This document shows, piece by piece, positions 1-64,000 of a stretch of DNA of 64,000 nucleotides. The stretch lies in assembly GCA_032718865.1 (NCBI GenBank), contig JALUTQ010000030.1:62001-126000 (forward strand). Direction: 5' to 3'. Each line of letters begins with the position of its first letter. Within the stretch, counting starts at the first letter, position 1. Source of the DNA: Tilletia caries (taxonomy: Eukaryota > Basidiomycota > Exobasidiomycetes > Tilletiales > Tilletiaceae). The position numbers were made by a program, and so were the translations under genes. The notes beneath the pieces were generated by a model. It worked only from the letters and a program-made list of their open reading frames with translations. It had not been told where the DNA came from and made no database searches.

Positions 1-221
1 ACCTCCCACTTCGAGACTGTGGTTGACGAGTGAGTCCCTGTCCTCCCTCGCGCGCGCGCGTGCCAGCCGTTTGAAAAAAATACTGGGTGTTCTGACTTCC
101 CTAAACGTTTCCGCGTTACCCTTTTCGCAGCATTCACGACGTCTGGAGGCGCGCGACGAACGGCAAGAAGCTCGAGCTCAAGAAGCGTCCTGATGACGAG
201 GGAGCACAGGTCCAGGGCTGA
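1..221 (+). CDS. C-terminal end of an unidentified protein (5' partial)
   Basis: Two exons are visible, 1..29 and 131..221, separated by a GT-AG intron (donor gtgagt at 30, acceptor tttcgcag ending at 130). Joined, they give about 39 residues containing DDIHDVWRRATNGKKLELKK, ending in a TGA at 219-221. The gene starts left of the window. The tail is basic and hydrophilic, and I do not recognise the family. The next gene lies on the opposite strand and converges on it. Confidence 0.6.
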
Positions 222-693
222 GTGGCTGCCAAGTTTGAGCGGAAGTGAGCATGGCACACCTAATACAACCAAACAATGTCTCAACAAATTATCCCACCTC
301 GCACGCACATCGCCCTGCTCTCTCTCCCTCTCTCTCTCCGCCCTTTATGACTCGACCTGTCTGTGTTTCTCCCGATCGTTTGCCTCGAACTGATTCCCCC
401 CCAGGTCCCATCTTTCGAACTGTTCGTTATCGCCCTTTACCTGATGAGCTCCCGACCTTCATTCTGTCCGATTTCTCTCCCTCTTCCCTTTCCCCTCAAT
501 CCAAATTGATATACCGAGCTTGCAAGGAAGCTATATCCCTCCCTCCCTCCCTTCCAATATCGCAGCGCTCGTGTGGGTAAATGGTTACAGGAGATCCAAG
601 CGGGATGCAGGACCGAGGGGATCGCTTGCGATGCGTATAAGTACAGAGGTTGGAGACGGGAATCGAAACGGGAAGAGGAGGGGTTGTGCGTCC
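222..693. other. Convergent 3' intergenic spacer
   Basis: These 472 bases separate two genes that end towards each other. The stretch is rich in C and T and looks like 3' untranslated sequence. I see no convincing ORF, repeat or RNA gene in it. Confidence 0.5.
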
Positions 694-1776
694 TTAGTAA
701 TTACGAGCGACCGACTGGAAGCGGAGAAGTGGGACCTGTTGAGGACTGTCTTCGCTGGCGCTGTTGTGAGTGTCTGAGTTGCGGTCCATCCCCGTCTCCG
801 TGACCGAGTCGCCAAACAAAGCCTCGTAGTCGACCGAGGGCCCCAAAGAACCAGAAGACTGCCCGTCATCAAGCCTCCCCTCCGCCTCCTCCGCCGTCGA
901 ATGATCAACTCGCCGATACTCGTCCATAGGCAAGAAGCGAATGGCATGTTCATCCCCATACCCGCCAATCGAGTACACCTCCTGCACGCTCAACCGGACC
1001 CAGATCGCCGAGTGCGGGCTGTCCTTCGACCCGGGAGCCCAGTGCGATGCGTCTTTGTGGTGCTTTAGGTAGCAGCTTGCCACTTTGTCCGCTTCGAGGG
1101 AGGAGGGGGAGGAGAGCTCTTGGACGGAGCCGAAGAGGGTGATGCGGTTCTTGGAGGGCATGCCGCGGCGCCATTGCGGTCGGGAAGGGTCCCACTTGAG
1201 ATTCGACGACGAGGAGGAAAAGGAAGAAGAAGGAGAGGAGTGGCGTGGATCTGGAATGGACGGGTCTGGGTTGGCGCCGATGGTCAGGGTGGCGTTGCCA
1301 GAGCCTCCGAACGAAGGCAGGACGTTTCTCCAGTTTTGCGAGCTGTGAAGTTTGCAAAGAAGGGTCAGAAGGCCACACACTCTTATTCTACGAGATGAAG
1401 TAGGGGAGTACTGACACCGTCAAGGCCATGAGGGCGATGTCGCCATTGTCAAAGCAAGGCGCAAAGTATTCTGGGCCTGAGGCGACTCTTCCTGCAAGAA
1501 TCACACACAAACACCAACCAGAGCTCAAGAAAAGGTCAGCCCGTCTCTGTAGCTACCCGTTACCAGACCCCATTAAGGAGAGAAGCACTCACCCCTCAGC
1601 TGGGGAATCTTGAAGTCGTCAGGGTAGATGCTGGAGAGCGTGCCGACTCCGAAGACGGTGGGGTCGTGCAGCAGTGCGCGTGCTTGGGCGGCCGCGTCGG
1701 CGGAAGACTCGTACGCAGCGACAGAAGCCGCAGCGCTGACGAGGAAGGGCAGCAGAAGCGCAACGAGGGAAGGCAT
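694..1776 (-). CDS. Secreted CREG-like protein (PNPOx-like split-barrel fold)
   Basis: The coding join is complement(694..1342, 1416..1491, 1593..1776), 302 codons. The start at 1776 (MPSLVALLLPFLVSAAASV) gives a clear signal peptide of about 20 residues; an in-frame extension upstream begins with TTG, not ATG. Family signatures run in order: ARALLHDPTVFGVGTLSSIY, EYFAPCFDNGDIALMALTVS spanning the short middle exon, QNWRNVLPS, RITLFGSVQEL, CYLKHHKDASHW, SAIWVRLSVQEVYSIGGYGD. These match the CREG / pyridoxamine-phosphate-oxidase-like barrel found in secreted or vacuolar fungal proteins. CREG members generally lack the FMN-dependent oxidase activity, so no enzyme function is claimed. About 70 C-terminal residues beyond the barrel are hydrophilic and not recognisable. 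It diverges from GatA across 246 bp. Confidence 0.82.
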
Positions 1777-2022
1777 CCTTTTCGAAGTCAATGAATGAAT
1801 AATGAATGGTTGTGCTGGGGTCGGTTCGAGGTCCCAGCTTATGGTCAGCTCGATTTATGCTGAGGGGCGATCTTGCGCATAGATTAGATTAGATAACGAA
1901 ACCCTCCGAGCATCACCACTCACTCTGAAGTCTGAACTCTCGCTCTGGATGGAAAATCTCATTTCCTTCGCGCCTGACTGCCATTCAAGTTCGAAGAAGA
2001 GCGTTCCTTTTGAGAGATACAT
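1777..2022. promoter_or_regulatory. Shared divergent promoter, CREG-like gene and GatA
   Basis: The two start codons (1776 minus, 2023 plus) are 246 bp apart, so the 5' leaders and promoters of both genes must lie here. I see no clear TATA box. Confidence 0.4.
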
Positions 2023-3885
2023 ATGAATGCTTGCGCGAAGATGCTGAGAGGTGCGGCTTGCAAGTGCGTGGCTCAGCGCCGCCTTGCAAAAACTCACATC
2101 CGGTCCATAGCCACTTCGAGCGTCACCTTCACTTCCCAGTCCCAGACCCAGACCCAGACCTCATCCACAGGAGCAGTCGATGAGTTCAACGCAATTGTCA
2201 CCCGTCCACCTCTCAAATCCTCCTCTCCTGCTTCACCCCAGTCGGAATCCTACGAAAGACTTCCCCTCGAAGGCCTCACCCTCTCCATCAAACAAAACTT
2301 CCTCACGTCCTCCATGCCCACAACAGCCTCCTCCCAAATGCTCCTCGCAAATTTCCAACCCCACTTCGACGCCAGCCCCGTCCGACTACTACGTCAAGCC
2401 GGAGCGCAGATCGTCGGCAAGACGAACTGCGACGAGTTCGGGATGGGGAGTGCGAATGTGAATTCGGTCTATGGGGCTGTCGTCAATCCTGCTGGGCCAG
2501 GCGGTACAAGGAGGACGAGGAGGAGGAGGGTCGCGGGCGGGAGCTCGGGTGGAGCGGCTGCTGCTGCCCGAATGGGGTATTCCGACTTATCCCTCGCCTC
2601 CGACACAGGCGGCTCGATCCGTCTGCCGGCCTCGTACTGCGGCGTCTGGGGCCTCAAGCCGTCCTACGGCCTCGTCAGTCGGTGGGGTCTGATCTCCTAC
2701 GCCGACAGTCTCGACACCGTTGGCTTGCTCGGGCGCGAGTTGGAGGATGTGATTGGAGGGTTTGGCGTGCTTGATCGGGTGGATGGGAGGGATCCTACGG
2801 CTGTTGGTAGACGATATCGTGATCGAGCGGCGGCGGCGGCGCGGGAGCGCTTGGAGCAGATCGGCAAAGGGAGGGCAGGTTCAAGAACCCTCGATGGCCT
2901 GGTGATCGGCGTGCCGCGGGAGTACTTCCCTGCTGAGCTCTCCGCAGGCGTCGTAGATGCCGTCCGGAAGACGCTCCGCAAGCTGAAACAGGCAGGGGCG
3001 ACGCTCCGCTCCGTCAGTCTGCCCCATACCGATCGAAGCTTGGGCGCGTACTACGTCCTCGCCAGCGCGGAGGCGACTAGTAATCTGGCAAGATACGATG
3101 GGATACAATACGGTATGTCTGCTTTGGTCATGCTGAGTACTGACATGTACCCATCTGTAACTGAAGCGACGTTTCCCATCTTCCGCTCCCCAGGCTTCCG
3201 TAAAGAAGGCGATCCCAACGATCTTGCCGCAGGGGAGCATCCATACGCGGCTACACGTTCGGAGGGCTTCGGAGCTGAGGTCCAAAAACGGATCTTGCTA
3301 GGCACCTACGCCCTCTCCGCCGGGTACGTTTGTCTCCCACTTTCTGAACGATGCAGCCTATTCCTAAATTTCTCCACCCACTATCCTATGCGCAGTGCCT
3401 ATGACAACTACTTCCTCAAAGCGCAAAAGATCCGCCGACTCGTCCAAGCCGACTTTGACCGCGTTTTTTCCATACCCAACGTCTTGCGTCAGCACCACCG
3501 CGATGATGAAGACAGCCCCGACGCTCGCGGGACGATGGCCGAAGACCGAAGTCTCGGAGTAGACGTCCTCATCCACCCTTCCGCCGTCGGGATTGCACCT
3601 CTCTTGCCTGAGGCTGAGGCGGAGGCGGAGGCGGGGGCGAATTTCGAGTCAACAAGTGGGAAAGCGAAGAATGCCGGTGCCACGTCGTACGTCCAAGACG
3701 TGCTCACAGTACCTGCCTCTCTGGCGGGCTTGCCAGCGTTGAGTATGCCCGTTGGCGAAAGTACCGGTGCGGGTGGGGCCAGTGAGGAGGCAGGATGGCC
3801 GATTGGCGTCAGCGTGGTTGCGCAGTGGGGGTGCGAGGAGCTTCTCTGGACGGTAGCTCGGCATGTCACATCTTTACAACAATAG
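2023..3885 (+). CDS. gatA: Mitochondrial glutamyl-tRNA(Gln) amidotransferase subunit A
   Basis: GatA is the amidase subunit that converts Glu-tRNA(Gln) to Gln-tRNA(Gln) in mitochondria. Exons are 2023..3112, 3194..3323 and 3396..3885 (569 aa). The introns (81 and 72 bp) are multiples of three and lack stops, so the frame stays open through them. The N-terminus is basic and Ser/Thr-rich, as expected of a mitochondrial presequence. The amidase-signature catalytic triad is present: Lys90 in LTLSIKQNF, Ser174 in AGGSSGG, and nucleophile Ser198 in ASDTGGSIRLPASYCG, followed by WGLKPSYGLVSRWG. The 24-residue spacing between the two serines matches GatA. An Arg-rich insert (TRRTRRRR) precedes the GGSSGG loop and is unusual. 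It converges on the hydratase gene with a 57-bp gap. Confidence 0.93.
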   Translation: MNACAKMLRGAACKCVAQRRLAKTHIRSIATSSVTFTSQSQTQTQTSSTGAVDEFNAIVTRPPLKSSSPASPQSESYERLPLEGLTLSIKQNFLTSSMPTTASSQMLLANFQPHFDASPVRLLRQAGAQIVGKTNCDEFGMGSANVNSVYGAVVNPAGPGGTRRTRRRRVAGGSSGGAAAAARMGYSDLSLASDTGGSIRLPASYCGVWGLKPSYGLVSRWGLISYADSLDTVGLLGRELEDVIGGFGVLDRVDGRDPTAVGRRYRDRAAAAARERLEQIGKGRAGSRTLDGLVIGVPREYFPAELSAGVVDAVRKTLRKLKQAGATLRSVSLPHTDRSLGAYYVLASAEATSNLARYDGIQYGMSALVMLSTDMYPSVTEATFPIFRSPGFRKEGDPNDLAAGEHPYAATRSEGFGAEVQKRILLGTYALSAGYVCLPLSERCSLFLNFSTHYPMRSAYDNYFLKAQKIRRLVQADFDRVFSIPNVLRQHHRDDEDSPDARGTMAEDRSLGVDVLIHPSAVGIAPLLPEAEAEAEAGANFESTSGKAKNAGATSYVQDVLTVPASLAGLPALSMPVGESTGAGGASEEAGWPIGVSVVAQWGCEELLWTVARHVTSLQQ

Positions 3886-3942
3886 AAGGTCCATTGATTT
3901 ACACATGCATGGGTGACTCTGGAGAGAGAAAATGATGATATT

Positions 3943-5153
3943 CTACCGCCCGATGTACTTGGGCTTGCGCTTCTCTTTGAAGGCACGCAGTCCTTCGAGC
4001 CGGTCTTCGGTTCCGAAGAGACGTTCGTAGCACTCGCGCTCGAAGTCGAGACCCGCTTCGCTGTGGAAGAATTGGGAACAGCAGAAGTCAGTGGGGTTTG
4101 GCAGGGCCTAGGCGGGGCAGGGGTGGGGGGAAAGACTAACATGTCCATCTGGCTGCCCTTGTCGATGGCAAGTTTCGCCGCGCGCAAGGCGAGAGGTCCT
4201 GTGGATGATATACCTCGGGAGAGTGAGTGCTGACCCTGATGCAGAGACGAGGGAAAAGTAATGGACATACCATTCTGACTCATCTCCGTCGCCAGCTCCA
4301 AAGCCTTCCTGTACGCCTCCTCTCCCTCCCCCTGACCCTCCCCTTCTGAAGTCGCGAGATGATCCACAAGGCCAAGCTCAAACGCCTGCCGGGAGTCCAA
4401 CAGCCGAGCGGAGAAGATGAGATCCTTCGCCTTCGAAGGTCCCAACAACCGACTCAACCGCTGCGTGCCCCCCGCACCCGGGATGATCCCCAACCTTGCC
4501 TCCGTCAGACCCAACCTGTTCGCCCCCGGCCCGCCAACCCTGATATCCGCACACAGCGCCAACTCGAGCCCGCCACCCATGGCCAGTCCATCCAGGGCCG
4601 CGATGACGGGCACGGGTAGGGACTCGATGGTACTCATCGCGGAGCGGAGGGAGAGCAGGAAGGCGTCGACTTGCGGGATCGTCATGCTTGCTCGTTCTTT
4701 TAAGTCGGCGCCGGCGCAGAATATACCAGGGGTGGAGGAGCGGATGATGAGCGTTCGTAGGAGGGATGATGGTGGTGGTGAGGAGGAGGAGGAGGAGGAG
4801 GAGGAGGAGGAGGAGGTCTCGACATGGTTTCCTTTGGTGGGTGGGGAGGGGGAGCGCAGGTAGGAGAGGGCGTCGTGTACGTGGGCGAGTAAAGTGGTAG
4901 AGATCGCATTGGCGGCCTTGGGTCGGTTGAGGGTGAGCACGAAGATGCCGCTGCTGCTATCTCCTCCCCCTTCTTCTGCCTTTGTGCCCGGTTCCGCGAT
5001 GCGATCGGCCTGGGAGAGGTAGGCAAGTCTGGTAGGGTCAAAGGGGGAGGCGGACGGGGAGGAAGAATGGGAGAGCCATCGGACGTTTCTGGTGAGGGAT
5101 GTGCTGCCTCTTAGGGGCTGCCACGCAGTACGCATCGCTATCACCGCACTCAT
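3943..5153 (-). CDS. Enoyl-CoA hydratase/isomerase family, AUH-like (mitochondrial)
   Basis: Coding join complement(3943..4060, 4141..4213, 4271..5153). The start at 5153 (MSAVIAMRT) gives 357 aa; an upstream in-frame ATG at 5204 would add 17 residues. The N-terminus is rich in Arg, Ser and Thr, consistent with mitochondrial import. Crotonase signatures are clear: GIFCAGADLKERAS (CoA and oxyanion-hole loop), LDGLAMGGGLELALCADIR, and EARLGIIPGAGGTQRL with the catalytic Glu. The last exon ends FKEKRKPKYIGR, typical of the AUH/methylglutaconyl-CoA hydratase branch of leucine breakdown, though another short-chain hydratase is possible. A run of 12 serines encoded by repeated triplets sits in a variable loop. 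The 57-bp first intron is in frame. Confidence 0.88.
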
Positions 5154-5204
5154 CTTTGCAACGATCGTCGTCGTCGTCGTCGGCCTCCCCATCAGGCAAC
5201 GCAT

Positions 5205-6486
5205 CGTCCTTGTGAGGGAACCTCGGTAAACGTCGGCTATTCAAAAACGCATCGTCCTCCCTCCTCGCCGACGGCATCGCGAACGTCGAGCAGCCCAAGC
5301 ACTATTATAACATCAAACCTCTCAAGGTGGTGGTCAAGGTGCAATCAAAGCGAGATTGGTCAGTGATCGTTGCGTGGCACGCTCCCTGACTCCTTTCCTG
5401 GTAGTCCAGTCCACATTCAGAAAGTCAGCGAATATGGCTGGCGAGAGTCGAGAACGCGCTATTGGTGCTTCCCATCATCGCCGCGACCTATCCCTTTGCG
5501 AAGGCACATCGGCGAGCCCAGACGGGAGCTACGCACAAGGAGGGCAGAACGGAGGGAACGTAAAGAGCTCTCGCTGGAGCCTTTATCAGTAGAAAATGTC
5601 GCATCACGCGCACGAGTCCTCCCACCTGCTCGGCAGTCAGGAACGCTGAAGCGTGGCCCGCACGGTACACCGATATGTAACATGCTGTGTCTCGAATCAC
5701 GAGGCTCGAGGACGATGCTCACCGCCATGCTGCCCAGCGACAGCTGAGCCTCAAATATAGAACAGACCTGAGACGATGGCGCCCCGAGATGCTACTGGCG
5801 ATGTATGTATCACATTTTTTGGAGTTCCAAATCCAATTCACTTCCTCCGCATCCAGCGCAGCCTGTACCCGTCTGCTGCCCCCTTTCCCAACCCCCCACG
5901 GCCCAGCAATGAATCAATAAGGCGCCCAGTCAGGCTCCTTTCACAGACAGGGAGCCCCTGCGCGATGACACGACTTGCTCATTCTATGCTCGTGCTCAGT
6001 GCTCAGAGCACTCATGATTCGTTCGTCATTCATTATTTTGTCTTCTCCCCCCGTCCCCGTCGTTGAGGAAGGTGAGCCATTCGAAGATCTTAGGTTCTGG
6101 ACCATGCACGTAAATCCACGGCCTTCCACAAACCCTCCTTACTTGTAGTTTGGGCGTTATTTTGGGAAGAACCCAAATAAAAGACAGGGGGAGGTCAGTA
6201 GACCCAGCGCTGAACCTTGACTTTTGCGCTTCCGTTCACAACCTCCCGCTGTCGATATGTACTTCCTTTTCCAAGACGACCGTTGAGAAATCGAGATGGA
6301 TTATGAGCCTTTGGAACATATACATCACAGCCAAAGTTTGGTGTCGGTCGTTGTCATGTACTACTAGAGTGTGCTCGACGCTCAGGGTTGTCTCGGGCAC
6401 CGGCGGCATGCAATTTACTATATATATGGCAACCTTCACCGCGGATAACGCATTCATTTGTCGACCATTTCTTATTAGTAACAAAT
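5205..6486. other. Intergenic region, no gene recognised
   Basis: About 1.3 kb between the hydratase gene and the Tc1-like element. Only short, overlapping ORFs without family resemblance occur on either strand. The first part must hold the hydratase promoter; nothing else is identifiable. Confidence 0.4.
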
Positions 6487-6860
6487 GGGGTCATTTGGGG
6501 CCCCCAGCCAAATGCTTTTCCGTCCTGCTTTCCAATGCTTTTTTTTCGAATGCTTCCACAAATGCGAGCATTTGTCAAGCTCAAAAAATGGTCGCGCAAA
6601 TGACCGCCCTGTGTGTGCATCGGGTCACTGCCGCTCCATCCTCACCGCCTCACCGTTCCTGGCGGCGTCACCCGTTTGTCCGTCTGTGCGGACACCCGTC
6701 CGTCCTGGTGTCCTCAGGTTGCAGCCCCTGTCCCTACAAGCCTGCACACGGGTGACTACATCCTCAGCTTGTCATCCATTCTCGTCACTCCTACGTAGAA
6801 ATCGCGTTAGAGGGTTTTGCAAAATGGTTGAGAATAATTATTTTTTTTATTTTTTTTTCG
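6487..6860 (+). repeat. Left inverted terminal/subterminal region of the Tc1-like element
   Basis: Contains in order GGGGTCATTTGGGG, several AAATGC words, AAATGCGAGCATTT, and TTTTGCAAAATGGTTGAGAA followed by a T-rich run. All have inverted counterparts at 10440-10799. Confidence 0.65.
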
Positions 6861-7068
6861 CGACTGACGTTGGCGGGACTCATTCGGCATTCCGGCTCAC
6901 ACGGCCCGAGCTTCAACTGCCTCACTCACTCTCTGACCTGTCACCTGTCTCATCAACATGCTATCACTCAGTACCAGCCTCACCCTGGACAAACAGCTCC
7001 CGTTCCCTAACCATCGCACACGGCTGCGCAAACCGCAGGACACGGCGACACGCCCCGCAACTCGGGCC

Positions 7069-8099
7069 ATGGCGTTTCGAAGAATCGATCCTCAAGTGAA
7101 GCGCTTCATCCTGCAGCTGCTGAACTCGCGCTTGCTCACTCGAAGACAGCTCCTCTGGCTTCAAATTGTCTCGCCCGCAACGCTTTACCGCCTCCTAGCA
7201 CAAGTCCAAGAGCGTCCTCCCTTCGAAACATCCCTGGTCGGCCACGTCTGTACGGCCCGGATGCGCTCGGTTTTCTCCAAGAGATCATTCTTCAGCGACC
7301 CGACTTGTATCTCGATGAGCTAGTCGACATCATGGCAAGGGCGGAAGGCGTGCGCGTGTCAACCAGTACCATGCATCGGTCATTGGAGCGACTAGGTATC
7401 ACACTCAAGCGTGCGCACAGAATCGCCAAGGAGAGGGATGCGGAGAAGAGACGAGCGTTCGATCTGAGGATTGGGCGGTACGAGGCCCAGCATCTGGTCT
7501 TTGCCGATGAAATGGCCTACGATGCTCGAGACGGTGTCCGCATTCGCGCACGGAGCCATCGGAACCAGCTTGCTCCGTTGCGAAGACCATACATCAGAGG
7601 CACTCGCCTGTCGTGCATTGCCGGACTCTCGATGTCTGGAACATTCGCTCCGCGGGCCGTTCAAGGTTCCTTCAACGAACAGCGTTTTCACAGCTACTTG
7701 GAGCTTGAACTCCTCCCCAGGATGAACCCATATCCCCAGCCCAGCTCCGTCCTCGTCCTCGACAACGCAAGCATTCATAAATCGATTCGGATTCGAGAGC
7801 TGGTCGAAAGTTTTGGTGAGTTGATGTCGGACGTGATGCTATGGATTCTGTTCCAAAGTCCAAACTGATACACGATACTCTTCACCTCTTCGATATATGC
7901 ATACAAAGGCTGCAAGATCGAGTTCCTCCCGCCCTACAGCCCGGACTACAACCCGATTGAGCGAGCCTTCGCCAAGATCAAGGCCAACATTCGACGGCAT
8001 CGACGCGTAGTCGTAGAGGCAGAAGGGTTCATGTCGGCAATTCGTACCATCACACCTCACGACTGCGTCCAGTGGATGCGGCTCGCAGGATATCTCTGA
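7069..8099 (+). pseudogene. Tc1/mariner-family DD34E transposase, frameshifted
   Basis: The product would cut and paste the element. The N-terminal part (start 7069, MAFRRIDPQVKRFIL; an in-frame ATG also at 6958) resembles the helix-turn-helix DNA-binding region. The catalytic part reads RPDLYLDELVDIM, VFADEMAYD (first Asp), VLVLDNASIHKS (second Asp) and PPYSPDYNPIERAFAKIKAN (Glu), with 34 residues between the second Asp and the Glu. One intron, 7816..7908 (gtgagt...acaaag), restores the LPPYSPDYNP exon; the stop is TGA at 8097-8099. Between about 7200 and 7245 the frame changes by one base: LLAQVQ is in one frame and GRPRLYGPDALGF in another, with no plausible intron. Hence the pseudogene call; an assembly error is the alternative. 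Confidence 0.8.
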
Positions 8100-8469
8100 G
8101 GTTCCGCCTGAGGAAGCTACAAGGTGGAAATCAATTCGTTTCTTTGACATAGAGATCTTGATTGAATGCTATGTGTTCTGCGTAAATGCGAAGGAAAATG
8201 GAAAGGATTGATGCATGACAGTGCGGAATATGTGGGTGACGGTTTACAGTGGGTTCAATGTGGGTACAGTAGTGATTTCCAGCTACGGGCTGCGGCCAGG
8301 AAGGATAGAAATTAGGGACGGAGTGCGAGCAAAGAGCAGTTTTAGTGACAATGTGACATGCTGTTGGGAATTGAGTCTATGATTCTTGAGCGATTGACCG
8401 CCAAAGGTGACCGATGATGAGGACGGAGCTGAGCTCAAACGTCGCTCTCGGTCTTTGACTTGATGCTCA

Positions 8470-10182
8470 TCAGGAGTCGGGACGGGTTCCAGATGTAGAA
8501 CTAGAAGCTACCGGAGCGTCGGACGCAGGGCGGTACGCAGGGAGTTGAGGCGAGAAAGGGGGCTCAACGGGGTCGAAAGGATTGGCACCGAAGTTGTTTC
8601 CGGCCGCTCCATACATGTAAAGTGGGTCTCTGAACATCCCAGCCCCAGCATCCATTCCTCCGCCCATAGGCCGCTGAAGACCAAGCCAGTGCAGCAAGAG
8701 CTCCTCGACGTCAGCAAGCTTGCTGGTTGTGAGCTTGGTCTCGTTGATGAGACGCTTGAAGTTGTTCTTGTATGCTCTTGCAAGTTGGCCCACGCGCTGA
8801 AATCCAGCATTCTTGAGGGCATGTATCGTATCCTCATGCAGATGAAGCAGCCGAGCAGCGTCTGCGATCAGCAGAATGGGTCCAGGAGTCAAGGGGTCGA
8901 ACTCTGGGATCGTAACGGTGGCCTTCAGCTCGTCAACGCCGTTGTCCGCGCTGCCCGGAGGGAAGGAGCTGATTGTGGTTCGGCGCTCTCTGCGACTGAT
9001 AATCTGAGGAGTTGAGCTTGAAGAAGACGATATGGTAATCGTCAGATCCTCGGTGTAAGTGCCAGCACGAGTGGGGGTTGCTGGCTCGCGAAGCTTTGAT
9101 CCTCCAAGACCTCGAGCGGGCGGGCTGTTTTCGAACAGAACCGAAGGCGGTTTGGCGACTGTATGCGTGCAGGCATCGACAACAGACGCAACAAAGCGCT
9201 GCTTCTTGCGCTTGGTGAGCTTGATGTGGCGACCGTCCTGGATCAAGCAGTGTCCTCCAGGATTGCAGCTTGCAGTCTTGCACTCGTACCGGTCTTCGAT
9301 CTCCTTCAGCGTTTCCTTGTGAGGAGAGAATGGAGGGGCGATCGCAGCAGTCGTGTTTGCCTTGGCTTTCTTCTTCGTTCCCGCCGAAGAGCTCGAGGCA
9401 GCAGCGCGTTTACGATCGGCGGTGGTGGCGAGCTGCCCGTCGCTGTCGGTGTCTCCATCTCCATCCTCAAGCTCGTTCTCGGCCTCGATCTCTTGTAGCA
9501 TGATCGCACTCTCTGCGTACTTGTCGTTGGTGGCGAACAAAACAGTCCGGAAAGATTTGAACTGCGTGTCGGTGGCGACAGCCAGAGGCTTCTTCCACTT
9601 GGCCGGTCCCTTCGGGATCTTCACTTCGAAGTCGATGTCGTCAAAATGGATGTTGCCGATGTCGAACTTGATGTCCATCCGCTGTAAGACTGTACAGACG
9701 CTGCGCTTGAATTCCTTGAAGGTCTGAGCCGGTCCAAACTCCACGCATCGACGCGTAGTGCCACTCTTCTTCTGGGGAGCTCCTGCTCCCTTCTTCGGCT
9801 TGCTGGAGGACAAAAACTTGACGGAGATGTCCAATGCAAGCGTGGCCGTCTCCTCTTCGGGGGCGTCATCCTTCTCCTCGTCGGTCGCGCTGAAATCTTC
9901 AATCGCGATAGCTTTGAGTTGTGACGACAGTCGACAAAGAGACGAATACATGCAAATCATCGGGTCAGTGGGCGGCGCTTCAAAAATCAGAACGAAGGGA
10001 GCAACTTACCAGAAGTAGTTGACTTTGGAGGGGAGGCCGCACCACCAGAAGCAGCATCAGGCTGGACAGGACGAGCTCGGGGGACTGCAGTACCAGAGTC
10101 TGGAAAGAGCGAGCAGAGTCAGTACTAGTACATGGACACAAAGAAGAGACGCGACCACGGTCTGACACTCACTGCCTGCCAT
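8470..10182 (-). CDS. Unknown 513-residue protein carried inside the Tc1-like element
   Basis: Coding join complement(8470..9911, 10010..10099, 10173..10182). The first exon is only 10 nt (ATGGCAGGCA). Both introns are GT-AG and the total length is an exact multiple of three, so the model is self-consistent and the gene looks intact. Visible parts: an acidic N-terminal segment with Lys runs; a folded-looking block (TFKEFKRSVCTVLQRMDIKF, IHFDDIDFEVKIPKGPAKW) at about residues 90-175; a basic nuclear-type stretch (GTKKKAKAN); a Cys/His cluster (Cys244, Cys249, His254, Cys255) followed by KLTKRKKQR, suggesting a small zinc- or nucleic-acid-binding module; and a helical C-terminal block with AARLLHLHEDTIHALKNAGF. 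I do not recognise the family and assign no function. It could be captured host sequence or an accessory transposition factor. Confidence 0.75.
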
Positions 10183-10378
10183 CGTCCAAACCTATCAGCT
10201 GTTGGCTGTGAGTGTGCGACTGTGTGAACTGTGAGTGCAGCGTGTGGGCACCAAGCACTTGCTCGTTGCTTGTGACCTGTGTTTGCTGAAAGAAGGTGTT
10301 GATGAGCGAGAGGGTAAGATTGTAGGAAGGTTGTGAGGCTGGAGGAGAGAGACGCGCTGAGGCCTGAGAAGGACTTGG

Positions 10379-10400
10379 ACGCGTGTATGGCGCGACGCGT
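10379..10400. promoter_or_regulatory. Two ACGCGT (MCB-like) words upstream of the cargo gene
   Basis: ACGCGT occurs at 10379-10384 and 10395-10400, about 200 bp upstream of the start at 10182. In yeasts this hexamer (MluI cell-cycle box) is bound by MBF and marks G1/S genes. A role here is inference only. Confidence 0.3.
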
Positions 10401-10439
10401 GTGATCAGGCGCTCGCAATCCGGGTGGTCGGGCCGCTTT

Positions 10440-10799
10440 GCTCGGGCTGAGCTGCTGATTTACCCCTCAAAACAAAAAAAAAAAAAATAATTCACTTTCT
10501 CAACCATTTTGCAAACTCCTCTAAACGACGTTGTTGCGTCTTTTTTTTCACGATCACCTTGCTCCATTTTGCTGCAGGGACGGTTCGGACTTAACATAAA
10601 AAAATTCCACGTGGGCTTCACTAACCATTCGCGGGGAGAAACGGCTGTTGCCAACCAGGGACGGTAGACAGCCGGTAACCAGCGGCATGCAAATGGACGG
10701 CTTTGAAATGCTCTGAGAAATGCTCGCATTTGGCTAAAAAATTCAAATGGGTCGATAAATGGTATCATTGGGACCCATTTTTCGCCTCCCAATGACCCC
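10440..10799 (-). repeat. Right inverted terminal/subterminal region of the Tc1-like element
   Basis: Read on the minus strand from 10799 it shows GGGGTCATTGGG, AAATGCGAGCATTT, then TTTGCAAAATGGTTGAGAA followed by an A/T run, mirroring the left end. Confidence 0.65.
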
Positions 10800-12718
10800 G
10801 TCTTCCCCGGTGCTTGATACCTGCCTTGCTTGATCGCTTGATCCGCTTGCTTCTCAACTTCGTCTCGATTCTTGCTTCCCTCGCAGTTCGCACGGTGGGA
10901 CTACATTCATTACCCGACCTTCGGGTCCGCCCTTCCCACCTCAATATATATCTCGTAGGTTTGTTCTTGATTTTTCTTGAACCCCCTTCTTCCGCTTCTT
11001 CCTTCCTTTCTCCTTTCCTTCGTCCCATGCTATCTTTTATCGTGCGAAATTCGCGCTTCGCCTAATGGGCACTGGCTTGCTGGGACTTGTGAAGGCGGCT
11101 GTCGCTATCGCACTTCACAGGCGGTCTTCCGTGGCGAGGTATCGCAAACTCGCGGGAGCAGGTGTTCTTCGAAGGCAAGGTGTAGGCGACGTAGTAAAAC
11201 GCCTCATTTGGGTGCTGCTACCGTACTCCCGACAGGCGACAGCCGATATGTACATATTGCCCAAGCGCCCAAAATCAATCCAGATTCCAAAGATCGAGGG
11301 CGATGCACTGACGCCTTTCGGCTCTCACGAGAGCATCTGGCCATGCACAGGAGAAATGGCCCTCCCAATCTCTTTGTCAATCCTCCGAATAGGTACAGCT
11401 ATTGGGCAAGATTGGGATTTGTCAATACCTTAAGGGTATTGTCGTACCTATTGCAGGTTCAGGGATTTTGGACCTATCTTTGCGCAGAAGACCACCAGAC
11501 GAGTCTCACCTCACCCGTGTTTGGAGTATCTTCGACGCGACGACGCGTCAAGTCACGTGCTCAGTCCTGACCTTACAGATGCTCGGGCCCAAACGCGGCA
11601 GGATCACCGCGGGCATAGGCCCATTGAATTACGCTTGCCTGATATACTCTGTCCCGCCTTCCCATCACTACATACTCTCCCCTTTTTGATTCATACACTG
11701 ACCCAGGCCGTAAAGGCCTATGCAGGGGGGGAGATGGGGGGGTTACTAAAACATGGGGCATGATCCGCCGTAGCGGGAGGTGATGGTGGTGTGTGGGTTT
11801 GTCGTTGGGGTGATTGCTGCGCATTGCCAAAGTTGCAGTCCCGGCGACCGCTAATTCCTTCCTCCTTGCTTCCTCCTCACATTACTCCGCTCCAATAACT
11901 CCATCCAAACCTTCCACTTCGCACTCCGTCCCAGTCCTCCGCTCCACCCCGTCTCCTCCTCACTCCCCTTCTCCGTTCCCCGCCCCTGCTCCCGCGTCCG
12001 GGTTGGGGGTCTCCTCCTCTCGGTAGCAATCGAATCTTGCTGCTGCCACTCGGAGCGCCTCTCTGGCCATTCGGCTGTCGTTGAGGAGACTGGAAAGAGA
12101 CTGTGCCTTCTTCCAGCCCATCTCCCGAAGGAGGTGCGCCCGCTGGGACATACTCTCCCCTTCGTCTCTTCTGTTCTTATCTACTTCTTCTTGCCTATTC
12201 CGCCTCCTTGCCTCTCCCGAAGGCCGAATTCTGCGGCCACTGCTTCCTGTACCTGCCTGTTATGTGCTACTCGCGAGTGGCGTCTGTCACATCATCTCGG
12301 TTCCATCGTTATTCAGAAGCAGGCAGCAGGGTAAAGGTTTACACGGCGCTGGGCCTCTCTTGCGTCTCCCGCTGCAGGCTGTACGCCACGTACATGATCG
12401 ACTAATTTCAATGTCGCCTGTAGTTTACTTTTCTTAGCGTGCAGCAGGCGGAGTAAAGTTCGAGCCCAGGAGACCGGGAGGTTAGAGTGAGAACTGTGAG
12501 GAGTGGACTGTGCAAAGTGCAACACGCTTCTCCTCATTTATCTATCGACGCCCATCTTATCCTCGTCGACCATACAAATACTTCTCCTCTCTCTAACTGT
12601 TACCCCTTTGCGACCCATTCGCATCCTTCTCATCTTCCTCTGTCCCCTTTCCTTCTCACCCAGGCGCACCCTCCTCTCAGTATCCCTCATCAGACTTCCT
12701 GGACGGCAAGCATCTACC
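10800..12718. other. Intergenic region, mostly without recognisable genes
   Basis: 1.9 kb with several short ORFs. One at 11065..11433 (plus, ATG start, 122 aa) has no recognisable motif and no supporting splice structure. The last 300 bp are pyrimidine-rich and likely hold the promoter and leader of the membrane-protein gene. Confidence 0.35.
11960..12151 (-). CDS. Possible small protein, 63 aa (weak)
   Basis: An ATG-started ORF whose first 45 residues look like an amphipathic helical protein (MGWKKAQSLSSLLNDSRMAR, EALRVAAARFDCY), followed by a Gly/Ala/Glu-rich tail. It ends just where a potential donor (gtgagg) occurs, so it might be a first exon. No family is recognised; it may be chance. 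Confidence 0.22.
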   Translation of the reverse strand: MSQRAHLLREMGWKKAQSLSSLLNDSRMAREALRVAAARFDCYREEETPNPDAGAGAGNGEGE

Positions 12719-14196
12719 ATGGGCGCACTCGACCTCTCCCTCGGCGGTATCTTCATCGGCTGCATCCTCAATGTGATGCTCTTCGGATTCTCCTGTGTGA
12801 GTACACGTTCTCCAAGCCCATCACATTTCACAATGCTGAACGTACCTTCGTCCATGCAACCACAGGTACAAATATACCTGTACAGGATCAAGTTCGGGCA
12901 TGACAATTGGAAGATCAAGGCGATGGCATACTCCATCTTTACCTTTGACTTCCTCAACTCGCTCTTCGATGTCATCTTCGTCTACCGCCTGCTCGTCACC
13001 CACTTCGGTAACTTCGTCGCCGCCAACACTTCTGACATCTTCTTCGGTGAGTGTGGTGCACGGACGAGATCTTTTTCTTTGAAACAAACTACCATTTAAC
13101 CATCAACGACCACTCTGACTGACATTTCCGTGCTTCCTCCCCCATTTGTGTGACTGGGCATGTACAGCGTTGGATCCCGTCATGACCGGTCTCATCGCCT
13201 TCCAGTGCCAGTGCTTCTTCGCCTGGCGCGTGCACAGACTGACCCACACCTGGTGGGTGCCTGCCATCATCCTCGTCGCCGGCGGAGCCTCCTTCCTGTC
13301 GGCCCTCGGCACCACCATCGGCGTCACGATCGTGACCTACTACGACGCCCTCCAGAAGATCCGCTCGGTGGTCATCATCTGGCTCGCGGGTGCTGCGCTG
13401 GCTGACTCGGTCATTACCTGCGCTCTCATCTATACGCTCAACAAGAGTCGGACTGGGTTCGCGGCGACGGATGACGTTCTTACCAAGCTCATTCGGGCGA
13501 CGCTGCAGACGGGTCTGCTCACTACTACGTTTGCTATCATCGACCTCATCCTCTACCTGTCCTCCACCTCGACCCTGCATCTTATCTTCAACCTGCCCTT
13601 GGTGAGTACACACTGTCCGACAGGTCAAGACCCCAGAACTGGTGACTTACACATACCCTTGTTGTTCCATTTTCCAACAGGCCAAGCTATACTGCAACAC
13701 CTTGCTCTCCAGTCTCAACGCCCGCGCCATGGTGCCCATGTCAGAAGCCTACAGCTCCGAGATGCAATCCACCAACCACCGTCGGAGCGCCTTCAACCCG
13801 GCCCTCTCCGGCCGGTCCCAGGGCATCGGCAACCGGACCGCAACCGATCTCGAAGCCGAGTCGATCAACGACCGCAAAGGCGTCCGGGAAGTAGCCTCCA
13901 AGTGCTCCATCCCCTTCCGGCAGGGCGACTCCTCCCGCTCGTTGGGGTACGGGAACGACGTGGAGAAGAGCGGTGGGTCGGATGATGGGGAGCTTTCCCC
14001 CGTCTCGTTCCAGCATCAACGGGAGATGCTGGCGACGATGCAGCCGCAAGGAGGAGGGCCGGGGAAAGAAGAAGTGGGGCAGACGCAGACGCAGGATAGC
14101 GGCGTTCATGTGCTTACTGTGGAGGAGCAGTTCGAGGAACGTCATCAGGAGGACGAAGTCGATCGGATTGCGGTTCGGTACAGCTCTCAGCGCTGA
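12719..14196 (+). CDS. Seven-helix membrane protein of the fungal DUF6534 type
   Basis: Exons 12719..12796, 12866..13046, 13168..13601 and 13681..14196; all introns GT-AG, total 402 aa. Hydrophobic segments occur in order: LGGIFIGCILNVMLFGFSC, AMAYSIFTFDFLNSLFDVIF, TGLIAFQCQCFFAWRV, WWVPAIILVAGGASFLSALG, VVIIWLAGAALADSVITCAL, GLLTTTFAIIDLILYLSS, then HLIFNLPLAKLYCNTLLSSL NARA. The YRLLVTHFGN loop, the FFAWRV helix and the final SLNAR(x) motif match DUF6534 proteins, which are abundant in basidiomycetes and of unknown function. The last 170 residues are a hydrophilic, presumably cytosolic tail. It probably sits in the plasma membrane or endomembranes; no ligand can be inferred. Confidence 0.82.
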
Positions 14197-16061
14197 AGGC
14201 AGTACACCCACCCGGCTTCGCCAATCGCCATCGATCTTTCTTGGTTTTCCTCCAATTTTCTCTTTTCTTCACGCCCCTCAGTCTCGTCACGCACCACCCA
14301 TAAAAACGCACATCGCACCACTTTTTTACCCACGCAAGCAATAACAACGACGACCCCAGCACCGCCCCATCATGCACCCTCGACCCTTCCTCCGTCTCTC
14401 AACGCTCTGACGACACTGAGTCTTCGAGTGATCATTCCTGGCACACCACTTCTGTCCCTCCCAAACCAGTTGCATATCCCAGCCTCTCATTCATGTGAGG
14501 ACCATTTTTCCCTTTTCTTCTTCCCTCGGGCTCGCCGCTCCCCCCCCCCTCGATCCGGCTGTTCTTTTGTCCGAATCTTTATATCCCTGCGGACGCCCAC
14601 GTCCCCACACTCAGCGCAAGAACCCCCTCATCAAATTTGCAGGGCGTCCGTCTTCGCTACGCCCGCTCCCCTGCGGCAATCTCTTCTTTCGTTTCGGAGA
14701 ATTGGGGGGGGAGGGCCGGTCCCCCTCCCTCATCTTCGAAATTGGGCGCCCCCGCTCGCGGCTCGACCCATCTCACGAACCCTCGGCGCTCGGCCCACGT
14801 CCCTCGCCTCGGTTTACACCCTTTCTCTCACGCTTTAGGATGACGGTTCCCCTCCCTCCTTATATTCCTCTTTTTGATCCTCACCCTGCTGTATTACTAA
14901 TATCATCACAAGAACGATTCCTTCAAAAAAGTTCAGCTGGGGCCCCAACCCTTATCCTTTTCCTTTATACTCTCGAAGTGTGTGGATCGTTCCTTGCCTT
15001 TATTACTCGGGGTGGTACTTGCTTTTCGTGCCCGTTCCATGCACCCAGATTGCCGTACCCCGCGGGCGTCAATCTCATTGAGGTTGCCCATCGCTCCTCG
15101 ATCGGTTCCTTGCCTCGTGATGCGTGATGGAATGAATGATGTGGTTCCGTCGAGGACTCGCGTTTGCTGCGTGCGAATGGAAGCCAAACCGGGCCCCGGT
15201 CCGATTTGCTTGCAGGTGCTGCTGCTGCAGGCGCCCCCCCCTCCCCCGTCGGGCGGCAGGAAAGCTCGATTCGCAATCGGGTTCGCTGTGTTGCTTTGGC
15301 CATCTCGAAGTGCGGGTCGGTATACCAAGAATCGATCTGCGTCGCCGGGTGGCGCTGCAGACGTGTCTGGGATAACATCGTCGAAGGGCGGTGCTGCTCT
15401 GCCAGACTCGGCTCGTACCGTATTGTTGAGCTCGTCCGTATTCGAGATGGGACCGAAGGACTCTTGAGTTTTTGTACTGAGCCGGGCCGAGGGAAGAGCG
15501 CATTGACTTTCGCTCCCCATTGGGTGATCGTCCACGATCGAGCACTGTGTGGTGTCTCTGTCGAAGCCGCAAGTCGGGGGAAGAAGATCGTAACAAGACT
15601 GGCAGCCCCGAAAGGTTTCTTTCTGCAAGCGGCCCCGTCTTCCACGGCACGGAGCTTCCCACGGTGGATAGCCGTTTGGAGGAATGTACGCAGGTGCGGG
15701 TGCAGCTTTGTGTACTTCGTTCCCTCCACGATGCCCTGCTCGTAGCTTGGAATCGTGGTGATGATTGAAATCTGCGGGGTGATGTGAAGATCGGACGATG
15801 AGGGAGGAAGGGAGGGGAGGAGGTCAGATGATCTGAATTAGCAGTATGAATATCGACAGCTACAGATCCTCAGATGTAAGTGTGAGCGTTTGGCAGGTGT
15901 GCCTCGTTTCGGCTCATGCTGCCTGTGCGTGGAAGAGATCAGCCGCGACCGCTCGTTCGGGTTCGTTCTGGATCTGTGCGGTAGGACAGCTGATCGGACG
16001 CTCGAACATGTCTGAGAAAATGTTGCGATTTGGCATTTTCGCCCATTCATTGACATCCCTC
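14197..16061. other. Intergenic region, no gene supported
   Basis: 1.9 kb of GC-rich sequence with C runs. Open frames of 200-250 codons occur on the minus strand (about 14930-15730), but three frames are open at once, their products are Ser/Pro/Arg-rich shadows, and none has a motif. I treat them as non-coding. Confidence 0.4.
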
Positions 16062-16760
16062 TCAGGCCGGCCCCTCTAGCTCTGCCAACCTGGTCCGTAA
16101 GCGATCCCTCTGCTGGGCCAAGACACCAACCTCATACTCCGCGCCCAAGGCAGCGACGCCCATCTGCAACTGCGTCGACACGAGCTGCGCCCACTTCGCC
16201 TCGAGATTTGCGATTTTGGACTCGGCGTCTTGCTGGAGTACGCGGCGTGTGCGGTTTGTGGACGCGGAGAGGGTGTCGGTTGTGTGCTGTGTGGAGGCGG
16301 TGTAGCGGGCCAGGGCTGCTTCGAGGGTGTAGTTGTGGATGCGCCAGTGGGTTGCTGGGGTTGGTAGTGCGCAGAAAGAAGGCATGGTTCAGCAAGCAAG
16401 AGGAGTAGAGGAAGGACAGGGAGGGAGGGTATGCTCACCGCCGTATTTCTTCATGAGGTCGATGTTGATGGCGCGGCCTTCCTGATGTGCGAGCTGAACG
16501 TATGCATTGTCGAGCGCTCTCCTCCAGTCGTCCTCGGATGCGTGGATGCCATCTGCGGGTGCTGGTAAGGTGAAGCGTGTTGAGTCTAGCCTGGGCTGAT
16601 CCTCGGGCTGTGCCTGTGCTGTGGTGAGGCGAGAGAAGTGTGCGTCGAGGGTGGGGAGTGCGTCGATGGTGAGCGGGTGTGGTATTCTGTGATCGTGCTG
16701 GCAATTCTGGTGCTGACTCGACGCGAGTTCCTGCTGTACGAGTGCGAGTGCGGCTTCCAT
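16062..16760 (-). CDS. BCAS2: Pre-mRNA splicing factor SPF27/BCAS2 homologue
   Basis: Coding join complement(16062..16354, 16439..16760), 204 aa, close to the usual 190-225. The start at 16760 (MEAALALVQQEL) is the best-placed ATG. Family features: the IDALPTLD segment near residue 35, then INIDLMKKYG joined by the splice to ATHWRIHNYTLEAALARY. A long coiled coil follows, with NRTRRVLQQDAESKIANLEA, LEAKWAQLVSTQLQMGVAAL, and a C-terminal RDRLRTRLAELEG. SPF27 is a coiled-coil scaffold subunit of the Prp19 (NineTeen) complex of the spliceosome. The homology is in the motif order rather than high identity. The gene diverges from eIF3d over 208 bp. Confidence 0.8.
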
Positions 16761-16968
16761 TCTGTCTCTCTCTCTCTGTGTGGATGCTGACTTCTCTGCG
16801 CTCGAGCTCATCAACAAGAGCCTCCAGCTCATCGTCGGCTGTCAGTCACGTGACCTGCGTATGCGTATGAGCTCAAGAAGAAGTTTTCATTCCATTCGAC
16901 CGCTCACTCACTCTCCCATACACTCCTTCACTCTCTCCCATACACACTCCCTCACACACACACACACC
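16761..16968. promoter_or_regulatory. Bidirectional promoter, SPF27/BCAS2 and eIF3d
   Basis: The 208 bp between the start codons contain CT-rich and (CA)n tracts immediately before the eIF3d ATG, as in many fungal leaders, and a CACGTG E-box-like word (TCACGTGAC near 16848). No TATA box is seen. Confidence 0.4.
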
Positions 16969-19294
16969 ATGGCCTCGTTCTCGCTCGGCCATCTGAGCGA
17001 GCAGCCCGACCGCTGGGGCCCGCCCGAACACGCTGCCTCAGCATCCGACATCCTCCCCATCGAGCTCAGGGACATCCCCTTCGCGCCCTACCTCAAGTCA
17101 GACAAGTTCGGACGCATCGCAGACTGGAACACCGACGGACGACACTCCGGCAACATCTTCAACAACAACGCAGACTCAGCAGCTGCCGGTGGTTCCGGTG
17201 GCGGTGGCGGCGGTGGACGCGACGGTGGACGCGACGGTAAAGGCGGCCCTGGTGGGGCTGGTGGTGCCAGCGCTGGCGGTGCAGCCGGTGGACCCAACGC
17301 AGGCGCACCAGGAGCAGCCACTGGCACAGCTCCCACCCAGGGCGGAGGCCGCGGCGGACGCACAGCCGGCGGAGGACGCGGTGGAGACGCAACCAGCTTC
17401 GGCGCCAGCGGATCCAACGCCTTCGCCTACTTCCACGCAGACGACGAAGCTTCCTTCAGCGTCGTCGATAATGCACGTGGTCCGGCTACCGGCGGACGGG
17501 GCGGGATGGGCGGCGCTGGTGGCATGCGCGGTGGTGGCCGTGGCGGTCGGGGTGGGCCTGGAGCTGGTGGACCCGGGGGGATGCGCGGGGGAGCCGCCGG
17601 CGGTGGACGTGGTGGTTTCCGCGGATCACAACGGGGCGGACCTGGCGCGGCTGGTGGACACGGTGCTGGTGGCTTTGGCGCCGGTGGACGCGGTGGGCGT
17701 CGCTTTGGCTACAAGGACTGGGACAAGCCGCAGCGTACGCGCGAGGCTTCCATCGCTGTTCAGCCGGACTGGCAGCAGCTCGAGGAGGTTGACTTCACTC
17801 GCATGACCAAGCTTCGTCTCGACGTCGACGAGCCTGAGGAACTGTGAGTTCTTCCTTTTTTTTCATCTCATTTATTTCCTCTTCTTCGCGGGAGGGATTT
17901 GCTGACAGCGGGCTTATGATCACAGCGCTGCCCATGGTACGCTCTACGAGTACGACCGCTCCTTCGACCGCATCAACAGCGTCCGCTTCCAGCAACCTCT
18001 CCAGGCCCTCGACCGCATCCGATACAACCCCACAACCTCAGACGACCCCATCATCCAGCAGATCGCAGCCTCCGACCCGACTGCAAACGTCTTCATCACA
18101 GACTCCATCCTCGCCCTCCTCATGTCGGCCACAAGGACCGTGTACCCGTGGGACATCATCCTGACCCGCACCGCCGACGGCAAGGTATGGATCGACAAGC
18201 GCGACGGGGGCGCCTTTGACTTTGTCACCGTCAACGAGAACGCGGCCGACCCGCCCATGGAGCTCAATGAGGGTAAGGACGACCAGGCGAATGCGGGGAC
18301 GAGTGCGGCTGCCAAAGCCGCTGCTGCTGCTGCTGCCGCTGCGTCCGGCGCAGACAAGGCCAGCGCGATCAACACGCCCTCGGCCCTCTCCCTCGAAGCC
18401 ACCTACGTCAGCCAAAATTTCGCATCCCAGGTCGTCAAGGAGAAGCGCAAGCGCACCCTCGAGAACGGGCCCAACCCGTTCTACAACGCAAAGGAGGAGA
18501 CCGACCCCCCGGCCTCGTGCGGGTACCGGTACCGCAAATTCAACCTGTCCTCGTCGTCGGAGGATCCCGTGTACGTCGTCGTGCGGGCGGAGGTGGACGC
18601 GTTCACGGTGCCTGTGGGCGCGACTACTGCGGCGGCGAAGAAGAACGTGCAGTACATCACCATCAAGACGTTGAACGAGTTTGACGCGCGGGCGCAAGGG
18701 TCTGGCGGTGCGCCCGACTGGCGGACCAAGCTCGACTCGCAGCGCGGGGCCGTGCTCGCGACGGAGATGAAGAACAACTCGGCCAAGCTTGCCCGGTACA
18801 CGATCCAGGCTGTCCTTGCGGGGGCGGACCATATGAAGTTGGGCTATCTGTCGCGCGCGAATCCGAGGGATGCGAGTCGGCATGCGATCTTGGGAACGCA
18901 GTGGTTTAAGCCTAAGGACTTTGCGGCGCAGATGAACTTGAGCTTGGGCAATGGGTTTGGGATCGTGAGGACGTTGGTGGACCTGGTCCGGAAGCGGTCG
19001 TCGAGCGCGGCTCCTACTACTCGTGTTGAGGGTGATGATCAGCCAGCGACGGAGGAGGAGGGCGCTGAGAAGAAGGAGAACAGCGGGGATAACAGTGGGC
19101 CGGCGAAGTACGTGCTGGTCAAGGACCCGAACAAGCCTTTGGTCCGGCTGTACTCGGTCCCGCTCTCGTGGCCGGAGGAGGAAGGTGGCGAGGAAGGCGG
19201 CGAGGACGGGGAGGGTGAGATGCTTGCTGGTTTCAGTGGCCAGGCCCGGTTGGGCGGGCGGGATGAGGACTTGGATGCTATTGACGAGGAGTAG
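16969..19294 (+). CDS. EIF3D: Translation initiation factor eIF3 subunit D
   Basis: Exons 16969..17843 and 17926..19294, 747 aa. eIF3d belongs to the eIF3 complex on the 40S subunit and binds the mRNA cap. Signatures: an N-terminal WGPP segment, IPFAPYLKSDKFGRIADWN, FGYKDWDKPQRTREASIAVQ, then GTLYEYDRSFDRINSV across the splice, ASDPTANVFITDSILALLM, RTVYPWDIILTR, GNGFGIVRTLVDLV-type C-terminal region, and a final DEDLDAIDEE. Between about residues 64 and 243 there is a glycine-rich, RGG-repeat insert far longer than the basic linker of most orthologues. A second Ala-rich insert follows ELNEGKDD. The acidic C-terminal tail is normal for the family. Confidence 0.95.
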
Positions 19295-19788
19295 ATTCTC
19301 TTGCACCCCCCTTTTATCTTCCCTCCCTCCCTCTCTCTTCCCTTCCTTACCCTCCCTTCCCTTTTCTCTTTCTTCTGTTGCTTCACCTGTGTCTCTTCTG
19401 TTCAATCATTCCCGCTAACGAGAAACAACAAAAATCCCAGCACTTCCCTTTGAAGTTGAACACTACTTATCGATCCGTCGTTCTCGGTTGAATCAAGCCC
19501 TGGGGTGTTCGTGTCCAGGCTCTGTGGGGGCATGTTCCCCCTCCTTCTCTCGCGTCCTTCCTTGTTCCCCGTCGCCTTTGGCCGTCGACAGGCGAGGCGC
19601 AAGGGGACCTCTTGAAATTCCTTCACGGGAGTCCCCTGCTTCTTCCTTGGAACACGCTCGAGGCCAAGATTTGGAGGCAAATCGATGCGGGTGGGTTGAT
19701 GATGACAAGTGCGATATTATTCCACAGTGATAGAGCTGAGAATAAGTTTCCCGGGGGGGGAAACTACGACCAAGAGGAAGAGATCCTT
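19295..19788. other. Convergent 3' spacer
   Basis: 494 bp between the stops of eIF3d and the flavoprotein gene. A pyrimidine tract lies directly after the eIF3d stop. Nothing else is seen. Confidence 0.45.
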
Positions 19789-20601
19789 TCAGGCGGACGC
19801 AGCCTTGCCGCGGACGAAGTGACCAACAGTCGTGGCGAAGTACTTCCCCTGTCCCTCAGCAATCTTGAAGTCGCCCTCGGTAGGCTGGATCGAGCCGTCC
19901 CCGCCGGAGAGCGTGGCAGCGCCGTAGGGCGAGCCAGAGACGACCTTGTCGGTCGGGAACAGCTCGGGGAACTGGTACCCGATGGGGACGAAGGTGACGC
20001 CGTGGTGCGCGAAGAAGGGGATCGTGGTCAACGCGGTCGTCTCCTGCCCGCCGTGCTGGGACGCCGTGCTGGTGAAGATGCCGCCGAACTTGCCGACGAG
20101 CGCACCGGAGGCCCAGAGCCCACCTGTGGTATCAAACTGTGTTTTTTTTTTTTCCCACAAAAGCAATGGTGCGGTTAGTAAAGGTGTGACCTAATAGGTA
20201 TCTCTTTTGATGAAATAGTAACCACTCACGAAGGTGGAGACTTGGGCGGGGGTGCGGCCGTAGCGGGTGCCGAAGCCGAGGAGGAAGCCGTCGTACTTGG
20301 GCAGATCCGCCGCTGTGATTTCGGGCAGGTGGGACAGGAGGTCCTTGGGCGCGTGCATCTTGGTGAGCACTTCCGCGGGGAGGGTCTCGGGGAAGCGGTA
20401 GACGGTGACGTCGGCTCCCGCGGCTTTGGCGCCGGCTTCGACCTTGTCTGCGAGTTGCTTGACGTGGCCCCAGCTGGTTGTGGGGAGTAAGGGAAGGGAA
20501 GTGTGAGTTTCCTGAATGTTCAATGTAGGGGGGCTGGATGGATGGATGGAGGAATCTCACAGGGAGTGGATGATGATGGCGATCTTGGGAGCGGAAGACA
20601 T
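19789..20601 (-). CDS. WrbA/Pst2-type NAD(P)H:quinone oxidoreductase (flavodoxin-like)
   Basis: Coding join complement(19789..20136, 20230..20473, 20561..20601), 210 aa, the usual family length. It starts MSSAPKIAIIIHSLWGHVKQ, the FMN-phosphate-binding loop (Trp replaces the more usual Tyr), with ADKVEAGAKAAGADVTVYRF after it. Then come LPKYDGFLLGFGTRYGRTPA (second FMN loop), TGGLWASGALVGKFGGIFTS and STASQHGGQETT (third FMN loop), and SGSPYGAATLSGGDGSIQPT. Such enzymes reduce quinones by two electrons and protect against oxidative stress. The intron before FDTTGGLW ends with an A-rich tract before cacag. A TATA-like TATAAG lies about 100 bp upstream. Confidence 0.92.
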
Positions 20602-20698
20602 TATGCTGAGGTTCGTGAAGTTAAGTGCGTGAGTGTAAGAGGTGTGGATGAGTGGGTAGTGAGTGGGTGGTGAATCTACACCGAACTTCTTCTGGATA

Positions 20699-20705
20699 CT
20701 TATAC
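20699..20705 (-). promoter_or_regulatory. TATA-like box of the WrbA-type gene
   Basis: On the minus strand the sequence reads GGGGTATAAGTATCC, about 98 bp upstream of the start codon. This is consistent with a stress-inducible promoter. Confidence 0.4.
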
Positions 20706-23640
20706 CCCTTGCGCCATGCTCGCCTATTCAACATTCAACAGCACATCTTCGCAGCACTGCACCCGTCTTGCTTCCCAGATAGATCAGCAACACAAGACAA
20801 GACACAGCGGCGAAGGCGTGCCGGGCGGCAGGCCGTTGTGTGTTGTGCGTGCTCGTCGAACGTCTGTGCGTCTGTGCGAGAGGCAAGGGAGGTGTCAGGA
20901 ATATCCAACAGGGTGGCTCCTGCTCACCTTCTCAAAGCTCCGTCCCGGACGTAATCGGTGCACTCGGCCATTGCGTCTGATGTCACGTGACCAACTTTCA
21001 CTCGCCGAAGACCACGCACGACCTGCTTGCTCACAGGCCACAGCTCACAGCACTGAGCACGGTCGAGCATCCAGAGATCCGATCGAGAGCACGACCGGCG
21101 AAAGGAGCCGTGTGAAGACAGGGCAGGAATAATGAGTGCTCCGCCTGATCTCATTCATGGGCTCCGTTTCATTCCCTGCCTGACATCGATCGTCTTGCTA
21201 ACGTCTTCGTAATACATCCCCAGCAGGAACTGCAGATGGTGTTGACGAGTTTCCTTCCTTTCTGTTTGCTCAGGTAAATGATGGGGAACGCGGTCCGACG
21301 GCCTCGCCCCTCGGCGCACGGGGGTCGCTTCAGTCTTTGTCCAAGGGACGAGGGGGAGGCTTCGTCACTTCACGGTTTCCCCGTTCCCGCCAGGCCGGAT
21401 GGTTGCAAAATCAAGTTTGGGCGATCCGTCGACCCTGTGCACCGTCTGCTGACTCTTAGACGCTTTTTTCTGACAGCTGCTCATTCTCCTCTCCCTCCAT
21501 CTCTCCCTCCCTTCCTCCGCCAAGTACCTTCTATCTACGCGCAGAAACTGCCGAAGATTCGGATGCGTCTCGACCCCAAGGCGAGATCCCTCGTGAGGCT
21601 CATCGACGCCCCTACCTCAAGACAGCTGCTCCACTCTCCTACAGACAGACGAGGAGGCCCCTAGACTCGACTTGCAGGCTTCGCTATCGTCGTCATGCTA
21701 GGCATGCGCATGACCCAGGGAAAGGCAGGAGGCCGCTCGAAGGTATTCTATATCCCACGCTTTACTGACCCACAATCTCGCGCCTTTCCCATGTCGGTCT
21801 CGAGAGGCAAAGTGGCAAGCAAAAGCTGTGACTACCTACTGGGTGAGCGCAGCTTCTCCGGGCTCTCGGCGTGGGTATAGACACGAGGTTCTCGATGCAC
21901 AGCGCCCAACCTCGGGGCTTGAGGCTGCGCAGATCCGCTATATGTAATACTATAGGAAGCCCATGTATACATTAACCTCTCCTGCACTAACAGCTGCCTT
22001 ACCTTACTGATCTTGAAGTAGCTGTGGTTGGCCCCTATCTTTCTTGCACCCTTGGCACAATTAGACACCCTGGGACGCCTGGGTACAGCTGCAAGGAGGA
22101 TGAGAATTATTAGTCGCCGCTGGCACGTCTCCTCGATCGTTGTGCTGCTGATGCCTCTCCGGTTTGGCGAGGCAACATCACCGCATAAGAACGACAGACA
22201 GACAGGCAGGGTGGGCAGCCCCCGACCGCTGACTTCTTTTTGATGTTACACCCTGCGCCAACATCTGTGGCTGCGTGTTGGGTCTTTGTCCCGCTGAGCG
22301 CTGAGCGCGGCGTATTAATTCGGTTACCGAGTAGGCGAGTACGGTCAACGTCTTCACGCTTCACAGCCCACGCCGGCCCACCACGCAGCACGCAGCACGC
22401 AGCGTGCAGCGTGCTGGTCTGTTGGGGGCGCTGGGGCTCCGCCTGCTGCTTCCTATCCTTTATACTTGGCTGCTTCCGTAAAAGCTTGAGCTAAAAGGGG
22501 CTGAGCTGTGTACATATACATGTATGGGGACTTTTGGCGTGTCTGACTACATATACTATGTACTCTGCTCGTCTACCGCCGGCATCGAGGGGGGCGTGGG
22601 AGCCAAGAACGAAGATATCTCGATCTCTATCTGCTCTGTTGGGAGACCGATCCGGTGTCTTCTGTCCTCATATGTAAATCCCGTTCTGCCGTACTCGGTC
22701 ACATACACACTCCTTCGCCAGGCGTCAGTAACGATCACAGCATGGAGCAGCATGGACCGGAGACGGAAGTCGGAACGGACAACGGTGCCTAATCACATGA
22801 CCCGGGGAGTGATTGCGGAGAACTGGAGATGAAAGATGAAGCGATGAAAAGCGTGGGAATTGCAGAGATGAGGTGAATACATTGTGACAGATCCCGACAT
22901 TCGCTCCTCGAATCTCGCCGGGTGGTGGTGCGTCGAGCGTCGACCCCAGGTAGGCGCGGGCTCGACGCTCGACGGTGGACATTGGACAATCGATATGGGA
23001 TCGGTAGAGCGTTGCAATTTGCAGGCAGGCTGCGCTGCGTGCTGGTCGTTGGTGGCTGCTTCCAACTTCCAACCAGCAACGAACGAACGAGGGACGAGCA
23101 AGATCGGGTGGGGGTCATTTGTTTGTTATGCAAAGGTTCATGCGCGAAAGACGTACTATTTAGGTGTAGATAGGCGAAAACGTTGTCCGAATGAGGCGAT
23201 TTAAGGTAAGACGGGTGAACAGGAACAGCGGGGCTAATAACCATATGAGACATCGATAAGCTTGCAGATTGCAGCATGCTGCCGGGCATTGTTTGTTATG
23301 ATTGTGTCAGAGCGTCGTATGTAGTCGCGTCAAAGGCAAAATAGTAAACAAGAGACGCATCGACGTTCGCGAAGATTTCATTCTCGCACCTGCGCCTGCC
23401 TAGTGCCTAGTGCCTGCACTCACTTGCCTGCGTCTGCGCCTGCGTCTGCGTCGGACGTGGAGAGGAACATCACCATCCAATCTCCCGCTCATCTCGAGGT
23501 CACTACTCCTGGTACTTATACTGCCAGCATCAAGTGCAAGGTCAAGGTCGACGCCCGCATCAATCGCAGGGGCACCGTCCATATCGTCGAGCTATAGAGC
23601 GTATATACACACTCCCAACTGGCAACTACATACATACACG
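20706..23640. other. Long intergenic region without recognisable genes
   Basis: About 2.9 kb. An ATG-started 128-codon ORF at 21278 (plus) and other short ORFs have low-complexity, motif-free products. No tRNA cloverleaf or repeat was recognised. The last part (about 23350-23640) is probably the untranslated leader of the next gene: it ends at a good donor (gtaagt, 23641) whose acceptor is at 23710. Confidence 0.35.
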
Positions 23641-23731
23641 GTAAGTCACCCGAACGTCATTCCTCCCTCATCTCATCCCTCGGCTGATCGTCCGTATTCA
23701 ACCCGTACAGACAGCCAAGCTCGCAACCGCA

Positions 23732-25564
23732 ATGATGGACCAGCGCCGCAACAGCGTACCCGTACCCCAAGACGCTGGCAAGTTCCATCAGTGGCTCTCC
23801 CGCGTAACAAAGCGGTCGCCAGCACAGGCCCAACCTCAATCACCACCGCTGAGCCGTCGGCAGTCACAGTCTCAATGCCCTGCTTCTGGCGCAACGACTC
23901 CCCGGCTGCCCAGCCATGTCCAGGTACTCCCACGACACGACGGTCTCTTCACCCCAGCCAAAGACGACGACGACGACGACCCAGTCGACGCACATGTACC
24001 GGAAACAGACGAGTTCCACGACGCTCAAAGCTCAGTCACCGGGATCAGCGCAGCACAGCGCCTGCCTCCCCCGCATCTGCCCTTACCCCATCAGCACCAC
24101 TACAACCCCTACCACGAGAACGACACTCTCTCCGCCCTCGGGGGTGCTCCGGGCCGACAGGGAGAATCCGTCCTCTCCTTCGGCTCCCTGGGCCCCCCTA
24201 CCGAACTCGTCGTCTCCGGCGTTCTCAGACCAGGCCAGAACCATGTCTCCAGCAGCTTCAATGTCTTCGGAGAAATCGAGAAAGCGCAGCAAGCTCCTCC
24301 CGCTCACAGCGCAGCCGGAATGATGCTTGGCGAGGACGAGCTTCATCGAAGGGAATTGCTCAGATACCATAAAGCTATCGATGGCCACGGCGATGAAGGT
24401 ATGTCCAGCCTGAGCATTGGCGCTGAGGGGATCGATAATCTCCCGCCGCCCCAGCCCCAGCCGAACATCCCTACACGCTTGACTTCGAAGCAACAACAGC
24501 AAGAAGCGCAGCAACACGTGTACCAAAATGGGCCGGAGGACAGAACATCAAGCAGACGAATGTCTGCACCCGTCACGGCTCGGGCAACTTACGAGTTCCC
24601 CTCCCGATCGCCCACCTTTGCCGCCGCTAACTCGTCTAACGTACACCAAATCGGAAATGGGCATCTGAAGGAACACCAAAACCAATCGAGCACTCCACCG
24701 GGTACAATGGGCCGCAGCCAAGCAAAAATCAACCGCAGCCTGCCCGTGTCTCCCAATCTCTTTCCCTCCACTTCCCACTCCACCCCCATCATTTTCCCCA
24801 CTCTCCATTCCTCCACCGCCGCGACCGCCGCCGGTGCCGGTGCTGCGGATCCGCAGGCCGACAGGCCACAATCGAGAATTAGGATCGAATCCTGGCGGAT
24901 GCAGGTCAAAGCGCCGCCTAAGATGTCCCCCGCAGCCACCGCTGCCCTCGTCATCTCGCCCTCCGTCTCGGCGCCCAACAACGCGACCAGTACCACGGCG
25001 GACCTGCCACTCTCAAATGCGCAGCAGCAAGCGGAGGGGGAGCAAGATATGGACGACAGCCATGATGGCCCGGGCGCCGTGGCAGGAAGCACAGCTTCCG
25101 TCGTCACCGTCCACGGCGGCGACCTTTCTTCGTCGCAGAGACCACCACCAGCAGATGAGTTTGAGACCCTGGCCGACAATTACGCTCAGAAGCGATCGAG
25201 GTCGGACTCGAGAGCCTCTGCGCATACCTCTGGCTCTGCTGGGAATGGTTCCCGGACGCCGGTGATGCGGCCTATGGAGCCGATCATCCTCACCAACACC
25301 GCGACGCGCTCGACCTCACCTGCACCACCGCCCCTGCCTCCAAAGGACGCCTGGTCTCTCTCCCGCGCAAATTCGCTCTCTGCGAGGGGTGCTCAACAAC
25401 AACAACCGCAACCGCAACAGCAAGAGCAGCGCGCCCGTCGACCGCCTGTGCTGCCTATGAGTGCCGATGGGGCGCCGCCTAAGTTTGGCTCGATCAGGAC
25501 GAATGTATCGCAGTATACGACTGTGACGGGGATGAGTGATATGACGAGTGTTTCGAAGCGCTGA
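23732..25564 (+). CDS. Low-complexity hydrophilic protein, function unknown
   Basis: A single coding exon of 610 codons starting MMDQRRNSVPVPQDAGKFHQ. A leader intron (23641..23710, gtaagt...gtacag) probably precedes it. The protein is rich in Ser, Pro, Gln and Ala, with Asp-, His-, Gln- and Pro-rich runs and many potential Ser/Thr phosphorylation sites. Less repetitive islands are SSSFNVFGEIEKAQ, EDELHRRELLRYHKAI, GMSSLSIGAEGIDNLPPP and ADEFETLADNYAQKRSRS. No membrane segment, signal peptide or enzymatic motif is visible. Such proteins are often regulators or cytoskeletal adaptors, but no function can be assigned. Long uninterrupted frame and protein-like codon use support a real gene. Confidence 0.7.
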   Translation: MMDQRRNSVPVPQDAGKFHQWLSRVTKRSPAQAQPQSPPLSRRQSQSQCPASGATTPRLPSHVQVLPRHDGLFTPAKDDDDDDPVDAHVPETDEFHDAQSSVTGISAAQRLPPPHLPLPHQHHYNPYHENDTLSALGGAPGRQGESVLSFGSLGPPTELVVSGVLRPGQNHVSSSFNVFGEIEKAQQAPPAHSAAGMMLGEDELHRRELLRYHKAIDGHGDEGMSSLSIGAEGIDNLPPPQPQPNIPTRLTSKQQQQEAQQHVYQNGPEDRTSSRRMSAPVTARATYEFPSRSPTFAAANSSNVHQIGNGHLKEHQNQSSTPPGTMGRSQAKINRSLPVSPNLFPSTSHSTPIIFPTLHSSTAATAAGAGAADPQADRPQSRIRIESWRMQVKAPPKMSPAATAALVISPSVSAPNNATSTTADLPLSNAQQQAEGEQDMDDSHDGPGAVAGSTASVVTVHGGDLSSSQRPPPADEFETLADNYAQKRSRSDSRASAHTSGSAGNGSRTPVMRPMEPIILTNTATRSTSPAPPPLPPKDAWSLSRANSLSARGAQQQQPQPQQQEQRARRPPVLPMSADGAPPKFGSIRTNVSQYTTVTGMSDMTSVSKR

Positions 25565-26718
25565 ACGTTACGAGCCAAGGCCGGAATGGTGATTCGACAG
25601 CATCGGAAAACCGGGAGGCTTCTACTCGTCCTCGTCCGGCCCGGGCAGCTGTGGGCGACATCCCAAAGCCCGATCTCGCCACTTGACCCCTTCGAACGTC
25701 CCCGCCCCGCTTGCTCTTCTGAAGGAGAGCTCTTCTACCCAGAGACCTGATCTGCTGGCCATACGAAACGAACAGACGAACATCAACGAACAAACGAACG
25801 AACGAACCCAAAACTTAATAATCAAAGAATACGACCCCTGGAACGAAACAATATCAAACAAAAGAAAAGCCTTACGAAAACGAAGGACACATCCCTCAAA
25901 CAACAACGACTCTTGAACGAACGAACGCCCCCTTTCCCATTCAACCCATTCATCCATAAAAAATACAGCTTCTCCAATCAGCCTTGGCCCGCTTGGCCCC
26001 CGACCCCCTTATTTTCAACGAAAACCGGACAGGCGAAACGCAGCCTGACCGCCTCGCCGCCTGCAGGCACGCGGTTCGACCCTTCTACGCTTGACGGACG
26101 GAGGTTTACTTCGGACCCGCATGCGACGGATGGATCGTAAATTGCGTCGGCATCCACCTTTCCCCCCCATCTTCTTCTTCTTCTTCAAAACTTGCTTCGC
26201 CCCCATTACGCTCCTGCTTGATTCCAGCGTAATTCCCTTTTACTTGCTTCGCTGTGCTCGGTACCCCAAGTCCCTAACCCGGACCTACCCCCAAACAACA
26301 AACCACATCTGTACTTTTTCACACAACTACCTCAACATCGGATTCGGACGAAGTGATTTGAAATGAATGGAACATCCCCTTTTTTTTCTTCACACCCCTT
26401 GGACGGCCGCCGTGTTCACGTCCTCTCGCTGACCCTGATGCATATCCTGCTCAACCTGGCCTCCGACGCCTTGGGGAAGAGAGAGAAACAACCGATCTTC
26501 CATTTATTTCGAACCGATCAAAGTGTACAACTTGCCAAGAAGAGGCGGCGATGGAAAGAGATTTGCAGACTTGCAGGGGGGAGAAGCAAAAAAGAGCGGG
26601 CGGGATCCAAGCAGGGGCAGAGAGAGATGGAAAGAAGGGAGCTCTTGCTGGGTAAGAAGTTCGTGCCTTCATCTATGTCCGCAAACGTGCGCCGAAATCA
26701 GCGATTGGAGGATAGGGG
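25565..26718. other. Convergent 3' intergenic region
   Basis: 1.15 kb between the low-complexity gene and RAD16. It contains GAACGAAC-type short repeats near 25770-25925 and pyrimidine tracts; no gene is seen. Confidence 0.4.
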
Positions 26719-29700
26719 TTACTGGAATAGGAACTGGAGGTCCGCCACGCTGGGGGAAGGAGAAACAGAGGACTCGTCAGTCAAACTGAAAAAAGTTACA
26801 GGCGAAGTGGGAAGACCATCCTCCTCAGGCAAGGAAACTCACCTCAGGCGACCCATCGCCGAATCGTCCTTGCCTATCGCAGCCTCGATCATCGCCGACT
26901 TCTTATTCTGCAGCTCTACGATGCGCGCCTCGATGCTGTTCTCGATAATCATGCGCTTGACTGTTGTCCGAGACAAAGGAAAGAAAAACAGTGCGCAGCA
27001 AGAGGAGAGTGTTTAGCGTCAAAACATCGAGGTTGGGGTTGGGGTTGGGATAACACTCACCAATGATGGGCCTGTGCTGGCCGATACGATGGATGCGGTC
27101 AGCTGCTTGGAGCTCTACACTCGGATTCCACCAGCTGCGTGAAGGAGAGAGGGTTCAACTCAGGTTTTGAACGCCGGGACAATGCGAGGTCGAAAGGGTA
27201 ACCTTGTAATGAAAGAGGAAACAAGGAAAAAGAAACTCACGGATCCATCAGGTACACCCTCGACGCCTCCGTCAAGTTGAGCGCCACGCCTCCCGCCTTG
27301 AGCGAGATCAAGAAGACGGTGACCGACGTGTTCTCGGTGAAGAACTTGATGGTCCGGTCCCGTTGCTGGGGCGTCATATCCCCCTCCAACCTTGCAATCT
27401 TGAAACCTGCCCGCGCCAGACGGAAGGCGATGAGGTCAAGAAAGGACCGGAACTGGGAAAAGACAATACTCTTAATCGTGTGGTCTTCGGACCGGAGACT
27501 CGTCAGTTCCTCCACCAGCGCCTCGACCTTCGTGCTCGAGCGCCATTTGCTGAGATCCAATCGACTCAGCAGGCCCTGACGCGCGTTCTGTTCGGGCCGG
27601 GGCGCATCCATCGTCTCCTGCTCGAGATCGATCGCAAAGATCGCATGGCAGTACGGGCATTCCAGCTTGAGCCCGCTCGCCTCGCCATCGCCTACGTACT
27701 CGCTGATGCACCCGCGACAGAAGACATGCCGACAGTTACTCATGATCGGATCCTCCGCTTCGTCCGCGCACAGCCGGCACACGTGCGTCTCCGAGACGCT
27801 GTCGCCCATGATCTTGGCGGACGAGCCCGTCTTGGAGCGCAGCACGAGATCGGGGTGGCACGCCAGCTGCCGCATCCGCGTCAGGAGGGTGAATATGTTC
27901 GAGTAGTTGTTCAGCACCGTGCCCGAGTCGATGAAGGTGGTGAACTTGCGCTGACCGTCGGTGTATAGGGACTGGTACAGGTCGGCCTCCTCCTCGTTGA
28001 AGACGTCCCGGCGGACGAGCATGGTCCGCGGTGGCAGGCCCATATCGTCCGCACGCTCCAGCTTGGTCCGCCGGAGCATCATATGCTGCAACAGCGTGCG
28101 CAGCCGAACGAACGCGTCCTTCCCCTCCCCGTCCTCCGCTCCGTGCCGCTGAATCGGCTTGAGGACCTCGTTGTTCCAGAAGCAGGTATGGTGCATGGGC
28201 GTGTGACCACAGGCGCCACAGAACTTATTCTGGACCATGCCCCAGTGCATACTCTTGCAGTCGCACTGGAGACAGTAGTAGTTCGCAAACGGCTCCGCCC
28301 CGATGAAGCGGACCATGCTGAAGAGCTCTCCGACCCGGTTCTGGAGCGGCGTTCCGCTGAGGCACCACCGATACATGGCCCGGAGCGCAAAGGCGCCCTT
28401 GGCCGTGTTCGTCGCTCGGTCCTTAATGCAGTGCGCCTCGTCCAGGACGACCCGTCTCCAATCAATCGAATGCACAGCACTCTTCTCCTTGAACTTCTCG
28501 CCCTTCCGGACAAAGCCGGACTCCTGTCGGCGAAAGCTCGACTCCAGCACGGCATACGAGGTCAAGACGACGTCCGCTTTGCGGAGCTTGCTGGATTCGG
28601 AGGCGGCGGCGCGGTTGGCGCCGTGCCAGAGGAGGACGTTGAACTGCGGTGCGTACTTGTGGAGCTCGTTGGCCCATTGCATGAGGGCGACGGTTGGGGC
28701 GATGACCAGGGTGGAACGTGCCTTGTCTGTCTTATCGCGGCGATCCTCGTCGCTGAGCATAAGCGAGATGATCTGCACGGTCTTGCCCATGCCCTGAATC
28801 GAAAAAAGCGCAGGCCGTTAGCATTCGGTCTCGAAGCGGCAAGATACTGAACGGCACTCACCATCTCGTCGGCGAGCAGTCCGCCCTGCCAGTAGCTGTC
28901 CTCTTGCTGGACGAGCCAGTGCAGACTTTCGAGCTGGAACGGTAGCAAGGTCACACCGGGCGCGAGGTTCTTGGGCGGCTCTGCGCTCTGGGGCTGAGGC
29001 AAGGGAATGTCGGCGAGGTCTTTCCATACTGTGGTAAGCTCCGGGTGATAGGTCTGTAGCTTGACCTTGTTGCGCTCGTACTGTGCGGAGAGAAAGAGAG
29101 AGCAGAATCATCAGTCAAGCGCAGTTCGAAGAGGGACCCTTGAGGACCAGCCTTTAACTTACATGCGTGAGGGTCTTGCGCTTGACACCCTTATTGGCAT
29201 CGATCTCAAGAGCGCGTATTGCGCGTTGCTCCTTGCGAATTCGAGCATCGCGCTGCTTAGCCGTTTCGTACTTCTGCTCTTCCTGCATGCTACCCTTGGC
29301 CTTGCCGCGTTTTCCCTTGGCCGGTGCTTTCTCTGCGGGCTCCTGAGCCTGTTTGGAGGTGGAAGCTGAGGCGGACGCCCGACTGCTGCGCCCGGAAGGC
29401 CCTGCCTGTTGAGCGGCCTCTTTCGCTGCTGCGTCTGCTGCTGCCGCCGCTTCTGCCGCCGCTTCTGCTTCAGCCTTCTCCTTGCGTGCGACTTCAGCGA
29501 TCTCCTTGATAACGTGGGGCAGAAGCTTGCCAGCGTTGAGTGGAGTCTTGATGTAGTTGCTATTGTCCCTCTTCTTGAATACGTAATCTTCAGGGACAGC
29601 TGCCGCAATTGAGCCCTTGCCGGTCCTCTTGGCTGTTGATGCGAGTTTCTTTGCGAGAGGTTCTGCGTCGTCTAAGTCATCCAAGTCGGAGAGGGAGCCG

Positions 29701-30305
29701 GAGAAATCGCTGTTGTCATCGTCGTAGTCATCGTCTTGACTGAGCTTTGCTTTCGAGGCTGACTTGATGAGAGTCTTGCCTGCGACCTTGACGGAGGCGC
29801 CGCTCTTGCGTGGCTTTGCTGATGCGCTGCTGATTCGCTGACGCTTGCGAGAGGGAGCTTCTTCGAAGTCGTCACCAGAGTCGTCTTCGCCGTCGTCGTC
29901 CTGCTCTTGTTCGTCCTCCTCGAAGTCGGAAGCAGTGAGCTCGTCGATGTCTCGCTCATCATCACTGACTGCGAGCTGAGCGGCCAGAAGAGCGTCTGCC
30001 TCGATCTGAGCCCGGTTGAGAGTAGAGCCGCGTTCGATGGCGTGTTCTCGCTCATCGTCTGACGTTGCCCTTGCCTTTCCCTTCCCTTTACCCTTCGCGG
30101 GTGTTTCGACAGCGAGCTCGGGCTCGCTTTCCTCCTCCTCCTGGTGAGCGTTGCTGGAGCGCCTGGTGGGAGCAAGCGACGTGCTGAGTGCTCGTGCCTG
30201 TGCGGCAGCTGCCCGCCGTGGCCGAGATGGCGCGACCTCGACCTCGAACTCGACCTCGTCGCCGCTGTCCTGCGCCGCGTTGGCACTCTTCCTGCGAGCT
30301 GGCAT
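26719..30305 (-). CDS. RAD16: RAD16-type SNF2 ATPase with RING finger (global-genome nucleotide excision repair)
   Basis: Coding join complement(26719..26749, 26843..26960, 27061..27134, 27241..28793, 28862..29080, 29163..30305), 1045 aa; every junction keeps phase. In yeast, Rad16 acts with Rad7 to find lesions in silent chromatin and is part of a ubiquitin ligase. Residues 1-380 are acidic and Lys/Ala-rich. Helicase motifs: [14 protein letters not shown] (Walker A, split by an intron), [16 protein letters not shown] at 572-575, [16 protein letters not shown] Cys/His-rich [13 protein letters not shown] region comes next, then the RING finger at about 793-836 ([17 protein letters not shown]). 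The C-terminal lobe has [29 protein letters not shown] and [11 protein letters not shown]. It ends [11 protein letters not shown], as in Rad16. It diverges from CHL1. Confidence 0.95.
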
Positions 30306-30551
30306 TCCTGACTGAGTGAGTGGCTGGCGATGTCGATCCTCGCAAGCCGACAACGCGAAATTCTGGCGAAGGTGGGACGAGCTCGGAGCCTTTCTGCTCT
30401 GCGCTGACATAAGCACGTCACGCTTCTCTCACCTGCACACGCGACGCGACGCGTTTGGTGAAAAGAACAACACTGGCATCCTCGTCAGCTTCCTCGCTCG
30501 CCGCTCACTCCCTTCCATATAGACAGGCAGGAGTGACAGTATTGGAAAGAC
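30306..30551. promoter_or_regulatory. Divergent RAD16-CHL1 promoter with an MCB-like site
   Basis: 246 bp between the start codons of two genome-maintenance ATPases. It contains GCGACGCGACGCGTTTGG with ACGCGT at 30449-30454, the MluI cell-cycle box bound by MBF in yeasts. Co-regulation at G1/S is inferred, not shown. Confidence 0.45.
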
Positions 30552-33500
30552 ATGAGTGCTGAGAGAGATACGCTTGCCTTGCCGCAGCCTGAGCGCTCAG
30601 CCTCTGGCTTCCACTTTCCCTATGCCACTCCGTACAGCAACCAGCTCGACCTCATGGCGGCCCTCTTCCACGCCATCGAGCATCGCAAGGTCGCCGTCAT
30701 GGAATCGCCAACAGGCACGGGCAAGTCACTCTCCGTCATCTGTGCAGCCCTCACCTGGTTCATCTCCAACTCACGCCGTGCTCAGTTAGGATCCACCAAG
30801 AACAACAACAACAACAACAACAACAACAACTCCGAGGAAGAGCAGGAAGATGAGCCAGACTGGGTCACAGCTCATGCTGAAGCCAAACAGCGCTCAGCTC
30901 TGCTTCAGCACGAAGCCGAGCTCAACGAACGCATCGAACGCATCCGAAAACATCAGAAAGAGCTTATCGCCAAGGCAGCCCAGCAGAGTCGACAGGATCC
31001 CCGGCCGCGCAAGAAGATCGTGAGTACTCTGTCTTCCATTCGTTGTTCGTCAGGACTGACCCTTTGAGTCGATTTTTTACAGCGCCTCGACGGCGATATC
31101 GATAATGATGGAGAAGGGGAGGACGATGATGCTCGATTCTTGCCCTCCGACCTCTCCGACTCCGAATCCGGCCCTTCATCAATATCAATACAGAAGAAGA
31201 AGAAGCAGAAGAATGCCCACTTTCGCGTCCTGCCTTATACCGACCGCATCACATCCGACACCGCCGGCCAATCCAACGAGGATGACAACATCAACCTCAA
31301 CCCCGCCGTACGCGCCCTAATCGCAGAACTCGCTGCTTCTCGACCGCGCTGCTCTCGTACAAGAGGAGAAGAAGACGACCACGAGGACGAAGAACCGGAA
31401 TCGACTCCCAAGATCTTCTTCGCGTCACGAACTCACTCCCAGCTCTCCCAGTTCGTACAGGAGCTACGAAAGACGGCATTCTCCGGCTCGGCACAGGACG
31501 GAAGCGGGGTTCAGCTCAACTGGACAGACCATCATCAGCACACCGTCAGGGCCGTCCCACTCGGATCACGCAAACAGCTCTGCATCCATACAGGCGTGCA
31601 GAAGCTCGGAGCTCGAAGAGGCGCGGAGGCCATGAATGAGAAGTGTCTCGAGCTCATGAAGGGTGGTACCAGCAAACAGCAGAAGAAGGGCGGTAGTGCT
31701 GACGCGGAGGAAGGCACCAGCAAGAAGGGCCGGTGTCAGTTTTTACCCTCCAACGACGCTCTCGGTCATGCCCAGATGCTCGACTTCCGAGATCATGCTC
31801 TGGTACGTCAGACCTATTTCAATTCCCCCCTCGGACCTTTCCAGAAGACTTGCTCAGCTCAGATAGAAACTCCTTCAGGCCTCCCTACACGACATCGAAG
31901 ACCTCGCCGAACTCGGACGGAACCTCAACATATGCCCCTACTACGGCGCCCGCACCTCCGCCCGCCAAGCCGAACTCATCACCCTCCCGTACCCTTTACT
32001 CCTCTCCCGCCCAGCCCGGACCGCACTCGCTCTCTCCCTCAAGGACGCAATCATCATCATCGACGAGGCACACAATCTCATCGACACCGTGCTCTCCTCG
32101 CACAGTGTGGCGCTCTCCCTGGGCAACCTGAGGGCGGCGAAAGCCGGTTTGGATGTCTATTTGGCGAAGTTCGCTTCGAGGCTGAAGGGGGTGAATGAGA
32201 ATGCGGTCAGGAAGGTCAGGGCTGTGGTCGGTGCGCTGGAGGAGTGGTGCGTCAAGGAAGTCGAGAAGGCTGCCAAGGAGCAGGGGAAGAAGGAGTGGGT
32301 TATCACCTCCAACGAGTTCATCAGTCTCGTAGGCGGTACTTTCGATCAGGTCAATGTGAGTACTGGTCTCCTCTTCTGTCAACCCTTGAACTGGCTCACT
32401 TACCTTTCCCTCTGCGGCAATAGTTCCTCACCTTGCAAACGTACCTGCAAGAATCACAACTCCTCCGCAAAGTCATCAGCTACATCGACGTCCAAGCCGA
32501 GCGTGCTGCCGACAAGGCAGCCAAAGCCAAGATCGCCCAGACGGCGACGGCAACAACAGCCCGCAAATCTTCATCTTCTAAGCCGTCTGCACCGAGCAAG
32601 ACTGCCAAACCTCCTGCGGCAAAGGGGACCAAGGTCGCCCCAGCAGACGATGACGACAACAAGGACATCAGGGACGACAAGACGGCCTCGATGGCTGCTA
32701 TGATGGGCGGCATGTACGCCATCGAAGGCTTCCTCCTCAGTCTCACCAACCGCACCGACGACGGACGGGTCTTTGTTTCCATCTCGCCCGCTCCTTCTCC
32801 TTCTCCTCCTCCTGCTGGAAAGGGAGGTGCGGCCGGTGAGAAGTCGATGGTGCTCAGGTATCAGCTCCTCAATCCTGCGGATAGCTTTGCGGAGGTGGTG
32901 AGAGAGGCGAGGAGTGTCATCTTGTTGGGTGGAACGATGGAACCGGTGAGTGGAAGAATACAAGGGGCCGAATGCTCACCGTCAACCTCTTTGACCATCA
33001 ATCGTCCTCCCGTCTTGTCCCAATGCCAGATGTCCGACTTCCGCACCCAACTCTTCCCAGACGTGCCCAAAGACCGCTTCACGACCTTCTCCTGCGGCCA
33101 CATCATCCCACCCTCCAACCTGCACGCCGCCGTCCTGACGACAGCACCCCGGACGAACCGCGCTTTCGAGTTCAAATGGGACGCCCGGTCGGACACCGTC
33201 TTGCTCGACGATCTGGGCACGGTCTTGCTCAACCTCTGTGCCGTCGTTCCCGGTGGGCTTGTGGTCTTCGTGCCGTCGTATGGGTTTTTGGAGGCTGTTT
33301 GGACGAGATGGGAGAAGAGTGGGCTTTTGGCTCGGCTGGACGCAAAGAAGAAGGTGAGTAGAGTTTGTGAGGAGGACTCTGAAAACTGTCATTTGGGACG
33401 GTATTGATTGAGATTCGTCCTTGCGCTTGACGGGAAACAGATATTCCAAGAGCCGAAAAGTACGAGCGACGTCGAGGCTGTCTTTGAGCGGTACGCTGCG

Positions 33501-34576
33501 GTCATTGCGGGTGCCATGACCAAGCAAGTCAAGGTACGAAAACAGCACCCAGGGTTGTCCCGCGCAGAACAGAGGGAACACTCTGCTAACCACGGATCCC
33601 CAAACCTCACAGACGAACCCAGCTCAGACACCTTCGACATCTGGCTCCGCCGCCACACCAACGGGGGCACTCATGTTTGCCGTCGTTGGCGCCAAGCTGT
33701 CCGAGGGCATCAACTTCTCGGACGACCTAGCCCGCGCGGTCGTGATGGTCGGCATGCCCTTTGCAAATGCGGCGAGCCCGGAGCTGGCGGAGCGGATGAG
33801 GTGCGTTTTCTACCTCTTCAGATTCGTCGCTCTCATCTCAATCATGCTGATGCGATTTTCTGCTTTGCGTGTCGACAGGTATGTGAGGGAACTTGCGAAG
33901 ACGTCTGGCGGATTGGAGAAGAGCGCGTCCAAACTAGATGCGGTGAGTCCATGTCATCATTCTCGGCCCGGCAACAGTATCGCGGGAGGCAAAGGCACTG
34001 ATGAGCTCCCTCATCCTGCACCGGTGGAAAAGGGAAACGAGCTTTACCTGAACATGTGCATGAAGGCCGTCAACCAGTCGATCGGTATGTTCTCGCGCCT
34101 CAGATCTGTGGTCGCTTCCCGTCTCTGAATTCCATGACTCTGCCTTCTGATGCTTCCAGGTCGAGCCATCCGGCATAAGAATGACTACGTGAGCGACTCC
34201 CGAGCTTTGCTTCCCCCCCTGTAGTTCCTGTCTTCTAACATGCTATGCCGTTTCCTTTGCGCGCGCGGCATGGTAGGCTGCCCTGATCCTCCTCGACCGA
34301 CGCTACGCCCGTCCCGACATCCGGAACCGTCTTCCTGGCTGTGAGTTTCTGCCTTCCTCTCGGTCCACCCGCCCTACCCCGATTGCGTCCCTACCAAACC
34401 TTTCCGCTACAAGCCCCGAGGTTCAATCTGAGTCAAGTCGGGCTGAACAGGCTCCCTATCATCTTCATTCAGGGATCCGCAACGAAGTCAAGACGGTTGA
34501 GCAATTCGGACCTGCCATGGCCGGCTTGGGCGCCTTCTTCCGCGGGAAGAAGCAGCAACAGGCTGTCGTTGTCTGA
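30552..34576 (+). CDS. CHL1: CHL1/DDX11-type iron-sulfur DNA helicase
   Basis: Twelve exons: 30552..31019, 31083..31802, 31879..32355, 32424..32945, 33030..33353, 33441..33533, 33613..33800, 33879..33942, 34033..34084, 34160..34188, 34277..34340, 34473..34576 (1034 aa, phase-consistent). Chl1 is a 5'-3' XPD-family helicase needed for sister-chromatid cohesion. Motifs: Walker A SPTGTGKS at 52-59; [13 protein letters not shown]; four Fe-S cysteines near 323, 344, 374 and 415 ([28 protein letters not shown]); DEAH at 458-461; [81 protein letters not shown]. Asn-, Lys- and Ala-rich inserts occur in variable loops. The intron after exon 8 is uncertain: 33943..34032 could be read through in frame. 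Confidence 0.93.
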
Positions 34577-35684
34577 CCGACCTTGTCCTCCGCCTGCTCT
34601 GCCGCGTGCCTTGGACCATCAGTTGAGCGCTACATCAGACCTTCCGGCCCCCCTCACTCGCTCCGCTCCAGTCCGCGCGCCCGTCTTACCGCCTTCGTGG
34701 TTCCACAAAGCACGGTGTGCTGATAGTGCGCTCGTCCAGATGGCCGGATACGGGAGCGCTGTTCTTGGCAAGGGAGAGCTGAGGAATCTTCGTCTTCGTC
34801 GGTCAGCGCCGCATATGTTCTCGTCGGCATTGAAGAGCACGAGAGGTGGTGTACTGGCTGGGGAATTGATCACTTTGCTAGCTTCTTCCCAGTCATTATC
34901 CGCGTTCCTCGGGATCACCTCATCTTGAGGAAGGAAGACAACGCAAGCTGACTCTCTTTTCTTGCCATCCTCCTATTCGCTGACGTTCTTTCCCATCCCC
35001 CTGCTCTACCTCTGCGAATAAGCCAGAAGGCGCTTCTCTTCGACTCTCGAGCTGATCGTCCACATGCCTATACAACCAATCGGGGAAGCGTTGATCGCTT
35101 TTCGCTTCTCCCAAATCCCAATAAACATTCTCCAAACTCAACCCTCGGCTGTAGTATCAAGGCGTTCAGCATCGGACAGGGAGAGTCTACCGGAAAGGCC
35201 AGCCCTCCAGCGTGCGCCTGGAACAGGTCTGGACCAACGGGCAGGACAACATGTTACATGAAGCCGCCGAACTTCCCATATTCCATTCAAGCTCTCGACT
35301 CTCGGCGGCTTGGCCTCATGCCCTCATCAACTGGATGGGGCCCACGCCCAGGGCAGGACATACGAAAGTGCGCAGCGGACAGCGCCAAGCCGTAACGTTA
35401 CGGAGTTCCAAGGTCGGCGCAGTAAGTTGTCACTAATGTCACTTATCACCCTCTCAACATCCTCCTCATGACAGAGCTCGAGGGCTGAATACTGAATACT
35501 CACTTGTCTCCCTCATCTTTTGCCAATCTCGCCGCAGCTCGTCCCCGCGTACAAACCATATATAAAGAAGCCCGTCTCTCCTTCTTTCCCCTTCCTCGTC
35601 ACCCAAGCATAAGTCAAGTGTCAACATCCTTCCCGACTGTGCAGACCCAACCATCCCCCTTTCTTCCACACAAGTCTTACCAAC
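34577..35684. other. Intergenic region with a TATA box for the next gene
   Basis: 1.1 kb without a recognisable gene. TATATAAA at 35559-35566, about 120 bp upstream of the next ATG, followed by a C/T-rich leader, marks a strong core promoter. Confidence 0.5.
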
Positions 35685-36437
35685 ATGGTCCACCTCCGCA
35701 CACTCACCACCATCTTCCTCTCCTCGCTGGTTGCGTTCACCACGGCCGACATTTTCAAATGGTCCGACAGGTCCGCCCTTTTGAATTCGGCAAACGAGGT
35801 TAGCAGATCTTATGAAGCACTCTATGTTCTGCTTGATCGTCTGGCTTCTTACGAAACCCCGAGGAGTGCGTGGGATGAAGCTAAAGGCCTCGCAGTCGTT
35901 AGGGTTGAAATCCAGGCCATCACCAGTGCTATGGACAAGTACGTACATGTGTTCTTCCGTCCTAACTCCTGCTTATAAGAGAAAACATCAACTAAGTCAT
36001 TTCCCCCTTCTTTTCCCTCAGCGAGCTTGACTTGGTTGACGGTCCGAAGAAGGTCGATCACTGGGACAAAAAAAGTCTGGACGACCTTTATGGCATAATG
36101 AAGACGACTTACGGACCTGACGGGTGGGCGCAAAAAGCCTGCAAGCAGCTTGCGAATGCAGGCCACGCCATAAAGGTCAGTTTGATCCGCCTCTGTTGAC
36201 GTGTACCATCTCCTTCTTGTCCCTTATCTTAATCTCTGTCTACCACAGGAACTTGGGCATGCCAAGGCAATCGAGACCGACTTCAAGCATGTCGTGTATG
36301 CTCATAAGGTGTTGGTGGAGGCCACCGCCAAATTCGGGGATTCCCGCTTCCCCAAGGTGGTTCAGCAGGCGAGCTGGGCGATTAATTTTGCCTACGCCAG
36401 CGTTATTCCATCGCGACGTGCTTCCCCGACGTCTTAG
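35685..36437 (+). CDS. Small secreted helical protein, possibly HsbA-like
   Basis: Exons 35685..35938, 36022..36175 and 36249..36437, 198 aa. The N-terminus MVHLRTLTTIFLSSLVAFTT is a clear signal peptide cut near Ala-Asp. The mature protein is predominantly amphipathic helix (SRSYEALYVLLDRLASYE, AKGLAVVRVEIQAITSAMD, LDDLYGIMKTTYG, HVVYAHKVLVEATAKFG), with one cysteine. A four-helix-bundle secreted protein such as the hydrophobic-surface-binding HsbA family is the best guess, but key residues cannot be verified by eye. A consensus TATA box suggests strong or inducible expression. Could alternatively be a lineage-specific secreted protein. Confidence 0.75.
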
Positions 36438-36885
36438 CTCTGTCTTGCGGTCGAACTCGCTCCCTCCGAACAGCATTGCGACGGCCTCAATTCATGCCGA
36501 CTCCCCAGCTCTCTCTCTCTTTTCTCTCTCTCTTTCTTTCGACCCACTCCCGCCTCCTGTTCTCTAGTTACTACGATTGCAACGCGCTCGCGTATTGATT
36601 CTCCAGCATCCTGCGTTGATGTATGCATTGCGTCGCTTGATGTTCTGCGGTCCGAAGCGGTTAGTAACCCGAATTCCCCAAGGCTGACGATCCTCATGCA
36701 GCCTCGTAGACGTAACTCGAGATGGTTCACCCATGCCACACAGATCAGTACGCAATGGTCCTCCCCCCCCATGATCTTTCCTTGGGGGGTTATAACGGAG
36801 GTATGTCTATTGTCTTTCTGGCTATGAACGATGAACGATGAACGATGAACGACGAACGTCGACCACCGAGAATAACTTCATTGCT
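36438..36885. other. Convergent 3' spacer
   Basis: 448 bp between two gene ends. It has (CT)n tracts after 36500 and a short ACGATGA tandem repeat near 36825-36850; nothing else is seen. Confidence 0.4.
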
Positions 36886-38831
36886 TCAGTGCAGGCCCAA
36901 GGAGTCGAGCTTAGCACAGGTGGCGCTCCGGCGGAGGAGGTATGCAGCGAACAAGTCGTCGCCACACGGCCGAGCGGGAAGCAGATGCCGGCAGAAGGTG
37001 TTGGTAGTTGGCCAAATCGTTTCGAGCTTAGGCGAAGGCAGGAAGTCGCTCCATCGGAAGTCTTTTGGCGGTTCAGACGATACGCCGAGCCCGATGAGGT
37101 AGTCGATCAGGTCTGGGTCCAAAGTCGCCACTGCGAGAGCAAAGATGGGTACCGGCTGCCCATGCACCCGCTTGAAGGTTTCCGAGCTTTCTCTCTCCCT
37201 CGTTTCCGCACTTTCGCCGTTCTCCCGTGCTTGCTCCTCGTACTTTTGCGCGGTGCGTCGAGCCACTGCTTGGGCCAGGTGCGTCAGTGGAGCCTGAAGA
37301 CGAGGGACGTCCGCATAGGGCTTGGGCAGCAGTCTGGCGTTGACGATGTCCACGCCGCGATCCTTCAGTCCTTGAACGAGTGGCAGTGCCTCAGAGAACG
37401 CGGAGCACAGCTCGGATTCGACGATGCGTGCGGCAAGGGAGCCTCCGTTTGAATTTTGAGAAGGATGAAAGGGAACCTCTTGAGCGATATCGATTTTGCT
37501 CGCATCGAACAGCTTCAGAGCGACGCGGGCTGGTACACTGAAATGGCCTGTGTACCATAGCTCTGGCAGCAGCTTGACCTCGGCACCCCCATCGAGCAGC
37601 GCGTCCAGCGTCTTTTCCCACTCGGCGATGTTACCGTACGCGATGTCGTCATTGGTCGGATGTGTCGGCAAGGTGGTACCCTCGGACGCGACCGCCTTGA
37701 CCAGGCGCGATCCGGTGAAGTCCCACGAGTAGTCGCCAGAAGAGAATGGGTTTTCGAAGGGAGGCTGTCCACTGCTGATGATGATCTTGCGTGGATGGCC
37801 GACGCCGCGCCAGAACGGGTGAACGCTGTCCATGACGAACCGCGAGCCGAGTCGTGGCTGCGGGAGGCCCCATGTAATCCTTGGGTCAGAAGACGCTGGA
37901 ACCGGTTCTTCTCGCAATGGAGCTTCTCCAGACAAGTGCGGCATCACGGCCTGTAAGAAGGTGTGATTCCAAGCGAGGGAAGCCCAGTCGAGGCTGTTGC
38001 CATGCCAGTCCAATATGTCCCTACGAGGGTTGGCGGCCGACATCAGGAGGGGATCGGCACCATTGTCGAGCAGAACCTTGACACATCCTTGAAGGGCAGT
38101 GGCTGAAACTCGACCGGTGCGAACGGGTTCCGCCGAGTGGAAGGCGAGGTACATGATCGGGCTCCATCCTTGACGGTCGAGCATGTCCACCTGAGCACCA
38201 GTCTTGATCAGCAATTCGAGAACGTCGGCTTGGCATGTTGCTGCGGCGATGTGCACGGCAGCCTCGCCCGTTTCAGGATGCGACGTGCTGAGATGGGCCA
38301 TCTTGCTGTCTGACGTGCTACCGTCCAACAAAGCGCGGACGGCTTCAATATCCCCCTTCTCCACGGCAGATGACAAGGGAAGGCCGGAGTTGCGGCGTGC
38401 CAACCACGCAAGCTTGCCGAATTCGCCGTACGGATCTTGAAATAGGTCGTCCGGGTAGCTGGGCTCTTCAAAAAGGTCACCCGTTCCGTCCTCGTCACGG
38501 GAATCCCAGGGGTCGTATGGGTCGCCAACCTTGCGAATTCCACCATAGCTATGAGCGTGCGGCTGAATGATTTGCTATGAGGGGAAGAGGTCCGAAGAGC
38601 AGATAGAAGTTGTCAGATCCATCTAACTTTGGAGTTACTCTCCGTCGCTCGACTCACCATGCCGTTGGCCAACCGCGGCTCGTACCATGCCAATGGTGGA
38701 GGACCATCCGGGTCTGCGTCCTTGGGGAATTCTACAGCTGGTCTGTAATCCTGATACATGAATCTTGACATCTTCTTTAAACCTTGCACCGGGTATGGAC
38801 CCGGAGAACGAAGTTGGTACTTGGTGGACAT
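36886..38831 (-). CDS. Ankyrin-repeat protein
   Basis: Coding join complement(36886..38562, 38658..38831), 616 aa. The start at 38831 (MSTKYQLRSPGPYPVQGLKK) is the first ATG, and the first intron (gtgagt...cattcag) is in phase 0. Residues 1-110 are rich in Pro, Asp, Gly and Tyr (PPPLAWYEPRLANGM, VGDPYDPWDSRDEDGTGD) and of unknown nature. Ankyrin repeats follow: LPLSSAVEKGDIEAVRALLD, GEAAVHIAAATCQADVLELL, GAQVDMLDRQGWSPIMYLAF, and the later CVKVLLDNGADPLL. The rest is helical with degenerate repeats (TLDALLDGGAEVKLLPEL, LDPDLIDYLIGLGV). Ankyrin repeats mediate protein binding; the partner is unknown. No membrane segments. Confidence 0.8.
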
Positions 38832-40053
38832 CAATAGCGAGTAAAAGTTGAGTGTGGCCTACATGTCGGCCACGCGCTATAAATTTCCTTGTCCGCATGC
38901 CACGTGGTCGACCATCTTCCCTTTGTTTACGTTCTTCGGTCAACCCCTACACTGCGGGCAAATTCTAGCGTTAGAGTAACGCTAGCCGAAACTTCTCAGA
39001 GTGCTACGAGACCCCTGTAGGAGGTGGGCTCATGAGTTTTCCTGAGGGCTTAGAGCATAAATGGGAGCCACTAGGAGGATTCCCCTCTGAGGCCCTCCCG
39101 AGTGGTGGATCCAGAGGGACTCAGGAAGGTTGCTTACATAAGCCCCGATCCCAGAGGAGCTAAAATTGAATTTCAAAAAATAAAAATTCCGCATGCGGGA
39201 ATGGATCACACGACTGGCCACCACACCCACTTCCACACATAATACTACGAGGTGGAGGACGAAAGTCTTCGAATGATTTCTGAAATACTTAGTGTTTACA
39301 CTCAGAATCTTCAAACTTGGCTCTCAATTGAAGTCCACAACCAGTCAAACAACTTGTGAGCTGAAAGGTGGTAAGCATAGAACACATGAATAGGCACCTT
39401 TTTGCTCTTCAGAGCTGACTGCTTTTTGTCTGCGAATGGGTACGTGAGCAAAGTGTGAAAATTCCGAGATTTTTATTCAATTAGTAAATTATTAAGTGAT
39501 TTCATTTTGCTCCTAACCCTATTGAGAGTCGTCTTTTTCCCAGACAGAAACCGGTCCGACAACTTAAGAACAAAAGTTGCTCAAGTACACGCTGTATGAT
39601 TTCCAGCTTTCCGCTCGCAAGTTGTTGTATTGGTTGTGGACTTCCTTTGAGAGCTCCGAAGGAGCGATTTGAGTGTAAACACTAAGTAAAATTGAGGTGC
39701 GTTCGAAGACTTTCGTCCTCCACCTCGTACCACCTATACTATCAGCGTTTGATACAGAAATCACTCTATTTGTTACAATGTATACCAAAACATATTTTTG
39801 TTGTCGACGATAAATGGCATTCTGTCGCGCTGAGCTGGTGCAGTGGATGAAGATTTGACGACGGCGCGCAACAGCACTCTTTTACTATGCACAGTTATGA
39901 AGATATGAAATTTACTCCTAGCCACTCATGACCTTGAGACTCCAGTGTGACTCCTAGGCCTCGTTTCCCTAGGGCTCCGGGGCGTTTTTCTGTAGTCTTT
40001 GTAGTGCCTTGCGGCTCTAGCATCTCGGGAGTCCCCGACTTCATTTGGCGGTG
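38832..40053. other. Repeat-bearing intergenic region
   Basis: More AT-rich than its surroundings. A short perfect hairpin (CTAGCGTTAGAGTAACGCTAG) lies near 38967-38988, with the foldback repeat at 39246-39729. No gene is seen. Confidence 0.45.
39246..39729. repeat. Foldback element: long imperfect inverted repeat
   Basis: The left arm (about 39246-39375) and right arm (about 39600-39729) are inverted copies. Outermost TACGAGGTGGAGGACGAAAG pairs with CTTTCGTCCTCCACCTCGTA; further in, ACTTAGTGTTTACACTCA, GAAGTCCACAACCA and AACAACTTG are shared. By eye the arms are roughly 75-85% identical over about 130 bp, around a 220-bp AT-rich loop. No coding capacity; probably a MITE or foldback transposon remnant. 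Confidence 0.7.
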
Positions 40054-40711
40054 TAGTCTGGTCACACCAGACCGTCGACGCACGTGATGACAGGACAGAT
40101 CCCGTGGTGACGGTCTGGACGCATTCGACCCGTTTTACTACTTAGTAAGTGGCCCGCTTTTTTACTAAGTGAGTTTTGAAATGAGACAAACGTCCTTTTG
40201 CTACCTCGACAAGCTGGAAACAGCGTGCACGGGCCACCGTACACCCATTTTTTTCACCTCATCTCTGTGCAGATGGGCGTCTGACACGGTCCACGCGACG
40301 CGAAGCTGCCCGCCGCCAACCTGCGCTGCCCAGTACTTATCCCTGGTAAAAGCGCTCCAGGAGGTTTCCACGTGGAAAAAAAATTGACTTTTTCTTTTTC
40401 TCCCCTCACCTGCTATGGACGCAAAGCAACACCACCAGCCCTGCTACTTATCGAACAGAGATCCGAAGCCTGGAGATGATTCTTACTGTGCCTGGCTATG
40501 CTCTTGCGCATTTTTGTGTGCGTGCGTCTGTGTCAAGTGATGCGGTTGGTGTGCAAAGTTGGGCTTCAAGTGGGGTTGACTGCAAAAATTGCGAGCACTT
40601 ACTATCAAAATCGGGTCGAATGCGGCCAGACCGCCACCGCGGCGACAGTTCTGATATGTAAGCGCGTGGAGGTGACTCTTTGATCACCGCCGGTCTGGTG
40701 TGATCAGACTA
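40054..40711. mobile_element. Non-autonomous 658-bp relative of the DUF6589/RecQ element
   Basis: Ends are TAGTCTGGTCACACCAGACC (left) and its near-perfect inverse, TAGTCTGATCACACCAGACC (right, minus strand). Each end also has the inner block GGTCTGG-CGCATTCGACCCG about 65 bp further in. The left end agrees almost base for base with the right end of the 7-kb element at 58.5 kb, including CACGTGATGACAGGACAG. The interior has no gene. The flanking 10-mers differ (TTTGGCGGTG versus GGTCAACCCC), so no target-site duplication remains. Confidence 0.75.
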
Positions 40712-41386
40712 GGTCAACCCCAAGCAACGCAGCGCACAACGCAACGCAACTCGATTGTAACACCTCATCAACGCATCGGCAGTGGAAAAACGATCCATAT
40801 TCCGCTGGAGCTGTTCATATCCAGACATTTAAGTCTGGAGCAGTCGGCTTTCAAGAGGCCATCGAGGAAACGGTGAGTATAGGATCACATCCCGTCGAAT
40901 GAGTGCTGGCAGAATGCTTGCTGATCTCGATTGTCGATGGTGTGCATCTCTATGTCTGTGAAAAGCGTTCTCATCACAAGAAAGGGAACCTTTTCCGATC
41001 AGCGTCCAGCCAGATCGTTTTTTAAAACCTCGAGTAATGGCCTGCACTCTGCCATAGAGACGGATTCGTCTTCGTGTCGGGTGAGTGTGTCTTTTCTCGC
41101 ATCACTTCTGATTACAATTCAATCCAGCACCTGACCTCCGCTTCTACTTTTACTGATAGCTGGTCAGCTTCTGGAAGACTACGCTGAATCACCGTCCCAT
41201 CCACGTCGAGATCGCAACGCTTCCTTGGTACGAGTCTTGAAGCGACTAAGCACACCTCTTCACCGTTCACACGCATCTCATCAACTTTTGCCTGTTCTCC
41301 TTCCAGCACCATCATCCAAATTGTTCAGCACCAATTTTTCCAGCCTTGCCGCTTCTTCGAAGAAGAAAACTTTCGCCACGCACAAC
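40712..41386. other. Intergenic region upstream of a broken gene
   Basis: 675 bp. GCAACGCAAC-type short repeats occur near 40720-40750. The last 160 bp (from about 41225) are open in frame with the following pseudogene but lack an ATG. Confidence 0.35.
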
Positions 41387-42478
41387 ATGTCACTTATCCC
41401 ATTCAAACGGACCCGCAGCGACGCCATACATGTCATTTTCGATGATTTCGCCATCTTTTCCGGACACAGCAGACCGCGCATGCACTTGTCTATGTATGAA
41501 TTGTTCGGGGAAGAGAACAAAGCCCTTGTCAACATCATCAACACTCAGCCGCAGATCAACCCCCCCCCCCCCCCCCTGGCATAGTCGTTAACGTCGATCC
41601 AGCCCTCATCGAGGAAGTGCGGACGCGGGTCGCTTCGAAGAAACAGGCCGCCGGCAATCGCCTCGATCGCACCGACAACGACCTCGCCTGGGGCGAACCT
41701 GGTTGGAAACGCCATGCGCTTGATGAAGACTTCCTCCGTGAACATGTCTGGAGCAGCACTCTGAAACCCTTCAGCTTCAAACAAGACCTCGTCTACGTCA
41801 AACGGGACGACCTGCTGTCGTAGATCAACGTACTTCCGTTCGAGGCAAAGGCAGCCAAAGACCTCTACTCGCCTCCAGATGCATTCTTCGGCCTCCGTCT
41901 GAGCCCCGAGCATCGACGTCTCATCCGAGACATCGAAATCGATGTCCGTCTCAACTTCAAATCTTCACGTTCCTCGGGCATCAATCCAAGCCACGCGATC
42001 GACCCGGACTTCCTGCTCCTCATGGTCTACTTCTCTCGAAAAAACCTGGAGAATCCCATGATGAAGCTGCCGCCAGATTCCTCAGTATTCATGGAACCCA
42101 CCTGCCTTGCTGTGTACTCAAGCAGGAAAAAAGCCAAGACCGCTGGAAAGGAGCAGCCACCTCCTCCTCCGCTGCTGATTGCCAGCTTCAGCGACAACTA
42201 CCTGGATATTGGCGGCATAAAATACGTGATGGACATGGACGAGCTGGATGAAAACCGGGGCCGAGTCTTTGTGAGTCTTCACTCTTCAGCTTCAGTTCTC
42301 GCATCATCTATCCAAGATCTCTGACCCACGTCTCTGTCCGCCACAGCGGGATTGTCAAGTCACGAGTAAGAACGTCAGCGACAACTTTGAGGCGCAGCCT
42401 CTCATCGAAGTGTGGAGGCAACGCCACTTTGCTGTCGAGAATCTCAAGGCATACCTCGATGCCATCGCTTCGCTGTGA
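41387..42478 (+). pseudogene. Broken gene of unknown family with poly-C frameshift and nonsense codon
   Basis: Protein-like sequence starts at MSLIPFKRTRSDAIHVIFDD (41387) and runs through three lesions or junctions. First, a run of 17 C bases (41560-41576) after INTQPQIN forces a frame change to VVNVDPALIEEVRTR. Second, an in-frame TAG at 41821-41823 interrupts KRDDLLS / INVLPFEAKAAKDLY. Third, a normal-looking intron at 42271..42346 joins DELDENRGRVF to RDCQVTSKNVSDNF, ending at TGA 42476-42478. The reading is otherwise continuous for about 340 residues, so this was a gene recently. No family is recognised. It lies beside transposon debris and could be element cargo. Confidence 0.6.
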
Positions 42479-44291
42479 AGTCATACCATTATGCCAATCC
42501 ACAGCATTATCCAAGGATGACCTTTGGCTGCCCACCCCCACCTCGAGCTCCTCATCTGTGACATCTCTTCTAACCCTGCACAGAGTTTGACCCGGAGAGC
42601 GAAGATGGTGGACGGCAACAACAATTCCGACGCCGATCCTCCTTCCACATCCCGGTCCGAATCCCTGAAGCTCGTCTCTGCCAGTATGCAGGAGCTCGTA
42701 CTTCTTTCTTCGTTGATGCGGAAAGGGCCAATAGAGACTGACACTGTCATGGCTGACTTCTATGATTCTATACCCAGTTCTAGGTCCACGGCTTTCCCTT
42801 CCCACTCTCTTCCTTTTTCATGGTCTTCCCTGTCTTTTCTAGTCGTTTCCCTCAGTGTCAACGGCCTGCACTGCGCAGTCAATCAGGCGCGATCGGAAGC
42901 GGTGCGAGCCTCACGTCTCTTTGAGCCTTCCGCGGACCGCAAAATCGATTTCAAACTCGCCAATGTCTGTTGCAAGGAGTTCCCGACCCATGGACTGTCT
43001 GTATCCGGAAGGTATCCGGTTCGCACAGCCATGGTCGCCGGACTTATACCCGACTCAGAGGCTTCGAGATGCACTGAGAACACTTGGATCGAGTAGTGCT
43101 TCCCCGGCAACGTCGTGCCCCCCCTTGGCCTTGGCTTCTCCCAACTTCCTCCCGCCCAAACGCGTGGGAAGAGGCGGTGCGTCGAAGACGTCCCTCGCTC
43201 ATCAGAAAGACGGTCGCATAGCGAGGAGGGCGTAAGTTGCGCCGCCGGATTCGCTCCGTTCGGAAGAGGGCTTGGACGGACGCGGTGCTGCTGGACTCTG
43301 CGAAAGGAGTAGAAAGGGGAGGTAGAAAGGAGTGAAGAAGCGATGAGCCACAACGCCGTGAGACCTGCGAGCGATGGATCCGCCCACTAGTATCCGTGCG
43401 GAGGCCGGACTGAGGATCTCGTGATTGCCAGATTGAACTATTGGAAGGACGAGTGAGAGAAGTCAACGGGGACATTTCAAGCACCACAGCCGACCTGCTT
43501 GATTCGGCGGCGACGTTTGGGGTCGTAGTTGTTGACGAGTACATAGGTCAGCGGACTGGAAAGGAGAGCAATGAGCTGATGATCATCTGGGAGAAGTGTC
43601 AGATATATGCAGTTCACGACACTGGTTGGATATGGCGGAAAGTGAACAAAGAAGGCAAGAGAGAAGAGAGACAAGCGGAGGGAATCACTGTTAACGTTGG
43701 TCAGGACATCTCAGAGCACCTCAGTCATTTTTCTCCGGCTGCCATAGGGATGATCGACCCAGAACGCCCGGTCGAAGAGCCGAAGTGGGGAGACCCAATG
43801 CGTGATGAAGGGGAAACGATGTTCAGATTTGACCTTTGGCAGTTAGATGTTGAGAGGTTGAATTGTGGCAAGACGAATGAGCGACGAGCGATGAAGGCGA
43901 TTTGAATTTAGTTTGGTTTCTTCTGACGAGCCGAGGCGAAGGAGGGAGTTCGAAAGCGAGCAGGAAAAAGGAATAGCGGCGCCTCGTCGCTGGGTGGGTT
44001 CGGCCTATTGTACAACAGGAGTGTAGGTGTGGTTGAGAGGAATGTCGGAACGATGTTCGTCGAAAAAAAGAAGCCTCGCCAGGAACGTGACCCCAACGCC
44101 AACCCGCTCACTTGGTCGTAGTAAGCTCCATGATCGATTGGCGATAGGTGATAGATCGAATGCTCGTAAAGAGAGTCCAGTTAGGCCGCACATGACTTGA
44201 GAGTAGACGGGGGATGAAATAACGGCCGTTAGAAGGAAGCGAGAATGTCGAATATGTTTCCCGAACGAAAGAGGGGAAGGAGATACCCCCA
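42479..44291. other. Region of unresolved coding-like fragments
   Basis: Plus-strand frames here look partly protein-like but lack ATG starts and complete structure. One begins near 42590 behind an acceptor-like CTGCACAG and contains MQELVLLSSLMRKG. Another, from about 43430 behind GATTGCCAG to TGA at 43905, contains VVVVDEYIGQRTGKESNELM and IIWEKCQIYAVHDTGWIW. I cannot join them into one gene or name a family. They may be remnants downstream of the preceding pseudogene. Confidence 0.35.
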
Positions 44292-47200
44292 TCAAGCCTG
44301 TCGACTGTATAAATCGAACGAAGCAGTGCCGGCAGGGGATCCGGCAGGATCCGCCTTGCGTCGCGGCGAGCTGGAGGATCGCGAGGAAGTCGTAGCAGGA
44401 AGAGGCAAAGAGCCGGGCATAGCACCACTACGCGAGACTTTGCTGCTCGACGTCGGCGTCGACTTCGTGCTGTTGCTGTTACTAGGCGTCGGTGCCGGCG
44501 GAGGCAGGCCATCGCCATTAGTGAGCGATCCGCCTCCGGACGACGCTGCCAGCGCCAAGGACCTACGGCCCGGCTTGAGAGCTGGTACAGCACCCACACC
44601 CACCGGCGCAATAGGCCGTGAAGCCGGCCTTCCGACTCCACCATCCTCCTCCAGTAGTCCGACCATGTATCCCTGCCCACGACGCAGCCCCGCAGACACG
44701 ACCGCCTGAGGCGGCGCACATCCCTCCGCCGCGAACCCGTCCCATCCTTCGAACTCATCGTCGAGTCCCTGGTTCGCCTTACGGGCGTCCTTCCACGTCT
44801 GCTCGTCGTCACTGTCAATCTCCGTCGCAGGTAGGTCCTCAACGGAAAGGCCGGCTGCCTCCTTCGCAGCACGTACTTCCAAGAACGTACTCGCCCCTTC
44901 CTGCCCCTGTCCGCCTCCCATCCCCTGTCCCTCCGCAATGTCGTCCTCAAACTCAAAGGCTTCGAAACCCGCGACGTCATTCGCGCCCGACGACGCCGAG
45001 GACAACCGCTTCCGTCGAGCCGAAACAGCTTCTTCGACACTCCGACCAATCTCTCGTCCTGCACGACCGAGTCCATGCCCAAGTCCGCCTGCCACATTGC
45101 GGATAGGCACACCTCCCGCCGCAATGACGCGTTCGTGCCATGCGGGATGGCGGGCTCGCTGGCCCTGCGGAAACATGGGAAGTTTCCACGTCGCCTGCGA
45201 GCCATAGCCATCTGCGGAAAAGCCCCCGTTTGCACCACCAAGCCGAGACCCGAGCGAGCTGCTATCAAAAGCCTGCGCTTCGATAGCCGACATCAGGCCC
45301 TTATCGAACCCAACATCGCCCTCGCCCGCCGGTGCATCAACTTTAACCTCTTCGCGCACCTCGATCTTCGACGTCTTTTTCTTGTAGAGGGTATGAAGCG
45401 AACCAGACCGAGCGTGTTTGGTCGGCTTGAATTCGCAGAACTCGAATTGGTGCGAGAGCCAAATCGTCGGGGGCAGGACTCGCGGGGCCCGGCTGTACGT
45501 CTCCACCTCGATTTGAGTGACCCAGCTGGGCAGGCGGAACGGCGGCAGAGAGGGCCGCGCGGGAGTCGCCTCGCGTTCCTGCTGCTTACGCTCGGGATGG
45601 ATCGCAGGTGTGGCAAACTTCTGCGTCACTTCCGTCGTCTTGGAGGGCGGAAGCTCAAGGACAGGAATCGCAGCATCAACGCTACTCCCCGCCGCCTTTG
45701 TGCTGCCTTTACGCTTCTTCTTGCCGACCTGTTGGGCCGGAGAGCCAGTCGTCATCGTCGTCTTCTTGCCTTCGCCCAGCTTCGGGCTTGCACTCCCCGT
45801 CATATCTGTCGACGAGCTCTGCGATGCCGCCGCCGAGCTGCTTTCGGCGGCCTGGAGTCGAATTTGCGCTTGAGAAATGGGTCGACTCTTCAGGATTGGA
45901 GCAGTATCTGTCGTCTTCACCCGCGCACCACCTTCTTCGTCTGAGCCGGACGGAGAAGAGACTTCCGACGCAGCGACTTGCAAGGCAGGCCTAGACAACG
46001 GGCTCGATCCGTGGCGCAGGTGTCGGTCCCGAAAGAGCGCCCGCTTCTCCAACGCTTCCGCATCATCTCCAAGTCCAATCTCTTCTTCGTCCTCGTCCTG
46101 CTCGCCGAGCTCGAGCCCGTTGAGATCAAGGGCGTCCCCATTCACTTCAGGCATGCCGTCCTCCAGAACGACACGAGCCAGTCCACACCACGCGGCAAAA
46201 GCCACACTGTCCCCCATCAGCCCATGGGCATGCCCACCATTACTCCCTCCACCAGAGACAGTCGAAAAGATACGCCCAGCCGGACGACTCTGATGTCCCA
46301 ACCCGCCCCCACCTGCAGATGGATCACCTCCTCGAACCCCAGCCGCAGCAGAGCCCCACGTACTACCCGTGCGCGAGATCATCCGACTCAGACCCGAGCT
46401 CGCAGCAGCAGCCGCACCAGTAGCAGCCGCCGCCACGGGCGCCGACACAGATCGCGGCAGACCTGCCATCAGCGAGCCGTGTCCACTTGCAGAGCGATCG
46501 GATGATACGCCGCCATTCGCAATTCCCGCGCTCGGATCGTCCACATCGGCAGAGGGTGAGGCGACGCATGCGAAGGAATGTAGGAGAACCATGTCCCGGC
46601 TGGGGTGGTACACGAGCAGCTGCAACTTGCGCGCCACGAGATCGGAGGGGATCAAGCTCGGTGGTTCCGCCGTCATCTTCGGATTGAGCAGCATCAAAGA
46701 CGCAGCAGCGATCGTCGGTACAGGGGCCTGTCGTCCCGGAGCACCACGGATGGCAGTGGGTGTCATCGTGCCAGCAATATCCGTGGTTGGAGACAACGCG
46801 ATTGGCTGCTGGGTAGGAACGTCCACCGGCCGAAGTCGTGCGATCGCCTTGACCTCGACGCTGAGCGTACCCAGACCGATGACCTTGTTACCCACGCTTG
46901 CCGAAGTACCAGGACGCTGCAGATGCTTGCCAAGATCGGGAGCGCCTCCGTGCGGGTTGACAGGGTAGGCATGCACCGTGCCTTTCTGGCTCTGCACAAA
47001 GACAAACTGAGCATCCGCCGACCAAGTGGCGCCGACAACCTGAGCCGACGTCAAGCCGCGTGACAACTGCAGGACCGACAAAATCCATTGACAATCAGCG
47101 TGAGCAAAGGTGCCTGACCAACTTTCGAAACACGACCTTCAGGAGAAAACTGAAAGAAACTCACCTTGTATCGATGCCACACCGACGGCGGCAGACTCTC

Positions 47201-50200
47201 CTCTTCAAGACCAGTCAGAGCCGAACCATGCGAGGCAGAGGGCGCCCGTGCCCTCCGAGCCCTACCATCCGCAGCCAGCGGCGCAGCACCAGCAGCAGCC
47301 ACCGCCGCCCCGCCAGCGTTCTTACCCGCAACAATAGGCGCCGGACACGGCATCATCTCCCACACATGAAACACCTGCCCCAGCGCATCCGCCGTAAGGA
47401 GGCTCGAGCCGTCCGGGCTAAGAGAAAGCAAAGCGACAGGATTCGGCGCAAGGGAGGGAGCCATCGTATGCGGAGCAAAGCCACCCACGGGCGAGGCAGG
47501 GCCGAACGGCAAACCCGCTCCAACTCCCGCCATGGACGACGAGAAGCTGCTCGCATACTCCGGACCGCCCATAGGCGGCGGCGGCGACCGCGGCGAGCTA
47601 GACGAAAGCAGCGCCGCAGCAGCAGCCGCATTCGTACCCGCCGACCAGCCCAGCCCAACCTGGCTAAGCAGACCCAAGCTCGAGTTCGGCGGGCGGAAAA
47701 GTGCCAACGTCCTCGGACGCGCCAACGACTCGACCACCGGGGGATCCTCCGCGTTCGAAGAAGAAGGAGGCACGGCGGAGCCCAAGTCAACGACGCGGAC
47801 CCAGACGGGACCTGAGACGAGGTTCGCCCGCGCCAGTGCGTTGTGCGCTTGTAGGTGGGTGAACGACGAGGGCTGGCCCATACTCGTGCTGAACGCATGG
47901 GCGGGCCCGCCCTGTGCGTACCCCTGCGCCGCGCTAGCGAGCGAGTGGCCGGAGAAACGCTTACTACCCACGCTCGAGCCCGCAAAGGACGCCGCGTCAT
48001 GATGCTGCTGCTGCTGCTGCTGCTGCTGATGCGCATGAGCTGATGGGGAGGACGAACCGGCAACAGCAGCAATAGCGCCAAAGGGCATCCCAGCGCCGCT
48101 CCCAGGCAAACCCGAATGCGGACCCGGGCCAGCAACAGCGTTCCCACTCTGAGACGCAGGAAGGATCTCCTCATGCGACGACGGCTGAAGAACCGGCGAA
48201 TCCGTCGGACTCAGCACCGTCTCCTCCACCGACCCACTCCCATTCCCATTCGGACCCACACCCACCGAGCTCAAGTTCCCACCAGCCAGCCTAGCAGCAC
48301 CCGCCCGCTGCGAGATACTGTTCCGATGCTGCTGCTGCTGCACACTACCCGAGAACCTGCGCTGCTGCGCAGGCGTAGGCACATACGTCGCCGGCGCCCG
48401 ATCGACCGAGTTCGTCGTATTCGTATTCGTACTCGTGAACCCCGTAGTCGTACTCGTGAACCCAGGCAGACCGAGTCGACCCCCACCAAGGACGCCGCCC
48501 TGGCTGCTCGGGGCCGACCGGCTCAGCTGGCTTGGCACGTACGGCGGGGAGGACGAACTTGAGAGGGCCGGGTGGGCGCGGTAGGCTGCTGTTGATGATG
48601 ATGATGCCGCTCCCAAATAACCGCTGAGACCCCTGACGCCACTCAGCACGCCACTGCCTACCCGCTTCGCAGCATCCACGCCCGCGCCCGCACCAATCGA
48701 AATAGCCGACGCAGCCGCAGAAGCATGCTGTTCCCATCCCGGCTGTTGCTGTTGCTGTTGCATCAACTGCTGCTGCTGCTGCTGCTGTTGTGCATACTGC
48801 CCCATCCCACCCTCGAAACCCGTCGGCGAGCTCCCAATAGACGACGGCGAGAAGCGCGCCGCCGCCGCCGCCGTCAAGGCCGACATAGACGACAGCCCAG
48901 CCGCAGCAGCCCGATGGCCTAAACTGCGCATAGCAGCAGCAGCCCCTCCGCCCGCACCGCCACCAAGACCAGGCGACCCACCTCCAAGCCCTCCCCCGTC
49001 CCCATTCAGATGATCGGAGTCCCCACCGAGACCGGCTCCTTCTCCGGGCGTACCAGCAGCGCCATTCTGCGATCCGAACGCCCCGGCGGCTGCGATGAAG
49101 TTCCCACCTGCTGCGCGGTCGCGGGTGTTAATGCTGGGCATACAAGCCGCATACACAAGTACCCGACCGCACAGATCCATCGTCGGCCGCACACCCGGCG
49201 GGAGATCCCTCAACGGCGCGCAGGCATGGTAGATCAGCGGCGACGTGCTCGAAGTCGAGGTCGAGGTCGAGATACGAAGCGCATGAATCTCCGAGATGAG
49301 CGCTGCGAGCGGGTTATCGAGTTTGAGTGTGGTCAGAGCGACGGCGAGGAAGGAGGTCCCCGAGGCTCGGAGCTGGGCAGAGACTACGACTTCGTTCGGT
49401 CCGAGCTCGCGGACTTGATATGCGCCTACCGCTTTAGGAACACGTTGCTTCTTCGTCGTCGAGTCGGATGCGATTGGGGATGAATCGGGGAGGGAGAGCG
49501 CGATGAGGTTGAGAGCGCGCGTTCCGCTTGCTGTGCCTGTGGCTGTGGCTGTACCTGTACCTGTGCTACTGCTGTTCAATTCGGCTAGTACGAGGAGTAC
49601 GTCCGCAGAGAGGAAGACGGCGCCGTGTACAGCCGATGCATGTTCCCTCACCGACGAGCGACGGCGGTTCCGAGGTCGTTGGTGCTTGTCCTCCGAACTC
49701 GCAGTCGTAGTCGAAGCTGGCTGCGCGGGCGAAGGGGTGGGAGTGGGGACGGGCACGCGCGGGAGGAAACAGAGCTCGTCTAGCGCTGCGGACTGGTGCG
49801 TGGCAGCTGGGGTCGAGGATCCGAAGACGTACACTTGCAGCGCACCGGAGCTATATCCGACGATGAGAGCTGGTGCGCGTGCCGTATATTCTGCCGAGCG
49901 CGGCTCATCATCGTCGTCATCGTAACCCTCTGCGCCGGCATTGTTCTGTTCTGAAGTATTTCCTGCGGGTCGAACGGTCCAGCTCGTCCAGCTGATGGCA
50001 GCCGGGAGAGCTTGAGGAGGCTGAGTCGTCGCTGCGAGTGCGTTGATATTGCCGGAGCTGAGACTGTGCTGAGCTCCTCGAGTGCGAGCATGGTTGGCTA
50101 GCGTGCTGGAGACAAAGCCACTGTCGAAGCTGTCCTGGACAGCATCGTGATGGATTGGGCCCGAGCCCGGGCCCTGGCCTGCGCCTACTCCATCTGCGCC

Positions 50201-50474
50201 TGGCGCTGCGGCTGCGCCGATGGCGGTGGTGCCAGCCTGTGTGAGCTGATTGAGCGAGTTGAAAGCGGTGGAGAGGGTCGAGCTGAGCGCGTGGAGGACG
50301 GGAGAGGGCGAGTGTGGGTTCTGGGAGCGGTGGAGGGACAGGAAGGTGGGCGGGATGTGTCTCGGCGAGGACGGGTTAGGGATCAAGGTGGATGAGTTGG
50401 AGTGAAGATGATGAAGCTGGACCTGGTTGTTGGGATGACTGGGATGCGCCGGTTGCTGATGATGGGTGTGAGAC

Positions 50475-50514
<40 letters not shown>

Positions 50515-50776
50515 GCTGGTGCTGTTGTTGGGCCCGTTGGTGCTGAGACTGGAACTGATGATGCTGCTGCTGCTGCTGATGCTGATAGTAGTTGTAGTAC
50601 TGCCGCGTAGGCGAGAACTGGTGCTGAGACGCTGGCTCGTCGAGGGGAATGTCGACGGTGTCTGCTGCTGCTGGCGCTGGTGCTGGTGTCGAGGCTGATC
50701 CTGGCCGAAGAGAAAGGTGTGAGGAGGATAAGGACGCAGTCGTTGGTGGGCGAGTTGGCGAGTTGGAGAAGCTCAT
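44292..50776 (-). CDS. BCAS3: Very large BCAS3-type WD40 protein
   Basis: Coding join complement(44292..47066, 47165..50776), 2128 aa. The start at 50776 (MSFSNSPTRPPTTASLSSSH) is the first ATG; upstream in-frame sequence starts with GTG. BCAS3-family landmarks: ALIVGYSSGALQVYVFGSS (first WD blade), LALSPDGSSLLTADALGQVF-type blade with HVWEM, then SVWHRYK spliced to LSRGLTSAQVVGATWSADAQ, FVFVQSQKGTVHAYPVNPHG, and WLSHQFEFCEF. In animals BCAS3 works with PHAF1 at autophagosomes; fungal relatives are poorly studied. Most of the length is low complexity: poly-Gln near residues 75-130, Ser/Ala/Gly/Thr-rich linkers. The reading frame is clean throughout despite this size. A 7-bp repeat array lies just upstream of the start. 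Confidence 0.8.
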
Positions 50777-50883
50777 ATATCCTCTTGCTGGCTGGCTGGC
50801 AGAAGCGCTGGGCTGTTCGATCTCGAGCAGAGAGGCAGACGAGCGTCGCAGGCAGCTGTCACAGACACACACTTGGAGTCAGT

Positions 50884-51032
50884 CTGTACGCTGTACGCTG
50901 TACGCTGTACGCTGTACGCTGTACGCTGTACGCTGTACGCTGTACGCTGTACGCTGTACGCTGTACGCTGTACGCTGTACGCTGTACGCTGTACGCTGTA
51001 CGCTGTACGCTGTACGCTGTACGCTGTACGCT
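50884..51032. repeat. Heptanucleotide tandem array (CTGTACG)n, about 21 copies
   Basis: Nearly perfect 7-bp repeats run without interruption for about 149 bp, starting some 108 bp upstream of the BCAS3-type start codon. Since 7 is not a multiple of 3 and no register contains a stop, all frames stay open (YAVRCTL on plus, YSVQRTA on minus). These ORFs are artefacts. The array is probably in the 5' leader or promoter and likely length-variable. Confidence 0.9.
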
Positions 51033-51534
51033 GCCGACTGAGCGCAGACAGGGGTCCCCACGAACTCACCTTGCTCTCGATCACCGACGTTGGGACCGCA
51101 GCACGACGAGCTGAGCTGGGCTGGGCTGAACTGAAAGAACGAGGAGGGACAGGAGCGCGAGTTGTAAGGGATACAGATAAATGGGAATGGGAATGGGAAT
51201 GGGAGAGACAAGGCGCAGGTCGTGAGCGAGGCGCGATGTATTTCTGATTCTTTGATGGAGCGATGCCGGCGAAGAAGCGGGCTAAGCTTCCTGTCCTTAT
51301 CCTGCGTATGGGTCTCGGTGTCGTTGCGGTTGCGGTTGCTGTCGTGAGTTGTCGCTGCTGTTGTCGCTGCTGTCGCTCGCAAGATTGATGCCTCCGTCGA
51401 CGTCGATCTCCAGCTCATCGCTCATCGCTCATCGCTCATCCCTCAGTCTGGCGCTCCTCGGCCCTCGCACTGACTCGATATCACAGCCCCGATCTCACGC
51501 CTGACGCCACGCCTCGCCTCATCAAACGCGGGGG

Positions 51535-51544
51535 GGTGGGGGAC
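51535..51544. repeat. Target-site duplication, left copy
   Basis: GGTGGGGGAC directly precedes the left TAGTCTGG terminus and is repeated exactly at 58570-58579. If the termini are taken as CTAG...CTAG, the duplication is 8 bp (GTGGGGGA). Confidence 0.75.
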
Positions 51545-51630
51545 TAGTCTGGTAACACCAGACCTTGTAACTCTCAAATGAGCTAAAGCACTATACCGCG
51601 TACGCGGTCTGGGCGCACTCGACCCGATTC
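51545..51630 (+). repeat. Left TIR of the DUF6589/RecQ element
   Basis: Outer 20 bp form a hairpin (GTCTGGT / ACACCAGAC); the inner block GCGGTCTGGGCGCACTCGACCC lies near 51604-51625. The middle 40 bp have diverged from the right TIR. Confidence 0.75.
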
Positions 51631-51713
51631 TGAGTGGAAGTGGTCGAGCAAAACCTGTCCAAACCCTCCATTCTCTACTCTTCCCTTCCAACCATTGAGT
51701 TCTCCACACAGAC

Positions 51714-54700
51714 ATGACGACGCAAGAAGATCATCCCCCGTGAGTATGGCGCACATCCTTTACAGCCAAGTTTGTCTTGCCCGTCTGCCGCCAGCAGTAT
51801 TGGTCACACGGAGGAGGGTTGCAAGTGCAGTTTGGTCCATGATCCAATCGACTAACATCACCTTTACATTTGGTCAACAGAAGGGCCCGCATGTCGCGCC
51901 TTCAGAGGGTTCTGGCCGTCCATGATACCATGGCAGATGTGGGACTCTCGCTTTCCGACTTTCTGGACGAGTTTTTCACAAGTTCGGACGTCAGTCTCCA
52001 GCGCCAGCGCTCCAACTGGCTTCTCTACATACCCGGCCGGCAATACGGTCCTCTACGATGCGCTCGTCTATTGAGCAGAGCGGTATTCAGCACTGAGGAC
52101 GAGGCGGCGATCACATACGGCAAGGGTTTGGCCGATATATTGCTCGAAAGGATCACTGTTGAAAAAGATCAGGCGTCCCACGAGCCAGGATTCCGAGCTT
52201 CCGACTTCTTAGGAGATGCCAGTGCTCCAGAAACAGATCAACTCCTTTATCTGCGCACCCTAATGGAACAACATCTACCTGTCACAGTCCGCATCATGGA
52301 ATGTCTTTGCGGCGTTGGCGATGCATCCGCGTATGGTCCACAGCGGAGCGAAATCAGTACGGAGGAGGGTGCTACATGGTCACTGAAATCAGATAATGTG
52401 AGTGACTGAGTGGTGTATGCAGCTATGTCACATAGCTCATAAACCTTTGTTCTTCAACGTACAGGCCGTCGTTGTTTGCCTTTCGATCGCGTTGAACCTG
52501 AGGAGCGAGCGTATGAATCGATTCCAGACTGTGTTCGGTCTCATCCTCAGGCTCAAGCATGCGCCGAAAAGCATACAAACAATGCTCAATCGCCTTGGAG
52601 TCGCTACCAGTCGGGACACCAGCTCGCGTCATTTGGTGCACTTCAATAAACTGGCACTTGCGAAAGCTCAGTCCCTGATGAAGGATGTCGACGCCGTTCA
52701 CGTTCTTCTCTACGACAATGTAGACATATACGTGCAAGAGCGATCAAACCAAGTCACTTCGAACACTCGAATGGTCAATTTAACAAGTCGCACGTATGTC
52801 CAGCTTCCAAAGTCTTTTTCTTCTGCGGCACTTTCCACTACCATCCTTTCCGCCCTTGACGCCCCGCGCAGTTTGGACGAGGACGAATTCATGGGCAGAA
52901 GTGCCTTTCTTCGAAGCGCTGGGCAGTACTTCCTGGCACGAGAGCTTTTGGATGTCAAGAAGGCATCTATCGACGTTCAAAACAAGCATACACAGCGTAC
53001 AATTCAACTTCTGCGGGAATATAAGGAAGCCTGTCAAAACGCGCATCGTCTGGACGAAATCGAAGCAGCTCAGTGGCAGCTTGCTCCTCTTCCTTTGATC
53101 GAGGCAAACGAAGGGAGCATAGACGGTAATCTGGCCGTGCTCGAGGACAGCTCGATCACTTTGCGCATATACGACGAGGTAGAAGTCCCGACCAACGTAC
53201 CCTCTTCCCAGGCCGATCAATCTGCGCCTGAAGCAACAAAGTGGGAGCTGCTCCGGACCAGCGTATTGCCAGAGGGAAACGTCTTGCTCGTTGTCGGAGA
53301 CCTGAAAACTCACAGGAATGTTGAAGCAGGGTTGAAGGCACGTCGGCAGCATGTCAAAGCGGAAGACAAATACAACTTTGTCCGTTCTTCCTCAGCTCCC
53401 TGGCATTTGCACTTGAATTGGGTTTGGGCGATCTTCAAGATCCACTTCGCAACAAATAAAGTAGGATATGCCGCCAGCCTCGAGCGTCTTCGTGATGCGC
53501 TACGCCGCGGAAAATCTGCGTTGCGAGAGGAAGAGCTACTTTACAATGAAGCCTGGAATTTGATCAAGCACACATTCAGCGGGTGGATTCGTTACCTTTT
53601 CCGGTGAGTCGCCTGGATCATCGCCAAGGACCAGGCCTCTGAAATCCTGAAGTGTGAGGACTTACTCTTTGCCATTGTTGTCTTGGGATTGCGGTTTGCC
53701 GGTAGGACACAACTGGCCAAACAAAAAAAGGATCTGGCGAAATGGACCCCCACGAGCGTTGAAGCGATCCGCGAACTGGTTGACGGTGTGTGGGAGACGG
53801 TGTTCAGCGATTCCTCGGTACAAGCTCTCGAAGCCTGTCAGGATGAGGTCGGCCTGAACGCACGTCGATTTCTTCGGGATACCCTCTTGGCGCTGGAGTG
53901 GGACGACGCCTGTCGCAAAGGGGACGTTGGAAGAATGTTAGCCGCGCAGAAGTTTCTGGCCATCGCGTTCGCCGGCGTCGGGAAGCATCAGTACTCACAG
54001 GCATGCCTTGACGACATTTGGGCCCATAAGGTGCTTCCTGCTGATACATGGCGGACGCTGGCTGCGGCTCGGCTCATCAACCGCTTCGGAGCACGTGAAA
54101 GCTTCATCGGGGCAGATCTTTATCAAGAACATCTGAACAAGGAACTACAGGTCAGTGGCAAAGCTACACGCTGTGTATACACTCTGCTTCTCAGTATCTG
54201 GGCTGACTCACGGATCCCAATCTCTCAGCGCACCGATACTACGCACGGAGCAGCAACAGTTGTTGCGCGGTTGCGAGACTCGTTCTCCGCAGTATGCGAG
54301 ATCTCCAGGTCGCTACACGGCGCACATGCGTACCTGTTCGACGAGAACGGCCGAAATCTGGAGAGAGAGAGCAAATTTGTCAAAGACATCGAGCGGATTT
54401 CGAATTTGGCACAACAAGATCGACTGTTTGACGCACGGCAGGGTAGACTTTCAGATGCGACACTGGCTCAGCGAGCAGCCCAACGGCCAAAGGAAAACGC
54501 TGCCGGAGTGCCGAGTGGAATAGATCTGCTCGCAGACTTGGTTTCGGCGAAGTGCGGCGACGATGCTCTCGAACGGGGTTTGTTGTATTTGCGGGCGAGG
54601 GGCTTACGTCGGTGGACCAAGGTGCGGAAAGCGTGGGACAGGCTCGATGGCTTGCCGAGCTCGGACGACGACAACGATCATCAGAACGAGACATCGTTCG

Positions 54701-54774
54701 ACCCCAGCAAAGACGTCGAGATGGACTCACTAGACGATATGAAAGATGATCCGGATGTTTTTCAGCGACGGTGA
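51714..54774 (+). CDS. DUF6589-like protein, candidate transposase of the element
   Basis: Exons 51714..51739, 51881..52397, 52465..53603, 53706..54150 and 54229..54774 (890 aa); the last intron is 78 bp and in frame. Features typical of DUF6589, a family of unknown function common in basidiomycetes: FGLILRLKHAPKSIQTMLNR, LLYDNVDIYVQERSN (Asp265), APLPLIEANEGSIDGNL near 387-403, NVLLVVGDLKTHRN (Asp460), APWHLHLNWVWAIFKIHF, then GVGKHQYSQACLDDI, LINRFGARESFIGADLYQEH and LN. The acidic residues in YDN and VGD within an alternating strand/helix context would fit an RNase H-like nuclease; this is inference. The acidic tail ends at TGA 54774. An overlapping frame continues FSDGDIQSSERD...EEEEELEWALAEEE to 54885, so a one-base frameshift near the C-terminus is possible. 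Confidence 0.75.
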
Positions 54775-54955
54775 CATACAATCGTCGGAGCGAGATCACA
54801 GGCATCAAGCGTGGCTGCGAAGGGAGGAAGAGGAGGAGCTGGAGTGGGCCCTGGCTGAAGAGGAACTAATGGCAGATGAGGAATGAGGATAAATTATTGG
54901 CGCGTACACAAGAAGAAGAATGATCAATGTACTACTCACCAGTCACCACTGAGTT

Positions 54956-57900
54956 TCAAATTAGTATCGCTGCCGTGAGAGCATCGTCATCATTGTGGAC
55001 GTCAGAGGACTGGCCTTTGGATACCCAGCCATTCCGAGTCAGTCGAGTAGCAATGGGCAGCGTGAGACTGGCATGGGCCCATACTTCAAGAATGGGCTGC
55101 AATTCGGAGATGTGGTTCGCTGACATGCCGGAAGAATCACCCAGAAGACTGCGAGTATAGTGTTCGTCAATAACGTCGTTGTGGACAGCGCGCGCGAGTA
55201 GGCGAGGTGCTCTGTCGATGAGACCACCCAGCGTTTCGTCTGGCATCACAGACCGGGCCGTTTGCCAATCTTCCACACCTGATCGGCTTTTGAAGATCTG
55301 TTGTCTCCACTTCCATACCTCACGACCCAGATCGCGACAGAGCTCGACGGTATCGACATGAGCGGGAGGAACAGTGAGACGCGCTGCCGCCCTGATGCCG
55401 CTGGGCTCCACTGGAGCTCGTTGTACAGAGTTGCCCTCCGTGCACTGAGAGCAACAAGTAGGATTGGCTCTGTCGGCCTCGGCGTGTGTCTCTTGTGCCA
55501 AAGTGTTGCGCCAGTAGAAGCAGGACTGGGTATCCGAGACCGGTCCCGTGCCAATTGCAAGTGAGGAGATTGCAGGATGTGCCGTCCTGAACGGCTCGAC
55601 AGTCTGCATGACCGGCGCAAAGTCCAATCGAGTGAGGCGACCGACGGCGGAACGCAAGCAACCGGGCGTCAAAAGCCATGCTTTCAGATGCTCATCGAGG
55701 TTCGACCACTGCTGCTGCAACCGCGTAGAAAGACTTGAAGTAGGCGCTGGCGCTGGAGCCTGTGATGCTTCTCGACCTTGGCCAGCCTTGAATGCGTCCC
55801 TGCATTGAATCACCCAGGTTGGACATAGCAAGAGAGCCGCCGCACGCGATTGCGGACCTCGAGCACCCCGTCCAAAGTGTTGAACCAAGGCTCTGAAGTC
55901 TTTGGGAAGCTCCCACTGAATGACCATGTCCACGTCCGGTAGATCGATTCCCATGCCAAGAGCCTCCGTCGCAATGACGACCCGTATCGTGCCGGCTAAC
56001 AGACCATTCATCGTCCATCGCTTCTGGCTTGTCGTGTCGGCGGCCGTGAACGTCGCGATGCTGTTTCGAAGTTCGGGAGGGAGATGTTGCTGAAGAACCT
56101 CCAGAATCGACACCGCCTTATCCCTGGAATTGACGTATATGATCGTTTTCGGCAACTGGCCCGTCCCTTGCCTTGGTTGGATAACTTCGACGAGGTGGAG
56201 GAACGACGAGATCGGATGCTGGAACGCCTGGATATCGTACGCGCACCCGTCTCGTTCCTTCCCAACATCCAGTGCGAAGAATGGCAGTCGGCCGAACTGT
56301 AGGGCTGTACAGATAGCGGGTAGGGATGGGCCATTCAGAGTTGCCGACATCGCGAGGAGCGGAACATTCGAGTTGAACTTGGCCCGGAGCACAGCCAGCT
56401 TGCCGAACTCTGGCCGAAATGGAGCCTTGTTGGAATTGGACCTGACTATGCCCCAATCATACACGACATGCGCCTCGTCAACCACGATGGCGCAGAGGTC
56501 TTTGGCCCATCTGCTCCCGGTCACAGCTGTACTGACTCTGCTGTTGTTGAACAGCATCTCCGGAGAGGCAAAGACGACTTGGGCGGTTCCGTTCTCGACC
56601 AGGTGTAAAGGACTGGATGCTTTTCCCTTTCCCTTTTTGTCTTGCTTGTGCGCCCGACGACAAGACTGTAAAATGTAAAGTGCATACATCCATATTTGTC
56701 AGTGCCCAGATCATCCTAGCCCAAGAAATTCAGTTCATAGACACTCATTCAGCACACTGACCTCTGTGTTCAAAGTGTCGGCGTTAAGTGCGACTGCCGA
56801 TATACCAGCTGCGCGCAGCAACTCGACCTGTTGATGTCCAGAAAATCAGAGCCTAGCATGGTGACAGGCTGAGAGCAGACGATTCACTACCATCGACCAT
56901 GCCTACCTGCTGTTTCTCGATCTCTTTTTAGTGCGGTCATGACGAGAATTTTTGGCCTTTGGCAGTATGAGTGGTATGTAGTACCAGATCATGCTCTTGC
57001 CTGAGCCCGTCCCGGCGGCAACAACGCCGTCCATCCCAGCGATGATGCGGTACACGGTCTCGACCTGCCATGGCTTCGGTATAAAATTCATGTTGTGCAT
57101 GGCAGCGCGCACTGCCGCGGTGGGGACGTGTAGCGGAGGCAACTGGCTTGCGGATGATCGAGATACATGTATGCTACGCTCCGATCCTGTGTGTATCAGA
57201 AAGTGTAAAGATTGAAGGAGGTTCATTCACAAAATCACACGACGACTAGGGAGGGGTGAAGGGATAGCTCACGTTTGCGTTTCATGCTATTGGTGCTTTC
57301 TTCCGGCAGCGCCGCCGAACTTCCGGACGCTTGAACTGACTCTACACCCATCACCGTCGCCGTCGTCGGCGCTGCTGCTGCTTCTGGTGCTGAGTCGGGT
57401 CCGTGCCGAGCGTGAGGGAGCTCGGTCACTGCAGATGGCGGGCGAGGTGCGGCAGAGGGGCGTGGTTCATGGGCAGAGAGGCTCTGCGCGAGCGCACACA
57501 AAGCATCTGCGCCAATCTGATCATTGTTCAAGGAAGGGGAACTGTAGAACAATGTGTAGGAGTGTCACTTGTCAGTGATCAACATTCAACATGCGCGGGG
57601 CGTCTGTGTACGCAACGTAGATAGGAGCGCGTCCGCGTTGCACCAGTCCCATCTACTCACACATTCTCCACCTGATCCGAACCGCGTAGCGCACAGCTTG
57701 GTCCGTGGGGAAGATCGTACGAGTCTAAACGAGGTCTCTGGCACACAAAGAGAAGGAAATGATGTCGGTCAGCTGCATGTGGTTTCAGGCGTGGGATGAC
57801 CCAGCATGACACCGAGATACTGACCTTTGAGCCCCGAGACGAACCATCTTCTTCATCGACGTCGAGTGCGAGCGCAAGGGCAACCACAGCGGCAGTGGCG

Positions 57901-58067
57901 GCTTGAGGTATGGATGCTGCTTGCTGTGGAACGCTGACTATGGCGGCCAAAGGCGTCCGAGACGTTCCGCTTGATGATTGAGGTGTCCCGGGCATAGCTG
58001 TGTGATGAGAGCTGTAGATCATGCGTGGCTCAGTACGGTGTGCTTTGGCATTCAATGATGCAAGCAT
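54956..58067 (-). pseudogene. RecQ-like DEAH helicase of the element, frameshifted in exon 4
   Basis: Exons on the minus strand: 57835..58067, 57661..57737, 57273..57541, 56907..57186, 56762..56827, 54956..56665; an exon further 5' is possible. Motifs: KPWQVETVYRIIAG, Walker A AAGTGSGKSMIWYY, ISAVALNADTLN, VVFASPEMLF, VVDEAHVVYDWG, PLLAMSATLNG, KTIIYVNSRDKAV, RVVIATEALGMGIDLPDVDM, VIQWELPKDFRALVQHFGRG, and a Cys-containing region (GCLRSAVGR ... CCSQCTEG) where RecQ has its zinc site. Exon 4 is 280 nt; the splice phases demand 278. Two A runs (5 A each, at about 56927 and 56950) each carry one base too many between LPKAK and VELLRAAG. The gene is therefore broken here, or the assembly has homopolymer errors. 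Confidence 0.8.
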
Positions 58068-58484
58068 AAGGCGACAAAGAACTCACTGGCCGTCCAGAGG
58101 GCAGAGACGTAGGCGGGAGAGCGCGACAGTTGCTGTGCCGAGGAAGGCGTCCAGTCTCGCGACAGTTGCGTCGGAGGCCGCTGTTCTGTACGATGGGAGT
58201 CAAAGCATGAGGCAAAGGATCAGCTGGGCATAATGACAAGCGCAGCACGTCCCCTACGGCCTACTCACAAGTCACAGCTGGGCGAGAGTCCGATAGAGCC
58301 GAGAGTGACGACGGATGGCATCCAGCAGGCTGCTGAGCCTGGTGAGTGGTGGCGAGGAGCGTACTGCGATCACTGGTTGGAGACTTGTAGTGTCCGGATC
58401 TGGTTATCATGATCGGGCCTTACAAAGAGAAAAAAATCGTATGTGGTGACAAGTTGGGTCGGTTGTAATTGGGACTTCCAGCCA

Positions 58485-58569
58485 AAACTGGGTCGAGTGC
58501 GTCCAGACCGTCTCCACGGGATCCTGTCCTGTCATCACGTGCGTGCGACGGTCTGGTGTGACCAGACTA
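58485..58569 (-). repeat. Right TIR of the DUF6589/RecQ element
   Basis: On the minus strand it begins TAGTCTGGTCACACCAGACC, contains CACGTGATGACAGGACAG and ends GGTCTGGACGCACTCGACCC. It matches the left end of the 658-bp element more closely than its own left partner. Confidence 0.8.
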
Positions 58570-58579
58570 GGTGGGGGAC
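58570..58579. repeat. Target-site duplication, right copy
   Basis: GGTGGGGGAC immediately follows the right terminus, identical to 51535-51544. Confidence 0.75.
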
Positions 58580-59034
58580 GCTCATCTCGCATGGCAAGTT
58601 TAAACACCGAGATCAGCCACTCAACAGAGGGGCAACGCATGTGACATGTGACATGTGACATGTGACATGTGACATGTGACAAGGCTCTGAACATCGTCGA
58701 TTACTAGAACTGGAAGGAGTGCAATGGACAAAAGGCTGCCCAGCTCTGTGGGCGAGAGATTGGAAGTAACGAAGCAGGGTCGAAGGTAGACATTGGCGGG
58801 CTCCAGGATGGATGTGTGGCCACGTCGCTCATCACCGACTGGGCTCAGCTCGGTGCGCTGTTGTCGGTGGAACACGGCAACGTCTTCCGACGCCTCGAAC
58901 CCGAATGCATTTGCTTGTACCTCAACCTGCTTGACCATTAGGGAGAACAAGTAATATCTGAAGCTTCAGGACAGGCCAGTTCATAGTCGCCGATACGCGC
59001 TTCAAATCTGGACTCACGTTTAAGAAGATGGGCG
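58580..59034. other. Spacer between two mobile elements
   Basis: Contains the ATGTGAC array (58639-58680) and short ORFs without motifs; no gene is supported. Confidence 0.4.
58639..58680. repeat. Heptanucleotide tandem repeat (ATGTGAC)x6
   Basis: Six perfect copies of a 7-bp unit, 60 bp outside the right target-site duplication of the 7-kb element. Confidence 0.9.
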
Positions 59035-59328
59035 TTTCTAATAGCCGCCCCGGGGCGGCCCTCCAATTGAGCCCGCCCCCCCTAGCACCGCTGCTTTCCG
59101 AACCAAAAACCGCCCCGGTCTTCATAGCGTGATCACCAATCACCAACTACACTCTAACGTGTCGATATGCGAGCCGTGAGATAATTGAGACTTACGTAAT
59201 GATCATGGGGGGGGCGGAAATTTTGAGGGGCATTGAAAGGTGGGGGGCGGGCTTAAGAACATTCTCCATACGTACCCGCCCCGGGGCGGCCAAAGGCTCC
59301 GAGCCGCCCCGGGGCGGCCATTAGAAAA
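59035..59328. mobile_element. GC-rich palindromic MITE-like element
   Basis: About 294 bp. The ends are inverted: TTTCTAATAGCCGCCCCGGG on the left and TTTTCTAATGGCCGCCCCGG read inward on the minus strand. The 16-bp palindrome GCCGCCCCGGGGCGGC occurs at 59044 and 59303, with a near copy at 59276. The interior has G and C runs and no gene. Confidence 0.65.
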
Positions 59329-59331
59329 GTC

Positions 59332-59625
59332 CTAAGAAAACTGTCCACCATGCGCAGGGGTAGAGTTCACTTCATCCTTGGGTTTCTCCGGAGCTTTGTC
59401 TTGGTCGAGCGCCCAATTGCTGATGAAGCCGCCGCCCCGCTTGACAGTACCAGCCGTACCCTGGCTGACGAATCCCTCTTCCGGGATGATCGGAGCGTCG
59501 AGAGGCTTGTCCACGACGCCGGGGAAGTCGACATCAATGGGGGCAGCGCCGGCGAACTGGGCCGTGGTGATGGCGAGCAGGACGTAGGTGGCGAACACCG
59601 CAGTGATGGTGCCGACAGTCTTCAT
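59332..59625 (-). CDS. Small secreted protein, 97 aa
   Basis: A single exon starting MKTVGTITAVFATYVLLAIT with a strong signal peptide (cleavage probably after AGA or near AAP). The mature part is about 70 residues, polar, Pro/Asp/Gly-rich (VDFPGVVDKPLDAPIIPEEG, then GTVKRGGGFISNWALDQD), without cysteines. A Lys-Arg pair (TVKRGGG) could be a processing site. A TATA box and C/T-rich leader lie upstream. The stop codon is only 3 bp from the end of the MITE-like element. Unknown function; an effector-like or peptide-precursor role is speculation. Confidence 0.7.
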   Translation of the reverse strand: MKTVGTITAVFATYVLLAITTAQFAGAAPIDVDFPGVVDKPLDAPIIPEEGFVSQGTAGTVKRGGGFISNWALDQDKAPEKPKDEVNSTPAHGGQFS

Positions 59626-59767
59626 CTTTGTATGTGAGGCTTTAAGAATGCGGGTAATCTGGATAGATCGGAAGGCGGAAGGGGTGGAAGAGAAAAGGTG
59701 AAGATTGGAGAGGCTGGAGAAGGGGAAGAGTATGAAGAGGAAGGAGAGTGAGAGCAAACTGGTGCCA

Positions 59768-59775
59768 CTTATAAA
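59768..59775 (-). promoter_or_regulatory. TATA box of the small secreted protein gene
   Basis: TTTATAAG on the minus strand, about 143 bp upstream of the start codon at 59625. Confidence 0.5.
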
Positions 59776-60983
59776 CCTTTCGTCGCCTCTGTTTGACCGG
59801 CGTGACAGGCGAAGGCGCCTTGCCCCGAACTGTTCTCCTCTTTCACCTGGTCGGCTGGAACTTGAATGAAGGAACCAAATGAGGGAGACGCTCTTGCGTG
59901 CTCAAATGCCGCGCACCTACATACTTTGTATCATTGAGCACAACGTGGCATCGGAAGCGATGGCTGAAGGAAGAAAAAGGGTTCGTAGGTGGGCGCGGGC
60001 TCGATTGCATACATATGTTGGGTGACTTGGCTTGTCTCCGCCCCTCGACCACTCATGTTACGGCGAATGCCCATTTCATTCCCTCTCAGAAATGGTGACA
60101 TGCACAGTCTTGGCGCAGCTGCAAACCCCGTTCACCGCTTCATCCTACACAGCGCCCCAATCGAGGAGATGGGACCCCGGGCAACGTCCAGAAACACCTT
60201 GATGCCAGATTGAGGATACACATTCCTCCCTCGCCTGGCTGATCCGAGCGGTTGGGGAGCGGAGCAGAGCTGTACCAAAAAGAGAGAGATTTGGTCAACC
60301 ATCCCGCTCAGTAAAGTTGTTCACGCCCAATCACCATCTGTTAATGGTCAAGTGGTCAGCTGTTGAGTCTTGCCTGTCGTTGTTGGTGATGGAGTGAACG
60401 ACTGATGGAGTGAGCGACTGACGAAGTTGGGACGTGAACGGCAAACAAACAAAGGGAACGAACAATTCATTGGAACGGTGCGAACGGTGGCCCCCAACGC
60501 TTTCATGCTCCTCGTCGCGTTACTCCATGACCATCATCTGCTCTCCATCTCAGACGACGTCCTAAGCGTTCTGCTGGGGTTCCCGTAGCCGTATGTAAAG
60601 GAAAAGAAAACGAACCTTGCCCATCATCCTCCACCTCATCCCGTTTTTGTATTCACTGCTGCACCGAGGCAACCAGGGCCACTCTCTGCGCTGGACGTCG
60701 TCGTGTGCGTGGTCAGTCTCTGTAAGTGAGAGTAGACGAGAGTAATGAGTAATGAAATTGCGAGGGAAGGAGCAAGGAAAACAGGTGGCAGCCCGACTGC
60801 CTCGTGTGGGATGAGCAAGCCTAGCGAGCTCGAACGCTGTCCGGTCGCGCGTGCGAACCCCAAAGGCGAAAGCTCGCCGCACGGCCGGATAGCGTCGCCC
60901 AATGCGAGGGAGCAGAAGGGCTGCAAGGGGAAAAACGAGGGGCAAGGAAAAGTGAGGACGACGAGAGGGCAGAGGGAGGGAAG
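59776..60983. other. Intergenic region, no gene recognised
   Basis: 1.2 kb with only short, motif-free ORFs. Short repeated words (GATGGAGTGA-CGACTGA) occur near 60390-60425. Confidence 0.4.
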
Positions 60984-62100
60984 TCAAAAGGGGAGAAGGA
61001 AGGTCAAGGTGTGGAAGATTGCACGTGCAGGAAAATCACCCAAATGTCGGGCAGTCGGGTCAACGTTGGCAAAGGTTCGACCGGCCGACACATACATCCT
61101 GCGGATGTAAGTCAGCATAACATCAGTCTTCCACCGCCCATGTCTACGAATGTCAGTCTCCGGAATGCCTAGGACATATAGAACGTAGTTCCACCAATGT
61201 GCAGGCAGTGACCTTTGATCGGGGGCCTGTTGAGTGTTGGCAGCCGCGAGAATGGCGTTGGCGGTGTCGGTGCAAAAGGAGCCGGTGAGCTCGCGAGGGT
61301 GTCCGTTGCAGTCGATGTAGGCGAACGGACCAGCGTCGGCGGGGACAGCCGCATTGACGAGCAGGTGGTGGTGCACCGCGTGCACTGGGCAAATCTGCGG
61401 GGAAGACGCTGCCTGGCTGCTCGCGATCAGGTCAGAGCCCGTAGGCCCCTGAGTTTTGTCGATGGGAAGACGGAGAGTGACTGTGGCGGCGACAATGCCG
61501 TCGGGTGGGCGCAGCGACCAATGATACCGCAGTGCGCGGGCTGTGGGGTCACGAGGGGCAGACAGATCAGCGGTTACCTCGCCGATACGAGCCAAGGAGA
61601 AGAACGCAAAGGACACGCAGGCCCAAATGGCAGCATGGGCGCGATCATTGTGGATTTCCAGACCGTTGCGGATCACCAGCAGGTCGTCCAGGCGCACTGG
61701 GCGCCGAGAGGGAAGAGGCTCCGGTTGAAGCAGAGTTCCTGCACGAGAAAGGCGAGCCAGTGCGAACTCAGGGACGGTCAGCTCGAACCCGTGGAGCTCG
61801 TGCCAGAGACGGATCGCAGCGTGGCGATTACGCTATGTGGACGCACGGAATTGGTCAAGGACCAAGGTTGGCTCGATAGAAACACAGAAGGACGCCTGTG
61901 TGTGTGGGGAAGCGATAAGGTGTGGGGATATTGTTTTGCTCGCACCACTTGAGGAACGCGCGGATAGAGCTGCCATATCCCTCCATCGTGGAGGTCATGA
62001 TGGAGCTTGCCATGCTGACTTGCAGCTCCCACCACTGCTGAGGGGGCATTGACTGACTGAGCGGGCAGGCGTGTGAGGGAAGAGGTCGTAGGTGAAGCAA
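60984..62100 (-). pseudogene. Tyrosine recombinase of the retroelement
   Basis: The N-terminal helical domain reads ASSIMTSTMEGYGSSIRAFL then KWCEQNNIPTPYRFPTH (about 62030-61870), followed by WACVSFAFFSLARIGEVTA (catalytic Arg in ARIGE), GHCLHIGGTTFY and LGIPETDIRRHGRWKTDVML, ending TYIRRMY. This H-x-x-R ... H/W-Y arrangement is that of tyrosine recombinases, but the usual HSLRIGG is CLHIGG here, so the box-II Arg appears lost. The frame breaks after GGTTFY by a 2-base duplication (TATAT) near 61165. Further frame changes lie between the N-terminal and catalytic parts. Confidence 0.75.
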
Positions 62101-62592
62101 AATATCGGCACTCGGCGCAGGCTACCTCGTCTGCCGCCGCGACGGAGAGGGGAGGTGCAGGGGCGAGAAGACGGCGGCCGCGCCGGGACACGGAAGGAGC
62201 TAGCGAGCCGGCGGCAGCTACACGGGCTCGGTACACGGCCACACGTCCGCCCGTGACCGGCTTTGTGTGTCGGACGCGGCGGGAGGACGTGAAGGCCGGC
62301 AGAGGTACCCGAGGAGGTGGGGGAAGAGCGAGTGGTGCGGAAGCGGACGAGGAGGCGGCGCCGGAGAAGAGACGCGCAGCCACCGAAGAAGACGATGGGG
62401 TTGGAGGGGCTGGAGAGGAAATGTTGGACCGAGAGGAAAAGAGGGCGAAGAGACGAGAAGGAGAGGACTGTGCATGGGGGGTGGTGGCCGCTGACGATGT
62501 GGGAGTGAAGAGCGACCCGCTCAGCGGCTGTGTGAAGAGGGGCGCCCGCCCGTCGGCGTTTATTGGTCGAGCAGGACCCCGGCGGAAAGGGG
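62101..62592. other. GC-rich linker between RNase H and recombinase remnants
   Basis: Part of the retroelement by position. Open in several frames with Arg/Pro/Ser-rich products; probably the degraded N-terminal extension of the recombinase ORF. Confidence 0.4.
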
Positions 62593-63600
62593 TCAGGGTT
62601 CTTGCACCGGAAAGGGGAAAGGGAGATAGCCGGAAACGTCGCCGCGTGACACTGTGTCCGCAGGATTCTTGGCCGAGGCGATGTAGGAGGCCGACACCTC
62701 CACACCGGCCGACGTCGCCACGGTGCTCATGCGGAGGAAAGTCTCGTTGACCTCGGCCGAAGCTGAGCGGCCTTTCTGCCAGCCATAGAGCACTCCTTTG
62801 TTGTCCCCGAGCACGAGAAGGACGCAGTCGCGCTCGCCGAGGTCAACTGCGGCCGAGACCAGCGTCTCCATACCCCAGGCCTCAGCAACGCCCATGTCGA
62901 AGCCGTCGAGCTACTTCCAACCCGATGGCAGCGGCCAGAAGTGCGCGTAGGGTCCACAGATGATACCGATACCCGCGTCGCAGGCGTCAGAAGCATACAA
63001 AGTGGTTGTGAGACGGGAGGGCCGGGAGAAGGAGCGAGTGATGCGAGGCGATTTCAGGAAGGTGGTCCATTGGTCCAGCTCGGTTTGCACGCCGGTGGTG
63101 ATGTGGAGAGCGATGTAGGGGTCGTGCAGTTGGCGACGAAAACGCAGCAATTGCCGCAACCGACAACGTTGGTCCAGCGCGAACAAGCACACGCGCAACA
63201 GGCATCCGAGAAGCTTGTCCATTTCGGTCCGATATACCTTGCGTCCGTTTGCGATCGCTAACTCGCTGCAGCGCAGAAGCCAGAAGGTACATACTTGAGG
63301 CGCTTGTCCTCAGGAAGTGACATGGTTTGTGCGTCCAAATCAAATCCCACTCGATTCCGGTCATAGTGAAACGTCGGGAGAAGGAGAAACCCTTTCGGGC
63401 CGCGTCATGCAGGGGCCATCCCAGCCTCGTGAACTCCGCGCGCACTGTGTGCTCTGACACTCCGGAAGAGGGACCAAGCGTGCGTACGCAAATGATGTCG
63501 TCAACGTACGAGTAAGAACGCACGCCGGGCAGCCGATGAGAGACAATGTCGCAGGTTGTGCTGGCAATAGGCCAGGTAGTACAATGATCACTTCTTCTCT
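62593..63600 (-). pseudogene. Reverse transcriptase-RNase H of the retroelement
   Basis: The RT catalytic motif is SYVDDIICVRTLG (YVDD) near 63500, followed by FTMTGIEWDL and, in another frame, MSLPEDKRLKY. The frame break is a 5-base tandem duplication (GATTTGATTT) near 63340. A possible remnant intron precedes TEMDKLLGCLLRVC. The RNase H part reads LYASDACDAGIGIICG, GWK, then an in-frame TAG at 62911-62913, then AEAWGMETLVSAAVDLG, LLVLGDNKGVLYGWQKGRS and SYIASAKNPADTVSRGD. Residue context matches DIRS-like RT-RH. Confidence 0.75.
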
Positions 63601-64000
63601 CCTTTCTCATGATCACTTTCCTTTGTCCCATTCCGTTCCGCTCCGACCCGTTTCGCTTTCTTTCCGTTTCTCACTCTCGGCTCTTCTCGCCTTTCACACC
63701 TTCCAAATCGTTACGCAATGACCTGGCACATCCCTCGCTCCCTCTCACTCCTCCCTCATTGCGACAAATCCTTATAATCCTCCCCGAAGCAACCAAGCAC
63801 ACCGAATTTATATAGCGGCTCGCTTTTCTTTACTTTCTTCCTTTGAATGCAGACTTCCACACACATCTTCTTCGTTCCTTTTGCTCCCCACTAGTCTTCC
63901 AGTCCTCTAGAATTCTCACACAGGTACTTATCACTTTCCAGTCTTGCCAACATACAGGTGGCATCCACTGTGCGTCCGAAAATCGCGCAGATACCCTTGT
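63601..64000. other. Probable upstream region of a gene beyond the window
   Basis: Strong C/T richness, a TATA-like TTTATATAG at 63807-63815 and a leader-like CT-rich tract after it suggest a promoter firing rightwards. A donor-like CAGGTACTT at about 63922 could be a leader intron. No coding start is certain. Confidence 0.35.

What the first reader, a model, noticed from the sequence alone, without database searches (positions are those of the whole stretch)
51535..58579. A 7-kb DNA transposon whose only genes are a DUF6589-like protein and a RecQ-like helicase
Seen directly: about 85-bp inverted ends beginning TAGTCTGG, an exact flanking repeat GGTGGGGGAC on both sides, and two convergent spliced genes filling the interior. 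No transposase of a family I recognise is present, yet the perfect target duplication implies cut-and-paste or similar insertion, probably recent. DUF6589 is established as a domain of unknown function; making it the mobilising enzyme, helped by a RecQ-type helicase, is inference. I do not know a described superfamily with this gene pair.
Basis: partly seen in the sequence, partly recalled or inferred. Interest (0 to 1): 0.88.

Follow-up and report, generated by a model that had tools for sequence, protein, structure and literature searches.

The report
AcademH-type DNA transposon in Tilletia
This is a real, recently mobile DNA transposon of a bunt fungus that carries its own probable cutting enzyme and a helicase; it fits a kind already described (AcademH), and its main new point is that the "unknown" domain DUF6589 is very probably the transposase.

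Summary
At 51545-58569 lies a 7025-bp element with inverted ends (TAGTCTGG...) and an exact 10-bp target duplication. It carries an open five-exon DUF6589 gene (+) and a convergent RecQ-like helicase gene (-). It is mobile: 147 TIR tips genome-wide (reversed-pattern control 1), five other copies 99.49-99.68% identical, target duplications in 26 of 32 copies examined (25 of 10 bp, one of 9), and 14 uninterrupted paralogous empty sites for one copy. DUF6589 and helicase are a recurrent pair: 42 of 48 DUF6589 loci have a helicase match within 5 kb, all convergent; six consecutive-locus-tag pairs occur in T. indica and T. maclaganii. DUF6589 looks like a DDE transposase: three acidic residues are invariant across distant families and the best structural matches are DDE transposases, though scores are modest. 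I could not read that paper or compare an Academ transposase, so filing under AcademH rests on anatomy. The window's helicase gene carries a frameshift that three sister copies lack. Verdict: new family of a known kind; mildly new is DUF6589 as its transposase.

The parts
51535..51544 (.). left copy of the 10-bp target duplication GGTGGGGGAC
58570..58579 (.). right copy of the 10-bp target duplication GGTGGGGGAC
51545..51641 (+). left terminal inverted repeat (outer 20 bp one mismatch, inner 49-nt block 78% to the right end)
   Evidence: 42 matches in the genome, a lower bound
58474..58569 (-). right terminal inverted repeat
   Evidence: 40 matches from 40 scored of 107 candidates
51547..51563 (.). 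7-bp dyad with 3-nt centre (GTCTGGT-AAC-ACCAGAC) at the left tip
   Evidence: sequence; in the 100 tips listed (of 147) the innermost pair is complementary in each (hand count)
58551..58567 (.). the same dyad at the right tip
51714..54774 (+). DUF6589 gene, probable DDE transposase, 890 aa; exons 51714-51739, 51881-52397, 52465-53603, 53706-54150, 54229-54774; open throughout
   Evidence: my splice model and translation; PF20231; 99% identical over 65% of the query to a T. controversa protein
52714..52716 (+). D265, candidate first catalytic Asp (in LLYDNVDIY)
   Evidence: 12 of 12 aligned sequences with a residue there
53299..53301 (+). D460, candidate second catalytic Asp (in VVGDLKTHRN)
   Evidence: 13 of 13 aligned sequences
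54127..54129 (+). E702, candidate catalytic Glu (in DLYQEHLNK)
   Evidence: 12 of 12 aligned sequences with a residue there
54956..58321 (-). RecQ-like helicase gene, several exons; start and 5' exons inferred by eye from T. laevis protein P0029; frameshifted in this copy
54956..56698 (-). main helicase exon frame (580 aa): DEAH box, motifs III-VI, C-terminal Cys cluster (motifs read by eye)

Best explanation
A two-gene, AcademH-type DNA transposon of a bunt fungus (Tilletia; closest hits T. controversa and T. laevis). Shown: inverted ends, 10-bp duplications, many copies, paralogous empty sites for one copy, a recurrent convergent DUF6589 + helicase pair. Inferred: the DUF6589 protein is an RNase H-fold DDE transposase that binds the ends (perhaps as a dimer on the short dyad at each tip), cuts the element out and joins its 3' ends to target strands 10 bp apart, whose repair makes the 10-bp duplication. 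The RecQ-like helicase is a dedicated partner that opens DNA during end processing or gap repair. Shorter elements that keep the ends move with proteins made elsewhere. The window copy keeps its transposase gene open, but its helicase gene is frameshifted.
Confidence: 0.85

Rival explanations
1. A DDE superfamily of its own, separate from Academ, that has taken on a helicase independently (as KolobokH did) and converged on a 10-bp duplication.
For: No Academ transposase could be compared; helicases occur in more than one DNA transposon superfamily (KolobokH, passage in PMC9587614; AcademH, passage in PMC10045372).
Against: Gene content, fungal host range and 9-10 bp duplication all match what is said of AcademH.
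Confidence: 0.1
2. A KolobokH element (Kolobok transposase with RecQ helicase, found only from fungi).
For: RecQ-like helicase in a fungal DNA transposon (PMC9587614 passage).
Against: Kolobok duplicates TTAA (recalled, from no call); here 25 of 26 duplications are 10 bp of varied sequence and one is 9 bp. The conserved His after the second Asp is not preceded by C/D at the expected place.
Confidence: 0.02
3. DUF6589 and the helicase are passengers, and an unrelated transposase moves the element in trans.
For: 22 of the 32 copies examined for duplications lie at places without a DUF6589 match, so mobilisation in trans does occur in this family.
Against: The pair recurs at 42 loci of several divergent families and in other species, both genes look conserved, and DUF6589 carries an invariant D-D-E set. 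No other ORF of 300 aa or more lies between the ends.
Confidence: 0.03

Closest known systems
AcademH lineage of Academ DNA transposons (Kojima 2020, Mob DNA 11:15; original not read)
   Same: Helicase-encoding DNA transposon in Basidiomycota; target duplications of 9 or 10 bp (PMC10045372 passage; PMC10799480 passage). Academ is counted among DDD/E superfamilies (PMC9587614 passage).
   Different: No difference found, but transposase sequence, gene orientation and end motif could not be compared.
KolobokH
   Same: Fungal DNA transposon with a RecQ helicase (PMC9587614 passage).
   Different: Duplication length and sequence (TTAA for Kolobok, recalled; 10 bp of varied sequence here).
hAT (Hermes), P element, ISCth4, Transib transposases
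   Same: Best VIA-align matches of the predicted DUF6589 models, 220-313 residues aligned in the first 11 rows of each.
   Different: Identity over those alignments only 7-12%; no helicase partner (recalled); hAT and P duplicate 8 bp (recalled).
RecQ helicases (BLM, RecQ1, WRN, bacterial RecQ)
   Same: SF2 core; E 8.1e-14 to BLM with the main exon; RecQ family is the best NCBIfam model.
   Different: Below the curated RecQ cut-offs; encoded inside a transposon.

Membership tests
AcademH | target duplications of 9 or 10 bp | tested here: met
   26 of 32 copies: 25 of 10 bp, one of 9 bp; 6 without an abutting duplication
AcademH | encodes a helicase besides the transposase | tested here: met
   42 of 48 DUF6589 loci paired
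AcademH | terminal inverted repeats | tested here: met
AcademH | Academ-type DDD/E transposase sequence | not testable with these tools
   no Academ reference sequence or profile held; invariant D265, D460, E702 and DDE-like predicted fold are compatible
KolobokH | TTAA target duplication (recalled) | tested here: not met
   duplications of 10 bp, varied sequence
KolobokH | C/DxxH motif between second D and last E (PMC9587614 passage) | tested here: inconclusive
   conserved H495, but not C or D three residues before it in the rows shown; other H positions not surveyed
hAT / P element | 8-bp target duplication (recalled) | tested here: not met
DDE (RNase H-fold) transposase | RNase H fold with three carboxylates | tested here: inconclusive
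   strand/helix order and best matches fit, residues invariant; Z mostly under 8, the Glu region under pLDDT 50, coordinates not inspected
RecQ helicase family | curated RecQ profile score | tested here: inconclusive
   TIGR00614 90.6 bits against a cut-off of 219.8, but the main exon (580 aa, lacking motif I) was scored apart from the 5' frame

The most novel reading that the evidence does not exclude
DUF6589 (PF20231, 'family of unknown function') as a whole is the DDE transposase of helicase-partnered transposons, and the Tilletia lineage forms its own superfamily or deep branch whose transposition depends on the helicase and on a small dyad at each tip.
Probability: 0.12. Interest if true: 0.6.

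Novelty: new member of a known kind. Interest (0 to 1): 0.36.

Why it matters
It gives a probable function to a Pfam family of unknown function: proteins named DUF6589 in fungal genomes would be transposon genes and should be masked, not read as host genes. It also supplies a young, multi-copy AcademH-type set with matching short copies, precise duplications and paralogous empty sites, a kind in which the unexplained role of the helicase could be tested in harmless relatives.

Tried and rejected
Kolobok, hAT and P membership disfavoured by duplication length. Host single-copy gene pair rejected: 48 DUF6589 loci. Chance inverted repeat rejected: 85 against 33 at most in 500 shuffles. Divergent family at C25:274 and C1:531: an edge of left homology was found, but no TIR between the pieces held. 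Junctions of the window copy and of C5:1852819 gave no paralogous empty site. Protein searches found DUF6589 relatives only in Tilletia: 16 hits and, with an alignment, 6 hits already known, each scoring only the roughly 8000 candidates that share most words; so spread to other fungi was not shown. One Paxillus helicase hit (P0034) was scanned for domains but not followed further. Literature: 'DUF6589' in 0 papers; 'PF20231' or 'DUF6589' anywhere in 4 papers, all by the string PF20231, which look unrelated by title and abstract start (not opened). So no held paper was seen to link DUF6589 to Academ, but the AcademH paper itself and most subscription papers are not held. Only passages were read of PMC10045372, PMC10799480, PMC8290104, PMC9587614, PMC12730594, PMC12210899 and PMC10294476.

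Full report
What is there. The window holds a 7025-bp element at 51545-58569, flanked by exact GGTGGGGGAC copies at 51535-51544 and 58570-58579. Its ends are inverted repeats: the outer 20 bp differ at one base, followed by a diverged stretch and a 49-nt block of 78% complementarity. Aligning the two 120-bp ends scores 85; 500 base-shuffled pairs reach at most 33. The genome is 38.1 Mb in 40 contigs. The closest protein to DUF6589 is a T. controversa entry, 99% identical over 65% of the query, and a T. laevis fragment matches the helicase exon at 97% over 24%, so the host is a Tilletia near those species.

Genes. The plus-strand gene has five exons with GT-AG introns in my model and an open 890-aa frame. 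Pfam calls it DUF6589 in two separate exon frames. The minus-strand gene is a RecQ-like SF2 helicase: Helicase_C 1.3e-13, best solved-structure match Bloom helicase 8.1e-14, best NCBIfam model the RecQ family at 9.6e-26, below that model's curated cut-off, all with the main exon. Its 5' part was placed by eye with the annotated T. laevis protein P0029. In the window copy the helicase frame is shifted by one base relative to 3 of 3 sister copies compared, so this copy probably makes no working helicase.

Mobility. The left end has at least 42 matches in the genome; the right end has 40, from 40 scored of 107 candidates. The tip pattern occurs 147 times (76 forward, 71 reverse) against 1 for the reversed control. 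Copies at C27, C35, C4 and the two on C13 are 99.49-99.68% identical over the parts held (4881-6808 of 7025 bp); a C10 copy is 97.4% over 3814 bp, and in the C10 pieces fetched no exact tip was found; a second subfamily is 69% over 3266 bp. Target duplications: in a first set of 20 copies with both ends fetched, 18 have them, 17 of 10 bp and one of 9 bp (the script printed 9 for the window because of a one-base offset, which one search corrects). The two without are C4:400304 and the short C13:26974. Of 380 mismatched left/right combinations one shows a repeat of 4 bp and none longer (19 of them used the offset window flank). The second set was every further adjacent facing tip pair within 10 kb among the 100 tips listed, picked by eye: 8 of 12 have a 10-bp duplication, 4 do not, and one of those 4 (C9:26367) has a 10-bp repeat displaced by four bases. 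Together 26 of 32. No position of the 10-bp duplications is fixed among the 16 tabulated.

Empty sites. Joining the flanks of the short copy at C3:1149281 with one duplication copy and searching the genome gave 17 matches: 2 are its own flanks, 14 run straight across the junction, several at 98-100%, and 1 stops short. This copy landed in a repeat whose other members show the uninterrupted site, which shows insertion with a 10-bp duplication. The same test for C5:1852819 gave 5 matches, none crossing, and for the window copy only its own two flanks.

The gene pair. The 75 PF20231 matches cluster into 48 loci, of which 42 have a match to the window's main helicase exon within 5 kb, each on the opposite strand and downstream; none is in another orientation (from; 75 of 82 helicase candidates were scored). 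The 65 helicase matches form 55 loci; 13 have no DUF6589 neighbour and may include host helicases. The six DUF6589 loci without a helicase are the C13:495129 copy, C1:1389758 (140 bits), and four weaker matches of 35-71 bits (C3:1466037 and three on C40). In other species, six of the 16 DUF6589 proteins found have a helicase with the consecutive locus tag, on a contig of the same length, in the helicase search: three in T. indica and three in T. maclaganii. Between the window's subfamily and the second one, dN/dS is 0.09-0.15 for two DUF6589 exons and 0.19-0.20 for the main helicase exon; dS is 1.6-1.9, so the ratios are rough, but both proteins look conserved.

A small dyad. Each listed tip reads TAGTCTGGYMACRCCAGACC: a 7-bp dyad around 3 nt. 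One search left the five central bases free, yet the 100 tips listed (of 147) fall in three forms (84, 10 and 6 by hand count), and the innermost pair is T-A or C-G in each, so the one double change keeps the symmetry. One end of the C28 copy has a changed tip and does not fit that pattern. The dyad may be a dimer site or a hairpin; the double change may be one event inherited by many copies, so the evidence is slight.

How it most likely works. Shown: insertion with a 10-bp duplication, many copies, copies without the genes, a recurrent two-gene unit. Inferred: DUF6589 protein cuts and joins; the helicase opens DNA at the ends or in the repair of the 10-nt gaps. Cut-and-paste is preferred over a replicative route because of the ends and duplications, but excision was not tested.

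What it is. AcademH is described by others as making 9- or 10-bp duplications, against 3 or 4 bp for AcademX, with helicase and nuclease respectively (PMC10045372 passage), and as low-copy in Basidiomycota, Ascomycota and Mucoromycota (PMC10799480 passage). The original paper (Kojima 2020) is not held. KolobokH also has a RecQ helicase (PMC9587614 passage) but a different duplication (recalled). I therefore call this AcademH-type with the transposase comparison still open. What I did not see in print in this library is the link from DUF6589 to these elements.

Noticed in passing
50884-51033: A perfect 21-copy array of the 7-mer CTGTACG lies 0.5 kb left of the element; further 7-mer arrays lie at 51413-51445 and at 58638-58681 beyond the right end.
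   Followed up: no
G000:C13:486561-494038 and 495129-500155 (L003, L006, L010, L075): Two near-identical copies 1.1 kb apart in opposite orientation, each with its own 10-bp duplication, as expected of a local hop.
   Followed up: partly
G000:C4:400304-407329 (L076, L005): A nearly full-length 99.5% identical copy with intact tips but no target duplication; another tip lies 3.7 kb away, which suggests recombination between copies.
   Followed up: no
G000:C21:395841-395972: Three tips in tandem at 56-bp spacing, a small array made of transposon ends.
   Followed up: no
G000:C9:26367-26490 (L120): A 124-bp element made of little but its two ends, with a 10-bp repeat displaced by four bases.
   Followed up: partly
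L029-L040, L045-L074: At least five further multi-copy DUF6589 families in the same genome, with many copy pairs 94-99% identical; their ends and duplications were not determined.
   Followed up: partly
2023-50872: Of nine long frames scanned, five match host-type families: amidase, enoyl-CoA hydratase, SNF2/RING helicase, ankyrin repeats and, below its cut-off, BCAS3 WD40; four have no Pfam match.
   Followed up: no
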